Of a stretch of 64,000 nt of DNA, positions 1 to 64,000 are shown piece after piece. The position numbers were made by a program, and so were the translations under genes. Each line of letters opens with the position of its first letter. Positions within the stretch are counted from its first letter, which is position 1. Source of the stretch: Verrucomicrobiota bacterium. Lineage in GTDB: Bacteria; Verrucomicrobiota; Verrucomicrobiia; Verrucomicrobiales; Akkermansiaceae. The notes under the pieces were generated by a model, which was not told the origin of the DNA, ran no database searches, and saw only the letters and a program-made list of their open reading frames with translations. The stretch is from assembly GCA_030835305.1 (NCBI GenBank), contig JAURPJ010000110.1:1-64000 (forward strand). Direction: 5' to 3'.

Positions 1-1125
1 ACTAAGGGAAGCCGCAGCGAGGATAGCACTATCTTTGATCCGGACCCCATGGTGGACCTCATAGCGATCCTTCAATCCGCGAAGAATAGCCACCGTATCT
101 TCAACGCTCGGCTCGCCGACCTTAACCGGTTGGAAACGACGCTCGAGGGCGGCGTCCTTTTCAACATACTTGCGATATTCATCCAGAGTTGTAGCTCCAA
201 TCGTCCTCAGTTCGCCACGGGCCAACTGAGGCTTCAAAAGGTTGGAAGCATCTACCGCCCCCTCGCTCGCTCCTGCACCGACAATGGTGTGAAGTTCATC
301 GATGAAGAGAATGATTTCACCATCGGAATCCGTGACCTCCTTAAGAAAGGCCTTCAGTCGATCCTCGAATTCCCCCCGGTATTTCGCACCAGCGATCATG
401 CCTCCCAGATCCAGAGAAATCAGTCGCTTGTTCTTCATCGAGTCGGGAACATCCCCACTTACAATCCGGCGTGCCAATCCCTCTACAATCGCAGTTTTAC
501 CAACTCCCGGCTCTCCAATGAGAACAGGGTTGTTTTTGGTCCGACGGGAAAGCACCTGAAGAACGCGGCGGATTTCCTCGTCACGCCCAATCACGGGATC
601 AATTTTTCCCTCGCGGGCCTTCGCGGTCAGGTCCTGCCCGTATTTTTCCAGCGTCTGGTATTTTCCTTCCGGATCCTCATCGGTGACTTTCTGCGATCCA
701 CGAATCTCTTTCAGTGCTTCTTCGAAGACTTTGGCGGTCAGACCTTCCTTCTCCAGCAATTTGCCAGCAGGAGAATTATCTTTCAGGATACCGAGGACGG
801 CATGCTCCACGCTCAAAAAGTCGTCCTCCATTTCCTCCCGAATTTGATCCGCCTTATCAAGTGCGCTTCTCAGGCCATAGCTCATTTGAGGTTGGGAACC
901 CGCGCCTTCAACACGGGGCTCGCCATCCAAAGCTGATACGACCGCTGCTTTCAATGAAGTGGGATTACCTCCCGCTTTTTCCACCAAGGGCGTCATCAAT
1001 CCCCCATCCTGTTGCAATAAAGCTAACAAAAGGTGCGTTCCACGAAGCTCTGGGTGGGCTGAACGCAAGGCGATTTGCTGGGCACTTTGCAGGGCCTCCT
1101 GTAATTTTGTTGTTAATTTTTTCAT
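1..1125 (-). CDS. clpB: ClpB disaggregase, N-terminal part (runs off window)
   Basis: Hsp100 AAA+ unfoldase that resolubilises aggregated proteins in the cytoplasm together with DnaK. Reading from the ATG at 1125 the protein starts [16 protein letters not shown] and shows the two Clp_N repeats in roughly the first 145 residues, then the first AAA+ module with Walker [10 protein letters not shown] and Walker [10 protein letters not shown] followed by [14 protein letters not shown]. The frame is still open at base 1, so only about 375 of the usual 850-870 residues are present and the middle domain and second AAA+ ring are outside the window. The gene is divergent from the subtilase at 1277, leaving a 151-bp intergenic region that must hold its promoter. 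Confidence 0.95.
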
Positions 1126-1276
1126 TTTCTAACTCTATGACGAATCATAACATATTTTTGTTCACTAAAAAGAGGAGGATTAAACTTTCTTTTTCCGTTT
1201 CAAAAACTGGCCGTTGTTTCCAATCCCGTGCAACTTTCCTCGCACAATGGGGTTTTATGAACTAACCTCCTTCAAG

Positions 1277-2887
1277 ATGTCGCCCCGATTTTTTATTGCT
1301 TTCCTCACTTTAGTTATCGGACTTCTCTCAAGTTGGTTGCTGTTTCAAACACCGGAAATCCCAAAGGAAACCAAGATAACAAAGCCCGTAACCAAAAAAG
1401 CCCCGGAATACATTCCCTCAAATCCTGCAAGCAACCGGAAGAAGAATACAGTAATTTCAAATCGAAATCCCGATTTCGATCCCAATGCTATCCCTTATGA
1501 GCGGGTCATCGCATTTTCCAGCGAGGAAGCCTATCGGAATTTTCTCAAGAAACTGGGAAACTCGAGGGTTCGCAACAAGGGTAAAATCGACGCTCTGCGC
1601 GCTGTCCGCATCGGCTTTGATTCTCCAGCTGATTTCGAGTCGCTGGGGCTCGATTCTGACGACGTTCAATTCAACTACACGGTTTCCATCCCCGAACTTC
1701 GCGAAGTACCCCCGCAACCGGGGGCGGTAGGGTTCGGGACAACCGCTTTGGAATACCTCGGAATCAACCGAGACAACTCGGAATGGGGACGCGGTGTCAA
1801 AATCGCAGTCATCGATACCGGGATCGAGCCCCACCTCGCGCTTAGTGGTAATATTAAGCACATCAACCTTGTCGAACTCGGTGACTCATCAATTCCGAAC
1901 AGTCACGGCACATCAGTCGCCTCCCTCATTGCCGGACAGCACCCCAACATGCGCGGAGTGGCCCCTCAAGCTGAGTTGATTTCAGTTCGGGTCGCTGACG
2001 AATCCGGCATTTCCAACTCTTTCCTCCTCGCCCAGGGCATCACCGCCGCTGCAGACGCCGGGGCGCAGCTTATCAATATTTCGATGGGGTCTTCCAGTGA
2101 CAGCAACCTGGTGCGCCAAGCAGTCGACTACGCTATTGAACAAGGAGCCGTGATTTTCGCTTCCTCAGGAAATGACGGAACGGCTTATTCTTCCTATCCG
2201 GCAGCGGATCCCGATGTCTACTCCGTGGGAGCGATTGACGCCAACGGAACTCACCTGAATTTCTCAAACACCGATGACAATCTCGCCTTTACCGCACCTG
2301 GACTTGAAGTTCAGGCCGCCTACCCGGGTGATAACGTCACTTCTTTTACCGGAACCTCGGGGGCTGTCGCTTTCCCGGTGGGAGCGGTCGCCGCAATCAT
2401 GTCGGAAAGCAATCAAACAATTTCCGCCCAACAAGCGGTTCAAATCCTGCAAAATCACAGCAACGAAGCTGGTCTTCCGGGGGCTGACAACCAGTTCGGG
2501 ATCGGAATTGTCGACATCGGCCGGGCCATCGACCGTAACACCAGCGGGATTGTTGACCTCGCCGTCGCATCCCAAAACTATCTTCTCCCGACCTCCAGCA
2601 GTTCGGCATCCGGGCTTCGAGTCAGCATCGAAAACCGCGGCACCGAAACGGTCTACCAGTCCACCGTAGATATCCAAATTGGAAATGACTACTTTCCTTT
2701 CACCCTCCAAAAACTTGCCCCCAATGAACGCACCGTGGTCACCATTCCATCGGGTCTTCGGCAACTGAGGACGGAAGGGCAGCTCGAGGTTTCGGCGAAG
2801 ATTAACCTGTCGGAGGGACAAATCGACGTGAAGCCTGCCAATGACCAGCGAAAGGAAACCGTGACAATCCCTGCGAATGATCGCTAG
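1277..2887 (+). CDS. Subtilisin-like (S8) serine peptidase, membrane-anchored or exported
   Basis: Extracytoplasmic subtilase of about 536 residues. I start at the ATG at 1277 because it begins directly with a hydrophobic signal or anchor (MSPRFFIAFLTLVIGLLSSW); the frame is open upstream but that stretch is not signal-like. A Lys/Pro/Asn-rich linker and a prodomain-like segment (about residues 60-150) precede the catalytic domain. The triad is visible: Asp180 in VIDTGIEPH, His210 in NSHGTSVASLIAG and Ser361 in FTGTSGAV, with the oxyanion Asn in SSGNDG. A C-terminal beta-rich domain of about 120 residues (after DIGRAIDRNTSG) resembles a CARDB/Ig-like module. The stop overlaps the start of the next gene by 11 bp, so the two are very likely co-transcribed. 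Substrate unknown. Confidence 0.93.
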   Translation: MSPRFFIAFLTLVIGLLSSWLLFQTPEIPKETKITKPVTKKAPEYIPSNPASNRKKNTVISNRNPDFDPNAIPYERVIAFSSEEAYRNFLKKLGNSRVRNKGKIDALRAVRIGFDSPADFESLGLDSDDVQFNYTVSIPELREVPPQPGAVGFGTTALEYLGINRDNSEWGRGVKIAVIDTGIEPHLALSGNIKHINLVELGDSSIPNSHGTSVASLIAGQHPNMRGVAPQAELISVRVADESGISNSFLLAQGITAAADAGAQLINISMGSSSDSNLVRQAVDYAIEQGAVIFASSGNDGTAYSSYPAADPDVYSVGAIDANGTHLNFSNTDDNLAFTAPGLEVQAAYPGDNVTSFTGTSGAVAFPVGAVAAIMSESNQTISAQQAVQILQNHSNEAGLPGADNQFGIGIVDIGRAIDRNTSGIVDLAVASQNYLLPTSSSSASGLRVSIENRGTETVYQSTVDIQIGNDYFPFTLQKLAPNERTVVTIPSGLRQLRTEGQLEVSAKINLSEGQIDVKPANDQRKETVTIPANDR

Positions 2888-3662
2888 AGCTTTCCTCCTT
2901 TTCATTTCCTCTCTTGGAGCAATCGCTGCTCCGGTCTGGCTTTCTGCTCCGGTTGCCGACGCCCCCCCGGCCAACCAACTCCGCGTGGACGGCAATGCCT
3001 GCGGCCCCGCCTGTCTTTTAGATGCATTTCGTGCCGGCAGTGAGAAATGGCGCAAATCAATCTACAGGATCGGGGGCAAGTCAGACTCCGCAAAGATCCG
3101 AAGAATCATCTTTGACTACGCGCGTCGCCCATCAGCGCTCGACCCCAGAAAAGCACGATGGAACCAACGCCTCGGGGTCGCAAGTCCGGACCTGGTGGCC
3201 ATGGCCAACGAACTCCGCAATGAATGGTGGATGGGCACCGTGAAACAGGAAATCTTTTTCAGAAAGTCTCGGGAAAGGGAGTCCGAGCTCTTGTCAAAGG
3301 TGCATCGAACCCTTTCCAAATCCCTCAAAAAGGGCCTTCCACCCATTCTAAGAATCCGCAGAGTTGCATGGCGCGCGCCAAACGGATCCTCCATCAAAAG
3401 CTGGCTAATGATCAAACCGCATTTCATCGTACTTACTGGAATCCCGGAAAAAATCACAAAAGGCGCGACCTCTTTTCAGGTCACATATCATGATCCTTGG
3501 GGCGGCAAAAAGCTCTCGGGAACAATTCAGATTCCCGATGGCACAACGGCCGGAATGACCACCTTAATTGCAAATTTCCCCGGATCGGATATCGGTAAGA
3601 AACTCGTCCGTCGAAACGAACCAACCTGCCTCTCGCTCTCTTCAGCGATTGGACTCTTTTGA
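2877..3662 (+). CDS. Secreted papain-like / C39-like cysteine peptidase (putative)
   Basis: 261 residues with a signal peptide (hydrophobic residues 4-18, cut probably near AIAAP). The mature part has the landmarks of a C39-like papain fold: CGPACLLDAF with candidate nucleophile Cys42, then PHFIVLTGI with His182, then YHDPWGG with Asp206. That Cys...His...Asp order and the DPW/GG turn are typical of the Peptidase_C39_2 group. The central region (residues 60-150) is basic and helical and does not match anything I recognise. Translation starts 11 bp inside the subtilase gene, so the pair probably acts in the same compartment. Activity is inferred only from motif spacing; it could instead be an inactive binding protein. 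Confidence 0.7.
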   Translation: MIARAFLLFISSLGAIAAPVWLSAPVADAPPANQLRVDGNACGPACLLDAFRAGSEKWRKSIYRIGGKSDSAKIRRIIFDYARRPSALDPRKARWNQRLGVASPDLVAMANELRNEWWMGTVKQEIFFRKSRERESELLSKVHRTLSKSLKKGLPPILRIRRVAWRAPNGSSIKSWLMIKPHFIVLTGIPEKITKGATSFQVTYHDPWGGKKLSGTIQIPDGTTAGMTTLIANFPGSDIGKKLVRRNEPTCLSLSSAIGLF

Positions 3663-4612
3663 TTCCAGACTGAACTGCCTCAAGAACACCGGCACCTCAG
3701 CACCACGATGAAACCATTTATCTATTCTGATCGGAAGCAGCGGAACTCCAGACCGTATTAGGATCAACGACTTGGCAACCGGAATCGCCTCACCTTGCTC
3801 TACTCCCGTGCCCAGCAGGTCGATGCCCAAAATCGAATCGCCGTTTTTTAAAAGCAAATCGACCAGTACTCCTGCGAGTCTTTCGACAAAAAAAATGTGT
3901 CGTAATTGCTTCGGATCACCGGTGATCAAAGCCCGCTTTGACCGATACAGCACAGGAAGGATCGAGAGCAAATAATATTGGGTGACCTAGTCCATGATCG
4001 CGAGATCACACAACGTAGGCTTGAGCGGGAGGACACGGTGCAGGTCATCAGTCGTCGTGATCCAGACCGGAAACACCTTCAGAAATTATCTAGGATCAAT
4101 TGCTTGAAGAGCCTTTTCCTGATCGCTGGCATAACGATGACCCAAGGCTTTTTGATAGGCTCCCGGCACTTTCTTGACCTCCTTGTCGTCAAGAGCCCGG
4201 GCAAGATTTTTATGATGAAGTGATCGGTGAAATTCTCGAACTTTCTCCTAAAATTTTCGATGAAGTTCGCGATATGTCTCAGACACCTGTGCCAGCAGCG
4301 GGCCTGGCGAAATCTTCTGGAAGTGAATCAACTTGCGGACTTTCACCCACCAAGATTCCGTGGGGCACTGAAAACCACTCTTCCCTTTCGAGGGCATCAT
4401 CGATCTCCTCGCGAAGCCACTCCTCCCGCTGATAAATCCCTTCCACCGCCTCCTTGATTAGCGACTTCAAGCGGCCGTGCTTATATCATCAGGGCGACTT
4501 CACGATTAAGAACGCGACTGGCAAAAATGTTTTTGATTCCCACTCGCGACCGCTCTTCGCGCAACCAGTCCCGAAAAAATGAAATCAGCGGCTTCAGTCA
4601 ATTCATTGTACT
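3642..4612 (-). pseudogene. Relic of a superfamily 1 (AAA_11/AAA_12) helicase with a C-terminal DUF2726-like nuclease tail
   Basis: Read on the minus strand, one frame from about 4400 down to the TGA near 3642 still spells a helicase. It reads FPVWITTTDDLHRVLPLKP, then CDLAIMD, a stop where DEASQ is expected, then SILPVLYRSKRALITGDPKQLRHI. This is the region around motif II and the GDPxQL motif of Dna2/UPF1-like helicases. In-frame stops sit at 4248-4250 (TAG), 4086-4088 (TAA) and 3987-3989 (TAG). Directly after QLRHI the sequence jumps to a tail (VDLLLKNGDSILGIDL, then RSGVPLLPIRIDKWF) resembling DUF2726, so the C-terminal helicase motifs have been deleted. Upstream pieces at 4400-4612 lie in other frames (for example FFRDWLREERSRVGIKNIF). 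Not functional. Its 3' end overlaps the peptidase gene by 21 bp. Confidence 0.75.
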
Positions 4613-4626
4613 ATGAAGCCTAGCGG

Positions 4627-5427
4627 TCACTGCCGGACAAGCCAGCGACCTTTTACCGGACCCAAGTGAAAGCGACCACCACTGAGGACAAGCCCTCTTG
4701 CCGTCAATTTTTCACCATTCACATCGACGGCCCATGGTCGACTTCCTTTCATAAATGCTCCTGTATTAATCATGACCTTTCCCTCCGCTTCCCAAATCCC
4801 AGATCGATGAAAATGACCGCATACCAAAACACAGGCGCCTTCACCTGAATGATCCAAAAAACGAAGACCCTCGTCTCCCATGCCCCGCCAAACCCGGATC
4901 ATTTCAAATGGCCGGCTTGGCGGCCACAACGCTGTGGCGAAAAAATCAAGCGGAGACGGAAGCTTTGGCAAAGGGACGACTTTCAAAGTCAGGGCAATCT
5001 CGCGGGCCCGCTCGGCACAAGCTTCGGCACGATGGCTTTCAGAGGCATATTTTTGAATGATTGCGTCAACCTCTTCACGATATTTTCCAATCTCACGCGA
5101 CCACGGGGTTGCCTGTTCATAAACCGCATCTCCATGGGTGACCAAAACAGAGCGATCGACCAACCACGTGATGCCTTTCCCACTGTTGGGATCATGATTC
5201 CCCCTGAGGACTTCCACAACAACCCCGCGAATTCCCGCGAGTGAGAGGAGTTCATCGAACATGTGTGCAGCCCCCTCACACACACCCCCGAATTTTTGCT
5301 GCTGCCAGACGTCACCGGCCAGAACAAGGTGGTCGATATCATCCAAAACGGGCTCCAACATAGCCACGCTTCTCAAGCGGGAGGCTTTGTGTCCCAGATG
5401 AAGATCAGAGAGGATTCGCGTTCTCAC
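4627..5427 (-). CDS. Calcineurin-like metallophosphoesterase
   Basis: Cytoplasmic metallophosphoesterase of 266 residues resembling the UDP-2,3-diacylglucosamine hydrolase group. Metal ligands are visible: SDLHLGH (Asp8, His10), AGDVW (Asp39), RGNHDP (Asn77, His78), VTHGD (His98) and a late GHFHRSGIW. It starts with GTG at 5427, whose bases overlap the TGA of the upstream methyltransferase gene (GTGA), which fixes the start and implies an operon. It lacks the exact LpxH signature, so I would not name a substrate. The degraded helicase remnant begins within 15 bp of its stop. Confidence 0.88.
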
Positions 5428-5993
5428 TCTTCGCGTTGTCTCACCGCTTCATAAAGACAAACGCCGGCCGAAACACTTACGTTCAAACAATCGACAGTAC
5501 CCTTCATTGGAAAGTTCACTAAAAAGTCGCACCCCTTCTCCGTCAATTGTCGCATCCCTTCGCCCTCGCGCCCCATCACAATGGCAATCGGACCTTTTAA
5601 ATCCGTCTTGTAAAGCGACTGGGAAGCCTGATCGGAAGTTCCGACAATCCAAATCCCACGTTCCTTCAGATCCCGCATGGTCCGGGCCAAATTGGTAACT
5701 TTCACAAAAGGCACACTTTCGGCTGCACCTACCGCAACCCTCCTCACGGTGTCGGTCAAGCCAACGGCCTTGTCCTTCGGCGCGATTACAGCATCCACTC
5801 CGGCACCATCAGCGGTCCTCAGGATTGCTCCCAAATTGTTGGGGTCCTGAATGCAATCAAGAATCAACAAAAGAGGCTTCTCTTTTCCATCGAGAATCTC
5901 AAACAAATCACCTTCGCCCCGCAGCCTCGCTTCGCTTTCGCCGCGCGGCCGGGCATGACGATTGTCCCGTGCTTCCCCTGCTCGTTTTCGCAT
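5424..5993 (-). CDS. SpoU/TrmH-family rRNA or tRNA 2'-O-methyltransferase (RlmB-like)
   Basis: 189-residue SPOUT methyltransferase using S-adenosylmethionine to methylate a ribose 2'-OH in RNA. The knot motifs are present: [16 protein letters not shown], then [10 protein letters not shown], then [19 protein letters not shown]. Compared with E. coli RlmB (about 243 residues) the N-terminal L30e-like substrate-binding domain is missing and replaced by an Arg-rich leader ([18 protein letters not shown]). The target nucleotide therefore cannot be assigned. It is the first gene of a two-gene unit with the phosphoesterase and is divergent from the sulfatase at 6062. Confidence 0.9.
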
Positions 5994-6061
5994 ATCGCAG
6001 TTTTATGTCCGACATCTTGAAATTCAAAGTTCAATTCCCGCGCCGACCTGCATACAGTCTT

Positions 6062-7531
6062 ATGATGAAATTGATTGTGACTCTCCTTTCAACCGCGACT
6101 CTTGTTGCCGCGGACTCCCGGAAGCCGAATATCGTGTTCATTCTTGCCGATGATCTCGGCTATGGCGAACTGGGTTGCTACGGTCAGGAAAAGATCAAGA
6201 CACCTAATCTCGATCGCTTGGCCAGCGAAGGGATCAAATTCACCCACCACTACACCGGGGCCCCGGTCTGCGCACCGGCCCGCTGCGTTCTTTTGACTGG
6301 ACGGCACCTTGGCCATGCCGAAATTCGAAGTAACGGTGATTCAAAAAACGGGCGAGAATTCCCGGGCCAGTGGCCTATCACCGGCGAAGCCATCACCATT
6401 GCTGAAGTTCTCAAGGAAGGCGGATACATCAGCGGAGGCTTTGGCAAATGGGGACTAGGTCCCACCGACACTTCGGGTTCACCCATCAAGCAAGGCTTCA
6501 ATCGCTTTTTTGGTTACAACTGCCAGCGGAACGCCCACTCGTTTTTCCCTCCGTTTCTCGATGACAACGAAGGAGAAGAGACCATCAACGAAAACCCCAT
6601 CCCCGGTCACCAGAGAAAGCCACAGGGTGAGGTCAAGGCTGACGACTACCGGGCCGAGACTTACGCGCCCGACCGGATCCTCGAGGAAGCTCTCGAATTC
6701 CTCGACGAGAATAAGGATCAGCCCTTCTTCCTTTATCTTCCTTTCGTGGAACCCCACGTCGCAATGCATCCCCCTCAGGAGTGGATTGATCGATATCCAA
6801 AAGAGTGGGATGAAGAAAAAGGTCCTTATCGCGGACAGAACGGCTATCTGCCTCATCCGCGCCCCCGGGCCGGATATGCTGCCATGATTTCAGACCTCGA
6901 CGAACACGTAGGTTCCATCCTTGCGCGCCTCAAAAAGCATGGTCTCGATGACAACACCATCGTCGTCTTCACTTCCGACAACGGAACCACTCATCCCGGT
7001 CGCGATCCCAAGTTTCACATTGGTGGTGTGGATGCCCCATTCTTCAATTCAACCGCCGGACTCCGGGGCTGGAAAGGTTCGGTCAATGAAGGGGGAATCC
7101 GTGTTCCAGCCATCGTTCGCTGGCCGGGCAAGATTGAGGCCGGCTCCACAACCTCTGCACCGTCCTACTTTCCGGACTGGTTCCCCACACTGTGTCAAGC
7201 GGCTGGAGTCGATGCTCCCGCTAAACTGGATGGGAGTGACCTCACCCCTGCTTTGACCGGGAAATCTTTCGAAAGAAGCAAACCCATGATTTGGGAATTC
7301 CACGGCTACGGCGGTCAACTCGCCGTCATTGATTTCCCATGGAAGGCCGTTCGCCAAAAAGCAAAGAGCAAAAAACCGGGAGCCTGGGAGCTCTACAACC
7401 TCAAAAAAGATCCGGCCGAGGCCATTGATCTGGCGAAGAAATTCCCAAAAATACTATTCCGTCTCGAAACTGCCTTCAAAGAGGATCGCAGCTCAAATCC
7501 CAGGGCCAGACTCCCGTTATACGATCAATAG
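6062..7531 (+). CDS. Secreted type I sulfatase (arylsulfatase A-like)
   Basis: 489 residues from the ATG at 6062 (a second ATG follows at 6065). The start is chosen because it gives a clean signal peptide (MKLIVTLLSTATLVAAD), whereas the longer frame upstream overlaps the divergent methyltransferase gene. PNIVFILADDLGYGELGCYG supplies the metal-binding Asp pair. Cys70 in VCAPARC is the C-x-P-x-R residue that becomes formylglycine and requires a separate maturase not seen here. HVGSILARLKKHGLDDNTIV, VFTSDNGTTHPG and WKGSVNEGG are typical of the family. Expected to cleave sulfate esters, probably from algal or animal polysaccharides, in the periplasm. Single gene, no polysaccharide-utilisation neighbours. 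Confidence 0.95.
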   Translation: MMKLIVTLLSTATLVAADSRKPNIVFILADDLGYGELGCYGQEKIKTPNLDRLASEGIKFTHHYTGAPVCAPARCVLLTGRHLGHAEIRSNGDSKNGREFPGQWPITGEAITIAEVLKEGGYISGGFGKWGLGPTDTSGSPIKQGFNRFFGYNCQRNAHSFFPPFLDDNEGEETINENPIPGHQRKPQGEVKADDYRAETYAPDRILEEALEFLDENKDQPFFLYLPFVEPHVAMHPPQEWIDRYPKEWDEEKGPYRGQNGYLPHPRPRAGYAAMISDLDEHVGSILARLKKHGLDDNTIVVFTSDNGTTHPGRDPKFHIGGVDAPFFNSTAGLRGWKGSVNEGGIRVPAIVRWPGKIEAGSTTSAPSYFPDWFPTLCQAAGVDAPAKLDGSDLTPALTGKSFERSKPMIWEFHGYGGQLAVIDFPWKAVRQKAKSKKPGAWELYNLKKDPAEAIDLAKKFPKILFRLETAFKEDRSSNPRARLPLYDQ

Positions 7532-7732
7532 TGATAGCGCCCAAACTCGGCTCCGGCTCTGGAAGACAGGAATGGGCTGAAAATAAAAACTTCGAGGGTT
7601 CGCCTGGGATCGTTGTTCGTCAACATTACCCCCAAAATCAAGGGAACTGGTCCGGACCACCAACACCCGGGCAGTAGAAGCTAAAACTCCGCTCATTTTT
7701 CAAAATGTTTAATAATCTACGCTGATAATTCC

Positions 7733-7761
7733 TTGACTGCTTCGCTCCAAATCCCTATTCC
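7733..7761 (+). promoter_or_regulatory. Candidate sigma-70 promoter for rplI
   Basis: TTGACT at 7733-7738 and TATTCC at 7756-7761 are separated by exactly 17 bp and lie 33 bp ahead of the rplI ATG, in an otherwise gene-free 262-bp gap. The -35 matches consensus at five of six positions, the -10 at four. Seen by eye only. Confidence 0.5.
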
Positions 7762-7793
7762 CCGCGCTCCCGACAACCTTTTCCTTTAAATTC

Positions 7794-8264
7794 ATGGCCC
7801 AGACTGAAGTAATCCTCCGCGAAAAAATCGAAAACCTTGGCGCTGAAGCTGACGTCGTCAAAGTGAAAGCTGGCTTTGCCCGCAATTACCTCATCCCGGC
7901 CGGCAAGGCTTATGAAGCAACCAAAGGCAATTTGCGCCAGATCGAGAACCTTCAGGTCGCCCGTGCCAAACGCGAGGCCGAGGAACTCAATGAGGCTCAG
8001 GAATTGGCCAGCAAGATCTCCCGCATGAAGCCGAAATTCACCCTCGACGTGGGTAAAAATGGCAAGGCCTTCGGATCTGTCACCACCATCGACATTCACA
8101 AGGCACTCGAGGACAAGGGCATTTCCATCGACCGGACGGCAATCCAGCTCGTCAAGCCCATTAAATCGACTGGCAAGAGCGATGTTGAGGTGAAGCTTCA
8201 CGCTGAGGTGATTACTTCTCTCACCATCACCGTCGAGGCGACTGAAGCAGCCGCGGCCGAGTAA
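7794..8264 (+). CDS. rplI: 50S ribosomal protein L9
   Basis: 156 residues, normal length for bL9. The N-terminal rRNA-binding domain shows the signature ENLGAEADVVKVKAGFARNY followed by LIPAGKAYEAT. A long central helix (residues 45-80) leads to the C-terminal domain ending in an Ala/Glu tail. The gene stands alone rather than in the usual rpsF-rpsR-rplI cluster, with its own candidate promoter and a strong terminator directly downstream. Confidence 0.97.
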   Translation: MAQTEVILREKIENLGAEADVVKVKAGFARNYLIPAGKAYEATKGNLRQIENLQVARAKREAEELNEAQELASKISRMKPKFTLDVGKNGKAFGSVTTIDIHKALEDKGISIDRTAIQLVKPIKSTGKSDVEVKLHAEVITSLTITVEATEAAAAE

Positions 8265-8291
8265 GGCATCATCGCTTTCTTGTTTTTCAAG

Positions 8292-8319
8292 AGCCCAGTC
8301 GTGATGACCGGGCTTTTTT
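8292..8319 (+). terminator. Rho-independent terminator after rplI
   Basis: AGCCCAGTC (8292-8300) pairs with GACCGGGCT (8306-8314), one G-T wobble, 5-base loop, followed by six T. It sits 27 bp after the rplI stop and just before murI. Confidence 0.85.
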
Positions 8320-8359
8320 GGCGTTTGCACTCGCGTATTTCATCGGCAAACTCTCGGAG

Positions 8360-9127
8360 GTGATCGGCATTCTTGATTCCGGCGTTGGTGGCTTATCCGT
8401 CATGCGGGAAATCCGTGCCCAGCTCCCCGAGCAACCACTCACCTACATCGGCGACACCGCCTGGTGCCCTTATGGAAACAAGGATTTCTCCGAGATTCGT
8501 GATCGAACTTTCATTCTGACCGACTCCCTGATCGAAGCTGGAGCAGAGGTCATTGTGATCGCCTGCAACTCTGCGACCATCGTCGCGATTGAGGCCCTTC
8601 GATCCCAATACCCCATCCCTGTTGTGGGCATGGAACCGGGCGTGAAACCGGCTGCCAGCCTAACCAAAACGGGGACAATCGGGGTTCTCGCGACCGAGGC
8701 TTCCCTCGCCGGCGAAAAGTTCCACCGCCTTGTTGCAACCCATGCCCGGGATCTTCGGGTAATTACCCAACCCTGCCCAAAGTTCGTGGAGCTCGTAGAG
8801 CGAGGGATCCTTGCAGGTACCGAAGTTGAAGAGGCGATTGATGAATACACATCCGCGATTTTGAAAGCTGATGCTGATGTCTTCATCCTCGGCTGCAGCC
8901 ACTATCCATTCCTTCGCCCGACGCTTGAGGCCAGCCTCCCCAATTACATTCGGTTCATCGATACCGGAAGCGCGATTGCCCGGAGGGTCAAGCAACAGGC
9001 CTTATCTCCGACCACTCACAACAAGATCAAGGTTCTGACGACGGGCGATCCCAAACAATTTTCACAACTCTGCGAAATCCTGATTCCAGAATTCCAAATC
9101 AAGTGCCAAGCTCTCGAACTTCCATGA
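8360..9127 (+). CDS. murI: Glutamate racemase
   Basis: Interconverts L- and D-glutamate for peptidoglycan synthesis in the cytoplasm; 255 residues from the GTG at 8360. The frame is open back to 8318, but family members begin a few residues before IGILDSGVGGLSV, and the upstream bases belong to the rplI terminator, so GTG at 8360 is preferred (uncertain by a few codons). Catalytic acids and cysteines are intact: DSGVGG (Asp), ACNSAT (first Cys) and GCSHYPF (second Cys and His). The stop overlaps the next gene's ATG (ATGA), starting a four-gene overlapping run. Confidence 0.94.
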   Translation: MIGILDSGVGGLSVMREIRAQLPEQPLTYIGDTAWCPYGNKDFSEIRDRTFILTDSLIEAGAEVIVIACNSATIVAIEALRSQYPIPVVGMEPGVKPAASLTKTGTIGVLATEASLAGEKFHRLVATHARDLRVITQPCPKFVELVERGILAGTEVEEAIDEYTSAILKADADVFILGCSHYPFLRPTLEASLPNYIRFIDTGSAIARRVKQQALSPTTHNKIKVLTTGDPKQFSQLCEILIPEFQIKCQALELP

Positions 9128-9951
9128 AAAAACTTCCCCTTACTGCGATTCTAATCGTCGCTGCCAGCCTCATTTACTGGGCCTTCACTAGAATCCCGCC
9201 GGAGTCCGAAAAAAGTGGAGAACCCGAAGTGCAAATCGCAGATTCCTCGGAATACTGGGAATCTGTCACCAGCGTGGAACAGACTCCCTCCTACCAACCA
9301 CCTCCACCGGAACACAACTTCTACTCCGACGGACCCAAAACCCGCGATGGTATCGGCAAATATTACCAGGGACGCGAAATTGCCTATGTCATGGGCCATC
9401 CTGCCATTCAATGGTTGGAGAGACCTGAACGGGAGAAAGAGGAAGCACCCACCAAAGCCCTCGACCTCATCAAGCTGGCACCGGGCGAAGTCCTGGCCGA
9501 CATCGGTGCTGGTTCCGGATACTACAGCCTTCGGATTGCCATGACCCACCCAAAATCGAGAGTAGTTTCCGTCGACATCCAACCAGAAATGATCGACTTC
9601 CTGAAGGGACGGACCGAAAAACTTGGTATCGCCAACGTGTCGCCTCACCTCGGCAATATCGATGGGATCGGGCTGCCCAATGAATCCGTCGATGCCGTTC
9701 TTATGATCGACGCCTATCATGAGTTCTCCCACCCTTACGAAATGATGCAATCGATCGCTTCAGCCCTTAGACCAGGTGGTCGGGTCTACCTTCTGGAATA
9801 CCGGGAGGAAGACCCCGATGTCCCCATCAAACCACTTCACAAAATGAGCCAGGAGCAGGCAAAAAAGGAAATGGCGCTTGTTGGTCTTGAGTGGGATACA
9901 ACCATTGATGATCTTCCTTGGCAGCACTTTATGGTCTTTAAAAAGCCATGA
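9124..9951 (+). CDS. SAM-dependent class I methyltransferase with N-terminal membrane anchor
   Basis: 275 residues. The N-terminus (MKKLPLTAILIVAASLIYWAF) is a signal peptide or signal-anchor followed by an acidic/Pro-rich linker to about residue 75. The rest is a Rossmann methyltransferase: motif I VLADIGAGSGYYS at residues 123-135, SVDIQPEM (acidic loop), VLMIDAYHEF and RPGGRVYLLEY. The ATG overlaps the murI stop and the TGA overlaps the tilS start, so it is translated in one unit with them. Why a SAM enzyme should carry an export signal is unclear; it may be anchored with the catalytic domain in the cytoplasm. Substrate unknown. Confidence 0.85.
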   Translation: MKKLPLTAILIVAASLIYWAFTRIPPESEKSGEPEVQIADSSEYWESVTSVEQTPSYQPPPPEHNFYSDGPKTRDGIGKYYQGREIAYVMGHPAIQWLERPEREKEEAPTKALDLIKLAPGEVLADIGAGSGYYSLRIAMTHPKSRVVSVDIQPEMIDFLKGRTEKLGIANVSPHLGNIDGIGLPNESVDAVLMIDAYHEFSHPYEMMQSIASALRPGGRVYLLEYREEDPDVPIKPLHKMSQEQAKKEMALVGLEWDTTIDDLPWQHFMVFKKP

Positions 9952-10865
9952 TCCCGCCTCCTGATTGGCTTGATCCGGCGGAGCGCTATTTGGTCGGCAT
10001 TTCCGGCGGACGGGATTCTATCGCCTTGCACCACTGGCTCGTCGAAAATCATTTTAAAAAAATCATCTATTGCCACCTGAACCACGGACTTCGTGGTGAG
10101 GAGTCCGATGGCGACGAACAGTTCCTTCTCCAACTCCTGGGCAGGGACCTCATCACAAGCCGCTCCGATGTGCACAAGCTGGCTGATCGCGAGCATCTCT
10201 CTATTGAAACCGCAGCAAGAAAAGCTCGGCATCGTTTTTTTGAAGAATGCGCTACTCGAACCGGGGTTACTCGTATCCTCCTCGCGCACCATGCCGACGA
10301 CCAGGCCGAGACCATTCTCTTTAATCTTCTCCGGGGCACTGCCGGACTCAAGGGAATGAAGCCACGACAAAGACTAGGTTCGCTTACTTTCCTGCGACCA
10401 TTTTTGGATGTGCGCAGAAACGTCATTGATCGATATCTCGCATCCCGCAAATTCCCCTTCCGGGATGATTCCTCCAATCGAGAGCCTTTCGCGACACGCA
10501 ACCGTCTGAGGAACGAAGCAATCCCTCTTCTCACTGAAATTATGAAGCGGGATGTGACCCCGAATATTCTTCGCGCATCCAAGCATCACCGGGAGCTGGA
10601 GCGTTCTGCCGACTTGTATCTCTCGGAGATTGAGATCCTCGATCCCCAGGGCCGGATCCACCTGCCGACCTTTCGAAATCTTCCGAGAGCCATTCAAAAA
10701 AGATCAATTCACCAGTTTCTCCGCTCTCACAAAATCCCAGAGGTGTCCTCGGCCCACATCGATGAAGCCCTCGAGATCGCGCACCCCGACTCCCCGCCAT
10801 CCATGAATTTACCCGGGGGACAACGCTTGCGCCGGAAGGAATCCCGACTTTTTATCAGCCTATGA
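9948..10865 (+). CDS. tilS: tRNA(Ile)-lysidine synthase
   Basis: Attaches lysine to C34 of the tRNA-Ile CAU anticodon so that it reads AUA. The PP-loop SGGRDS near residue 19 and the following features (CHLNHGLRGEESDGDE, LAHHADDQAETILFNLLRG) identify the family. 305 residues is shorter than the E. coli enzyme (about 430) and the TilS C-terminal domain is absent, as in several other phyla. It overlaps both neighbours by 4 bp. Confidence 0.93.
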   Translation: MIPPPDWLDPAERYLVGISGGRDSIALHHWLVENHFKKIIYCHLNHGLRGEESDGDEQFLLQLLGRDLITSRSDVHKLADREHLSIETAARKARHRFFEECATRTGVTRILLAHHADDQAETILFNLLRGTAGLKGMKPRQRLGSLTFLRPFLDVRRNVIDRYLASRKFPFRDDSSNREPFATRNRLRNEAIPLLTEIMKRDVTPNILRASKHHRELERSADLYLSEIEILDPQGRIHLPTFRNLPRAIQKRSIHQFLRSHKIPEVSSAHIDEALEIAHPDSPPSMNLPGGQRLRRKESRLFISL

Positions 10866-11299
10866 AAGTTCTCCTTCTTCTTTCCTTTCTGCTCATCTCC
10901 TGTGGCAACAAAACCGAGCCCGATGAAAAAAAGAAGGCCAAAAAAAACAAAGGCCCGGATCAAATGATCGTCGGGCGTATTGCTTCGGTCTCCGCGCGTA
11001 GTCAATTCGTCCTCATTCAAAAAATTGGAACAGGAACCCTCCCCAAAGGAATCATTTATCAATCAAGAGGACCCGATGATCGCACGGCCTCTTTACGCCC
11101 CTCAGGAGAGCGGGTCCGCGACTTCTTCGCCGCCGATCTGCTCAATGGCGAAGCCAAAAAGGGAGACGCGGTGATAGCTTATAGAAATTCGGCTAAAAAA
11201 GAGGACGAGGAGGGGGCTACCCTCAAGCTCGGAAACGAAACAGCAACATTAAGAAATTCCGATGGTGATGGGTTGCTAGGAGACGATCAAGAACCCTAA
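10862..11299 (+). CDS. Small predicted lipoprotein, unknown function
   Basis: 145 residues. The N-terminus MKVLLLLSFLLISCGN has a lipobox (LISC, lipid-modified Cys14), then a Lys-rich linker, then a beta-rich domain (GRIASVSARSQFVLIQKIG) that contains a GD-type turn pattern reminiscent of small OB-like or flagellar-assembly folds. The acidic C-terminus is low complexity. The start overlaps the tilS stop (ATGA), so it is the last gene of the murI run. No confident family assignment. Confidence 0.75.
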   Translation: MKVLLLLSFLLISCGNKTEPDEKKKAKKNKGPDQMIVGRIASVSARSQFVLIQKIGTGTLPKGIIYQSRGPDDRTASLRPSGERVRDFFAADLLNGEAKKGDAVIAYRNSAKKEDEEGATLKLGNETATLRNSDGDGLLGDDQEP

Positions 11300-11338
11300 A
11301 CTATCAGGGATTGAGGCTAATTTCCGTCCCTTTATTGT

Positions 11339-11349
11339 GAGTGTCACTC
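11339..11349. promoter_or_regulatory. Short perfect palindrome upstream of the MarR gene
   Basis: GAGTGTCACTC is a perfect 5+1+5 palindrome 121 bp ahead of the marR-type start, in an AT-rich gap. MarR proteins usually bind palindromes near their own promoter, so it is a candidate operator, but it is short enough to occur by chance. Confidence 0.25.
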
Positions 11350-11469
11350 GGTTTATTTAAAAAAATTAGTGTTTATTGCTTGAATGTAGTTCATTTTTCT
11401 TGGCATTATTCCTTCCGAAGCTGCTGGGCTATCCTAAACACCCAAATAATTCAAAAAAGCCGATATACC

Positions 11470-11931
11470 ATGAAATCAAGCACTCTCAACCCTTCGAGCC
11501 CCGGAAAAGTGGATCCAAACCGCTTGGCTGACTTTGTGATGATGACCCAGCGGTCGTGCATCCTGAATCTTTCGAGTGAACTGAACCGCGGAAACATTTC
11601 TTTTCCTCAGTTTTTCCTCCTCACCTACCTTTCCAGCGAAGATTACCTCACCATGTCGGCCATCGCCAAGAAGATGGGCCACTCCACCGCTGCAGCCACC
11701 GGCCTTGTTGATCGCCTTGAGAAGCTCGGCTTCGTGGAGCGGGTGCACGCTGCCGAGGACCGCCGTAAGATCATGGTTCGCATCACCAGCAGTGGTTCCG
11801 AGATTGTCTCAACCATGCGCCAGCACATCGCCTCCGAGCTCGCAAACATCATGGAAGATCTCGACGACGATGACGCTTCCTCGATTGCGGCAGCCAACCA
11901 AGCCATCGAAGGCAAGAATCTTGATTCGTAG
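11470..11931 (+). CDS. MarR-family transcriptional regulator
   Basis: 153 residues from the ATG at 11470; the frame is open upstream through an AT-rich non-coding stretch, so the longer version is rejected. The winged helix is clear: LTMSAIAKKMGHSTAAATG (recognition helix) followed by LVDRLEKLGFVERV and the wing EDRRKIMVRIT. The first 50 residues form the dimerisation helices. Dimeric DNA-binding repressor or activator that usually responds to small phenolic or redox ligands. No obvious transporter or detoxification target adjoins it; the next gene starts 15 bp downstream and may share the transcript. Confidence 0.9.
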   Translation: MKSSTLNPSSPGKVDPNRLADFVMMTQRSCILNLSSELNRGNISFPQFFLLTYLSSEDYLTMSAIAKKMGHSTAAATGLVDRLEKLGFVERVHAAEDRRKIMVRITSSGSEIVSTMRQHIASELANIMEDLDDDDASSIAAANQAIEGKNLDS

Positions 11932-11946
11932 CATTCCCCCAACCAA

Positions 11947-12660
11947 ATGTTCGTGAAGGAAACTTTGCGGACAAGCAGCGCTTCCTCTATGCTCCCAGGC
12001 GTGAAGGAGGCGTCTTTCTTTTTGTCACCGATTCTTGAATCCAGGGACCACTGTGCTGATTTTGTGGAGCGTACCCGTACCCCCGAAGTCGCGACATGCA
12101 TCAACAAGGAAGAAACCTTGACCCGCCTTGCCCCACACCATACCGCGGCAGCTCGGTCATTAGGATTCAGCAAAACCTACCACGCCGAGCAGGTTCACGG
12201 ATGTGAAATAGCGCTGATTACAAAAGAATCGCCTCTCATGTCTCCGGGAGTTGACGCCCTGATCACAGCCGGAAATGTCCTCCTCGGAATCCATGTCGCT
12301 GATTGCGGAGCCCTCTACCTCCTCGACCGCAAAACCGGGGCAATTGGACTGCTTCACTCCGGAAAAAAAGGGACCGAACTCAATATCACCGGAAAGGTGA
12401 TCGAAGCAATGACCCGAAATTTCAACACCCGTCCCGGGGATCTAGTGGCCGTTCTTGCCCCCTGCATCCGGCCTCCCCACTACGAAATCGACTTTGCGGC
12501 AAGCATCCGGGAGCAAGCCCTCACCTCCGGAATCCTGCCAGAGAACTACCACGATTGCGGGCTTTGCACAGCCTCCGATCTCGGACGATTCTATTCCTAC
12601 CGCCGCGAGAAAGGAAACACCGGGCGACTTCTCGCCCTTTTTGGTCACCAACCATCATGA
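11947..12660 (+). CDS. YfiH / multicopper-oxidoreductase-like (DUF152) protein
   Basis: 237 residues of the YfiH family, reported as a purine nucleoside phosphorylase/adenosine deaminase type enzyme with a Cys/His zinc site. The family landmarks are AEQVHG (His), VADCGAL (Cys) and LLHSGKKGT, the position where most members have LHAGWRG. The change of that motif is notable but keeps the metal-ligand His. APCI near the middle is also conserved. The TGA overlaps the ispE start (ATGA), so the two genes are translationally coupled. Confidence 0.85.
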   Translation: MFVKETLRTSSASSMLPGVKEASFFLSPILESRDHCADFVERTRTPEVATCINKEETLTRLAPHHTAAARSLGFSKTYHAEQVHGCEIALITKESPLMSPGVDALITAGNVLLGIHVADCGALYLLDRKTGAIGLLHSGKKGTELNITGKVIEAMTRNFNTRPGDLVAVLAPCIRPPHYEIDFAASIREQALTSGILPENYHDCGLCTASDLGRFYSYRREKGNTGRLLALFGHQPS

Positions 12661-13490
12661 GCTCCCTCACCGTCAGGCCTCCCGCCAAAATCAACCTCTC
12701 TCTGAAGATCACTCGCAAACGTGACGATGGCTTCCACGAGTTGGAGACTCTTGCCCTCCCCTTGCCCGGCTTGACGGATGAACTTCACTTCGAAAATGCT
12801 AAGAAATTCAGCCTGCATTGTGAGGCCCCCGGCGTCCCAATCGATGAGTCCAACCTCGTGTCCCGCGCCGTCCACCTTTTCGAAAAACATACCGGCAAAG
12901 AGGCTCCATTCCGGATCACCCTGACCAAACATATCCCTCATGGTGCGGGCCTCGGAGGCGGGAGCGCGGACGCCGCACACACCTTTCTGGCGCTCAATAA
13001 ACTGACCGGGGCATCGGTTCCGTTGGAAATTCTTGCAGAATGGGCCGGCGAGCTTGGTTCCGACATCCCTCTTTTCATTTATGAATCACCTTGTTGGTGC
13101 CGGGGGCGTGGGGAAATGATCGAGCCCGTCAATCTCGAATGGAATCACCCCATTCTTCTATTTAAACCAAGCTTCTCGATCCCAACCCCCTGGGCTTACT
13201 CACGCTGGAAGTACTCAGAAGAAATTCCCGATATTTCCTACACACCCACCCGGGTTAGAGAAATCGAACTCTTCAATGATCTAGAACGTCCCGTTTTTGA
13301 GAAACATCGCTTTCTGGCCGAACTCAAACAATTCCTGCTTGAGCAGCCCGAAACACAGACCGCAATGATGTCAGGGTCAGGCTCTGCCGTTTTTGCAGTT
13401 CTTCACGACAAGATGGACGCGGATTCGCTTGGCCAGCGCACCCTAAACGAGCTTGACCCTACGCTCTGGAGTCACCTCGCAATCTTTTAA
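12657..13490 (+). CDS. ispE: 4-diphosphocytidyl-2-C-methyl-D-erythritol kinase
   Basis: Fourth enzyme of the MEP isoprenoid pathway (ATP-dependent phosphorylation of CDP-ME), a GHMP kinase of 277 residues. [20 protein letters not shown] is the diagnostic N-terminal motif, and [14 protein letters not shown] is the glycine-rich ATP loop. [10 protein letters not shown] is motif 3. The start at 12657 overlaps the preceding stop. ispF and ispH occur elsewhere in the window. Confidence 0.95.
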
Positions 13491-13561
13491 TTAATCAGGC
13501 GACACCGCTCCCTCAAGGTGCTACGCTTTCGCCAACAAAGCCGTCAACTTTTTCTCATTTC

Positions 13562-14833
13562 ATGGCCCGCGCAAACAACCTCACTATGTGCTCCTTCTGT
13601 GGCAAAAGTCATTCGGAAGTCAAGAAGCTCATCGCCGGACCCGGCGTCTACATTTGTAACGAATGTATCGACGTCTGCTCCACCATTCTTCGCAAGGAAC
13701 TCGCCGGTCAATCAAAGCCCACCGAAGACGCCTCGAGATTGCTTGAAGACGGAGTTCCTATACCCACAGAACTCCTGCAACACCTCAACGACTTCGTAAT
13801 CGGACAAGAAGAAGCCAAGAAAGTTCTCTCGGTTGCCGTCTACAATCACTACCAACGACTCCGCCAGCATGAGAATGCCGACGAGAAATATGCCGACGTC
13901 GAGATTGAAAAATCGAATGTCCTCCTTCTTGGACCAACCGGCTCCGGAAAAACGCTGCTTGCAAAAACTCTCGCGCGCCTTCTCGATGTTCCGTTCTGCA
14001 TTGTTGACGCCACCACCCTGACTGAAGCAGGTTACGTGGGTGAAGACGTAGAGAACATTATCCTGCGGCTTCTTCAGTCGGCTGACTTCGATGTCGAGCG
14101 CGCGGAACGAGGTATTATTTATGTCGACGAGATCGATAAAATCGGGCGCAAAACCGAAAATGTTTCCATCACCCGGGATGTCTCCGGCGAAGGAGTTCAG
14201 CAAGCTCTCTTAAAAATTCTAGAGGGTTCGGTTTGCAACGTTCCACCACAAGGTGGGCGCAAGCATCCGCAACAGGAATACATTCAGGTGAACACCGAGA
14301 AGATCCTTTTTATATGCGGGGGAGCCTTTGTCGGAATGGAGGATATTGTCCGCCGACGACTTGGCAAGCGGGTCCTCGGATTCAATGCAGTGGAATCCGA
14401 AGAGACTGAAGAGGCCGAGGAAATAGCACTCCTCAAACAAGTCCGGGCCGAGGATCTTTTGCACTTTGGCTTGATCCCTGAATTCATCGGGCGTCTGCCT
14501 GTCCTCACCTCCCTTCGCAAACTCACTGAAGAGGAGTTGGTCCGGATCGTGACCGAGCCCAAAAACGCCCTGCTAAAGCAGTATCAAAAGCAGCTTTCCA
14601 TGAATAATGTTCAGCTGAAAGTCACCAAGGATGGGCTCACCGAGATGGCCAAACAGGCGATTGACCGAGGGACCGGAGCAAGGGCCCTTCGCTCCATTTT
14701 CGAAGCCCTTATGCTCGATGTCATGTTCGAGGTGCCATCGCGCGAAGACATTGATACCGTGACCATCAATGCCCCCGTGGTGAGAGGTCAAAAGGCACCC
14801 ACGATGAAGAAACGACGCTCAAATGCTGCTTAG
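13562..14833 (+). CDS. clpX: ATP-dependent Clp protease ATP-binding subunit ClpX
   Basis: 423 residues, normal length. The N-terminal zinc-binding domain has Cys10, Cys13, Cys32 and Cys35. The AAA+ module shows Walker [16 protein letters not shown], Walker [12 protein letters not shown], the pore-loop region and sensor 2 [12 protein letters not shown]. The adaptor/ClpP-contact IGF loop appears as LGFNAVE, which lacks the canonical IGF tripeptide. Unfolds tagged proteins and feeds ClpP in the cytoplasm. clpP is not adjacent, which is unusual. Confidence 0.96.
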
Positions 14834-14859
14834 ATAAGAGCCGACGATCATCGCAAACT

Positions 14860-15243
14860 ATGGCTGTGTCTGAAGAACGACGCAGAAGTATTACAGTTCG
14901 AAACTTGAACTTCCATTTGACCCTCTGATGTATCGAGGACGGCGACTAGTTCTTGCACATCAAACAAGGTACGGATTCACTGGCACGTCTCACCGTTGGT
15001 TTCTACTATCCGCGCGAAGAAGTGCAATATTTCCCAATGGTGCAGCGCCCCCGAAACATTGAGAAATGTCACTATTATGATCATGGAGCCTAAGCCTTCA
15101 CTCCCAAAGTTCTGGAGATCGTAATTACCTGGGCACTCTACAATGGATGGGATTCCCCAACTTCCAGAATGATCCACACTCAGTTTGAAAATGGTTTCTG
15201 GTGGATCACAAGCATGCAATCCGCATCGAATAGACCTGCCTGA
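14860..15243 (+). pseudogene. Decayed small gene with three in-frame stops
   Basis: A single 128-codon frame from ATG 14860 (MAVSEERRRSITVRNLNFHL) to TGA 15241-15243 reads like protein throughout but is broken by TGA, TAG and TAA. Coding-like stretches include LTVGFYYPREEVQYFPMVQ, RPRNIEKCHYYDHG and AFTPKVLEIVITWALYNGWD. The pattern (DHG, then FTPxVhxxhIxWALxNGW) resembles small conserved bacterial proteins, but I cannot name the family. No frameshift is needed to read it. It fills most of the 543-bp gap between clpX and fusA; the rest holds the fusA terminator. Confidence 0.5.
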
Positions 15244-15321
15244 TTCAAACGAATTCCCATTTTTCGACGAAGCCAGCTCACAGCACTTAAGAATTTTCGA
15301 AAAACCTGAGGTTCACGACAA

Positions 15322-15355
15322 AAAAAAGGCGCACCGTTTCCGGCGCGCCTTTTGA
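15322..15355 (-). terminator. Rho-independent terminator after fusA
   Basis: On the minus strand AAAAGGCGC pairs with GCGCCTTTT around a short loop, followed by a run of T. It lies 22 bp past the fusA stop. Confidence 0.85.
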
Positions 15356-15376
15356 AACGATTTGAGCTCGAAAGCA

Positions 15377-17467
15377 CTACTTCTTCTTAGCCTCTTCCCG
15401 CTCCTTGGCATCAGCGACAACTTGGTCGGCGACGTTCTTTGGACATGGTGCGTAGTGCTCGAACTCCATCGAGAACTGACCACGACCGGAAGTCATGGTG
15501 CGAAGGTCACCAATATATCCGAACATTTCGGATAGAGGAGCCTGAGCCTTTATGCGAATACCACCGGAAGCAGTGTCCTGAGACTGAATCATACCACGAC
15601 GACGGTTAAGGTCCCCAATAACGTCGCCGACGTGATCTTCAGGAGTGAAGACGTCGAGCTTCATGATAGGCTCAAGAATCTGAGCACCAGCCTTGGGAAC
15701 GGTCTGACGATAAGCTGCACGGGAAGCAATCTCGAAAGCAACAGCCGAGGAGTCAACCGCGTGGAAACCACCATCGGTAAGAGTCACTTTGAAGTCCAAA
15801 CAAGGATACCCCGCAAGGACACCTTTCTCGAGAGAGGTTTGGAAGCCCTTCTCGACTGCGGACCAGTATTCCTTGGGAACATTACCACCGACCACGGTCG
15901 ACTCAAACTGGAAGCCTTCGCCGGGCTCGAGAGGAGTGAGGGTGTAATCGATCTTCGCAAACTGACCGGACCCACCGGACTGCTTCTTGTGAGTATAGCT
16001 ATCGGAAGTCTCCTTGGTGATAGTCTCGCGGTAGGCCACTTGTGGAGCACCAACTTCGACCTCCACCTTGTGAGTCCGCTTGAGGATATCGACTTTAATA
16101 TCGAGGTGAAGCTCACCCATCCCCTTTAGAATGGTCTCGCCGGAGTCAAGATCAGTTTCAACTCGGAAGGAAGGATCTTCCTGAATCATCTTACCAAGTG
16201 CCACTCCAAGTTTCTCGGCGTTTGCCTTGTCCTTGGGAGCCACGGCAAGCGAGATCACGGGATCCGGGAAAACCATCGGCTCAAGAGTCGCAGGATCGTC
16301 TTTGGAGCAAAGGGTGTGTCCGGTTTGGACGTTCTTAAGCCCGACAAGAGCGATGATGTCACCTGCCTGAGCACTATCGAGCTCGGTCCGGTCATTGGCG
16401 TGCATCTCAACGAGACGGCCGACGCGCTCGGTTTTTCCGGTGAAGGTATTCAAAATGGTATCGCCCTTCTTCATTGTTCCCGAATAAATACGGGTGAAAG
16501 TCAGAGCGCCAAACTGATCGTCCATGATCTTGAAGGCAAGCGCACGGAGAGATCCGTTCGGATCAACCGTTGCAAACTTTCCGGTCAGTTCACCTTCGTC
16601 GTCAAACTCAGGCTCGGGCTCCACCTCGAGAGGAGATGGAAGGTAATCAACAACTCCATTGAGCACGTTTTGAACCCCCTTGTTCTTGAAGGCCGAGCCA
16701 CAGAAAGCCGGAAAGAAGTCAAGAGCAATGGTGCCCTTGCGGATGCACTTCTTGATGGTGGCAATGTCAGGAACATTACCTTCAAGATAGGCTTCCATCA
16801 CTTCGTCATCCTGCTCAACCGCAGTTTCGATGAGTTCGTCGTGATACTGGTTGCACTTGTCAACGAGATCCTCGGGAACTTCCTTAACTTCAAAATTCTC
16901 AGGAAGACCGGAATCGTCCCAAACATAGGCCTTCTTTTCGAGAACGTCGACCACTCCGACAAAGGAGTCCTCGAAACCGATCGGAATCGTCATGACAAGA
17001 GGCTTCGCTCCAAGGACATCCTTGGTTTGCTGGATAACACGATAGAAATCAGCGCCAATCCGGTCGAGCTTGTTGACAAAAATGATACGGGCGACTTCAG
17101 AGTCGTTGGCGTAACGCCAGTTGGTCTCGGACTGGGGCTCTACGCCACCCGATCCACAAAAAACACCGACACCGCCGTCAAGAACCTTGAGAGAACGGTA
17201 AACCTCAATTGTGAAGTCAACGTGTCCCGGAGTATCTATGATGTTCATGCGGTGATCGTTCCAGAAACAGGTCGTGGCCGCCGATTGAATGGTAATTCCA
17301 CGCTCGGCTTCCTGTTCCATGAAGTCGGTGGTGGACTCACCATCGTGGACCTCACCCGTTTTGTGAATTTTACCGGTGAGCTTGAGGATCCGCTCGGTGG
17401 TCGTGGTCTTGCCGGCATCAACGTGTGCGCAGATGCCAATGTTACGGTATTTGCTGAGGTCAATCAT
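15377..17467 (-). CDS. fusA: Translation elongation factor G
   Basis: 696-residue GTPase driving ribosomal translocation. G1 [12 protein letters not shown] (residues 14-25), switch region [17 protein letters not shown]3 DTPGHVDFT and G4 NKLDRIGAD are intact; domains II-V follow to the end ([14 protein letters not shown], then [18 protein letters not shown]). Length is standard. It is monocistronic here, not in an str operon with rpsL/rpsG/tuf, and has its own terminator. Confidence 0.97.
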
Positions 17468-17804
17468 GGGAACTATTCTCGTGAAGTGGCGGGGTCTTAA
17501 TCACCGCTCCACCCTTTTGTCGAGTCTGGACCGAGACTTTTTGCGTATTTGCGCGCAGCAAACCTCGTTGCCATTCCGGCTTGAGGCTAGATAAGACATG
17601 TCAATTTGGCCGACATGCCAAGACGAGATCAGCGATCAAGCCCCAGCAAAATCTCTCCGGCACTGACCGTTATTCCTAAACCCCAATGGTCACCCAAAAA
17701 CCCACCCTAGCAGCCGCTTTGGCCTCTCCAGTTTTGTCATCGTCCAACTCATCGCTCCCGTTTTTCTCGCCTCTTTCTAACCTTTGGCTTGTTTAACCTC
17801 TTAG

Positions 17805-17966
17805 ATGGAAATTTTTTACCTTTCCTGCATTCTTCTCTATTTCAGTGTTCTCTTCGTCGCCTTGGGCCTCGTCATCGACTCCGCCGAAGATCGCGAATTT
17901 CCCCATCCGGACCACGATTCCTGGCCTCCCGAATCGATTCTTCGTTTACAAATCCCAGTTTCCTGA
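17805..17966 (+). CDS. Possible small membrane protein upstream of ilvC
   Basis: A 53-codon frame begins MEIFYLSCILLYFSVLFVAL, one transmembrane segment (residues 3-22), followed by an acidic, Pro-rich tail (EDREFPHPDHDSWPPE) ending at 17966, 37 bp before ilvC. It is the only plausible gene in the 536-bp gap between the divergent fusA and ilvC; the bases 17468-17804 show nothing else recognisable. No clear ribosome binding site. Could be a real short membrane protein, a leader, or chance. Confidence 0.35.
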   Translation: MEIFYLSCILLYFSVLFVALGLVIDSAEDREFPHPDHDSWPPESILRLQIPVS

Positions 17967-18003
17967 CATTCAAGTCCCGTCACATCGACTTTTTCCCTAA
18001 CAA

Positions 18004-19479
18004 ATGAGCACGAATTACTTCAACACTCTCCCGCTTCGTCGCCAGCTCGATGAGCTTGGCACTTGCCGTTTTATGGACGCGTCTGAGTTCGCCAATGGCG
18101 TCAACGCCGCTAAAGGACTCAAGATCGTGATCGTGGGCTGTGGCGCCCAGGGCCTCAACCAAGGCCTCAACATGCGCGATTCCGGCCTCGACGTCTCTTA
18201 CACCCTCCGCGCCGAAGCCATCCAGGAGAAGCGTCAGTCCTATCTCAATGCCACCGAAAACGGGTTTGCCGTCGGAACCTACGGGGAAATGCTCCCGACC
18301 GCGGACATCGTGATGAACCTCGCTCCTGACAAGCAGCACACCAAGGTGGTCGAAACCGTTGTTCCTCACATGAAGGAGGGTGCGACCTTTTCCTACGCCC
18401 ACGGCTTCAACATCGTGGAAGAAGGCACCCAGATTCGCAAAGACCTCACCGTGATTATGGTCGCGCCAAAGTCGCCAGGTTCGGAGGTCCGCGAGGAATA
18501 CAAGCGTGGCTTCGGCGTTCCAACCCTCATTGCCTGCCATGCTGAAAACGATCCATCCGGCGAAGGCATTGAGCTCGCCAAAGCACTCGCAGTCGCGCAA
18601 GGCGGCGACAAGGCCGGAGTTCTCGAGTCCTCTTTCGTCGCCGAGGTTAAGTCCGATCTCATGGGAGAGCAGACCATTCTCTGCGGACTTCTCCAGGCCG
18701 GCTCCATTCTCTGCTTCGAAAAAATGAAGGCCGAGGGCATCGACCCCAAGTGGGCCGTCAAGTTCATCCAAAACGGTTGGGAGGTGACGACCGAGGCCCT
18801 CAAGCACGGAGGCATCACCAACATGATGGACCGCCTTTCAAACCCGGCCAAGATTGAAGCCTTCAAGCTTTCCGAAGAGCTTAAGGACATCATGCGCGAT
18901 CTTTTCTACAAACACATGGACGACATCATCTCGGGTGAGTTTTCCAGCACCATGATGGCCGACTGGGCCAACGATGACGTCAAGCTCCTTGGCTGGCGCA
19001 AGGAGACTGGTGAAACCGAGTTCGAACAGACCGAAGGTGAAGGTGAGATCTCCGAGCAGGAATACTTCGACAAGGGCATTCTGATGGTTGCCATGGTTCG
19101 GGCAGGTGTAGAACTCGCATTCGAAGCCATGGTCGAGGCCGGTATCGAACCTGAATCAGCCTACTACGAGTCTCTCCACGAAACTCCTCTCATTGCAAAT
19201 ACCATCGCACGCAAAAAGCTTCACGAGATGAACCGCGTCATTTCCGACACCGCCGAGTATGGTTGCTACCTGTTCAGCCATGCCGCAGTCCCCCTTCTGC
19301 AGGACTTTATGTCCAAGGTTGATAGCAGCGTCATCGGAAAAGGCCTGGCTGCTTCCGATAACAGCGTCGACAACCAAACCCTAGTCCAAGTCAATGCCGT
19401 CATCCGGGATCACGAGGTCGAGGAAATCGGTATCTACCTCCGCGAAGCCATGGGTGCAATGAAGCCAATCTCTGCGTAA
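18004..19479 (+). CDS. ilvC: Ketol-acid reductoisomerase, class II (long form)
   Basis: Converts acetolactate or acetohydroxybutyrate to the dihydroxy acids in valine/isoleucine synthesis with NADPH and Mg2+. The 491-residue length and duplicated C-terminal knotted domain mark the E. coli-like class II enzyme, not the common 330-residue class I. The Rossmann motif is [41 protein letters not shown] and the metal-site region [12 protein letters not shown] are conserved. The acetolactate synthase genes are not adjacent. Dihydroxy-acid dehydratase lies at 41.6 kb. Confidence 0.96.
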
Positions 19480-19500
19480 AACGTTTCAAGCTCAATCTCA

Positions 19501-19540
19501 AAGCCCGGTGCCTTCCAACAAAGGCCCGGGCTTGCTATTT
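19501..19540 (+). terminator. Terminator-like hairpin after ilvC
   Basis: AAGCCCGG-TGCCTT (19501-19514) pairs with AAGGC-CCGGGCTT (19521-19533), followed by a mixed T-rich stretch rather than a pure T run. About 21 bp past the ilvC stop. Confidence 0.7.
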
Positions 19541-19575
19541 TGTTACCACGAACACTTAACTCCCACCGAAAACCA

Positions 19576-20961
19576 ATGATCAAATCCTTTTTAAATTTGA
19601 GCGCTGGTGCGCTGATGGGCCTGCCGTGCCTGTATGCAGAGGAAAATAAAAAACCGAATCTTACCGCCACTTGGCTTGATGCCGCATTGTCGGGGAAGGA
19701 GGTCGTAATTCCTGAAGAGACCACCCCCCTTGCGGCCGGTGACGTTGAAATGGAGCAAAACAGACTTTGGAAAGCTTATACCGAAGCCGCCAGGCGAGCC
19801 AGATGGGACAGAGAGCTTCTTCCCGTTCCCGAGACCATTGCGAAAATGACCGAGCGAAGAAAAAGACCTCAACTTACGGCAGGGAGCCTGAAATCCGGCG
19901 AACACGAAATGCCCTACCTCTTTATGGCCAAAGGGGAAAAGCCCGCCACCGGCTGGCCGATGTTCATTTGCCTCCATGGAGGCGGACAACAAAAGGTCGA
20001 GAAAGCTCATGGCTGGGACGTCAATACCCGCGAGTGGCAGGCGCAGATGAGTCTCACCGGTCGAGTCTACAAACCATCAGGCCTCTATTTCATCCCCCGT
20101 ATGGCCGACGACCGTCTGGGACGGTGGTGGCACAAACACAACATCGATATCTTCACCCGAGTGATTCGTCACGCCATCCTCTTCAATGACGTCGATCCCA
20201 ACAAAATTTATATGATGGGCATTTCCCAGGGAGGTTATGGAACTTGTCACCTCGCGCCCTTCATGGCCGATCTATTTGCAGCAGCCGGCCCCATGGCTGG
20301 AGGTATGATGACGGTAACTGAAAATCTCAGAAACCTACCTTTCCGATCCGATATTGGAGAAAAAGACACGATGTTTAAACGCATCGAATACGCCCAACAA
20401 CTGCACGAAGCCATTGACGCTCACAAAGCCAAGGATCCGGAAGGATACAAAAATGTCCTAGCCATCCAAAAAGGACGTGGCCATGGAATCGACTACAGCC
20501 TTTCTCCAACCTGGCTTGCCACCAACACCCGCAATCCGCACCCGGAACGAATCGTCTGGCGCTGCCACAACAAACACGGAATCTTCCGCGATAACTTCTA
20601 CTGGCTCTCTCTGACCAATACTCCGGAAAAAGGGGAGTTTAGGATTGTCGCCAGTCTCGATAAGAAGAACAACCTCGTCACCATTACAGCTGAGGAGGTG
20701 ACCCCGGCAAAAGAACAAGGCGAAGAGCCAAGCCGCAAACCACTCACCGCATCTCAAATCGTGGTGCATCTCAATGATGCAATGCTTGACCTTGAAAAAG
20801 AGATCACTATCGAGCTCAACGGCAACCAGGCGTTCAAAGGAATGCTACAGCGCAGCCAGGGAACCATTTTACGAAACCTCGTCGAACGCGGCGACATTAA
20901 CTACGCCTTCCCTGCTGAAGTCAAGGTGGGGGGCACTGCAAAGAACGGTTCACCCGAATAA
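19576..20961 (+). CDS. Exported alpha/beta-hydrolase (esterase/peptidase-like), unknown substrate
   Basis: 461 residues with a signal peptide (MIKSFLNLSAGALMGLPCLYAEE). An alpha/beta-hydrolase core is visible: FICLHGGGQQK is the oxyanion-hole HGG, MMGISQGGYGT is the nucleophile elbow (G-x-S-x-G with Gly-Gly), and GRGHGIDY supplies the candidate His. A helical region precedes the core and a beta-rich C-terminal domain of about 130 residues follows. This arrangement resembles the PHB depolymerase/prolyl-oligopeptidase-like proteins common in PVC genomes. Start chosen at ATG 19576 for the signal peptide. Downstream is a truncated beta-propeller gene. Confidence 0.8.
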   Translation: MIKSFLNLSAGALMGLPCLYAEENKKPNLTATWLDAALSGKEVVIPEETTPLAAGDVEMEQNRLWKAYTEAARRARWDRELLPVPETIAKMTERRKRPQLTAGSLKSGEHEMPYLFMAKGEKPATGWPMFICLHGGGQQKVEKAHGWDVNTREWQAQMSLTGRVYKPSGLYFIPRMADDRLGRWWHKHNIDIFTRVIRHAILFNDVDPNKIYMMGISQGGYGTCHLAPFMADLFAAAGPMAGGMMTVTENLRNLPFRSDIGEKDTMFKRIEYAQQLHEAIDAHKAKDPEGYKNVLAIQKGRGHGIDYSLSPTWLATNTRNPHPERIVWRCHNKHGIFRDNFYWLSLTNTPEKGEFRIVASLDKKNNLVTITAEEVTPAKEQGEEPSRKPLTASQIVVHLNDAMLDLEKEITIELNGNQAFKGMLQRSQGTILRNLVERGDINYAFPAEVKVGGTAKNGSPE

Positions 20962-20990
20962 TCGACGACATCACCACCAATGAAATTTCA

Positions 20991-21854
20991 TGACGTCTTA
21001 TTTGCAACGGCATCACAAATACGCCGGATGGCCGATTCTTCATGAGCGATCAGGAAAGAAGGTGGAATCCCGAAAACAAAATAAGCGAAATTCATCCCGA
21101 GACGAAAAATCCGAAATTTTTTGGCTTTTTGCTCTGCTATCATCGCCTTGGCGAGAAGGCTGCGGATGACAATTCGGAAACTCATTCCTTCCTTTGGGTT
21201 CACCCCGACATCGATTGTTCTCCCAGTCAGATCTTTTTTGCCGACAGCAAAAGATGGAGAGTAATAAGCCAAAAGATAGTCAGCCTTTCTTATAGCACCG
21301 GATCAATCTGCCACGTAATACCCTGTGAAGTGTATGGCGTAAAACAAGGGGCGGTCATGGCGATTGATATGCAGGACCATCGCCGAAACCACATTCTAAC
21401 CGGTTTGATGCGGGGTAAATTCAACCCAAAGGATGGGCAACTCTGCACCTACGACCTGACCGACTGGACTTCTAGCCGGACCACGGCGAAGGGAATCCAC
21501 CGCGTCAGCTATACCGGAAAGGCGAGCGACACACCGGTGGCTTTGAAAAACTATGGAAACGGAATTCTCCTCGAATTTTCCGCCCCCATCAAAGACATAA
21601 ACTCGACGCAGCCTTCCTTCCGCCATTGGCCCATCATCCGCACTCCGAAGTACGAGATGCGTTCGACGCCTCATGAGAAAACCAGCATTCCGGTGAAAGA
21701 ATTTCATCTCATTGAAAGCCAGCGAGCAGTCATTATCGAATGCGATATGGTTACCGCCCGGATCACCGAGGTTCAGCTGGATTTGATTAAGAGCAACCGC
21801 AATCCTCACCGGATCAAGTTGCACAAGACCACCTACGAACTAAGAAGCTTCTGA
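20991..21854 (+). pseudogene. 5'-truncated PVC-type beta-propeller/cytochrome-associated protein
   Basis: One open frame keeps the C-terminal part of the large secreted PVC proteins that pair a sugar-dehydrogenase-like propeller with a cytochrome c domain. It reads NGITNTPDGRFFMSDQE, then SEIHPETKNPKFFGFLLCYH, IDCSPSQIFFADSKRW, VYGVKQGAVMAIDM, GLMRGKFNPKDGQLCTYDL and HRVSYTGK. An in-frame TGA at about 20992 marks the 5' limit, and there is no start codon, signal peptide, N-terminal propeller or haem motif CxxCH. Against what I recall of the family the text also shows drift (QLCTYDLTDW where QLYVxGLxGW is usual). The frame from 21042 could be translated as 270 residues, but I read it as a relic. 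Confidence 0.65.
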
Positions 21855-21900
21855 GAGCCTACGAAATAAGCTTCTGGAATCGGCTTTCGTCAAAATTAAC

Positions 21901-22710
21901 ATGAACCTGGACCCATCCCTGGCATCTCACCTGCTTCTCCGAAGTCTTGTCAACGGGCCGGTTCTTGTCGGAGATCTCCCCGAAGCAAAATCGATGCCTT
22001 TGGACTTCCTGAGTTTACCCACAAAAGTCCAACCAATGAACCTCGAGCAGAAACTCGGCCACCTTTACGAGGACGCCCTCGCCCAAATCCTTCAATCTTC
22101 GGAGCACTTCCATCTGATCGCCCAGAGCATGCAAATTCAAAAAGATATCCACTCCACCGTTGGCGAACTCGATTTCATCATTCGTGATCTTGCTTCGGGA
22201 CAGCTCATCCACCTCGAACTTGCAACCAAATTCTACCTCGCGGTCGATACACCAAAAGGCATGACTCTCCCCGGCCCCGATGCTCGAGACGACTATTTCA
22301 AAAAAATTTCACATCTTCGTGAACATCAACTTCAGCTTCCGGTCCACTACCAAAATTTTCTCCCGGAGCGCTATCGCAAGGAGCCCATTGTCACACAGCA
22401 ACTGATCTACGGATGTCTCTTTGACCACATCGATTCCCCTGCACCGACAAAGCCTGAATTCCTGAATCCCGGGTGTCGCCGAGGAAAGTGGCTTCATCAA
22501 AAGGAAATTCCCCGCCACTTTGCCCGCTACGATTCTTTTCAGATCATTCCAAAATCACTTTGGCCCGTTTCACTCACCTTTCTCCACGAACTTCAATTTG
22601 ACTCCTGGGACCACAACGAACACCTGCAGCGATGCCTGATGGTTCGAAGCGGGGACGACCCCACACCCTACTTCCTTGCCCCTAATTCGTATGGACCAGT
22701 TGCAAACTAA
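21901..22710 (+). CDS. DUF1853-family protein, nuclease-like fold
   Basis: 269 residues matching the DUF1853 pattern: KLGHLYEDALAQIL (Glu57), GELDFIIRD (Asp91) and IHLELATKFYL (Glu106, Lys110), then GPDARDDYFKKISHLREHQL. The acidic-acidic-Lys arrangement is that expected of PD-(D/E)XK-like proteins, and I recall the family being placed there; nuclease activity is unproven. Function unknown. It converges with the RapA-like helicase (24 bp between stops). It is preceded by the truncated propeller gene, so its promoter must lie in the 46-bp gap or inside that relic. Confidence 0.8.
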   Translation: MNLDPSLASHLLLRSLVNGPVLVGDLPEAKSMPLDFLSLPTKVQPMNLEQKLGHLYEDALAQILQSSEHFHLIAQSMQIQKDIHSTVGELDFIIRDLASGQLIHLELATKFYLAVDTPKGMTLPGPDARDDYFKKISHLREHQLQLPVHYQNFLPERYRKEPIVTQQLIYGCLFDHIDSPAPTKPEFLNPGCRRGKWLHQKEIPRHFARYDSFQIIPKSLWPVSLTFLHELQFDSWDHNEHLQRCLMVRSGDDPTPYFLAPNSYGPVAN

Positions 22711-22734
22711 AAGACCAGAAGGCCCCACACCTTT

Positions 22735-25419
22735 CTAAGAGACCGGCATCCGGTAAATCAGCCTCAATGAGTCCAGCCTGAGTCGGGCTCCCCCCAGCGC
22801 AGACTCCAGTGCCGCGCGATGACTTTCAAGCTGCTTCAACTCCTCTTGACCGATCATGGGATTCACTTGTGCCAAGTCCACGAGACGGGCTTTCTCGTCA
22901 TCAAGCGCCTGCCTCATTGCCTTGAGAGAGGTGGCGACAACCTTTACCCGGCGTTGACCGGCAAGGACGTGCAAACTTTTCAGCATCGCAGGAATCATTT
23001 CCTGGGTCACTTTGGGTTGTCTCAAAAGCTTGCGATGATTTCCCCTTCTAAGTACGGCTATCATCAGAGCTGAATCAGCGGTGAGATTCCGCCCCTCGTG
23101 ATCGACCGCGACCCGAACCGGAACAGCCGGCAAGAAGTGGTCGGTTTGCAAAGACGCCGGCGCCACACATTCCACGAGGTAAAAGGCTTCCAAAATCACC
23201 GCTTTCGGCCCCGGGGATTCCCAAACTCCGAAGGCACTATTCCCCGCCTCGCTGGAAAGCAGCAGATCGATGGCATTGCGCACCATGGGATGATCGGCAG
23301 ACATCAGCCCGATTTCTTCGCGGCCCAGAGCACGCTCCCGGTCAAAAGTCACCCCCACCCCGTCTTCCGGAACACTGGTAAAGGCGTCGGTAACAACATG
23401 ACCTTGCTTGAACAGATAACCACGTGAATCAAGCTCCTCTACGGCGAGACCAAAATGATCAAAGAGCCTCAATGTCCAGTCTTCAAACTCACGATCACCA
23501 TCCCACGAATCGATCAGCTCCAGCGTCCCATCAATCTCTCCATCACCCTGCGACGAAAGCGCCAACAAACGATCCGCCCCCCGCTCCATTTGAATCTCCA
23601 TTTCAGCCCGGAGCTTCTTTGACTCGCTTATGAAATCAGTCAGAGTCTCCGCCTTGATTTGCTGCAGTCGCTTCACCAGGAGTTGCGCGCCTTGCAAATT
23701 TTTTTCAAAAGCATTCAAACCCTCGTGATACCAACGGGCATACCTCTCACCGGGGTCACCCTTCACAAAGGGAACATGAATATGGATCGTCTTCTTTTGA
23801 CCGATACGATCAAGCCGCCCTATCCTCTGTTCCAGGAGCTCGGGATTTTCAGGGAGATCAATTAAAACAAGATGACGGGCAAATTGGAAGTTGCGACCTT
23901 CACTCCCGATTTCGGAACAGATCAACAGGTCCGCACCATCTTCCTCCGAAAAGTAGGCCGCATTTCGGTCCCGCTGCAATAACGTAAACTCCTCGTGAAA
24001 CTGCGCAATCTTCATATTGACCCGCTCAAGCAACGCCTCGGTCAGATCTTCAACCAACTCGATCGTTTTCCCGATTAGGAGCACCTTTTGAGACGCGTGT
24101 TTCTTTAAAAAACCAACCAACCAGTCCACCTTCACCACAAAAGCATCTTCCCCTTCCAATTCAATGAGATGGGCCTTCCGCTCCGGGAAACCGGTCAATT
24201 GCTTCCGCGTATTTCGGAACATCACGCGACCGGTTCCAAATGAGTCCAGTAAATCGCGGATCACCCGGGAACGCGAACTCGGCTCATTTAACCTTGTCAA
24301 CCCATCGGCAATGCGCGGCGAACGCCCCGCAAACAGCGAAGCGTCGGGCTTGCCTCCGTTTTGGATCATATCGATGGCATCAGCCACCTGTTCATAATAT
24401 CCGGACTCTTCCAAAAATGCCTCCAAATCACTGTAGCGATGTGGATCAAGAAGCTGGAGTCGGGCAAAGTGACCCTCCGCACCAAGTTGTTGGGGAGTCG
24501 CCGTGAGCAAGAGGACCGAGGGAGTTTCAGCAGCAAGCACCTGCACCAGCTCATAGCCTTCACTGGACTCTTCAGGGCTCCACTCCAGGTGATGGGCCTC
24601 ATCTACAACCAGCAAATCCCAGCCAGCATCGATCACTTGAGGAATGCGCTCGGGATGATCCAAAAGAAAATCCTGTGAACAGAGAATCAATTGATTTTCT
24701 TCAAAAGGATTACCTGCGGGAATGGAACGACAACGATCCTCGTCAAAGATTGCAAACAAAAGATTAAATCGCCGAAGGAGTTCGACAAACCACTGGTGAA
24801 CCAATGCCTCAGGCAGAAGAATGAGCACGCGATCAGCCCGACCTGTTAGATTGAGTCGATGCAGAATCAGACAAGCTTCGATGGTTTTACCCAGCCCAAC
24901 CTCGTCCGCAAGGAGCACGCGCGGGGACAGCCTTGAACATACCTCTTTCGCAATGGCAATTTGATGAGGGATGAGATCAATCCGCCCACCCAGAAAACCG
25001 CGAACCGGAGATTGACGAATTTTCGAGGATCGAAACAAGGACTCGATACGCAGATTGAACGTTCGCAGATCATCAACCTGCCCGCCGACGAGGCGGTCCT
25101 CAGGCTTGGAAAAACTGATCGAGTCATCCAACTCACCTTCTTGGAACGCTTGGTCGCCCTCATGATAAACCAAAAGCCCGCCCTCCTCCTCAACCCGATC
25201 AATCCGAATCATCTTTCCAGTGTGGATCAAAACCTCATCCCCCACTTTAAAACGCACTCTCAGGATAGGGGCCGAATCGATTGCAAACGTTCTTTTCTCA
25301 TTCGCCACGGCAAACAAGATGGTTACCCTGTTTCCGCCCGACTCCAACAAAACACCAAGCCCGAGTTCCGGCTCACTGGTGCTGACCCATCGCTGTCCCG
25401 CTACAATATTTTCGCGCAT
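22735..25419 (-). CDS. rapA: RapA-like SNF2 helicase (RNA polymerase-associated type)
   Basis: 894 residues with the RapA layout: two N-terminal Tudor-like beta domains (GQRWVSTSEPELGLGVLLE; KVGDEVLIHTGKMIRIDRVE), Swi2/Snf2 ATPase lobes and a long C-terminal region. Walker A is ADEVGLGKTIEA (residues 171-182), motif II VVDEAHHLEW (272-281), motif III LLTATPQQLG and motif VI EQRIGRLDRIGQ. E. coli RapA (968 residues) recycles stalled RNA polymerase using ATP. Similar architecture supports the same role, although stand-alone SNF2 proteins also occur in defence loci. Divergent from the kinase-phosphatase gene (about 94 bp). Confidence 0.9.
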   Translation of the reverse strand: MRENIVAGQRWVSTSEPELGLGVLLESGGNRVTILFAVANEKRTFAIDSAPILRVRFKVGDEVLIHTGKMIRIDRVEEEGGLLVYHEGDQAFQEGELDDSISFSKPEDRLVGGQVDDLRTFNLRIESLFRSSKIRQSPVRGFLGGRIDLIPHQIAIAKEVCSRLSPRVLLADEVGLGKTIEACLILHRLNLTGRADRVLILLPEALVHQWFVELLRRFNLLFAIFDEDRCRSIPAGNPFEENQLILCSQDFLLDHPERIPQVIDAGWDLLVVDEAHHLEWSPEESSEGYELVQVLAAETPSVLLLTATPQQLGAEGHFARLQLLDPHRYSDLEAFLEESGYYEQVADAIDMIQNGGKPDASLFAGRSPRIADGLTRLNEPSSRSRVIRDLLDSFGTGRVMFRNTRKQLTGFPERKAHLIELEGEDAFVVKVDWLVGFLKKHASQKVLLIGKTIELVEDLTEALLERVNMKIAQFHEEFTLLQRDRNAAYFSEEDGADLLICSEIGSEGRNFQFARHLVLIDLPENPELLEQRIGRLDRIGQKKTIHIHVPFVKGDPGERYARWYHEGLNAFEKNLQGAQLLVKRLQQIKAETLTDFISESKKLRAEMEIQMERGADRLLALSSQGDGEIDGTLELIDSWDGDREFEDWTLRLFDHFGLAVEELDSRGYLFKQGHVVTDAFTSVPEDGVGVTFDRERALGREEIGLMSADHPMVRNAIDLLLSSEAGNSAFGVWESPGPKAVILEAFYLVECVAPASLQTDHFLPAVPVRVAVDHEGRNLTADSALMIAVLRRGNHRKLLRQPKVTQEMIPAMLKSLHVLAGQRRVKVVATSLKAMRQALDDEKARLVDLAQVNPMIGQEELKQLESHRAALESALGGARLRLDSLRLIYRMPVS

Positions 25420-25512
25420 CCACCACGATGCATAGCGGGGATGAACGCCGTTTAAAATCGCTAATCAATAAGAAATTAAAAGTCGGTAATCAGCTTGGAT
25501 GGCCGCCGGAGG

Positions 25513-26742
25513 ATGCTAACCTTGGCAACAAAAATGAAGGAGCTAAAAGACGGGCTCAGATCACTCGTTCGAATCGACTTCCAGGGACATGTTCACAAGC
25601 GATTCCGCGGGACAGATGCCGACAAACGATTCGCAAATGAAGTGGCTGTTTTGAAGGCACTTGAGGATCGGGGCGCTCCAAATGTGCCCCGCTTGGTTGG
25701 ACATGATGCTGAAACTCACACTCTCATCACCACGAACTGCGGCTCCCCGGCCCCCCTCATCACGGAAGAAAAGGCGCGAGCACTTTTTCAGGAACTGGAA
25801 GAGAAATACGGGATCAAACATGATGACCCCGAACCTCGCAATGTCACCTACTCCCCCCATCTCGGAAAATTTTGCCTGATCGATTTTGAACTCTCCGAAA
25901 TTCTTCCAATGCCGTCGAACCTCGAAACCGGCAAGACCAACGTCCTCAGAGCCAGATGGGCCGCTTCCAGCATTAAGGGCCGAAAACACCTCGCAAACGA
26001 TGACGCGTTACTCGTCCTAACGGTCAACCCTCAATCGACCGACCCACTTCCCAACTCGGGTGAAATCCTCCTCGATCCCTCCCACCTCATGCTCGCTGTT
26101 TCCGATGGCATGGGCGGACAGGACGCCGGAGAATTTGCATCCCGGCTTCTCATATCCCGGATTCGCAAGGAAGCCGACGAACTCTACCACCATCTAGGGG
26201 CCGAAAATGATGCACAATCCGCCCTCGACGCCCTCCTACGCCAATGCCACCACGACGTCACCGAACTCGCGGAACAAAACGGAAACACTAGGGGAATGGG
26301 GGCCACCCTCACCATGGCCTGGATCAGCCATGAGCGTCTTTTCTGGGCGCACATTGGCGATTCCAGACTCTACCTCATCAACGATGAAGGAGTCCAACAA
26401 CTCACCCAGGACGACTGCCGGGCATGGCACCAGTGGCAACGAGGCGAAATTACGGAATATGCCTATCGCAACCATCCTCGAAAATCTGTCTTAAGCGACG
26501 TCCTCGGCGGCAGCCCCCACGAACCCTATCCAAAGACCGGCTCTCTGCCCTTAAAAGACACCCAGCGCCTCATGATTTGCTCGGACGGAATAATGGATGG
26601 TCTCTGGGAAAAAAGCATCCTCGAGATGCTCGCCGAGGATCGGCCAGTCTCCGAGATCATGCAAAATCTCTCCAGAAAAGCCATCGAAAACGACGATCGC
26701 GATGACACGACTCTAATCGTCGCGGAAATATCCCATATTTAG
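25513..26742 (+). CDS. Fusion of a minimal Bud32-like protein kinase and a PP2C phosphatase
   Basis: 409 residues from ATG 25513; an ATG at 25534 and a TTG at 25495 are alternative starts. The N-terminal 130 residues look like a compact atypical kinase: HVHKRFRG with candidate ATP-Lys29, NEVAVLKAL with Glu43, GIKHDDPEPRNV (HxDxxxxN, Asp105) and LIDFELSE (DFE, Asp124). The C-terminal 230 residues form a PP2C: AVSDGMGGQDAGEFAS, MGATLTMAWI, AHIGDSRLYL, RLMICSDGI and DDRDDTTLIV give the metal-binding Asp residues. Both catalytic sets look intact, so the protein could phosphorylate and dephosphorylate its targets or itself. Its stop is three bases before the sigma-54 element of glnA, so its 3' end may carry upstream regulatory sites for that gene. 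Confidence 0.85.
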   Translation: MLTLATKMKELKDGLRSLVRIDFQGHVHKRFRGTDADKRFANEVAVLKALEDRGAPNVPRLVGHDAETHTLITTNCGSPAPLITEEKARALFQELEEKYGIKHDDPEPRNVTYSPHLGKFCLIDFELSEILPMPSNLETGKTNVLRARWAASSIKGRKHLANDDALLVLTVNPQSTDPLPNSGEILLDPSHLMLAVSDGMGGQDAGEFASRLLISRIRKEADELYHHLGAENDAQSALDALLRQCHHDVTELAEQNGNTRGMGATLTMAWISHERLFWAHIGDSRLYLINDEGVQQLTQDDCRAWHQWQRGEITEYAYRNHPRKSVLSDVLGGSPHEPYPKTGSLPLKDTQRLMICSDGIMDGLWEKSILEMLAEDRPVSEIMQNLSRKAIENDDRDDTTLIVAEISHI

Positions 26743-26744
26743 AG

Positions 26745-26761
26745 TTGGCACACCAATTGCT
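26745..26761 (+). promoter_or_regulatory. Sigma-54 (-24/-12) promoter of glutamine synthetase
   Basis: TTGGCACACCAATTGCT matches the YTGGCAC-N5-TTGCW consensus at every fixed position, with the required GG-N10-GC spacing (GG 26747-26748, GC 26759-26760). It faces the glnA start 96 bp downstream and no competing gene intervenes. Transcription would start near 26772. Sigma-54 promoters need an activator bound further upstream, here probably within the kinase-phosphatase coding region. Confidence 0.85.
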
Positions 26762-26819
26762 TGTTGCATTATGGTTCGTCGTCGGGGTTGGTTTTCTTAG
26801 GACCTCGGCGCGATTCAAA

Positions 26820-26840
26820 TCTGGAACGTTAGATTCCAGA
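26820..26840. promoter_or_regulatory. Inverted repeat in the glutamine synthetase leader
   Basis: TCTGGAA (26820-26826) and TTCCAGA (26834-26840) are perfect 7-bp arms around a 7-base spacer, ending 16 bp before the glnA ATG. It could be an RNA hairpin near the ribosome binding region or a dimeric repressor site. No T run follows, so it is not a terminator. Confidence 0.45.
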
Positions 26841-26856
26841 CAAACAAATCAGACCA

Positions 26857-27870
26857 ATGGCAAAATACCGACTCGATTATATCTGGCTGGACGGCTATAC
26901 GCCCGTTCCGAATCTTCGCACCAAGTGCTGCATCAAGGAATTTGATGAGTTTCCAACCCTCGAGCAGCTTCCTGAGTGGGGCTTCGATGGTTCCTCAACC
27001 CAACAGGCTGACGGCGGTGACTCCGATTGCATCCTGAAGCCCGTGGCAGTCTATCCTGACGGAACTCGTGAGAATGGCGCTCTTGTCATGTGCGAAGTCA
27101 TGCTTCCAGACGGAAGCCCTCATCCCTCGAATGCCCGCGCGACCATCCTCGACGACGAAAATGCATGGTTTGGTTTCGAACAGGAATACTTCTTCGTAAA
27201 AGACGGCAACATTCTAGGTTTCCCCAAGGGTGGTTATCCCGAGCCTCAAGGCGGATACTACTGTGGTGTTGGTTACAAGAATGTGGGTGACATCGGGCGT
27301 GCGATCGCAGACGAGCATCTCGACCTCTGCCTCTACGCGGGAATCAATCACGAAGGTATCAACGCTGAAGTGGCCATGGGCCAATGGGAGTTTCAGGTTT
27401 TCGGCAAAGGATCAAAGCGCGCCGCCGACCAGATCTGGGTGGCCCGATTCCTTCTCGAGCGCCTCGGCGAAGAGTACGGTGTCGACATCAACTACCACTG
27501 CAAGCCTCTCAAAGGCGACTGGAATGGCTCCGGTATGCACTGTAACTTCTCCACCAAGAAAATGCGGGAAGAAGGCGGTAAGGAATACTTCGACAAGCTT
27601 ATGGCTTCTTTCGAAAAGAACTGCATGGAGCATATCGCCGTCTACGGCCCAGATAATGATCAGCGCCTGACCGGCCTCCACGAGACCCAGTCGATCGACA
27701 AGTTCTCATGGGGAATCGCTGACCGCGGAGCTTCGATCCGGGTTCCGCACTCGTTCGCGAAGAACGACTGGAAAGGTTATCTCGAGGACCGTCGCCCGAA
27801 CTCGCAGGGTGATCCTTACGCCATCGCCAGCCGCGTTCTGAAGACGATCGCCGAAGCTGACGAAGCTTAA
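26857..27870 (+). CDS. glnII: Glutamine synthetase, type II (eukaryote-like)
   Basis: Makes glutamine from glutamate, ammonia and ATP. At 337 residues it is far shorter than GSI (about 470) and has GSII signatures: EWGFDGSSTQQADGGDSD near the N-terminus, WFGFEQEYFF (metal-binding ExE), AGINHEGINAEVAMGQWEFQ and WNGSGMHCNFSTKKMR. GSII is not controlled by adenylylation, so expression is the likely control point. This fits the sigma-54 promoter and leader inverted repeat ahead of it. A strong terminator follows, so it is monocistronic. Confidence 0.95.
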   Translation: MAKYRLDYIWLDGYTPVPNLRTKCCIKEFDEFPTLEQLPEWGFDGSSTQQADGGDSDCILKPVAVYPDGTRENGALVMCEVMLPDGSPHPSNARATILDDENAWFGFEQEYFFVKDGNILGFPKGGYPEPQGGYYCGVGYKNVGDIGRAIADEHLDLCLYAGINHEGINAEVAMGQWEFQVFGKGSKRAADQIWVARFLLERLGEEYGVDINYHCKPLKGDWNGSGMHCNFSTKKMREEGGKEYFDKLMASFEKNCMEHIAVYGPDNDQRLTGLHETQSIDKFSWGIADRGASIRVPHSFAKNDWKGYLEDRRPNSQGDPYAIASRVLKTIAEADEA

Positions 27871-27893
27871 TTCCTTTCAAGGGACAAATTCCA

Positions 27894-27927
27894 ACGGTCA
27901 CCGGATTTTTCCGGTGGTCGTTTTTTT
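27894..27927 (+). terminator. Rho-independent terminator after glutamine synthetase
   Basis: ACGGTCACCGG (27894-27904) pairs with CCGGTGGTCGT (27911-27921) with G-T wobbles around a 6-base loop, followed by seven T. Confidence 0.9.
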
Positions 27928-28000
27928 GCGGCCGAACCCAATCAGATGAAATTGGTTGCGTGCTCACATCATTAGCACATAAATTACAAATTTGCAGCCA

Positions 28001-28626
28001 ATGTCGAGACAGCACGATATTACAACCAAACACATCATGAATTTTCCTCGCGGGCGCAGCGTCAACGAAATCGTCGAGCAAATGAAGCCCGACTTGAATT
28101 CCCCGCCAACCAAAATTCCCGTAAGCGCGAAAACAACCTTGGAGCGGATCAAAAAAAAGGCAGCACATCCCAAATCATAATCTCAAAGAAATCCTGCTAG
28201 AAGGCTCGATTCCGGGATTGATTTTCGAATTGTTGACGACGCGATCCTCGTAACCGGCGACCACGTCCTGAAAAGTTACTTTCAAGGACGTGGTGACCAA
28301 GAAACCAAAGTCAAAATTCATGGTCAGATATGGCATCGCGCCGGAGATGCCAGACGCTTGGACGGAGATGGCAACCTCAGGCTACTTGGTCGGAACTCGT
28401 ATAAGTGGAAGCAGTTTTACCAACTTCAAATCGAAGTAGCATCCACATTCTATTCCCGGCGGTTCGATGCACTATTATCGATGGGACACTCTATCTTGAA
28501 GAGTTTCAGGAGGTCCATCTTCAGTGGTTTACTATCGATGAGATCGAAGTGATGGAAAAGATTCCCATGGATTCAAGGTGCAACGCGAAGGTTGATTACG
28601 GAATGCTCCAGAAGAACCGGGATTAA
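28001..28626 (+). pseudogene. Unrecognised decayed reading frame
   Basis: A frame starting ATG 28001 (MSRQHDITTKHIMNFPRGRS) runs to TAA 28178-28180, giving at most about 59 residues, and then continues without further stops to 28552. The continuation reads DFRIVDDAILVTGDHVLKSYF, GRGDQETKVKIHGQIWHRAG and NSYKWKQFYQLQIEVA, which look like protein. A second frame at the 3' end (TLYLEEFQEVHLQWFTIDEI, stop 28624-28626) probably continues the same ancestral gene after a frameshift near 28450-28490. I do not recognise the family. The first 59-residue segment could still be a small expressed protein. Confidence 0.4.
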
Positions 28627-28627
28627 A

Positions 28628-29791
28628 TCATTTCAGAAGATCCCAGTCCTCTTTGGTTTTTTCACTCTTTTGAAACTCCATTAAAATTTTCCAGTCATTG
28701 CCCTCTTTGACCAAGAGCGCTTCCATTTCGATGTAGGCAACTATCTCCTGACCTCCCTTTGGTTGACTTGCGTAACGAAACATCCCCGTCTCGTGAGCTG
28801 TAGTATTATCGCCCCAGCGTTGTCCAAAACGGAAGTCGACACTCGCCTTCATTTTGCCCGACTTTGTGTCGTCGAACTCTTTTTCCCACTTCTTCAGGGC
28901 AGAAGCCAACGGGTAACTCTTTTGTTTCTTCCCCGAAACCAGGACTCCGGCGGGATGACAGGTGGCAACATATCCTGCAAAATCGCCATCACCAACCGCC
29001 CTCGAAACTTTCGCCCAATAGGAATCAAGCTCCTTCAACCGATCGGCTTCCCGGCCCAGTTCTTTGATCTTAAGCCCACGCCAAACAACCTTGCCCAGCT
29101 TTGATTTATGCACCTGGAGGCCAAAGTATCCGGATTGAAATCTGCCATCGCCCTTCCAATGAGCTGCCGGAACTCCATTAAGCCACGTCTTCACCGTCTC
29201 TCCCCTCGCCATCACCGTCACCCGGTTCCAGCCCTCTTTATTCAGGGAGTCTCGTACTTCCGCGTGCTCTTCCAACCAAAGAGGATACCAGTAGCCGCCA
29301 CAGCTTTGACCATAAACCCCACCGGACCAGCCACGGTCATTTTTAACCCCCTCCATCTCGACCTGAGGCCCGAAAACGGCTCTCCCCTTTTCGCTCTTCG
29401 CACGAAACATGACCCCCGAGTTTAGATCTTCCTCCCATCGCATCTCGCAAGTAAAAATGAAGTCGCTGTAATCGGATCTCTTAGTACAGAGATAGGTGCT
29501 GGCCTCTCCTGAAACACAAGTCCCGATCACCATTCCGTTCCGATACTCGAAGGTCGACTTCCCGCCTTTGAGCTCCCAATTAGAAAGATCCTTGCCATTC
29601 AGCAAAGAGACAAAGCCATTCTCAAGCGCAGGCTCCTCGTCGGTATTGAGCAACATTTCGCCGGGCGCCGGAGCGTTCTCCTGCTTGCGGTATTTTGTGA
29701 ACCATTTCTTCTGGGAAGGATCCAATTTACCGGCGAAACCCTGCGCACAGGCTGCAACCAAAACGATAAAAACAAATTCTCTCAAGTTCAC
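28628..29791 (-). CDS. Exported DUF1080 (3-keto-disaccharide hydrolase-like) protein with C-terminal SnoaL/DUF4440-like domain
   Basis: 387 residues, probable GTG start (MNLREFVFIVLVAACAQGFAG), which is a signal peptide. The DUF1080 lectin-like beta sandwich spans about residues 55-245: GFVSLLNGKDLSNWELKGG, FIFTCEMRWEEDLNSGVMFR, GGVYGQSCGGYWYP, EGWNRVTVMARGETVKTWLNG and SGYFGLQVHKS. Residues 255-387 look like a cone-shaped SnoaL/nuclear-transport-factor-2-like domain (DSYWAKVSRAVGDGDFAGYV). Members bind or hydrolyse glycans and are greatly expanded in planctomycetes and verrucomicrobia. The next gene on the same strand starts 30 bp upstream, so the two could form an operon. Confidence 0.88.
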   Translation of the reverse strand: MNLREFVFIVLVAACAQGFAGKLDPSQKKWFTKYRKQENAPAPGEMLLNTDEEPALENGFVSLLNGKDLSNWELKGGKSTFEYRNGMVIGTCVSGEASTYLCTKRSDYSDFIFTCEMRWEEDLNSGVMFRAKSEKGRAVFGPQVEMEGVKNDRGWSGGVYGQSCGGYWYPLWLEEHAEVRDSLNKEGWNRVTVMARGETVKTWLNGVPAAHWKGDGRFQSGYFGLQVHKSKLGKVVWRGLKIKELGREADRLKELDSYWAKVSRAVGDGDFAGYVATCHPAGVLVSGKKQKSYPLASALKKWEKEFDDTKSGKMKASVDFRFGQRWGDNTTAHETGMFRYASQPKGGQEIVAYIEMEALLVKEGNDWKILMEFQKSEKTKEDWDLLK

Positions 29792-29821
29792 GCAGAGAGA
29801 CGTATCAGAGCTGGAGTGCTA

Positions 29822-32107
29822 CTACCAGCGTTCAGCAACAACCCGAAGGTATCTGATTTCGGCGGAGCCAATATCATCCACCAAACAGACCAGGAATTCT
29901 TCGATACCATCGTCACGCACCACCCGATCCACCTCCTCGATTTCTCCGGGGCCGAGTTCGATCCAAGTGTGCATATCAGCCGACCCTTCAAATCTGAGTC
30001 GGGCATCAACTGCAGCAGTCGCGATCCGACAACGAAGCCCCAGATGCTTGTTGCCGTCATCTCCATCGATCAATTCAGGGCGTGGATCTCCTTCGTGATC
30101 GTCCGACGAATCAGCAGGGTCTGTCCCCACACAATATTCCCAAAAGCGGCGGTGATCCGCCAAGCCAACCTCGCGGCCCGCCCAGTCGTTCCAGAAATCG
30201 AACAGGTCCCCGTTGGTATTGGGATGATCCGGATCGACCTCAATGAGCCTTGCCTTGGCGAAGTGGCCCAAATTTGAATTCAGACAAACCAACCAGCGAC
30301 CACCCGAAATTGGACCCAGATCGTAGTCATGCTCGACCCACATTCCAGCCCCGGTGGTGTCTGATGGTGGAAACAATTCTATTTCCTCGTTGGATCCGGC
30401 CCGGACAAATCTTGGCTGGAGAAAGAAAGAAGGTCCCCGTGGACGAACTTCCCCCCAATCAACAGACCAATCATCTCGAACTGCCAAATTCTCAGGGACA
30501 AAGAGCCTTGCCGAGGCCGTCCATCGTCCGATCAATTCGTCCTTTCCAAGTGCAAGTTCGGTATTGTGCGTTGGAGTCGGATCGTCCGGCTCTATTTCAA
30601 CGGTAAGGTATCCGATGAAAGGATCCACCAATGAGTTCCCCTGAAGGTCCCTTACCAATTCCGGCTCGCTCAGGAGAAGGCGATAGCGGCCCCGATCTTC
30701 GTCATTCCACGATCCGCCCGGAGGCTCCATACGATAGGTGGCGATCGCCCCGACAGCCATATCCGCCGTGAAACTCAGACTCGTCCGTTCCAGCTCCACC
30801 ACATCGCCCTGACGATTCATCACCGAAAGCACCTGCGCTTCAATTCCATCAAAAGCCAATTCCCCGTCATCAAAGAACTCCATCGTAAATTCCAATGGAT
30901 CATCACTCGTCTCTGTCACCGAAGCTCCTCTAATCGTAACTTTCGGTGGGGCAAAATCTCCCTGGGGATCAGAAACAGAAATAAGGGCACGACCAATCAC
31001 TTCCTTTAAAGAGGTTAGCTGATATCGATAATCGCCGGGGAAAAACATTCCCAGCCCAATCTGATGCTCGATGACCATGGGAGCCAAAATCCGGATCCTT
31101 GGGTCAATCCATGCCGTCATTTCAGACTCTACAAGATTCTCCCGACGGCTCACTTCACCCCAGTCAACGTGGTCGACATATTGGCCGAAGGTCATTCTGA
31201 TATGGGCGGCGAAATTTGGATACAACCCCCGGGTTGGAAGCCGCACAATGTCAATTTCCACTTCCGATGGCAGTCCCTTCAAAAGGTCGCTATTGCCATC
31301 AGCACCACTCACGGAAAATTGATCCCACCCGAGGGTTTCGCGGCCTGTTTTCAGAGTCACGGAATAGTCGCCCGCTCCAAACATCCCAAGTTCGACCTGA
31401 TGAGTGTAGGTTGTCACGACTTGGGGCACAAAATCACTTATTCGATACCCCTCGACCTCCACACAAAAGCCACCGTTTGCAGTTTGGGTGACCTCCCCCC
31501 AATTGACTTCCAAGGGAAAAGGAAACTTGACCGCAAAGGTTGCAACAGCCAATTCGGAAACCTCTCCTCCCGGAACTCCGGGCGTCGGGAACGTTTCCAC
31601 TGTGACTTCGCCAGCCATCGCTTGCACAAGCTCCTTTTCCTCTTCGATGGCAACATCAAACTTCCCAGCGAGCGTCATCCCGAAGGAGGTGCCGTCGCTC
31701 TTGAAAACCTCACCACCAGCCAGCATCACGGTATATTCACCATTGTGCTCCTCGGACCAGCCCCCTTCTGGAGCCGCCATTTCATACAGCACGGCATGAA
31801 GAGTCGTCACCGGAATTTCCCCATCAGGACCAGGATGGGGAAACAAGTTGTTGAATTCCACAAAGGAAACTTGAGAATAAAAACCTTTCGCGTTGGTCAC
31901 CCAAAGATCACCATCATCAAAGCTTTGGGTGGAAACACCCCCCTGACTCCGGTAGGAAACGACAATTCTCAAAGGAGAATCCCCAGTTACGCTGACATCG
32001 GCAACATCAGCCGCAACATCATCCCAATCGATTGGCTCATCGCCCAGTGCAGACAAAACTGAAAGACAGAGGAGCATCGAGATGAGCGTTTTAATTGTTC
32101 GTTTCAT
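29822..32107 (-). CDS. Large secreted protein with alternating beta-sandwich repeats, unknown function
   Basis: 761 residues with a signal peptide (MKRTIKTLISMLLCLSVLSALGDE). Two module types repeat. One (residues about 44-155 and 400-508) carries GGWSEEHNGEYTVML / GGSWNDEDRGRYRLLL near its end. The other (about 195-268, 310-380 and 545-625) begins WGEV (203, 316, 551) and continues to an H-x(2)-h-x-LG strand (236, 348, 593), then a GxY/GxW strand. The order is A-B-B-A-B. The C-terminus (GRDVGLADHRRFW-like segment, then CVGTDPADSSDDHEGDP) resembles acidic calcium-binding linkers before a final small domain. Most likely a surface or periplasmic binding/structural protein. No catalytic motif seen. 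Confidence 0.75.
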   Translation of the reverse strand: MKRTIKTLISMLLCLSVLSALGDEPIDWDDVAADVADVSVTGDSPLRIVVSYRSQGGVSTQSFDDGDLWVTNAKGFYSQVSFVEFNNLFPHPGPDGEIPVTTLHAVLYEMAAPEGGWSEEHNGEYTVMLAGGEVFKSDGTSFGMTLAGKFDVAIEEEKELVQAMAGEVTVETFPTPGVPGGEVSELAVATFAVKFPFPLEVNWGEVTQTANGGFCVEVEGYRISDFVPQVVTTYTHQVELGMFGAGDYSVTLKTGRETLGWDQFSVSGADGNSDLLKGLPSEVEIDIVRLPTRGLYPNFAAHIRMTFGQYVDHVDWGEVSRRENLVESEMTAWIDPRIRILAPMVIEHQIGLGMFFPGDYRYQLTSLKEVIGRALISVSDPQGDFAPPKVTIRGASVTETSDDPLEFTMEFFDDGELAFDGIEAQVLSVMNRQGDVVELERTSLSFTADMAVGAIATYRMEPPGGSWNDEDRGRYRLLLSEPELVRDLQGNSLVDPFIGYLTVEIEPDDPTPTHNTELALGKDELIGRWTASARLFVPENLAVRDDWSVDWGEVRPRGPSFFLQPRFVRAGSNEEIELFPPSDTTGAGMWVEHDYDLGPISGGRWLVCLNSNLGHFAKARLIEVDPDHPNTNGDLFDFWNDWAGREVGLADHRRFWEYCVGTDPADSSDDHEGDPRPELIDGDDGNKHLGLRCRIATAAVDARLRFEGSADMHTWIELGPGEIEEVDRVVRDDGIEEFLVCLVDDIGSAEIRYLRVVAERW

Positions 32108-32166
32108 GAGCCCTTACTCCTTACGTTAACAGGGCCTATCTTCCGAAACAACGGCAAACTGAGCTA

Positions 32167-32805
32167 TCAAGCCTCCAAATCGGAAGACAGCAGCCGTTTC
32201 ACGGTGGCTTGAACAGTTACGTGGAAATGCCATTCGCCCGCGAACTCCCGGATCGCGAGCATCTCCAATCTCGCCAAAAGATAGATCTCGGTCTCGTGGC
32301 TGGAAAAATCCTTTATGGGCACCCATGAATCCCGGGCAGCAAAGTGCTGTCTTAGAGTCTCCAGATCACCTGCCACTTCATCGCTTGATGGGATCATCGC
32401 TTTCCATTCATCACCTATCCGTCCAATCCACCCCGGACCTACCAATATCAAGGCGCAGAGCCCCTGTCCGATTTGTCCATACTCCTGATTGCTCATCCGG
32501 GCCAAGCGCATTCCGGGCTTTCTTTCAGCCTTCTGGGCAATGCGCGCCCAATCCTGGGGACCATGTTTTTTAAGATAGCGATGTCCGAGCAAAAATACTG
32601 CGAGCGCTACTAAAGTGGAAAAAATAAGGATTGGCAGGGTCAAAACACGGTGACCGGCGAAAAGACTCGCGATCACCCAAGCAAACAAGAAGACAACCAG
32701 AAAAACTGCCGAGGAGCCAAGCGCCCATAAAAGGATCCGTGCAAGGCAACGTTGGTTGTGACGCCGGATCAACTTCGACGTTATGATCACAGGGAAAATC
32801 GACAT
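32167..32805 (-). CDS. Membrane protein of unknown function, two transmembrane helices
   Basis: 212 residues. A basic N-terminus leads to two adjacent hydrophobic helices (about residues 23-50, LLWALGSSAVFLVVFLFAW, and 54-75, LPILIFSTLVALAVFLLG), then a soluble helical domain of about 130 residues rich in charged residues (GDEWKAMIPSSDEVAGDLE; HETEIYLLARLEMLAIREF). No domain recognised. It lies between the repeat protein and the lipid kinase on the same strand with short gaps (59 and 36 bp), so it could be part of either transcript. Confidence 0.75.
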   Translation of the reverse strand: MSIFPVIITSKLIRRHNQRCLARILLWALGSSAVFLVVFLFAWVIASLFAGHRVLTLPILIFSTLVALAVFLLGHRYLKKHGPQDWARIAQKAERKPGMRLARMSNQEYGQIGQGLCALILVGPGWIGRIGDEWKAMIPSSDEVAGDLETLRQHFAARDSWVPIKDFSSHETEIYLLARLEMLAIREFAGEWHFHVTVQATVKRLLSSDLEA

Positions 32806-32841
32806 GACTTCAAAAAAAGAACGGATTAAAGCCGTCGCTTT

Positions 32842-33786
32842 TTAGTCTCTCCACGGAGAAAGGATCTTCAACAGGGCATAACGGAATTGTACCCTGGACT
32901 CGAAAGGAGCGAAAACCTTCAAAGTTTTGCCGGTTGGCGAAAAATCAATCTCGGATGAGCGACCCCAAAGATCCCCATCGACCTCAACCGGCACTTCTTC
33001 CCCGCTGGTGACCTTGAGGGCTGCTGCCTGAAGGTATTCCACTGAATCGCCATGCGAATGAGGGTCAATCCCCCCCTTTACCAACCCCCTGAGCGAATCC
33101 TTCAAAAATTGGTAACCGGCTTCTTTGAAGACCACCACGTCCAACAGGCTATCCGAGTTTGAGGCATTCTTAAAAAGAGGAAACTGGCCGCCATAAAGCG
33201 AACCGTTACCCACCAACATCGCAACCCCTTCGACCTCGCGTCCATCGGAACAAGTCACGGTAAACCCAGGAGGCTTGGCACGGAGAACTTTCGTAGCAGC
33301 GAAGAGATAGGCTAACGGCCCCAACCGTTTTTTGCTCTCCCATGTCGTTTCCTCAATCACCTGGGCATCGAAACCAACTCCGGCCATTTGCACGAAAGGC
33401 GACCCGTTCATCGCAAATAGATCCACCTCCCGACTATGGCCACTTTCAATCACCTCCATGGCATTTTCAAGCTTGTCATATGGGATTCCCATCTCACGGG
33501 CAAAGACATTCATCGTTCCGGTCGGAAAGACGCCAAGAGCCGTTTTGGATCCCGCCAAGCCTTCAACAACCGCATTCAGAGTTCCGTCACCACCGGCCGC
33601 AATTACTAGTTCCTCACCATCGCGGACGAACTTACGGGACAAATCGATGGCCTCTTCCCGGCTCCGCGTGCCGTAAATCGTGAAGCGGGTCGCATTCTCC
33701 ATGATGAATTTCAAGGCACGTCGCCCCTTCTCGCTCTTGGCTTTGGGGTTCAAGATAAGAGGATATCTAGGAGGAAATTCACTCAT
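32842..33786 (-). CDS. Diacylglycerol/lipid kinase (YegS/BmrU family)
   Basis: 314 residues. LILNPKAKSEKGRRAL and AAGGDGTLNAVVEGLAG (the GGDGT nucleotide loop) and GVFPTGTMNVFAREMGIP define the DAGK catalytic domain, followed by the beta-sandwich C-terminal domain (GVGFDAQVIEET; VDGDLWGRSSEIDFSP). Phosphorylates a lipid such as diacylglycerol with ATP at the inner face of the membrane. The ATG overlaps the maf stop (ATGA), so both genes are one translational unit. Confidence 0.92.
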   Translation of the reverse strand: MSEFPPRYPLILNPKAKSEKGRRALKFIMENATRFTIYGTRSREEAIDLSRKFVRDGEELVIAAGGDGTLNAVVEGLAGSKTALGVFPTGTMNVFAREMGIPYDKLENAMEVIESGHSREVDLFAMNGSPFVQMAGVGFDAQVIEETTWESKKRLGPLAYLFAATKVLRAKPPGFTVTCSDGREVEGVAMLVGNGSLYGGQFPLFKNASNSDSLLDVVVFKEAGYQFLKDSLRGLVKGGIDPHSHGDSVEYLQAAALKVTSGEEVPVEVDGDLWGRSSEIDFSPTGKTLKVFAPFESRVQFRYALLKILSPWRD

Positions 33787-34391
33787 GATTCATGTGCGGG
33801 AACAGGAAACCCCATCTTGTCCATTTGGTCGAGAACCAAGGAAACCGGCAGTCCAATGATATTCTGATAATCGCCTTCGAATCTCTCGATGATGAGCTCA
33901 CGGTGCTCCTGAGCGGCATATCCACCAGCTTTGTCGAGAACATAGACCTTCGAAAGGTAATCTTCGATATCGAGCTCACGCAAATCCCTGAATTTCACAA
34001 AGGAAGTGCTCACAAACTCAGACCGCTGGTCTCCGCACGACAAAACAACTCCGGTGAGCACCTCGTGAACACGGCCGCTGAAATCCCGTAAATTTTGAGC
34101 TGCTTCTTCAAGATCCAGTGGCTTACCATAAATCCTTCCATCAAGCGCCACCACCGTATCCGCTCCGATTACCATTGCTTCCGGCCTCGCCAATGAAACC
34201 GCCATGCACTTGAGCCGTGCGTTGGTGACAGCCAAATCCTTGGGGGCGCAATGATCACCGGACAATTCTTCTACGTCGGGAGAAACAATTTGAAACGAAA
34301 GCCCTGCCTCGCTGAGGAGCTCGCGCCTTCGTGGTGAACCAGACGCAAGAATTAGTTCCCAGTTAGTCGATCCCTCGGTTAAGCCAATCAC
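33783..34391 (-). CDS. maf: Maf-like nucleoside triphosphate pyrophosphatase
   Basis: 202 residues. ILASGSPRRRELL is the Maf signature, with GADTVVALDGRIYGKP (catalytic Asp), SGRVHEVLTGV and the late DKAGGYAAQEH and IIGLPVSLV motifs. Family members hydrolyse non-canonical or modified NTPs such as dTTP/UTP or m7GTP to the monophosphate. tRNA-Leu lies 33 bp upstream on the same strand and may share the transcript. Confidence 0.93.
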   Translation of the reverse strand: MIGLTEGSTNWELILASGSPRRRELLSEAGLSFQIVSPDVEELSGDHCAPKDLAVTNARLKCMAVSLARPEAMVIGADTVVALDGRIYGKPLDLEEAAQNLRDFSGRVHEVLTGVVLSCGDQRSEFVSTSFVKFRDLRELDIEDYLSKVYVLDKAGGYAAQEHRELIIERFEGDYQNIIGLPVSLVLDQMDKMGFPVPAHES

Positions 34392-34424
34392 ATCGATGCC
34401 CCGGAGCCCCGGGTGAAAAAATTA

Positions 34425-34511
34425 TGGTGCGCGCGAGAGGAATCGAACCTCCACGGGGTTGCCCCCACATGAACCTGAATCATGCGCGTCTACCAATTCC
34501 GCCACGCGCGC
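34425..34511 (-). tRNA. tRNA-Leu (anticodon CAG)
   Basis: On the minus strand the 87-nt gene starts GCGCGCG and ends CGCGCGCACCA, a perfect 7-bp acceptor stem with an encoded CCA. The anticodon stem CATGA/TCATG encloses the loop TTCAGGT, giving anticodon CAG. A long variable arm (TGGGGGCAACCCCG) is the class II feature expected for leucine. The T arm carries GGTTCGATTCC. Confidence 0.95.
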
Positions 34512-34627
34512 AACGGCGGAAAGAAATCACCCCCTCCCTAAATTGGCAATCAAATTTCATGAAGGAAATGACTCTCTTTTGGTGAATGGTTTGGAATTTT
34601 CCACCCCTTGGTGTCTCTTAGGTCCAC

Positions 34628-35290
34628 ATGAAAGTTCTCATCACTGCCGGCCCAACCGTGGAGCCCATAGATCCGGTCCGCTATCTCACCAATCGCTCCT
34701 CCGGAAAAATGGGTTATGCGCTCGCAGCAGCGGCGGCAAAGCGCGGGCATTCCGTTCTTCTCATCTCCGGCCCAACCACTCTCGAAATCCCGGAAGGAGT
34801 AGACTACCTCCCGATCGAAAGCGCCGCCAACATGTATCAAGCAGTGGAGTCTCAAATTGACCGACACGATCTCGCTATTTTTGCCGCCGCCGTCGCCGAT
34901 TACACACCTGCTGAAATTGCAGAACAAAAGCTCAAGAAGCTTGGTGCTGAAATGACCCTCACCCTCAAGCGTACCAGGGATATTCTTGGTTCGGCGCGAA
35001 AAGTCATGGGCTTCAAGGGCACCTTGGTTGGCTTCGCTGCCGAAACCGAGAATGTCGTCGACAACGCTCGCGGAAAATGTCTACGAAAGGATTGTGACCT
35101 CGTCATTGCAAACGACGTTTCGCGTCGAAATATCGGCTTCGACTCCTCTGAAAACGAAGTCACCCTCGTCTATCCCGATCGCTCGGAACCCCTGCCTCAA
35201 GATAGTAAGGAGCATCTGGCTTTTCACCTGATCGAGATTTTCGAGGGCATCCATTCCCAGCCTTCGGGGAATCTTGACACCCATGTTTGA
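34628..35290 (+). CDS. coaB: Phosphopantothenate-cysteine ligase domain protein (stand-alone CoaB)
   Basis: 220 residues. VLITAGPTVEPIDPVRYLTNRS followed by SGKMGYALA, FAAAVADYTPAE, KRTRDIL, GFAAETENV and DLVIANDVS are the CoaB motifs that join 4'-phosphopantothenate and cysteine, the second step toward coenzyme A. In most bacteria CoaB is fused behind CoaC; here there is no decarboxylase half, so CoaC must be encoded elsewhere. A second protein would be needed to complete the reaction pair. Confidence 0.92.
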   Translation: MKVLITAGPTVEPIDPVRYLTNRSSGKMGYALAAAAAKRGHSVLLISGPTTLEIPEGVDYLPIESAANMYQAVESQIDRHDLAIFAAAVADYTPAEIAEQKLKKLGAEMTLTLKRTRDILGSARKVMGFKGTLVGFAAETENVVDNARGKCLRKDCDLVIANDVSRRNIGFDSSENEVTLVYPDRSEPLPQDSKEHLAFHLIEIFEGIHSQPSGNLDTHV

Positions 35291-35329
35291 TTATAGTCCC
35301 TGGAGACCATGGTTCCATTACTCTATCCT

Positions 35330-35392
35330 ATGTGAAAATTTGCCCTACTCTGCTTCATCCTCGCCCTATTCTCCCTTGTAGGCACATTTTAA
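35330..35392 (+). other. Signal-peptide-like stub, dead at codon 2; remainder of gap empty
   Basis: ATG is followed immediately by TGA and then AAATTTGCCC..., which reads KFALLCFILALFSLVGTF before a TAA. It looks like a relic of a signal peptide. Apart from this stub I see nothing recognisable between 35291 and about 35952; short frames in both directions there lack protein-like composition. Confidence 0.3.
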
Positions 35393-35952
35393 AGGGCAAT
35401 CGGGACACCAGTAAAAGGAGATGGTCCCAAAAGTGAATAAGGAACAACTTAAAAATATTTTCCCTCCACCCACGAAGCACCAACCGAGGAAATAACTATT
35501 GCAGTCTGTCTGGCTTGACGATGAGAACGAAACGCCGACCTAGATCGTCGTCCCATCCATATTTGCACGACCAGACCTCACTCGGTCGAGGCAAATTCAT
35601 TATTAATACATAAAAAAGCTTCTTTGAAATTACATATCACCATGAATGCAATTTCAAAAAAAAGGAATGATGTTCGAAGTTATTCACGCCGAACACAACC
35701 AGCTGGTGCAGTTTTTCGGAGTTCCTCTTTATCAGCATTTTTCTACGGTTTCGATTTCCCCCCACAATTTCATTTCTGGTGTTCCATCGAAACAAGCCTG
35801 AAAACCGCGGACAAAAATGATCCAACGGTCTTTGATGATATTAACGACACTGGGAGTTTTCTTTATTCCGGAAAATGGTGAGTGCCCATCGCGATCGGGA
35901 CAGGCTCCCAAACTTTCCGTTCTACTTGATCGTGTCCTCCGGCAGCGCTTAG

Positions 35953-36482
35953 CTCCACCAACCCATTAACACCCCCCATGCCGCTCCATCCGAGTATTCC
36001 CTGCACAGCACTCACCATTCGGAAGACGAACTAATCCGCCGCAACAATCTAAATGCTGAATCAAATATCAAAGGGATAGGGCTTCTTTATTTTCTAGGAG
36101 GAATCCTCACCCTCGTCAGCCTTCTTACAACGAATAGGAAGGCCAGCCGACTTTCCCCGGGATCAGTTGAACACACCGGATACCTGATCGGAACCGCACT
36201 CGTTTCACTTACCTTTTTAATAGTTAGCGACGGACTCAGAGAGCTGAACACCTTAGCACGAATTATTACAGGGATCCTCAGCGCATTCGCTCTTTTGGGG
36301 TTTCCGATAGGGACCGTCATCAGCATCTTCTTCTTTTAAAAAAGGACGGTTCGTCACAATTGCAGGCTACAAGGAGGTCATCGCAAGGACTCCGCACATC
36401 AAATGGAAAACATCCGCTGTTGTATGGATTTTTCAGCCTTCTCATCATCTTCTTTGTATTCGTCTTAATGCGCCTGCACTAA
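35953..36482 (+). pseudogene. Frameshifted gene for a small multi-pass membrane protein
   Basis: The first frame reads TPHAAPSEYSLHSTHHSEDE, LIRRNNLNAESNIKGIGLLY, FLGGILTLVSLLTTN and TALVSLTFLIVSDGLREL, then TLARIITGILSAFALLGFP. This matches membrane proteins I know from verrucomicrobia that have a Pro-rich linker (NPYxxP) followed by four helices. It stops at TAA 36337-36339; a +1 shift restores KKGRFVTIAGYKEVIARTPH and IKWKTSAVVW, and a second shift restores GFFSLLIIFFVFVLMRLH to TAA 36480-36482. No start codon is present at the 5' end, where the frame opens after a TAG at 35950. At least two frameshifts and a lost start make it non-functional. Confidence 0.65.
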
Positions 36483-36533
36483 AGCATCTGACAAAATCAT
36501 CGCTTCTCACTCCGATTTCGTCATTCTCTTTCA

Positions 36534-37283
36534 GTGACCGAACTCGAAACAGCCGTCCACGCCGCCAAGAAAGCGGGCAAACTCCTCCATGCTAATTTTC
36601 ACGGACCCAAGCATGTTGATGAAGCCCTCCATCACGACCTTAAACTCGCTCTCGACAAGGATTCCCAGGATCTAATCACCGGGATCATTCTCGACCGGCA
36701 CCCCGGACACGCCATCTACGGTGAGGAAGGATTGGCCGGCGATCAATCTTCCACCCATCAGTGGATCGTCGACCCCATCGATGGCACCGTCAACTTTTTC
36801 TACGGAATTCCGCATTTCTGCATTTCCATCGCCAAACGAGTCGACGGAGAGCTCGTTTTGGGTGTCATTTACGATCCCATGGTCAACGAGCTTTGGACGA
36901 TAGAAAAAGGGGGGCAACCTCTGCTAAATGGCAATCCGGTCACCGTGAGCAACCGCGAAAAACTGGAAGAATCCATTCTCTTCGTTGGCTGCGGCAAGGA
37001 TGAAGAAGCACTCGCCACCGGCCTCACCCGCTTCAAGAAAGGGTCTCTCAAAGCACGTAAAATGCGCATGATGGGATCGGCAGCTCTTGGAATGGCCTAC
37101 ATCGCCTGCGGGCGGCTTGATGCTTACATCGAGTCACGCATCTCGCTTTGGGACATTGCAGCCGGCCAGTTGATGATTGAAGCGACAGGCGGAATCGTCA
37201 ACCTCGTTCCTCACGAGAATAATTCTGATGTATACTCGATCGTTGCAAGCAACGGAAAAATCCCTATCGAAGAAATCCTATGA
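36534..37283 (+). CDS. Inositol monophosphatase family protein
   Basis: 249 residues, GTG start. The metal-binding motifs are IYGEEG, WIVDPIDGTVNFFYG and the late WDIAAGQLMIEATGG. Hydrolyses inositol-1-phosphate or a related sugar/nucleotide phosphate; SuhB-type members also bind RNA polymerase in E. coli. The stop overlaps the ispF ATG by 4 bp, so the two are co-translated; a link between them is not known. Confidence 0.93.
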   Translation: MTELETAVHAAKKAGKLLHANFHGPKHVDEALHHDLKLALDKDSQDLITGIILDRHPGHAIYGEEGLAGDQSSTHQWIVDPIDGTVNFFYGIPHFCISIAKRVDGELVLGVIYDPMVNELWTIEKGGQPLLNGNPVTVSNREKLEESILFVGCGKDEEALATGLTRFKKGSLKARKMRMMGSAALGMAYIACGRLDAYIESRISLWDIAAGQLMIEATGGIVNLVPHENNSDVYSIVASNGKIPIEEIL

Positions 37284-37768
37284 TTCGCTCAGGCATTGGA
37301 TACGACGTCCATCAATTTGCAGAGGGCCGCCCGTTGATTTTGGGTGGCGTCGAAATCCCACACACCCATGGGCTTGACGGACACTCGGATGCCGACGTCC
37401 TTAGTCATGCCATTGCCGATGCCATACTAGGTGCACTCGGTCTCCCCGATATTGGTTACTATTTCCCGCCGGGCGACGATTCCTGCAAAGACATCTGCTC
37501 GCTACGCATCCTCGAAAAATGCGCATCCTTGTGCGAGGAATACGATTACAAATTGATGAATGTCGATTCTGCCTTGGTTGCCGAAGCCCCCAGAGTCCTG
37601 CCCCATGCTCCCGCGATAAAAGAAAATATCGCCAAGTCACTGGGACTGACGCCTGCTGAAATTGGGATTAAAGCGACAACCAACGAGACGATGGGATTCG
37701 TTGGGCGCCGCGAAGGGATGGCGGCATTTGCCACTGCCTTGGTTGTAAAAAATGACTTCCTGAAATAG
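37280..37768 (+). CDS. ispF: 2-C-methyl-D-erythritol 2,4-cyclodiphosphate synthase
   Basis: 162 residues, normal length. IGYDVHQFAEGRPLILGGVE and HGLDGHSDADVLSHAI carry the zinc ligands (Asp, His, His); GLPDIGYYFPP and KATTNETMGFVGRREGMAA complete the family pattern. Makes MEcPP in the MEP pathway as a homotrimer. It converges with purF, with 9 bp between the stops. Confidence 0.97.
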   Translation: MIRSGIGYDVHQFAEGRPLILGGVEIPHTHGLDGHSDADVLSHAIADAILGALGLPDIGYYFPPGDDSCKDICSLRILEKCASLCEEYDYKLMNVDSALVAEAPRVLPHAPAIKENIAKSLGLTPAEIGIKATTNETMGFVGRREGMAAFATALVVKNDFLK

Positions 37769-37777
37769 ACGACTCAG

Positions 37778-39706
37778 TTAGAGGGCAAGATCATAGCTAC
37801 GACCGATCTTTCCCTCCCGCCAATCCATGAAGGCACGGTTGGCAACAGCAACTCCCCCGACCGTAGGATAATTTCCGGTGAAATACCAATCACCGAAATC
37901 CTCGGCAATAATCGACTTGTGAAGGTTTTCTACAGTCTGGTAGATCACCTCCACCTCACCATGCCAGTCAATATCTTCTGGATATACAATCTGCGCAATC
38001 TCTGCAGAAATTTCCTCGTCGGTGAAACCTGAATAGAGTTTTTGAACGGCATTGATTCGCTCCTCGCTGGGCTTTTCCATCTCCGCTTTACAGTCTTGAT
38101 AGACCTCCTCAATGAGGGCAGCGTTCCCGGAACGCTTGATCAAATTGATCGTTGCCTGAAACGCGATAAATTTTCCCATTTCCGACATATCGATACCGTA
38201 GCAATCCGGATATCGAATCTGCGGCGCAGTCGAGCAAATCACAATTTTACGTGGCTTCGTCCGGGCTAATATTTTGAGAATCGACTGTTTCAAAGTTGTT
38301 CCCCGAACGATTGAATCATCAAGCACAACGAGGTTTCCTCCCTCGGGAACGATCCCGTAAGTGATGTCGTAGACGTGCGAAACCAGCTGATTACGGCCGC
38401 TTTCCTGGGAAATAAAGGTTCGCAACTTGATGTCTTTATGTGCGATTTTTTCACCCACAGGCCAGTTTCGCATGACAAGCTCATCAAGCTTTTCCTCGTC
38501 CAGTTCGCCTGCCTTCAAGGCGCTCAACATATCGGCATGCACCATTTTACGACGATAAAATCGCAAGCCATCCATCAAACCGTAGTAAGCGGTCTCAGCG
38601 GTATTTGGGACAAACGAGAAAACTGAATTCTTAAAATCATGATCGATGGACTCGACAATCTGCTCCACCAGCGCAGAGCCCATCGCTTTGCGTTCACGAT
38701 AAATCTCAGGATCATTTCCACGTGAGAAATAAATCCGCTCGAAGGAACAAGGCTGGGGTTTGATCTGATCCGCAAACCGCTCGGACTGATAATCACCATT
38801 ATTCTTGACCGTCATCACCGTCCCCGGGGTCAGCTCAGTAACTTCCTCCTGTTCGGCCTCAAAAACCGTCATGAGAGGCACCCGCTCGCTGGCAAACGCA
38901 ATAACTTCATCTGTTTCGTAATAATAACAGGGTCGAATCCCGCGGGGATCCCTCATCACAAATAAGTCACCATTCCCTACGACTCCCGAAATACAATATC
39001 CGCCATCCCAGCCCTTCGCCGATTCAGCGACGATGTGAGCGAGATTGAGCCTCGCGGAAATTTTTTCGGCCGTATGATATCCGGGGATTCCCTCGGCTCT
39101 GAGCTCGTGATAAATGTCAGTATGAGCTTCATCGAGATGGAATCCAATCTCCTCAAGCACAGTTTGGGTATCTGTTCCAAAAACCGGATGCTGCCCCCGA
39201 TCCATCATGCGCTCGTTCAGCTCATTAGTATTCGTCATATTGAAGTTGCCCATCACCATCAGGGTCCGGGTGGGCCAGTTGCTGCGTCGCAGGTAAGGGT
39301 GGCATGATCCATTGTCGAACTGCCCAGACGTACCGTAACGCAGATGCCCCATGTAAACATCCCCCGCAAAGTCAAAGCACCGTCGAAGATCCTCCGGATT
39401 ATTCTCGTCAAGCTCTCCTTTCCGGTGCTTTTTACTCAAGCTCTTCAGTTCGGATCGAAAAAGCTTTGCGAGTGAGTCCTTCTTCGAATCCCGACGCCGA
39501 AAAATGTAAGGTTGTCCGGCCGGCATCCCAATCTTCGCGCAACCAATCCCAACCCCATCCTGGCCGCGATTGTGCTGCTTTTCCATGAGAAGAAAGAGCT
39601 TATTAAAGCCCCAAAGAGCGGAGCCATACTTATCCTGATAGAAGGCCAACGGTTTTTTGAGGCGAACCACGGCAATGCCGCATTCGTGGGTGAGACGGTC
39701 ACTCAT
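37778..39706 (-). CDS. purF: Amidophosphoribosyltransferase, long form
   Basis: First committed step of purine synthesis: PRPP + glutamine to phosphoribosylamine. The N-terminal Ntn-hydrolase half begins at Cys9 (MSDRLTHECGIAVV), so an 8-residue leader must be removed. MGHLRYGTSG and VMRDPRGIRP are conserved, and the PRPP loop is VVLDDSIVRGTT. At 642 residues it is much longer than E. coli PurF (505); extra segments around residues 60-110 and a C-terminal extension of about 100 residues account for this. Such long forms are known in Bacteroidota. Twenty bases separate it from the purM stop, so the two purine genes are probably one operon. Confidence 0.9.
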   Translation of the reverse strand: MSDRLTHECGIAVVRLKKPLAFYQDKYGSALWGFNKLFLLMEKQHNRGQDGVGIGCAKIGMPAGQPYIFRRRDSKKDSLAKLFRSELKSLSKKHRKGELDENNPEDLRRCFDFAGDVYMGHLRYGTSGQFDNGSCHPYLRRSNWPTRTLMVMGNFNMTNTNELNERMMDRGQHPVFGTDTQTVLEEIGFHLDEAHTDIYHELRAEGIPGYHTAEKISARLNLAHIVAESAKGWDGGYCISGVVGNGDLFVMRDPRGIRPCYYYETDEVIAFASERVPLMTVFEAEQEEVTELTPGTVMTVKNNGDYQSERFADQIKPQPCSFERIYFSRGNDPEIYRERKAMGSALVEQIVESIDHDFKNSVFSFVPNTAETAYYGLMDGLRFYRRKMVHADMLSALKAGELDEEKLDELVMRNWPVGEKIAHKDIKLRTFISQESGRNQLVSHVYDITYGIVPEGGNLVVLDDSIVRGTTLKQSILKILARTKPRKIVICSTAPQIRYPDCYGIDMSEMGKFIAFQATINLIKRSGNAALIEEVYQDCKAEMEKPSEERINAVQKLYSGFTDEEISAEIAQIVYPEDIDWHGEVEVIYQTVENLHKSIIAEDFGDWYFTGNYPTVGGVAVANRAFMDWREGKIGRSYDLAL

Positions 39707-39725
39707 GATTTATTCGGGGCTAGGG

Positions 39726-40718
39726 CTAGGATTTCACCTCAACGGTGACACCATCACCTGAACGGATCTTGCCAAGGACCTGACCTCCCGGACCGGCGGA
39801 ACAGGCCGCGTCGGCACTGTCAGGACTCACGATGGCCACCCACCCGATTCCCATGTTGAAGGCGTTGAATCGATCCTCCGGATCTGTGTGAGCGAGCAAT
39901 TTCTGCACCGGCTCGTTCTCCCAAAATGGGATCGTGAGATCGGCACCCATTCCACGAAAGAGACGCTCAAGATTTTCAGGAAGTCCGCCGCCCGTGATAT
40001 GAGCGAAGGCTTTGGCCCGGAGACCATCACCCTTAAAAACGTTGGTTACGTCGTGGTAAAGTCGTGTGGGGGCGAGCATCGACTTGATCTCGTCCTCGCT
40101 AAACTCAGAACCGTGTTCCGCAAGAATCCTGCGGCAAAGGCTCCAGCCGTTTGCATGAAAACCATCGGACGCGTAGCCGATTAAAACATCACCTTCTTGA
40201 ATCGTTTCAGGTTGGATCAAATCCTCTTTCTCAACCGCTCCGATACAAAATCCCGAAAGTTCCACCACATCGGGAGGAACAAGGCCGGGCATTTCAGCAG
40301 TCTCTCCGCCGGCCAAAATACAACCACAGTCTTCGAGGTAGTCACACATCCCTGAGATTAATCGCTTGATGCGTTCGGGATGAAGCTTCTCGATCCCGAT
40401 ATAATCAAGGAAGAGCAGCGGGTCTCCACCAGTCGTGATGATATCGTTCACACTCATCGCAACCAGATCTTTCCCGGCCTCGGCTTCCATCCCGTATTCG
40501 AGAAGAAGCTCCAACTTGGTTCCAACTCCGTCGCATCCCGTTACAATAACCGGATTATTATAACCACTCAGGTCAAATGCCGCAGCGAAAAGACCAAAAG
40601 AGTTATAAAGCTGACGTTGCTTTTGAGTGCGGAAGACATCCGCCTTTATTTCGTTGACCAAAGCCGCAGCGGCCCGAGTATCAACTCCTGCTTCTTGGTA
40701 AGTAACCTGTTTACCCAT
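39726..40718 (-). CDS. purM: Phosphoribosylformylglycinamidine cyclo-ligase
   Basis: 330 residues. TYQEAGVDTRAAAALV, GCDGVGTKLELLLEYG, AMSVNDIITTGGDPLLFLDY, LAGGETAEMPGL and the catalytic-loop ITGGGLPENLERL identify AIR synthetase, which closes the imidazole ring with ATP. Upstream of purF on the same strand; together they cover steps 1 and 5 of de novo purine synthesis. Confidence 0.96.
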   Translation of the reverse strand: MGKQVTYQEAGVDTRAAAALVNEIKADVFRTQKQRQLYNSFGLFAAAFDLSGYNNPVIVTGCDGVGTKLELLLEYGMEAEAGKDLVAMSVNDIITTGGDPLLFLDYIGIEKLHPERIKRLISGMCDYLEDCGCILAGGETAEMPGLVPPDVVELSGFCIGAVEKEDLIQPETIQEGDVLIGYASDGFHANGWSLCRRILAEHGSEFSEDEIKSMLAPTRLYHDVTNVFKGDGLRAKAFAHITGGGLPENLERLFRGMGADLTIPFWENEPVQKLLAHTDPEDRFNAFNMGIGWVAIVSPDSADAACSAGPGGQVLGKIRSGDGVTVEVKS

Positions 40719-40832
40719 GCGCTAGTCCCCTTGTAATCTCCCCATCTCAATCGTCACGCCTTTTTCCTCGTCATTTCACCGATCCGTTGGGAATTTTAAA
40801 GAAAACACGCCGTCTGGCGTATTAAACTGAAG

Positions 40833-41615
40833 ATGAAAATCTTGATTTTATCAATAGCCCTGGCCCTCTGTGCTACTGCGGAGCCCGCTTGGCTGGAAGA
40901 CGTCAATATCCCGCAAAAGAGTGCTCTCAGGGAGATCTCACCCACCAACCTCGCCTACTCGATGACTTGGGATGGTCGGGTCAAAGCCGGTAGCTTCAAT
41001 ATTCTGTTTGGAGAAAAAGATACCCGCTACCCCAAGCATTTTCTTGTCAGAGCTTATGGAGGAAGCACTGGGTGGGCGCATGCGCTCTTTCCATACAAAT
41101 TCAACTATACCAGCTTCCTTAATCCCAAAACCTTTCGTCCCATCATGTTTGTGGGGACCGAAAAGGAACGCACGAAGCTGGACACGTTGAGCTACCGCTT
41201 CAATTCCAAAGGAGTTACCGGAACCCAGAAAAAGACCCGGGACGGCAAAGTGGAAAGCGATGCATCCTCTTTTCCCTATCCCTACTCCCTTGATCTTTTT
41301 AGTGGGCTCCTTCAAATCCGGAGCATGCCACTCAACGACGGCGATGAAGTGGTCATGCCATTTCATCCAATTGCCAACCCCTATCTCGCCAGGATTCAAG
41401 TAATAGGACGAGAAATTCACATGGGGCGGAGATGCATCAAGCTCAACGTGGGCCTCCAGAAAATCGACCACGACATGTCCCTGAAGCACTACAAAAAACT
41501 CAAGGCCGCGACAGTCTGGCTATCTGATGACGAGTGGCGGGTCCCTGTCGAAATCAACGCCAAGGTCTTTGTGGGACACGTGAGAGTCTTCCTGACCAAA
41601 CACGAAAATCTCTAG
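40833..41615 (+). CDS. Exported DUF3108-type protein
   Basis: 260 residues with a short signal peptide (MKILILSIALALCATAEPAW). The body is predicted to be a beta-barrel-like DUF3108 domain: LAYSMTWDGRVKAGSFNI, YRFNSKGVTGTQKKTRDGK, PYPYSLDLFSGLLQIR and a C-terminal DDEWRVPVEINAKVFVGHV. Family members are periplasmic, of unknown function. Converges with ilvD. Confidence 0.8.
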   Translation: MKILILSIALALCATAEPAWLEDVNIPQKSALREISPTNLAYSMTWDGRVKAGSFNILFGEKDTRYPKHFLVRAYGGSTGWAHALFPYKFNYTSFLNPKTFRPIMFVGTEKERTKLDTLSYRFNSKGVTGTQKKTRDGKVESDASSFPYPYSLDLFSGLLQIRSMPLNDGDEVVMPFHPIANPYLARIQVIGREIHMGRRCIKLNVGLQKIDHDMSLKHYKKLKAATVWLSDDEWRVPVEINAKVFVGHVRVFLTKHENL

Positions 41616-41643
41616 CCGTAAAACTTGATCAGGCGGATAGACC

Positions 41644-43335
41644 CTACTTGTCAGTGACCGCTCCCTCGCTCGCGCTGGTTACCAACTTGGCATATTTCGC
41701 CAGCACTCCACGGGTGTAGCGCGGCTCGGGCTGCACCCATTTCGAGCGACGGGATTCGAGGTCGGCGTCAGTAAATATTTCGTTATTTTCGGCATCAATA
41801 GTGATAGTGTCGCCTTCTTCGAGAAGACCGATGGGACCGCCTTCGAATGCTTCCGGGGTTATATGGCCAACCACGAATCCGTGACTACCTCCTGAAAATC
41901 GCCCATCGGTGATCAGGGCGACCTTGTCTCCAAGACCGCGCCCCATAACCGCGGCGGTTGGTCCAAGCATTTCGCGCATGCCCGGTCCGCCTTTTGGACC
42001 TTCGCGACGAATCACAATAACATCGCCGGCCTCGATCTTTCCGCTCAAAATAGCTCCCATGCCTTCTTCCTCGGACTCGAAGACGCGGGCACGACCCGTG
42101 AAGGAAAGTCCTTCTTTGCCCGAAATTTTAGCAACCGAACCAGCGGGGGCAAGGTTGCCGTAAAGAATCCGCAGGTGGCTGTCTTTTTTGACCGGGTTAT
42201 CGATAGAGCGGACAACATCTTGTCCCTCCGGAAACTCAAGCGGTGAATTGGCGAGGTTCTCTGCGACGGTTTTGCCCGTCACCGTCAGGCAATCCCCGTG
42301 CAAAAGCCCTTCCTTGAGAAGCAACTTCATCAAAGGGATCAATCCTCCGATTTTCACCATCTCGCTCATGACGTATTTGCCACTCGGCTTGAGGTCGGCC
42401 AATACCGGAACACGCTTTCCGATCTCAGTAAAATCATCAATCGAAAGCTCAACATCGGCCGCATGAGCCATCGCAAGAAGATGAAGTACGGCGTTGGTCG
42501 AACCTCCCAGCGTAATCACCACTGTAATGGCATTTTCAAACGCTTTGCGGGTCATAATGTCGCGCGGCTTGATCCCCTTCTCGAGCAGATGCAGCACCGC
42601 CGCGCCAGCATCAAATGAATCCCGCTTTTTGTCGTCACTGATGGCCGCTTGGGCCGAACTATTGGGAAGGCTCATTCCGAGCGCCTCAATCGCACTCGCC
42701 ATGGTGTTGGCTGTATACATCCCACCACAGGATCCCGGACCGGGAATCGCTTTCTCCTCAACCTCCTGGAGCTCCTCGTCAGAGTATTCACCGCTAGCGT
42801 GCTTTCCAACCGCTTCAAAAACCGAGACGATATCTAGTTCTTTCTCCTCACCCTTCAACTTCGCACATCCCGGCAAGATCGTTCCGCCGTAGACAAAAAC
42901 GGAAGGCCGGTTCATCCGCGCCATCGCAATAATGCAAGCCGGCATATTCTTATCACAACCACCGATCGCGACATAGCCGTCCATTCCTTCACAGCCCACC
43001 ACCGTTTCAATCGAATCGGCAATCACCTCCCGACTCACGAGTGAATATTTCATACCCTCGGTCCCCATCGAGATTCCGTCGGAAATTGTGATCGTATTGA
43101 AAATGACAGATTTTCCGCCTGCCGCGTTGATGCCATTGGCCGACTCGGTGGCGAGGCCATCAATATGAAAATTACAGGGCGTTACCTGACTCCAGGTCGA
43201 GGCAACCCCGATTTTAGGTTTCTCAAAATCGTCTTTTTCAAAACCCACCGGATAGAGCATTGCCCGGCTGGGGGCACGATCCGGGCCATCAAGTACCTTG
43301 GAGGAAAACTCGCGCATATTTGGAGTGTCACACAT
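41644..43335 (-). CDS. ilvD: Dihydroxy-acid dehydratase
   Basis: Third step of valine/isoleucine synthesis, a [Fe-S] enzyme. From ATG 43335 ([15 protein letters not shown]) the protein is 563 residues, the usual length; the longer open frame upstream overlaps the divergent serA region and has no family similarity. Cluster-binding Cys residues sit in [17 protein letters not shown] and [13 protein letters not shown]; the late [11 protein letters not shown] is the catalytic-Ser region. It is divergent from serA, with 167 bp between them. Confidence 0.95.
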
Positions 43336-43502
43336 GTTGCAGGGACTTTTCCCCTCCACGCCAAAAACTGCAAGCCTGATCGGCACAGAGGGGCCGCCTT
43401 TCCCAAACAGCTCTCCTTGCCCGGCCAATGTCAGCGATGCCGGACGAATTTGGAAGGCAGGCTCTTGCTTTCGTTGCAATCCTACGCTACCGCTACGCCG
43501 AC

Positions 43503-45104
43503 ATGCCAAGCCGAGTTCTGGTTTCCGACCCTATTTCCGAAAAAGGTGTTGAGCTTCTCAATGCCCATCCCGATATCACTGCTGACTTCAAAATCGGCCT
43601 CCCTCCTGAAGAACTTCTCTCCATTATTGGGGAATACGACGCTCTTATCGTAAGGTCCCAGACCAAAGTCACCGCAGAGGTATTTGCGGCAGCAACCAAG
43701 CTAAAGGCCGTCGGTCGTGCCGGGGTTGGAGTCGACAACATCGATCGTGAGGCCGCCAACTCCCACGGAGTGATCGTGATGAACACTCCCACCGGCAACA
43801 CCATTTCCACCGCCGAGCACGCCTTCACTTTGATGTGTGCCACGGCTCGAAATATCGCCCTCGGTCACGCCGGAGTCATCGCCGGAGATTTCAAAACCGC
43901 CCGCAAAGCCTATCAGGGCATCGAGCTGAATGGCAAAACTCTTGCCATTATCGGCATGGGCCGGATTGGCTCGGAGTTCGCCAAACGAGCTCAGGCCTTC
44001 AACATGAAGATTGTCGCATACGATCCCTTCCTCACCCAATCACGTGCCGACGAAATGAAGGTCAAACTTGCGGGCACTCCCGACGAAGCGCTCGCTGGAG
44101 CCGACGTTGTCACGCTGCACGTTCCGATGACCGAAGACACCCGGCATATTCTCAATACCGAACGCCTCTCGCTGATGAATCAGGGAGCGATTGTCATCAA
44201 CTGCGCCCGCGGTGGCCTCATCGACGAGGTCGCCCTCAAAGCAGCCATCGACACCGGCCATATTGCAGGCTGCGGACTAGATGTTTTTGAGGAGGAACCT
44301 CCTTCCGCCGATCATCCCCTATTCTCCCTCGACAAACACATTAGCTTCACCCCTCACCTCGGAGCATCGACCAACGAAGCTCAGGAAAACGTCGGGATTC
44401 AGGTCGCCGAACAAATCCGCGACTTCTGCGCGACCGGAGAGATCCGCAACGCCATCAACATGCCGTCGATGGATGCCGCCGCGTTGAACGAACTCGGCTG
44501 CTACATCGACATCGCAAACGGCCTCGGCAAAATCCTCGCCAAGATTGGCCCCGACAACCCAGACTCCCTCCGGGTCTCTTATCACGGTCCCATTTCGAAA
44601 AAGGACACCGCTCTCATCTCTCGAAGCGTTCTCACCAGCTTTCTTGAAGCAGCTCGCTGTGACGGACAAGTCAACATCGTCAACGCCCCAGCCGTCGCCA
44701 AGGAGATGGGGCTCGACACCATCGAATCCACAATCAACGCCGCCACCGAATTCAGCGAGCTGATCGTCGCCGAACTCAAAAAAGGAGAGATCCGCTATCG
44801 GGTCTCGGGAACCGTCATCGGCAAATCGCCCCGCATCGTCGAAATCGACAAGCTCTACGTCGACATCAACACCAAGGGTCATTTCCTCGTCGTCAAAAAT
44901 GATGATCGGCCCGGCATGGTTGGTGTCATCGGGACCGAACTCGGAAATGCCAAGGCCAACATTGCCAACCTCTCACTCGCCCGGAACAGCTCGGGAGGCA
45001 GTGCACTCACTGTGATTGAACTGGATGCCCCGCTCGAACCATCCGTCATGACGACGATTCGGGAGACTGAAGGCGTTATCTACGCGACCGGCGTGACACT
45101 TTAG
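43503..45104 (+). CDS. serA: D-3-phosphoglycerate dehydrogenase
   Basis: First enzyme of serine synthesis (NAD+). From ATG 43503 ([15 protein letters not shown]) it is 533 residues, the long type. The NAD domain shows [32 protein letters not shown] (Arg), FEEEPP (Glu) and FTPHLGAST (His) supply the catalytic set. An intervening ASB domain and a C-terminal ACT domain ([18 protein letters not shown]) follow, pointing to allosteric feedback by serine. The in-frame codons upstream of 43503 lack similarity to the family. Confidence 0.96.
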
Positions 45105-45116
45105 GTCAAAAGCAAA

Positions 45117-45974
45117 TCACCGCCCGTCCAGAATCGGCGCGAGCTTCTGCACCGTTTCCGGCGGCCACGCACTCTTCGGGGTAAAAATGGCGGCATCGAG
45201 CGATTGATGCTCGGGCCAATCCGGCTCCGCGGGGATTTTGGAAATGGCCCGCTTGATGATTTGTGCGCTCATTTTGGCATTGGCTGCCAAATGCTCCACG
45301 ACCGAGCTAGCCTCGACAGACTCCTCACCTTCCCTCCAACAATCGTAATCCGTGACCATTCCCAGAGTGGCCAGCGCGATCTCGGCTTCTCGTGCCAATT
45401 TGGCCTCCGGAAGATTCGTCATCCCAATGATATCGAAGCCGAAATGTCGGTAGTAGTGCGACTCCGACTTGGTTGAAAATGCCGGCCCATCCATGCAAAC
45501 ATACGTTCCACCATTGTGGATCCCAGCGCCTTCGGCCCGTCCCGCTTCAGCCAAAATCGCGCGTAACCCCGAGCTGATCGGCTCCGCAAATCCAACGTGA
45601 GCGACAATGCCCTCACCAAAGAAAGTGTGATTGGCCCGTTGGCTGGTGCGGTCAAAATATTGATCGGGAAGTACCACCGAGCGAGGCGGATACTCCTCCT
45701 TCAGACTGCCTACGGCAGTCGCACAAATCACCCAGCGAATTCCAAGTGACCGAAGAGCCCAAAAGTTTGCGCGGTGATTCACCTCGGTCGGAAGAATCGT
45801 GTGATTTTGGCCATGCCGGGAAAGAAACCAGATTTGCCGACCTTCGTAAGTGCCGCCGACCAAATCGTCCGACGGATCGCCAAACGGCGTTTTTACTTGG
45901 CATTTTTCTACATTCTCCAGTCCGTCGAATCCGGACACTCCACTCCCGCCAATGATTCCAATTGCTGCACTCAT
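45117..45974 (-). CDS. mtnP: S-methyl-5'-thioadenosine phosphorylase
   Basis: 285 residues. GIIGGSGVSGFDGLENVEK (phosphate site), LSRHGQNHTILPTEVNHRAN, AVGSLKEEYPPRSVVLPDQY, MDGPAFSTKSESH and IGMTNLPEAKLAREAEIA match MTAP of the PNP family. Salvages methylthioadenosine to adenine and methylthioribose-1-phosphate. Its start overlaps the stop of the DUF368 gene by 4 bp. Converges with serA (12 bp). Confidence 0.94.
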   Translation of the reverse strand: MSAAIGIIGGSGVSGFDGLENVEKCQVKTPFGDPSDDLVGGTYEGRQIWFLSRHGQNHTILPTEVNHRANFWALRSLGIRWVICATAVGSLKEEYPPRSVVLPDQYFDRTSQRANHTFFGEGIVAHVGFAEPISSGLRAILAEAGRAEGAGIHNGGTYVCMDGPAFSTKSESHYYRHFGFDIIGMTNLPEAKLAREAEIALATLGMVTDYDCWREGEESVEASSVVEHLAANAKMSAQIIKRAISKIPAEPDWPEHQSLDAAIFTPKSAWPPETVQKLAPILDGR

Positions 45975-46909
45975 CCTTTGCTATTCTTGTTTGAAAAATA
46001 CTCGGTGACCAAAATCAAGATAATGCCCAGAGCGACCGCACCCAGTTGAAGCCATGCCCCACCGGTCGACAGATCAGGAACATGCCAGTTCTCGTAACCG
46101 ACAATCTTATCTTCAGGGCCGTCCTTTTTTTCGATGGTTTCCAAAACCTTGTCCTTCCATGGCCAAATGATAACGAGAGATCCGGCAACAAACCCGGTGA
46201 TCGTCCCAATCGCACGGTCGTGATGTTCTCGGAACAACCAGCTCAAAAACCTCGAGAGAACCAGAAGCCCGACCAACGCCCCGATTCCTACTGGGAGGAT
46301 GACTGAAAACACGACGCTGAAATCTCCCGAAGTCAGCGCATTTACCGAACTAAGGACCAGTCGATAATTTCCCATCAGAAGAAGAACAAAGGAACCGCTC
46401 AGCCCGGGAATGATCATGCTGCACATGGCAGCGACGCCACAGAGCATGAGATAAACGAAATCCTTATTCTCGGAAGCCGGGGTCAGAAAAGCCATCGAGA
46501 CCGCGATCGCAGCCCCAATAAAAAACACGGTAATGACGTCGGCACTCCAGCTTTTGACAGCCTTGCCAACCGATGGGGTGGAAGCCGCGATCAACCCGAA
46601 AAAGACCGACCAGATCAGCTTGGGATGATTTTTGAATTCATACTCAAGCACCTGCGCAAGCGTGATGATACTGACGCCTACGCCCAGCATGAGCGCCGTC
46701 AGGAAAAGGCCATCGACCTTTTTCCAAAGCGCTCCGATCTTGAAACCCAGTCCAAGCTTCAGAGCCTCGGCATCGAAGGACTTCAGGGCGTCGATAAGGC
46801 GTTCGTAAATTCCGGTAATGAGCGCAATCGTCCCCCCGGAAACGCCGGGCACGACGTTGGCCGCACCCATCGCGAATCCTTTCAGGAAAGTGGCGACCTC
46901 GTCTCTCAT
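45971..46909 (-). CDS. DUF368 / PopT-type polytopic membrane protein
   Basis: 312 residues with about eight predicted membrane helices. AANVVPGVSGGTIALITGIYE and MIIPGLSGSFVLLLMGNYR are the inverted-repeat re-entrant motifs of the DUF368 family, members of which have been reported as undecaprenyl-phosphate flippases that recycle the cell-envelope lipid carrier. Co-translated with mtnP (ATGA overlap), which lies downstream. Confidence 0.9.
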   Translation of the reverse strand: MRDEVATFLKGFAMGAANVVPGVSGGTIALITGIYERLIDALKSFDAEALKLGLGFKIGALWKKVDGLFLTALMLGVGVSIITLAQVLEYEFKNHPKLIWSVFFGLIAASTPSVGKAVKSWSADVITVFFIGAAIAVSMAFLTPASENKDFVYLMLCGVAAMCSMIIPGLSGSFVLLLMGNYRLVLSSVNALTSGDFSVVFSVILPVGIGALVGLLVLSRFLSWLFREHHDRAIGTITGFVAGSLVIIWPWKDKVLETIEKKDGPEDKIVGYENWHVPDLSTGGAWLQLGAVALGIILILVTEYFSNKNSKG

Positions 46910-46926
46910 CAGCCGGAAATCGGGAA

Positions 46927-49203
<2,277 letters not shown>

Positions 49204-49217
49204 TTAACGTTTCACCC

Positions 49218-49919
49218 ATGCCCCTTTTTGGAACTGTTCACGGTGTCACTGTCATTGTGATTGCCCTGATTGCTGGAATCTGCATCCGGGAGGGCCGACG
49301 GGGCCTCGTCTGGCCGCGCGCCACCCTCGCCTTTGTCTGCCTCTCGGTTTTTCCCCTGAATCAACTGGTTCTCGCCGGGGTGGATTTCGAGCCCCCGCTC
49401 GAAAACTTCATTCCCTGCCACCTTTGCGACATCGCCGCCGTAACCGCTGGATTTGGAATTCTCACCAGAAAGTCCCTACTTTGCGAACTCACCTATTGCT
49501 GGGGCCTCGCCGGCACCATGCAGGGCTTGATCACTCCCAACCTGGCCTTCAACTTTCCCCACCCGCTCTTCTGGACCTTCTTCATTCAGCACGGAGTCAT
49601 TGTCATCGTTGCCCTTTATCTGCCACTTGCGATGAATTGGAAACCCCGCGATGGTGTCGTTCCACGGGTGATCCTCTGGAATCAGATCTATTTCATCACT
49701 GCCTTCACCGTGAACACCATCCTCGGGACAAACTTTGGATTTCTGGCCCGTAAGCCGAATGTTACCTCACTTCTCGACCAACTCGGAGATTGGCCAATTT
49801 ATCTGTTATGGCTTCAACTTCTGGCCATTCTGCTCATGACCCTCCTACTTTTACCTTTCCGCAGATCAATAAACATTTGGCGCTCGGACGGAATCGGAGT
49901 AAATCCAAAGCATGAGTGA
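49218..49919 (+). CDS. TIGR02206/YwaF-type integral membrane protein
   Basis: 233 residues from ATG 49218, about six membrane helices. PCHLCDIAAVTAGFGILTRK, ELTYCWGLAGTMQGLITPNL and FPHPLFWTFFIQHGVIVIV match this family of unknown function. The stop lies 8 bp inside ispH, so the two genes are co-transcribed. Confidence 0.88.
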   Translation: MPLFGTVHGVTVIVIALIAGICIREGRRGLVWPRATLAFVCLSVFPLNQLVLAGVDFEPPLENFIPCHLCDIAAVTAGFGILTRKSLLCELTYCWGLAGTMQGLITPNLAFNFPHPLFWTFFIQHGVIVIVALYLPLAMNWKPRDGVVPRVILWNQIYFITAFTVNTILGTNFGFLARKPNVTSLLDQLGDWPIYLLWLQLLAILLMTLLLLPFRRSINIWRSDGIGVNPKHE

Positions 49920-51141
49920 AGCCGCCAAGCCCAAAAAAAGAAAAAGAGTCAATGTCCGTCGCCCAGACGTTATGACTCTCGTTCAGGAGGAGGTCGAAAA
50001 ACACTTCCATTCACCCATCGTGGAAAAGCTTCGCGAAAGCGGTGGTTCACTCACGATTGGCAAAACCACCATCCGACTCGCCGAACAATTTGGCTTTTGC
50101 TACGGCGTCGAGCGGGCTATCGACCTCGCCTACGCTTCACGCCGGGTCTTTCCGAATCAACGGATTTTCCTGATTGGCGAAATCATTCACAACCCCGAGG
50201 TCAACCGCCAACTTTCGGATATGGACATCGTCTCTCTCCCCTGGAAAGAGCTCACGGAGGAATACGATGACCTCACGGAAGACGACGTCGTTATCGTCCC
50301 CGCCTTTGGCGCTCCGACTTTCTTTACCGAAAAAATTGAAAAGCAGGGTTGCCATATCATCGACACCACCTGCGGAGACGTCATGAAAGTCTGGCGCCGG
50401 GTTCGAACCTATGCCAAATCCGGCGTCACTTCGCTGATTCATGGTAAGCGCGGTCACGAGGAAACCCGGGCCACTGCCTCCCGCGCCACCGGCGAAGATG
50501 GCAAGGGGCACTACCTCATCGTTCTTACACTCGAGGAGACCGAATACGTTTGTAACTTTATTCGCAACGGCGGTAACTCGGCAGAATTTCTTGCCAAGTT
50601 CGACAAAGCGGTTTCAGACGACTTCGACCCCCAAATTCACCTCAAGGAAATTGGGGTGGCAAATCAAACTACGATGCTGAAAAGCGAGACCGAGGATATC
50701 CAGCGCCGCGTTCGCCTGGCGATCGTCGACCGCGATGGCAACGATGAAAACTTTCAGATGTTCGACACGATTTGCGGAGCCACCCAGGAGCGCCAGGATG
50801 CGCTTTTCGACATGCTCAACAAGCCAATGGATCTCCTTCTCGTGGTCGGTGGATACAACAGTTCCAACACTACGCACCTCGTCGAAATCGGAAACGAAAA
50901 TCTTCCCACCTATTTCATCAGGGAGGCCTCCTGCCTTGAGTCGCTCGAAACAGTGGTGCATTTCGACATCAAAAAAAACTCCGAAGTCTCGGCTCCCAAT
51001 ATTCTCTCGGGATTCGACAAGGAAGAGGTAACCATTGGCATCACCGCCGGCGCCTCCTGCCCGGCAAATCTCATCGAGGAAGCGATTGTCCGGGTCCTGG
51101 CTTTGCGCGGGATTTCTCGAGAGACCATCGAAAAATCTTAA
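49912..51141 (+). CDS. ispH: 4-hydroxy-3-methylbut-2-enyl diphosphate reductase, long (plant/cyanobacterial) type
   Basis: Last MEP-pathway step, giving IPP and DMAPP through a [4Fe-4S] cluster. The three ligand cysteines are Cys63 (FGFCYGVERAI), Cys154 (DTTCGDV) and Cys383 (AGASCPANLIEE). The catalytic Glu context appears in the insert region, and VGGYNSSNTTHL is conserved. 409 residues versus about 315 in E. coli, with an N-terminal extension and insertions as in plant/cyanobacterial IspH. Overlaps the upstream membrane-protein gene by 8 bp. Confidence 0.95.
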   Translation: MSEAAKPKKRKRVNVRRPDVMTLVQEEVEKHFHSPIVEKLRESGGSLTIGKTTIRLAEQFGFCYGVERAIDLAYASRRVFPNQRIFLIGEIIHNPEVNRQLSDMDIVSLPWKELTEEYDDLTEDDVVIVPAFGAPTFFTEKIEKQGCHIIDTTCGDVMKVWRRVRTYAKSGVTSLIHGKRGHEETRATASRATGEDGKGHYLIVLTLEETEYVCNFIRNGGNSAEFLAKFDKAVSDDFDPQIHLKEIGVANQTTMLKSETEDIQRRVRLAIVDRDGNDENFQMFDTICGATQERQDALFDMLNKPMDLLLVVGGYNSSNTTHLVEIGNENLPTYFIREASCLESLETVVHFDIKKNSEVSAPNILSGFDKEEVTIGITAGASCPANLIEEAIVRVLALRGISRETIEKS

Positions 51142-51316
51142 GATCCGATAGGTCAAATGCCTCGGGAGTTCTCCCCGGGGCTCACTTTCCTTTCACCAAA
51201 TCAATGAAACGCGCGCGCCAGACCTTGCCGGACTCCTCGGAAACTCCGGCCTCAAGGTCAACTTAACTCCTCTACGGAGACATCTCTCGGGAGACTGCCG
51301 GTCGGTGTGAAATTTG

Positions 51317-54223
51317 TTAAGAAAAGAGATCCAGAAGCTCCCCTTCCTCGAGCCCAGGGACGAGCGAACCACCTCCATCGAGAACGGCCTCGATCATCTT
51401 TTTCTTCTCCTCCTGAAGCGCAAGAATCTTCTCCTCCACGGTCCCGCGGGTGATCAACTTGTAACTCGTCACAACATTCTTCTGACCAATCCGGTGGGCA
51501 CGGTCGGTGGCTTGCGCTACCACGGCCGGATTCCACCATGGATCAAGATGGATGACGGTATCCGCGGCTGTGAGATTCAACCCGACTCCACCCGCCTTTA
51601 GGGAAATCAAAAATACCGGAGCTTTTCCTTCTTGGAATCGCTCGACTACTTCGCCCCGTTTCTTAGTTAAGCCATCGAGATAACAATAGTCCCACTGGTT
51701 CTCCAGAAGGATGGGAACAATCCCCCGGAGAAGCTGAACGAATTGGCTGAAGACTAAAACCCGATGCCCTCCGGCGATCGCTTCGTTGAGAAGTCCCTCA
51801 AGCTCATCCAGCTTCACACCGGCGTCTTTATCCTCGATCTTCAGTCCGGGCAGGAGGCGCAAATCACAACACGCCTGACGAAGTCGCAGCAACGCCGTCA
51901 ACGCCACCATTCGCTTACGACCATCCTCCGCAGCCTCGACTTGTGAACGGCTTTCCTGCAAGAGCTGGCGATAAATCGTCTGTTGCTTGGGCGCGAGATC
52001 GCAATAGCGAACCTGCTCAATGCGATCCGGCAGATCCTGTGCAACCTCCTTCTTTAGCCGGCGAAGCACCACAGGCTTTACCTTTCGTGCAAGACGACGG
52101 GCCAAGGCCGGATCTGCACCTCTGCGAAGTGGCTTTTCGAAGCGATCGAGGAATGGTTTTCTCGGCCCCAAATATCCCGGGAGCGCAAACTCCATAATCG
52201 ACCAAAAATCCTGCAATGAGTTCTCGACCGGAGTTCCCGAAAGCGCAAAGCGATACTTGGCATTCAAGCGATGGGCTGCCTTGGAAATCTGGGCCTCCGG
52301 ATTCTTTATCTGCTGGGCCTCATCCAGAATCGCGATTTCAAATTCGCGATTCTGGAATTTTTCGCCATCGATTCGAAGAATGGCGTAACTCGTAATCACG
52401 ATATCGGCTTCCGGGATCTCGCCACGCTTTCCGCCGACATGGAGAGCGACCTTCAGGTGAGGCACCCACTTGGCACACTCAGCGGCCCAGTTCGACACCA
52501 ACGAGGAAGGGCAAACAACCAAAGCCTCCCCACCCTTTTCCGAAATGAAGGTCAGCGTTTGGAGGGTTTTACCGAGACCCATGTCATCAGCCAGAACCCC
52601 GCCCATTTCCAAGTCACTGAGGCGATACATCCACTTAACGCCGGTCTCTTGATAAGGGCGAAGGGAGTCAGGCAAATCCAGATCGATCACCGGGTCAGAT
52701 TCAACTACCATCCCGAAATCCCGCGCGCTTGCTTTGAGGAAGGCTGCTTGCTGCGCGTTGATCTCAAAGACACCCGGCGAATTCTGGAGCGCCTCGGAAT
52801 CGGTGAGCGTCTCGTTGACCTCCTCGATAAATTCGGAATCAATGACGGCGATTTTTCCTTTGCCGAAAGCATGCTCGGCACTTCCCATACGAAGCATTCG
52901 TTGCACTTGATCGGAAGGAAGTTCCTCGCCGTCGACTTGATACCTCGTCTCAACCGAGAACCAATCGCGGCCGCCCTCCCGCCATTCCCAGTCGGGACGA
53001 ACAGCGACCACTTGCTTCGCGGCCGCCTGAAAACGTTCGCCTTTTTCCACGGACCATTGCGCTGGTAATTCGGCAAAGGCGTGAAACTTGAGAATCTCTT
53101 CTCGATCCCGCAGGGCCATGCGTCCCCCTTTGGCTGGTCCTTCAAAGCCCCAAGCCAGGAAAAACTCGATGACGGCCTTCTCTTTGGAAAGACTCGTGAA
53201 GACATCGCCGACCCGTTGTGGTTCACCATCCTGACACGAAGCTTTCGTCCCATCATAACGAAATTCCAATCGGGCCTCCAGGTGCCGCAGCGATCCCTCA
53301 AGAACGATTGTGATCTCCGGCACCCCTTCCACAGGCAGGATTTCCCACAAACCATCGGGAACCTCGAACCATTGCTCCAGCTCCGCCAGCGTGTAGCGGG
53401 CCTCGGCCGCACTGACTCGCAAGCCCTGCGCGAGGACCGGATAAAAGCGCATGGGCAAACCCGGCGCGACAGGTTGAAATTCGGAATCCGTCAGTTGCCA
53501 CAAGCCGAGGTTCCCGGGCCTCGCAACGACACGCTCACCTTTCAGCGAGAGGCTCCGACGCAAGCCTTTGGCTTGAATCGACGCAGAGGATTTTTTCCCA
53601 AAGAACACCCGCGGGTGCCCCACCAATCCTTCAAGGAGTTGGCCAAAGCTTCCTTGGTCCAGATTGACAATTCCCGGGGCTTCCACCGGAAACAACTCAC
53701 GGAGAACACGCCAGAGTTCCTCGTCATGGCCCTCGATTTGAAACGGCCCGTCCGGCAGAGCGCTCAGCAAAATTTCCTCACCATCCAGGACAGCCCCAAA
53801 GCCCGTCATCAATTGTCCACGCTCCCAGGAAGGCTCGACCTTCAAAGGCAGCATGACTTGGAGGGAAAGCGGCTTTCCTTCATCCGATAATTCCGGCCAG
53901 TGGTCTTCAGTTGGAGTCTCGGGTTCAACCACCACCTGCCGGGGATCAATGAACTCCAAACCAATCGCCATGATGTGTGCGCAGACACGACCATCGCGCC
54001 GCACCATCATACAGGTGCAGTGGTTTTCCATGTGAGTCCGGGAGATGATCTCCATGCTCACCTTCTTCATTTTTCCTCCCACCCGCGTTTCGCCGGAAAG
54101 GACCCCATCCTGATAGGAGGCCGACTTCACCCCGCCCTGACGATGAATCGCGCGGGCCTTCTTCATCTCAACGTGCCCACCTGCATCCATGAGGAGGTCG
54201 CGAGTCAACTCAAGATGGCTCAT
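51317..54223 (-). CDS. SNF2-family helicase with N-terminal SWIM zinc finger
   Basis: 968 residues from ATG 54223 (MSHLELTRDLL); a TTG nine bases earlier is an alternative. The SWIM finger is CxC-x9-CxH (Cys69, Cys71, Cys81, His83). A long middle region of about 440 residues precedes the Snf2 ATPase: DLPDSLRPYQETGVKWMYRL, Walker A ADDMGLGKTLQTL, motif II ILDEAQQIKNP, SGTPVENSLQDFWSIMEF, GVGLNLTAADTVIHLDPWWN and motif VI ATDRAHRIGQ. Likely a dsDNA translocase acting on nucleoprotein. Convergent with ispH; the 175-bp gap 51142-51316 shows only short GC-rich inverted repeats. Confidence 0.93.
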   Translation of the reverse strand: MSHLELTRDLLMDAGGHVEMKKARAIHRQGGVKSASYQDGVLSGETRVGGKMKKVSMEIISRTHMENHCTCMMVRRDGRVCAHIMAIGLEFIDPRQVVVEPETPTEDHWPELSDEGKPLSLQVMLPLKVEPSWERGQLMTGFGAVLDGEEILLSALPDGPFQIEGHDEELWRVLRELFPVEAPGIVNLDQGSFGQLLEGLVGHPRVFFGKKSSASIQAKGLRRSLSLKGERVVARPGNLGLWQLTDSEFQPVAPGLPMRFYPVLAQGLRVSAAEARYTLAELEQWFEVPDGLWEILPVEGVPEITIVLEGSLRHLEARLEFRYDGTKASCQDGEPQRVGDVFTSLSKEKAVIEFFLAWGFEGPAKGGRMALRDREEILKFHAFAELPAQWSVEKGERFQAAAKQVVAVRPDWEWREGGRDWFSVETRYQVDGEELPSDQVQRMLRMGSAEHAFGKGKIAVIDSEFIEEVNETLTDSEALQNSPGVFEINAQQAAFLKASARDFGMVVESDPVIDLDLPDSLRPYQETGVKWMYRLSDLEMGGVLADDMGLGKTLQTLTFISEKGGEALVVCPSSLVSNWAAECAKWVPHLKVALHVGGKRGEIPEADIVITSYAILRIDGEKFQNREFEIAILDEAQQIKNPEAQISKAAHRLNAKYRFALSGTPVENSLQDFWSIMEFALPGYLGPRKPFLDRFEKPLRRGADPALARRLARKVKPVVLRRLKKEVAQDLPDRIEQVRYCDLAPKQQTIYRQLLQESRSQVEAAEDGRKRMVALTALLRLRQACCDLRLLPGLKIEDKDAGVKLDELEGLLNEAIAGGHRVLVFSQFVQLLRGIVPILLENQWDYCYLDGLTKKRGEVVERFQEGKAPVFLISLKAGGVGLNLTAADTVIHLDPWWNPAVVAQATDRAHRIGQKNVVTSYKLITRGTVEEKILALQEEKKKMIEAVLDGGGSLVPGLEEGELLDLFS

Positions 54224-54240
54224 AAAAATCAAGCCAATGC

Positions 54241-54849
54241 TCAGTCGAGGTGCAGATGAGTCGGCACCGCTACGACTTCCATCCCGGCGGCACGTGCAGC
54301 AATGATTCCGGAACGGGCGTCTTCAAACACAACACAATCTACCGGGTCAACACCGAGACGGGAGGCTGCTTCCAGAAAAACATCGGGCGCGGGCTTTCCG
54401 TTGGCGACTTCATTGCTCGAGATCACTTCATCAAACCAATCGGAAACCCCGAGATTTTGGAGGGTTTTTTCAACCACCTCCCGGGAGCTTCCACTCGCCA
54501 CCGCCATCGGCACCCTGCCTCGATTCTCCTCCGCGATTTTTGCGACTGCCGGGATCAATTCAACGAATGGAAGACTCTTGAGGTAGTGACGCTTCTTGCA
54601 GGAGGCAACCTGGTCGGCATCAAGATGAAGCCCCTGCTCCCCATTGATTACCTCAACGATATCCCGGGTGGGGCGTCCACCCATCGCATAAAAGACATCC
54701 TCGGGAAAAACTACAGCCTGGCCCTGGTCCTCGAGTGCTTTGCACCACGCCTGAAAATGCGCCGGCATGGAATCAACCAACGTTCCATCAAGATCAAAGA
54801 TCAGGGCCTTGTAGTCTGACTTGGGAATTTTCAATTCAATATCATTCAT
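54241..54849 (-). CDS. HAD-superfamily phosphatase (beta-phosphoglucomutase-like)
   Basis: 202 residues from ATG 54849 (MNDIELKIPKSDYK). DLDGTLVDS carries the nucleophile and acid Asp, AVASGSSREVVE is motif II, KPAPDVF the Lys motif and FEDARSGIIAARAAGM motif IV. The cap domain with HFQAWCKALEDQG is like that of small sugar-phosphate phosphatases and beta-phosphoglucomutases. The stop is 18 bp from the start of the SNF2 gene on the same strand, so they may be co-transcribed. Confidence 0.92.
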   Translation of the reverse strand: MNDIELKIPKSDYKALIFDLDGTLVDSMPAHFQAWCKALEDQGQAVVFPEDVFYAMGGRPTRDIVEVINGEQGLHLDADQVASCKKRHYLKSLPFVELIPAVAKIAEENRGRVPMAVASGSSREVVEKTLQNLGVSDWFDEVISSNEVANGKPAPDVFLEAASRLGVDPVDCVVFEDARSGIIAARAAGMEVVAVPTHLHLD

Positions 54850-54933
54850 CGGCGTGGGCGGAATGAAGTAAAGTTCCCCTCGTGACAAGCAGCAATCACC
54901 TTAGTAACAAAAGTGACAAAGTCCGTTTTAAAG

Positions 54934-56325
54934 TCACAATGAAACCACTTGATCCGAGTAAACTCCCGAAGCGACTGTTTTCACTTCGCTGGAAGGATTT
55001 GAAATCGTCACCCTGCCCTTGATCACAACACCTTTGGCAAATTTCACAGGCCCATTGACCTCAAGAACTTCAGCTTCACGCAGGGATGGCTGGCCGAGAT
55101 TTTCGAGAGCATCAACCAGCTTGTATTCAGAAGAAAACTTAATCACGGGCGGCGAGCCCTTGCGTGAGGCAAGCAGCTGGACCCGCCCGTCTTCGCTCAC
55201 TTCGTAAGCATCGGATCGCAGAGCAAAGAGATCAGTCGTCCCTTTCACCGGAGCAAAGCGGGAACGCGGAACATTGACCGCAGCGGCTCCATCAAAGCAC
55301 TCGATGGCCGATCCCATCGCCTGCTCAAGCTGAAAAATCGCTGTGCTCGACGAATCCCGAGGATCCACCGTCTTGGCATTCCGGATCACCGGGAGTTCCA
55401 ACACTCCTCCAGAGGCTGTCATCACACCCTTCAGCTTCTCGAGATTCACCCAGATGTTGTTGGTGTTAAAAAACTGGTGACGTTCGATGTCCTGAAAAGA
55501 ATCGAGATCCTCATCCGGGCACTGGGCAACCTCGCGAAGAAGCAAGCGCCCGTCCTCCTTGCGTGTGGCAAGATGGCCGCCTTTTTTGTCAGCCTCTGTC
55601 CGGCGCGTCACCTCCATCAGGAAGGGTGAGTCCCCCTTGGCAAAGTAGGAGAGCAAGGTAGGGTCTAAAACGGCACCAAGATTATCACTGTTTGAGATGA
55701 AGGCATACTTGACTCGATCAGACAAAAGTCGGTCCAACCAGCCGCTACCTTCAAGAGTAGGATAAACATCGGCATGGCCCGGCGGACACCATTCCAGGGC
55801 GGGATTGGCGGGGTGACTGACCGGCTCGAGGGTTTCGCGATTCAATTTAGGCGCCCAATTTTGCAAAAGCTCTAAGTCACCGGGATCACCGATTTCCGGA
55901 ACGGATTCGCTCAAATAACTCCGGGTATCATCACTGCTGGCATTACTGTTCATGAGCAGGAAACGCACTTCACCACCGGTCTCGGCGCGAAGCGAGAGAA
56001 TCTGGCGTGACATTAAGTCGAGAAACGCGACTCCGGGACGCACCTCCAAAAGACTCTTCACTTTTTCAAGCCCCATACTGGTGCCCAGACCACCGTTTAA
56101 TTTGATGACCACCGTCTTTGCCAAAAGCTCTGGATCAAAAGAATCCTCGCGCTCCAATTCCTCATATTCCGCCACCGATTGGGCCGGGGTGATCTCACTT
56201 TCGGACACCTCGCCCGAGCTGCCGCTGGCGATCAACCCGTAAGCCCGAACAAAGGCCAGGACTGCGGAGTTCATTACTCCCTTTTCTTCCATTTTTTGGC
56301 GGATTCGGCTTGCTGTTTCAGTCAT
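54934..56325 (-). CDS. UTP-glucose-1-phosphate uridylyltransferase, eukaryotic-type
   Basis: 463 residues of the UDPGP (UGP1-like) family, unrelated to bacterial GalU. KTVVIKLNGGLGTSMGLEK is the nucleotide-binding loop; LLMNSNASSDD, EWCPPGHADVYPTL, YAFISNSDNLGAVLD and FFNTNNIWVNL follow in the expected order, with a left-handed beta-helix C-terminal domain at the end. Makes UDP-glucose from UTP and glucose-1-phosphate. Divergent from rpoN across 129 bp. Confidence 0.93.
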   Translation of the reverse strand: MTETASRIRQKMEEKGVMNSAVLAFVRAYGLIASGSSGEVSESEITPAQSVAEYEELEREDSFDPELLAKTVVIKLNGGLGTSMGLEKVKSLLEVRPGVAFLDLMSRQILSLRAETGGEVRFLLMNSNASSDDTRSYLSESVPEIGDPGDLELLQNWAPKLNRETLEPVSHPANPALEWCPPGHADVYPTLEGSGWLDRLLSDRVKYAFISNSDNLGAVLDPTLLSYFAKGDSPFLMEVTRRTEADKKGGHLATRKEDGRLLLREVAQCPDEDLDSFQDIERHQFFNTNNIWVNLEKLKGVMTASGGVLELPVIRNAKTVDPRDSSSTAIFQLEQAMGSAIECFDGAAAVNVPRSRFAPVKGTTDLFALRSDAYEVSEDGRVQLLASRKGSPPVIKFSSEYKLVDALENLGQPSLREAEVLEVNGPVKFAKGVVIKGRVTISNPSSEVKTVASGVYSDQVVSL

Positions 56326-56389
56326 AATTTCGTCCCTGACCGTTCCTCGCAGAATACAAGGGATCGTAAAAGCGCTAAATAGGACAAGT

Positions 56390-56406
56390 TTGGCACAAAA
56401 GCTGCT
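56390..56406 (+). promoter_or_regulatory. Sigma-54 promoter candidate ahead of rpoN
   Basis: TTGGCACAAAAGCTGCT keeps the -24 box (TTGGCAC) and the GG-N10-GC spacing (GG 56392-56393, GC 56404-56405); only one base of the -12 box differs (CTGCT for TTGCT). Oriented toward rpoN, 48 bp from its ATG. Expected start site near 56417. Suggests autoregulation of sigma-54. Confidence 0.7.
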
Positions 56407-56454
56407 GGTAGACCTTTACATTTGTGGAAATCTGATTATCGATAGGCCACAACT

Positions 56455-57861
56455 ATGGCAGACGCCTCACTCCACCAGTCGCTTTCCCAGCAGCAGACGC
56501 TAGCTCCGCAGATGCGACAAAGTCTTGAGATTTTGCAGGCGAGCACCCTTGAGTTGGGCCAGTTGCTTAATCAGGCTATGGAGCTCAATCCGGTTCTGGA
56601 AGACATCACCGAGCATGAATCGCTCGATGAAATCACTGATTCCGAGCTTGAGGACTCCGAAAATTATGACGATTGGCAGGAAAGTTATGATGATGACATG
56701 CGGGATCTTGCCATTATGGAGCGTCGCAACCAAGGCCTGGGACAGGATGCCATTGAGGCACGCGAGCACTTTTACAATTCGATTGTCGCCCCCCTGACTC
56801 TCCAGGAGCACTTGATCGAGCAAATTCGTGAAGGCGGCCTTGACGAACAACGCCAGGGAGATGCCAAAATCATCGTCGGCAACCTGACCGACCACGGCTA
56901 TCTCGACGCCCCCCTCGAAGAGCTCGCGATCCAGCTCCAAATCCCCTTGGAACGACTCGAAGATGCCCTTGCCACCATTCAGAATTTTGACCCCCCGGGA
57001 GTTGGTGCGGCCGACTTAAGGGAATGCCTCCTCCTGCAGCTCGACTTCCTAGACCTCGGCGCCGGGCTCGAAGCTGAAATTGTTGATGAGCATCTCGACG
57101 AGGTCGCTCGCAACCACTTTCCGCAACTTGCCAAAAAACTTCACCTTCCGATCGAGACCATCATCGAAGCCATCAACCACATTCGCACGCTCGACCCATC
57201 ACCCGGTTCTCGCTTTCAAAACAATGGCAATCCCTACGTTCAGCCAGACGTCGAAATCAAATCGGGAGATCATGGCGAATGGGTGGCCAGTCTAACCGGC
57301 AGCTACCTGCCCAGACTCCGGATTAACGACGAATACAAGGATCTCCTTTCCAGCTCGACCGATGATCGTAAAACCCGCAACTATCTTCGTAATCAAATCC
57401 GCGACGGACGAGCTGTCATCCGAGCGATCGATCAGCGACAGGAAACCATCCTCGCCATCGCCCGTGAGATCGTCGATCGCCAGCAACCTTTCCTCGAAAA
57501 AGGCTCCCGCCACCTCAAACCCATGACGATGAATGATATCGCAGAAGTGATCGGCGTTCACCCCACTACGGTTTCACGGGCAGTCGCCGGGAAATATATC
57601 GACACTCCGCACGGCTTGATGGAGATGCGCAAATTCTTCGCTACCGGCTACCAGACCTTCGACGGGAAAGACGTTTCCAACGAAGGGGTTCGCGAAGCAT
57701 TGCAGACCCTCATCAACCGTGAGAACAGCACCAGACCGCTTTCTGATTCGAAGCTGGAGAAGTTACTCAATGAACAGGGGATCAAGATCGCCCGCCGAAC
57801 AGTTGCAAAATACCGCGAGCAACTCGGCATCTTGCCCTCACACTTGCGTAAGAAATACTAG
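56455..57861 (+). CDS. rpoN: RNA polymerase sigma-54 factor
   Basis: 468 residues. Region I is Gln-rich (QSLSQQQTLAPQMRQSLEIL), region II is acidic (EHESLDEITDSELEDSENYD), then the core-binding region and the HTH MNDIAEVIGVHPTTVSRAV. The RpoN box ARRTVAKYRE at 446-455 recognises the -24 element. Requires AAA+ activators for open-complex formation; none is encoded in the window. The flanking hpf and ptsN-type genes often found next to rpoN are absent; the Mrp ATPase follows 31 bp downstream. Confidence 0.97.
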   Translation: MADASLHQSLSQQQTLAPQMRQSLEILQASTLELGQLLNQAMELNPVLEDITEHESLDEITDSELEDSENYDDWQESYDDDMRDLAIMERRNQGLGQDAIEAREHFYNSIVAPLTLQEHLIEQIREGGLDEQRQGDAKIIVGNLTDHGYLDAPLEELAIQLQIPLERLEDALATIQNFDPPGVGAADLRECLLLQLDFLDLGAGLEAEIVDEHLDEVARNHFPQLAKKLHLPIETIIEAINHIRTLDPSPGSRFQNNGNPYVQPDVEIKSGDHGEWVASLTGSYLPRLRINDEYKDLLSSSTDDRKTRNYLRNQIRDGRAVIRAIDQRQETILAIAREIVDRQQPFLEKGSRHLKPMTMNDIAEVIGVHPTTVSRAVAGKYIDTPHGLMEMRKFFATGYQTFDGKDVSNEGVREALQTLINRENSTRPLSDSKLEKLLNEQGIKIARRTVAKYREQLGILPSHLRKKY

Positions 57862-57892
57862 CAGTCCGCGCCGGCCGCGCTACTTTTACCCT

Positions 57893-58936
57893 ATGACGAG
57901 CGAAGAGATCCGCAAGGCCCTTGGAGAAGTTAAATACCCGGGGTTTTCAAGGGACATCATTTCATTTGGCCTTTTGAAAGCCTGCGACATCGAAGGCGAT
58001 ACCGCCGTTGTCAAACTCCAGATTCAGACGAAGGACCCCAAAATCCCCCAACAGATCTTCCAGGACTGCCACACCATTCTGGACCCCCTCATGGGAGATC
58101 CCTGCAAGGTGCGTATTGAGATCGATGTTCAAAACCCGGCGTCCGCCGGAGAAACCTCCACCGGAGCCAGCTCACTTCCGGGAGTCAAACGCATCATTGC
58201 AGTCGGGTCTGGAAAAGGGGGCGTGGGAAAATCAACCGTCTCCAGCAACCTCGCCATCGCGCTCTCCCAACAGGGGCTGAAAGTCGGCCTACTCGACTGC
58301 GACCTCTACGGCCCGTCTATCCCTCTGATGCTCGGCGTTCCCCATCATCAACCGCAGGCCGACAGCCAAGATCGCATCATCCCGATTGAAGCACACGGTC
58401 TAAAGCTCATGTCGATGGGCTTCCTTCTCAGCGACAATTCGCCGGTCATCGTTCGCGGACCTCTGGCCAACCGCTACACCCAGCAGTTTCTCCAGCAAGT
58501 GGCCTGGGGTGAGCTCGACGTCCTCGTTCTCGACCTTCCTCCCGGCACCGGCGACATTCAACTCACCCTCGTTCAAACCGTCTCGCTCGACGGAGCAATT
58601 ATTGTCACCACTCCACAGGAAGTTGCCATGATCGACGCCCGCAAGGCCGTCTCGATGTTCGCGAAGGTGAACGTCCCAATCTTGGGACTAATCGAGAATT
58701 TGTCCTATTTCGAGTGTGATCACGGAGAGCGTTACCACCTATTTGGGCAAGGCGGTGCCCAGCGGGAATGCGATCGCATCAAAGTGCCACTTCTCGGACG
58801 GATCCCCCTTGAACCAATTATCGGGAAACGCTGCGACGGAGGGGAGCCCGCAGCTCTTTTGAGCCCCTCCGAATCCAGGGCTTCAGCTGCGTTTCACTCC
58901 GCTGCCCAGGCTCTTCTCGATCACGTCTCGGAATAA
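57893..58936 (+). CDS. Mrp/NBP35-family Fe-S cluster carrier ATPase
   Basis: 347 residues from ATG 57893: an N-terminal MIP18-like (DUF59) domain (EEIRKALGEVKYPGF), then the P-loop ATPase with the deviant Walker A GKGGVGKST (107-115), LDCDLYGPSIPLML, GLKLMSMGFLL and DLPPGTGDIQL. The C-terminal CxxC that bridges a cluster between subunits is reduced to a single Cys275 (YFECDHGERYHLFG), so cluster carriage may work differently; homologues without the pair are known. It lies just after rpoN in the same direction. Confidence 0.9.
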   Translation: MTSEEIRKALGEVKYPGFSRDIISFGLLKACDIEGDTAVVKLQIQTKDPKIPQQIFQDCHTILDPLMGDPCKVRIEIDVQNPASAGETSTGASSLPGVKRIIAVGSGKGGVGKSTVSSNLAIALSQQGLKVGLLDCDLYGPSIPLMLGVPHHQPQADSQDRIIPIEAHGLKLMSMGFLLSDNSPVIVRGPLANRYTQQFLQQVAWGELDVLVLDLPPGTGDIQLTLVQTVSLDGAIIVTTPQEVAMIDARKAVSMFAKVNVPILGLIENLSYFECDHGERYHLFGQGGAQRECDRIKVPLLGRIPLEPIIGKRCDGGEPAALLSPSESRASAAFHSAAQALLDHVSE

Positions 58937-59097
58937 ATCTGATTTGACATGGCGCTCCGGACGCAAATCTAAGCCGATCTTTTTTTTGATTTCTTCAATG
59001 ATTGGTGAGAGAATCGCCCCTCCCAGCCGATGAACAACTCCGGGATTGGTTCTTGGCAGCCGAGCCCCTCAACTGCTATTTTTTCACCTGTAACACC

Positions 59098-60009
59098 ATG
59101 AATAGACGCCAATTTGCTCAAATCACAGGCGCTTCAGTCTTCGGACTGGGAAGCGCATCACTCCTCGCTAAAGAAGTCAAAAAAGGGACTCCCTTCAAAG
59201 CGAAGTTCGCCCCTCACCCAGGACTCCTTTTTGGAGGCAAGGGCAAGAAACTCAGCTATTTGGACCAACTCAAGCTGGCTTACGATCTCGGCTTCCGGGC
59301 ATGGGAGGACAACAGGCTCAAAGGTCAGAAGAACGAAACGATTGAAAAGATCGCCGAATTCATGAAGGACAAGAAAATGGACCTCGGTGTCTGCGTAATC
59401 ACCGGGGGAGCCGGAGCCATGTTTAACAAGCCAACCGACCAGCAAAAAGAGACGGTGAAAAAAGAACTCGAGCGAGGCATAGAGGTCGCAAAAATCACCG
59501 GTCAAACCAACATGACCATGATCCCGGGAGCCCGGGACAAATCGATGACCCGCGAAGAGCAGATCAAGGCGTCGGTGGACAACATGAAACTCTGCTGCGA
59601 CCTCGTCGAGGAACACGGCATCATCATGGCGCAAGAACCACTTTCCCACAATGTGCGTGGCGGTGAGCCCCTCATCCGTTCTTTCGCGGATGGCCATCTC
59701 CTCTGCAAGTTGGTCGACCGGCCTTCCTGCAAGCTACTCGCTGACTTCTACCACGAAGGTCAAATCGGCAACGGTGACAAACTCGTCGAAAACGCCGAAG
59801 CCGTTTGGGACCAGGTCAGCTACATCCAGTATGGCGCATCACCGGGCCGAAAAGAGCCGGGCACTGGAAAACTTGATTATGTTGCCGTAACAAAGTTCCT
59901 CCGCAAGAAAGGCTTCACCGGCGTGATCGGAATGGAGCACGGCGCGAGCAAAAAAGGCCAGGAAGGCCTAGACGCCCTCATGGCCGCCTATCGCAAAATC
60001 GACGCTTAA
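59098..60009 (+). CDS. Tat-exported TIM-barrel protein, hydroxypyruvate isomerase/AP-endonuclease-2 family
   Basis: 303 residues from ATG 59098. MNRRQFAQITGASVFGLGSA is a twin-arginine signal (RRQF). The xylose-isomerase-like barrel contains LKLAYDLGFRAWEDN, CVITGGAGAMFN, CCDLVEEHGIIMAQEPLS (Glu), LADFYHEGQIGNG (Asp, His) and FTGVIGMEHGASKKG (Glu, His), consistent with a metal site. Family members interconvert hydroxypyruvate and tartronate semialdehyde or related sugars; here it is probably periplasmic. Such Tat-targeted versions are common in PVC bacteria. A strong hairpin terminator follows. Confidence 0.88.
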   Translation: MNRRQFAQITGASVFGLGSASLLAKEVKKGTPFKAKFAPHPGLLFGGKGKKLSYLDQLKLAYDLGFRAWEDNRLKGQKNETIEKIAEFMKDKKMDLGVCVITGGAGAMFNKPTDQQKETVKKELERGIEVAKITGQTNMTMIPGARDKSMTREEQIKASVDNMKLCCDLVEEHGIIMAQEPLSHNVRGGEPLIRSFADGHLLCKLVDRPSCKLLADFYHEGQIGNGDKLVENAEAVWDQVSYIQYGASPGRKEPGTGKLDYVAVTKFLRKKGFTGVIGMEHGASKKGQEGLDALMAAYRKIDA

Positions 60010-60030
60010 AGGGAAATTTCTTCCAACAAC

Positions 60031-60062
60031 AACCGCTTCAGTCTCCGGCTGGAGCGGTTTTC
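60031..60062 (+). terminator. Terminator after the isomerase gene
   Basis: AACCGCTTCAG (60031-60041) pairs with CTGGAGCGGTT (60049-60059) with one G-T wobble around a 7-base loop, followed by a short T tract. Confidence 0.75.
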
Positions 60063-60080
60063 TTGCGTCTTTGCGCAAGC

Positions 60081-60404
60081 TTACTCGGATGGGTATTTCT
60101 TCCGGTAAGCTTCGAGTTTCTCTTTCGCTTCCTTCTCGCTTTTCGTGAGTGTCTTTAATTCTTCTTCGAGCGCGACAATCGCTGCCTTTTTTTCGTCGAG
60201 CTCCTTTTGCAGATCCTCAACTGCAACCTCAGGCTGCTTGACCTTGATCTTGGCAATTCCCGCCTTCAACTCCTCGAGTTCATCTTCGAGAGCTTTAAGC
60301 GCCGCACGCTCTTCCTCCAGCTTCTTCATTTCCGGAGAATCCTTAATATCCTTGCACGCTAGCGTTGAGAGGCTGATCAAGGTCATTGCCACAAATTTAA
60401 ACAT
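60081..60404 (-). CDS. Coiled-coil lipoprotein (small)
   Basis: 107 residues from ATG 60404; the frame is open further upstream but MFKFVAMTLISLSTLAC is the signal with lipobox (LAC, Cys17). The mature part is almost entirely a charged heptad coiled coil (EMKKLEEERAALKALEDELE and EEELKTLTKSEKEAKEKLE). Probably an outer-membrane-anchored lipoprotein of the Lpp-like helical type. Unknown function. It is divergent from the DUF5069 gene, and a larger coiled-coil lipoprotein gene follows that one. Confidence 0.8.
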   Translation of the reverse strand: MFKFVAMTLISLSTLACKDIKDSPEMKKLEEERAALKALEDELEELKAGIAKIKVKQPEVAVEDLQKELDEKKAAIVALEEELKTLTKSEKEAKEKLEAYRKKYPSE

Positions 60405-60501
60405 AGTGCGAAGGTTGCCCGATGGATCGCTCAAGTCAAACTCAACCCTCTCTTTCCACCTTGGTCAATTGACAAGACCGTCTTCCTTGCAACAATTCTA
60501 T

Positions 60502-61017
60502 ATGACTTGGAACGAACAATTTGAAGAGCTCTTCGATCGCTGCCTTTCCGCTTATCAGGGAGGGAATTTGGACTTTATGACCTACTACACTTCGGAAGAC
60601 CTCACTTTCCTCGCCGGTATTGGTTATAAGCCCCGCGAGCTCTTTGATTTCATCGAGGATTTGGCTGACGAGGGAGTGCCCGCCCGGTCAACCGCCCTGC
60701 TCATTGCCGCAGTCCGTCGCGACTACCTCCTGACTGTTCAAAAAGGCGAAACAAGCTCTCGGCAAATCTCCCGCGAGAATGTTCCCTCATTCGGCGAGGA
60801 ATTCGAGGGCATCGCCTACCTCCCGCGAATTATCGCGAAGGCGGAAGCAAAACTCCGTGGCGAACTCGACCCCGACATGATGTTCGGCTGTGGGGGAGAC
60901 CGGAAATTCCTGCGCGAAAACGGAAATATCCATCCCGCCGACTTTCTCCGCCACGTTTGGGCTGCGGCCGGCAACCCTTCGAAGGTGGCAGAATTTGTCA
61001 GGAACTCTGCATCCTAG
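60502..61017 (+). CDS. DUF5069-containing protein
   Basis: 171 residues from ATG 60502. The N-terminal half (MTWNEQFEELFDRCLSAYQG; FIEDLADEGVPARSTALLI) is helical. The C-terminal half has the DUF5069 pattern (YLPRIIAKAEAKLRGELDPD, MMFGCGGDRKFLRENG, IHPADFLRHVWAAA). Cytoplasmic, no signal peptide. The family is frequent in PVC bacteria and its function is unknown. It lies between two lipoprotein genes: divergent from the first, 4-bp overlap in convergent orientation with the second. Confidence 0.82.
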   Translation: MTWNEQFEELFDRCLSAYQGGNLDFMTYYTSEDLTFLAGIGYKPRELFDFIEDLADEGVPARSTALLIAAVRRDYLLTVQKGETSSRQISRENVPSFGEEFEGIAYLPRIIAKAEAKLRGELDPDMMFGCGGDRKFLRENGNIHPADFLRHVWAAAGNPSKVAEFVRNSAS

Positions 61018-61958
61018 TTCCCCGGTGTCTGCATCCCCTTGAGATCCTCTTCCTCGGACCTCAAACGGGCAATCACCAGATGACCGTCCGAGCTAAGGTC
61101 GGTCAGTTTCTGGGCCTTATCCCGATACATTTGAGAGTATCTCAATGCCTTCTCCCGGCGCTTGTCACTTTGAGCAAGGGAGAAATCACGCTCCCATTGT
61201 GAGGCACGCGACTTGAGGTCCTGAATCTTCAAAAGCCGCAGATTTATGTTTTTTTCAATGGTTTCGATCTCGGTCTGGATATCTCTCAAGCGCTTGGCGA
61301 TGGCCTTCTGAGCCGCTTCACTCTGACGGTCGGCCAAGCCTTCTTTCCACTCCTTGTATCGTTCCGCCCGTAATTTCGCGTCTTCCCTTTGTTTCGCCAG
61401 ATGGCTTTCAGCTTCCTCCTCGCTCATTTGTAACATCTCTCTGATCTCTTTGGGAATTTCACTGAGAGGAACCGATTGGGGCCCGGAACTCCGGTAAATA
61501 CGAATCTCAAGCGGATTCACCGACAAAACCCGGACTGCCTTGTAATCGTCACCCTTGGTCTCCGAAAGATCCACATTCTTTCCTACAATTTCCTTTCGAA
61601 CCTTCGCCCGGTACTTTGCCTGATAGTCCTCAAATCCCGACACGCTTTCCTCCATGGAAGCCTTGAGTTCATCGACTGTTCCTTTTACTTTTTCAAGATT
61701 TCCGGTGACGCCGACAAGCTCCTCACCAATCTCTTCCGCCCTCTCGAGGTCGCTTTCCACTTTTTTTAATAAAGCGAGCTTGGCCTTCGCGGAGTCGATA
61801 AACTTCTGGGTTCGCTCTTTGTCATACTCCAAGCCTTCGATTTCAGCCCTCACATCCTCAAGATCCAATTTTTTCTCTTCATCGAGGCAGCCAACCAAAA
61901 AAACAGAAGAAACGACCAAAGCAGAAACTTTGATCAGCGATAGCAGCTTAAAATTCAT
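61014..61958 (-). CDS. Coiled-coil lipoprotein (large)
   Basis: 314 residues from ATG 61958; MNFKLLSLIKVSALVVSSVFL then VGC gives the lipobox (Cys25). Long N-terminal coiled coil (residues 30-130), a short beta-rich middle (DDYKAVRVLSVNPLEIRIY; GPQSVPLSEIPKEI) that looks like a small SH3-like domain, and a second coiled coil (residues 195-300). Overlaps the stop of the DUF5069 gene by 4 bp on the opposite strand. Similar to the 107-residue lipoprotein in style but not a detectable repeat of it. Likely envelope anchored; function unknown. Confidence 0.8.
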   Translation of the reverse strand: MNFKLLSLIKVSALVVSSVFLVGCLDEEKKLDLEDVRAEIEGLEYDKERTQKFIDSAKAKLALLKKVESDLERAEEIGEELVGVTGNLEKVKGTVDELKASMEESVSGFEDYQAKYRAKVRKEIVGKNVDLSETKGDDYKAVRVLSVNPLEIRIYRSSGPQSVPLSEIPKEIREMLQMSEEEAESHLAKQREDAKLRAERYKEWKEGLADRQSEAAQKAIAKRLRDIQTEIETIEKNINLRLLKIQDLKSRASQWERDFSLAQSDKRREKALRYSQMYRDKAQKLTDLSSDGHLVIARLRSEEEDLKGMQTPGN

Positions 61959-62073
61959 GACTCCCCAGTTTAAGCGATCTCCCCCGGCGATCAAGAACCA
62001 TCAGAACCTCATTATTCCCCCCAATTTTCTTCAAAGAATCGACACCACGAGAACTGCCTGCCAAGTTTCCGGC

Positions 62074-62682
62074 ATGCGCGACTATCAAGGTGAAGAAATT
62101 TTAGTCATCTCACGTGAGCTCTTTGACGAACTTGGATCTTTTCAAGGGATCGAAACCGATGTGGTCCGTTATCTAGAGGCCATTCTCGATCCCGCAAATA
62201 ATTTTTTCATGGATCGCGGCAAGGCCGAGGAAGATCCGTCCTTTAAACAAATTATTCCCTACGCATTGTTTCACCACAACGGGCGATACCTGCACTATAC
62301 CCGGGGAAAAAGCGGTGGAGAAAGTCGCCTCCACGCCCAGGGATCCGTCGGCATCGGCGGTCATATCAACCCGATCGACGAACGAGCTGATCCTCTTGGA
62401 AGAGAAACCTACCTTGCAGGTGTCGAACGTGAAATCGACGAGGAACTCAACATCACCGGGGGGCACCGGAACCGTATTGTTGGGCTGCTGAATGATGACA
62501 GTAATGACGTTGGCAAGGTCCATCTGGGGGTCGTTCACATCTTCGACCTGGAATCGGATGAAATCACTTCGGCGGAAGACGCCCTTGCCAATCTTGCCTT
62601 CCAATCTGCAGAGGACCTCAAGGGAAGTCTCCACGACACGCTGGAAACGTGGTCCAAGTTTTGTGCCGACGAATTGATCTAA
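62074..62682 (+). CDS. Nudix-like phosphoesterase
   Basis: 202 residues from ATG 62074 (MRDYQGEEILVISRELFDEL). KQIIPYALFHHNGRYLHYTR, SVGIGGHINPIDE and YLAGVEREIDEELNI give a Nudix-box-like pattern (GH...RE..EE) of the phosphoesterase-type group. The open frame upstream of 62074 (alternative ATG at 61957) is long but overlaps the divergent lipoprotein gene and is poor in family similarity. Stop at 62682, overlapping the stop of the convergent transporter gene. Substrate unknown. Confidence 0.8.
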   Translation: MRDYQGEEILVISRELFDELGSFQGIETDVVRYLEAILDPANNFFMDRGKAEEDPSFKQIIPYALFHHNGRYLHYTRGKSGGESRLHAQGSVGIGGHINPIDERADPLGRETYLAGVEREIDEELNITGGHRNRIVGLLNDDSNDVGKVHLGVVHIFDLESDEITSAEDALANLAFQSAEDLKGSLHDTLETWSKFCADELI

Positions 62683-63665
62683 TCGACGCAACAAGGACAC
62701 TTTTGCACCCAATGACCGGGCGCAATTTCGACGAAAGGAAGGTCCTGGCCGATGCTTTCCGGGTATCGGGCATGATTCACCCGATGGCCAAAAGCGCACC
62801 CTTTTGGAGGGTCAATTGGACTCGGAACATCACCCTCCAAAACAACCCTTTCACGTTTGGCGGTCGGATCGGGAATCGGGATCGCCGATAAGAGCGCCTT
62901 GGTATAGGCGTGTCGTGGGTTCAGGTAAATTTCATCAGCAGGAGCAAGTTCCACGATCTTTCCAAGATACATCACGGCAATACGATCGCTCATATGTTTT
63001 ACCACCGCCAAGTCGTGGGCGATGAACAGATATGACATCCCGAATTCCCGCTGCAAGTCGAGCAAGAGGTTCATTACTTGGGACTGCACCGAAACATCAA
63101 GGGCGGAGACAGGTTCATCAAGAACAAGAAGGTCAGGATTCAAAGCGAGGGCCCGCGCGATTCCAATCCGCTGCCGCTGACCACCGGAGAACTCGAAAGG
63201 AAATTTACCGGAGGCATTCGCCGGCAGGCCCACTCGACTCAGGAGCTCGGCCACCCTTTTCTGGCGGAACGACCGGTTGCCAATTGCTTGAATTATGAGC
63301 GGCTCGGCCACCAGCTCGCCCACCGCCATTCGCGCGTCGAGTGACTCGGCAGGATCCTGAAAGACCATTTGAAAATCCTGACGCAGCGGCCGGATCGAGC
63401 GCTGACTCGCATAGGTAATATCGTGACCTTTAAAGGATATTTTCCCGCTCGTTGGACTTAGAAGTCGAACCGCTGATTTCCCAAGAGTCGACTTCCCGCA
63501 ACCGGATTCGCCCACCAAACCAAGGGTTTCTCCGGTCTCAATATCAAAGCTCACTCCATCGACCGCCTTCACCGCACCGATTTGCTTCATCATCAAACCA
63601 CCACGAACCGGAAAATGCTGGCGGAGATTTTCGATTTGAAGGAGTTTGGGAGGTTCGTTGTTCAT
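62679..63665 (-). CDS. Peptide ABC transporter ATP-binding protein (DppF/OppF type)
   Basis: 328 residues from ATG 63665 ([19 protein letters not shown]). Walker [13 protein letters not shown], signature [14 protein letters not shown], Walker [13 protein letters not shown] and the H-loop FIAHDLAVV are intact. The C-terminal oligopeptide-family tail ([19 protein letters not shown], then CAFGHR...CPCC) shows the Cys-rich extension. One of two ATPases powering import of di- or oligopeptides from the periplasm; the start overlaps the other ATPase gene (ATGA) so both are co-translated. Confidence 0.94.
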
Positions 63666-64000
63666 GCCTGAAAACATTCGGGACAGGTTTCAACCCAGTG
63701 ACCGGGCGTTATTTCGCGATACTCTGGGCGTTGACGAAGAAGATTCGAATCGTCGCGCCCCACCCGCTGACAGAAACGACAACCGGAAACAAAATCCTGA
63801 ATCGAGGCAACTTGCCCGGGGATGGTATTAAGGTGGCTCTTTCGCTCGCTCTCGATTCTTGGAATCGAGTTGAGAAGACCTTTGGTGTAGGCGTGCCGGG
63901 GATTTGCAAAGAGCTCGTTAACCGGTGCTCGTTCGACGATACGACCCGCATACATTACAACCACCTCATCACAATTCTGCGCGATCACCCCGAGGTCGTG
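63662..64000 (-). CDS. Peptide ABC transporter ATP-binding protein (DppD/OppD type), C-terminal part
   Basis: Only the last 112 codons are in the window, starting from the H-loop HDLGVIAQ at the right edge. [17 protein letters not shown] is the oligopeptide ATPase C-terminal motif; the tail has a Cys cluster (SGCRFCQR, then TCPEC) like that of the partner. The rest of the gene and the permeases lie beyond 64000. Operon with the downstream ATPase. Confidence 0.9.

What the first reader, a model, noticed from the sequence alone, without database searches (positions are those of the whole stretch)
25513..26742. Single-chain kinase plus PP2C phosphatase
The protein joins a compact Bud32/WaaP-like kinase (Lys29, Glu43, HxDxxxxN, DFE) to a complete PP2C. 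Both active sites appear intact, so it could write and erase the same phosphorylation. I do not know of this as a standard housekeeping fusion. It sits between a RapA-like helicase and a sigma-54-controlled glutamine synthetase, which raises the possibility of a nitrogen or RNA polymerase-linked switch, but that link is only positional.
Basis: partly seen in the sequence, partly recalled or inferred. Interest (0 to 1): 0.65.

Follow-up and report, generated by a model that had tools for sequence, protein, structure and literature searches.

The report
Mini-kinase/phosphatase partnered with glutamine synthetase
In one class of bacteria an unusually small protein kinase and a matching protein phosphatase, here fused in one protein, are inherited almost one-for-one with the enzyme that captures ammonia (glutamine synthetase II), which suggests an undescribed on/off switch for nitrogen assimilation.

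Summary
Window 25513-26742(+) encodes a 409-aa protein: a complete-looking but very short kinase fold (residues ~8-131) joined to a PP2C phosphatase (~146-409); AlphaFold2 pLDDT 95.9. K29, E43, H103, D105, N110 and D124 are invariant in 125 homologues, as are the PP2C metal aspartates. The fusion is derived: across Verrucomicrobiia the kinase is usually a separate gene (median ~135 aa, ending a median 17 residues after DFE) directly upstream of the PP2C gene, with at least four fused/unfused changes on a tree. Kinase and PP2C occur in exactly the same 139 of 286 genomes. The 'only positional' nitrogen link proves to be the main result: 138 of those 139 encode glutamine synthetase II (GlnII), 144 genomes lack both, and in 111 the genes lie within 2.2 kb, in two arrangements. 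A genome with two kinase-PP2C genes has two GlnII genes, each beside one. The host has one glutamine synthetase and no GlnE; across the class kinase and GlnE largely exclude each other. The RapA neighbour is confined to one genus. Best reading: a dedicated phospho-switch for GlnII, working like GlnE but by phosphorylation. No activity or substrate has been shown.

The parts
25513..26742 (+). Fused kinase-PP2C gene, 409 aa as read from ATG 25513; family alignment suggests the real start is ATG 25534
25534..25905 (+). Minimal kinase domain, residues 8-131; K29 at 25597-25599, E43 at 25639-25641, H103-N110 at 25819-25842, DFE 124-126 at 25882-25890
   Evidence: models, fold matches, invariant residues in 125 homologues
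25948..26739 (+). PP2C phosphatase domain, residues 146-409, metal aspartates D198, D283, D358, D397
   Evidence: Pfam PF13672, Foldseek to PstP 1txo E=1.8e-19, conservation
26746..26760 (+). Sigma-54 type -24/-12 element TGGCACACCAATTGC, 111 bases upstream of glnII
   Evidence: similar elements upstream of GlnII in 41 of 87 loci against 0.2 expected
26857..27870 (+). glnII, type II glutamine synthetase, the only glutamine synthetase of this genome and the conserved genomic partner of the kinase/PP2C

Best explanation
This is the fused form of a class-wide Verrucomicrobiia module: a minimal, C-lobe-truncated kinase and a PP2C phosphatase that set the phosphorylation state of a nitrogen-assimilation target, most likely the GlnII glutamine synthetase beside which they are encoded. 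Inferred cycle: the kinase adds a phosphate (probably Ser/Thr) to GlnII in one nitrogen state and the PP2C removes it, giving GSII the kind of covalent control that GlnE adenylylation gives GSI. Because the kinase lacks the helices that normally hold a substrate, it probably docks on its target through a partner (GlnII itself or the PP2C), much as Bud32 works with Kae1 (the latter from general knowledge). Shown here: fold, conservation of catalytic residues, strict kinase-PP2C co-occurrence, near-strict co-occurrence and linkage with GlnII, avoidance of GlnE. Inferred: activity, substrate identity, effect on GS, and the signal.
For: Kinase and PP2C present in exactly the same 139 of 286 class genomes. 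GlnII in 138 of the 139; 144 genomes with neither; 111 within 2.2 kb. Two different arrangements, GlnII downstream same strand or divergent; PP2C mostly stays beside GlnII where the kinase has moved. G015 has two kinase-PP2C genes and two GlnII genes, each pair adjacent. Host has a single GS and no GlnE. Strong GlnE in 12 of 139 kinase genomes against 87 of 147 others. Invariant catalytic residues in both domains. At least four fused/unfused changes and frequent 4-base gene overlaps.
Against: No biochemical evidence. The kinase lacks the C-lobe helices of known protein kinases, so phosphotransfer to a protein is not assured. No class-specific Ser/Thr in GlnII stands out as target. Adjacent genes can be lost together in one deletion, so co-occurrence and linkage are not fully independent. 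Rhizobial GlnII is about 75% identical and has no such kinase nearby, so GlnII does not need the module to work.
Confidence: 0.55

Rival explanations
1. The module is a dedicated nitrogen switch but acts on a regulator (a P-II protein, an NtrC-type activator, or another GlnII-binding protein) and not on GlnII itself.
For: Two P-II matches in the genome; rpoN in the window and a sigma-54 element before glnII. A PP2C that dephosphorylates P-II is known in cyanobacteria (Irmler and Forchhammer 2001, cited in PMC1262709), and the cyanobacterial PP2C tPphA is among the top structural matches.
Against: Co-occurrence and linkage are with GlnII itself; G015 duplicated the module together with GlnII. 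Linkage to P-II was not seen among the conserved neighbours.
Confidence: 0.22
2. The small domain is not a phosphotransferase to protein but an ATP-binding or ATPase subunit (as proposed for Bud32 in KEOPS) that gates the PP2C or binds GlnII.
For: Truncated C-lobe; structural closeness to PRPK/Bud32.
Against: All residues for phosphotransfer are invariant, including the HxD aspartate D105. A PP2C partner suggests that a phosphate is made to be removed.
Confidence: 0.12
3. The kinase phosphorylates a small molecule (APH-like), for example a glutamine synthetase inhibitor or a glutamate-related metabolite, with the PP2C acting separately.
For: Pfam APH is the only family above its cut-off and 46 of 48 members match it weakly.
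Against: The APH match covers the N-lobe only; there is no substrate-binding C-lobe; absolute co-occurrence with a protein phosphatase.
Confidence: 0.06
4. RNA kinase like Ark1 acting on tRNA.
For: Ark1 is the best Foldseek match (E 7e-7).
Against: Many other kinases match about equally by VIA Z; no RNA-related neighbour is conserved; the PP2C and GlnII partners point to proteins.
Confidence: 0.03
5. The GlnII association is only vertical inheritance of neighbours, without functional meaning.
For: The module is class-limited and the genes are inherited as neighbours; neighbours can be lost together.
Against: Two different gene arrangements, concordant presence in 15 families of mixed state, co-occurrence kept where the genes are unlinked, and parallel duplication in G015.
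Confidence: 0.02

Closest known systems
GlnE, bifunctional adenylyltransferase/adenylyl-removase of GSI
   Same: One protein that writes and erases a covalent mark on the glutamine synthetase, tied to that synthetase by gene content.
   Different: Unrelated domains (no GlnE match in this protein, or genome), phosphorylation in place of adenylylation (inferred), GSII in place of GSI.
PP2C-kinase fusion proteins of Pseudomonas (PMC1262709)
   Same: A PP2C and a kinase domain in one polypeptide.
   Different: There the PP2C is N-terminal and the kinase is of the Hanks type; here the kinase is N-terminal, about 130 residues long, and not recognised as a Hanks kinase in the window protein.
Bud32/PRPK, Rio, and the archaeal RNA kinase Ark1
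   Same: Small kinase folds without a normal activation segment; nearest solved structures.
   Different: Shorter still (stand-alone median about 135 residues against 171-173 modelled for Ark1); no KEOPS partner; Bud32 model scores 14.8 against a cut-off of 125 bits.
Stp1/PstP/PrpC family PP2C phosphatases
   Same: PP2C domain with all metal aspartates; PstP is the best PDB match.
   Different: Partner is this minimal kinase and not a PASTA-type Hanks kinase; below the Stp1 equivalog cut-off.
AceK, isocitrate dehydrogenase kinase/phosphatase (from general knowledge)
   Same: Bifunctional kinase/phosphatase dedicated to one metabolic enzyme.
   Different: AceK uses one active site for both reactions; here there are two separate domains and an inferred, untested target.

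Membership tests
Protein kinase-like fold superfamily | N-lobe with Lys-Glu pair, catalytic loop HxDxxxxN, metal-binding Asp | tested here: met
Protein kinase-like fold superfamily | C-lobe helices beyond the DFG region | tested here: not met
   model ends after DFE and a short strand; 80 stand-alone members stop a median 17 residues after DFE
Protein kinase-like fold superfamily | ATP-dependent phosphotransfer | not testable with these tools
   needs biochemistry
Bud32 (TIGR03724) | curated model cut-off of 125 bits | tested here: not met
   14.8 bits
Bud32 (TIGR03724) | KEOPS partner Kae1 nearby or fused | tested here: not met
   no such conserved neighbour in the clusters
Kdo/WaaP kinases (PF06293) | Pfam gathering cut-off of 21.3 bits | tested here: not met
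   14.8 bits for the window domain; other members match weakly
APH (PF01636) | Pfam gathering cut-off of 23.2 bits | tested here: met
   27 bits for the domain alone, but only profile positions 25-82 of 239, so a partial match
PP2C/PPM phosphatase | PP2C model above cut-off with metal-binding aspartates | tested here: met
Stp1/IreP equivalog (NF033484) | equivalog cut-off of 230 bits | tested here: not met
   158.5 bits
GlnE | GlnE nucleotidyltransferase domain | tested here: not met
   no match in this protein and none in the genome
Dedicated kinase/phosphatase switch of a metabolic enzyme | gene-level dedication to one enzyme (co-occurrence and linkage) | tested here: met
Dedicated kinase/phosphatase switch of a metabolic enzyme | reversible phosphorylation of the partner enzyme | not testable with these tools
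   needs biochemistry

The most novel reading that the evidence does not exclude
A previously undescribed family of minimal kinases (about 130 residues, no C-lobe beyond DFE) that, with a partner PP2C, reversibly phosphorylates type II glutamine synthetase and stands in for GlnE-type control across much of Verrucomicrobiia: a phospho-switch for bacterial GSII and possibly the smallest natural protein kinase.
Probability: 0.4. Interest if true: 0.87.

Novelty: new variant of a known kind. Interest (0 to 1): 0.72.

Why it matters
Covalent control of glutamine synthetase is a textbook regulatory paradigm, but it is known for GSI through GlnE; I found no report of a dedicated modifying system for bacterial GSII in the papers searched. 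A strictly co-inherited kinase-PP2C pair that tracks GlnII gives a concrete, testable candidate in a large and little-studied class. The kinase also asks how little of the kinase fold is needed for phosphotransfer, because stand-alone members stop right after the metal-binding motif.

Tried and rejected
RapA/RNA-polymerase link: RapA lies next to the gene only in genus g1 (15 loci), rejected. Phage origin: no relatives in viral contigs. Plasmids: no kinase homologue covering even half of the domain in 72,556 plasmid records. Rest of the phylum: the profile drops from about 1e-56 inside the class to 2e-11 or weaker outside; the best outside hit is a domain in a 456-aa ORF. Genomes outside the phylum could not be searched ('of' takes genome handles only). 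Class-specific phosphosite in GlnII: no clear candidate. PDB sequence search with the kinase: only weak canonical kinases. Neighbours of the relocated kinase in genera g7/g10 (MgtE, a chitosanase-like protein) are lineage-specific. Cluster 2 (229 aa) looks like antisense ORFs over the kinase/PP2C genes and was ignored. Literature on Verrucomicrobia kinases, PP2C and GS: nothing relevant found.

Full report
WHAT IS THERE. The ORF at 25513-26742(+) is real and in frame. The likely start is ATG 25534, because many homologues begin at the matching methionine. The C-terminal ~264 residues are a PP2C phosphatase (PF13672 E=5.5e-15; Stp1 model E=1.9e-46 but below its cut-off; top PDB match PstP 1txo, E=1.8e-19). 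The N-terminal ~130 residues match only the APH family above its cut-off, and only over the N-lobe. Bud32 and Kdo/WaaP models match weakly and below cut-off. Across 48 members neither Pfam nor NCBIfam gives a model specific to this domain.

FOLD. AlphaFold2 with class homologues gives mean pLDDT 95.9 and pTM 0.91 for the whole protein, and 93.2 and 0.86 for the kinase alone. The kinase shows five N-lobe strands, helix C, one C-lobe helix, the catalytic loop, two strands and the DFE motif, and then ends. Foldseek's best matches are the archaeal RNA kinase Ark1, human PRPK (Bud32) and CK2 (E about 1e-6); VIA-align Z is 11-13, with Rio kinases and others at similar values. In 80 stand-alone homologues the protein stops a median of 17 residues after DFE, so the missing C-lobe helices are a family trait and not caused by the fusion.

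CONSERVATION. In 125 kinase domains K29, E43, H103, D105, N110, D124 and E126 are 100% invariant. In 121 PP2C domains D198, D283, D358 and D397 are invariant. Between genera of the family the kinase is better conserved than the PP2C (about 53-63% against 32-41% identity for the split genes).

EVOLUTION OF THE FUSION. Of the loci fetched, 44 besides the window are fused and 63 carry both genes on one stretch (62 close together, one about 8 kb apart), always on the same strand with the kinase first and often with a 4-base start/stop overlap. In one clade of 13 the genes are unlinked or far apart. A tree of kinase plus PP2C needs at least four changes between fused and not fused. Kinase and PP2C orthologues (PP2C at E of about 1e-30 or better) are found in exactly the same 139 of 286 Verrucomicrobiia genomes. 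The kinase profile falls from about 1e-56 inside the class to 2e-11 or weaker in the rest of the phylum. A two-gene kinase/phosphatase module is therefore the common form, and the window holds one of several fused versions. The tree is unrooted, so gain and loss of the fusion cannot be told apart formally.

THE GLUTAMINE SYNTHETASE LINK. The downstream gene 26857-27870 is GlnII, type II glutamine synthetase. In 286 class genomes 138 have kinase and GlnII, 1 has only the kinase, 3 only GlnII, and 144 neither (Fisher p about 1e-77). The kinase-only genome G211 shows no glutamine synthetase of any type in its assembly, so an assembly gap is likely. Genomes are not independent, but 15 families contain both kinase-positive and kinase-negative members, and in each a concordant pair exists; one further family (f19) is discordant (read from the tables; sign test p 5e-4). 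In 111 of 138 genomes the genes start within 2.2 kb of each other. Two arrangements occur: GlnII downstream on the same strand (as here) and GlnII divergent. In genomes where the kinase has moved away, the PP2C mostly remains divergent from GlnII. Genome G015 has two fused kinase-PP2C genes and two GlnII genes, each pair adjacent, one in each arrangement. Four GlnII genes on rhizobial and actinomycete records have no kinase or PP2C of this kind within 3 kb; alphaproteobacterial GSII is nested within Verrucomicrobia in a published tree (PMC2978018).

REGULATORY CONTEXT. The host genome has one glutamine synthetase, no GlnE, two P-II matches and one rpoN, which lies in this window. A sigma-54 element TGGCACACCAATTGC lies at 26746-26760, 111 bases upstream of glnII; similar elements occur upstream of GlnII in 41 of 87 loci against 0.2 expected by shuffling. 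Strong GlnE matches occur in 12 of 139 kinase genomes and 87 of 147 others (p 1e-20), GlnA type I in 15 against 73 (cut-offs of about E<1e-25 and E<1e-120 were chosen by eye from the tables). The class thus largely divides into GlnA+GlnE lineages, GlnII+kinase/PP2C lineages, and lineages with neither.

MECHANISM. Shown: two intact-looking active sites in one module that is tied to GlnII by presence, linkage and duplication. Inferred: the kinase phosphorylates and the PP2C dephosphorylates a target in nitrogen assimilation, most likely GlnII itself, doing for GSII what GlnE does for GSI. The missing substrate-binding helices suggest partner-assisted docking. Alternatives (a P-II or NtrC-type target, an ATPase role, a small-molecule or RNA substrate) are not excluded. 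No class-specific phosphosite in GlnII stands out.

COMPARISON. A kinase/PP2C fusion as such is not new: PP2C-kinase fusions with the reverse order and Hanks-type kinases were reported in Pseudomonas (PMC1262709). A study of R. palustris detected no adenylylation of its GSII and suggested that such modification is conserved only in GSI (PMC10100968). I found no report of this family, or of a kinase dedicated to bacterial GSII, in the library searched, but that library lacks many subscription papers.

CAVEATS. Many genomes are incomplete metagenome assemblies. Co-loss of neighbours may be single deletions. Genomes outside the phylum could not be searched for the kinase. Structures are predictions built on alignments of the family itself. 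No activity is shown.

Noticed in passing
window 56455-57861 (+): rpoN (sigma-54, PF04552 E=1.9e-56) lies in the same window, followed by an Mrp/ApbC-like ATPase reading frame.
   Followed up: partly
window 21901-22710 (+) and 22735-25419 (-): A DUF1853 protein (PF08907) beside a full-length RapA homologue; the pair recurs in several loci of the window's genus only.
   Followed up: partly
L183 (G488:C239), about 5577-5876: Outside the class a related short kinase domain (E about 1e-11) sits at the C-terminal part of a 456-aa reading frame; possible hint of where the family came from.
   Followed up: partly
genus g3 of the window's family (many genomes, e.g. G028): All genomes of this genus in the sample lack the kinase, the PP2C orthologue and GlnII together, and have other glutamine synthetases.
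   Followed up: partly
genera g7/g10, e.g. L088:877-2271: Where the kinase has left the PP2C/GlnII locus it sits directly downstream of an MgtE magnesium-transporter gene in 15 of 17 kinase-only loci.
   Followed up: partly
G215:C28:104695-105699 (L184): A divergent GlnII (62% identity) inside a large contig without kinase or PP2C: a natural counter-example worth comparing for a lost modification site.
   Followed up: partly
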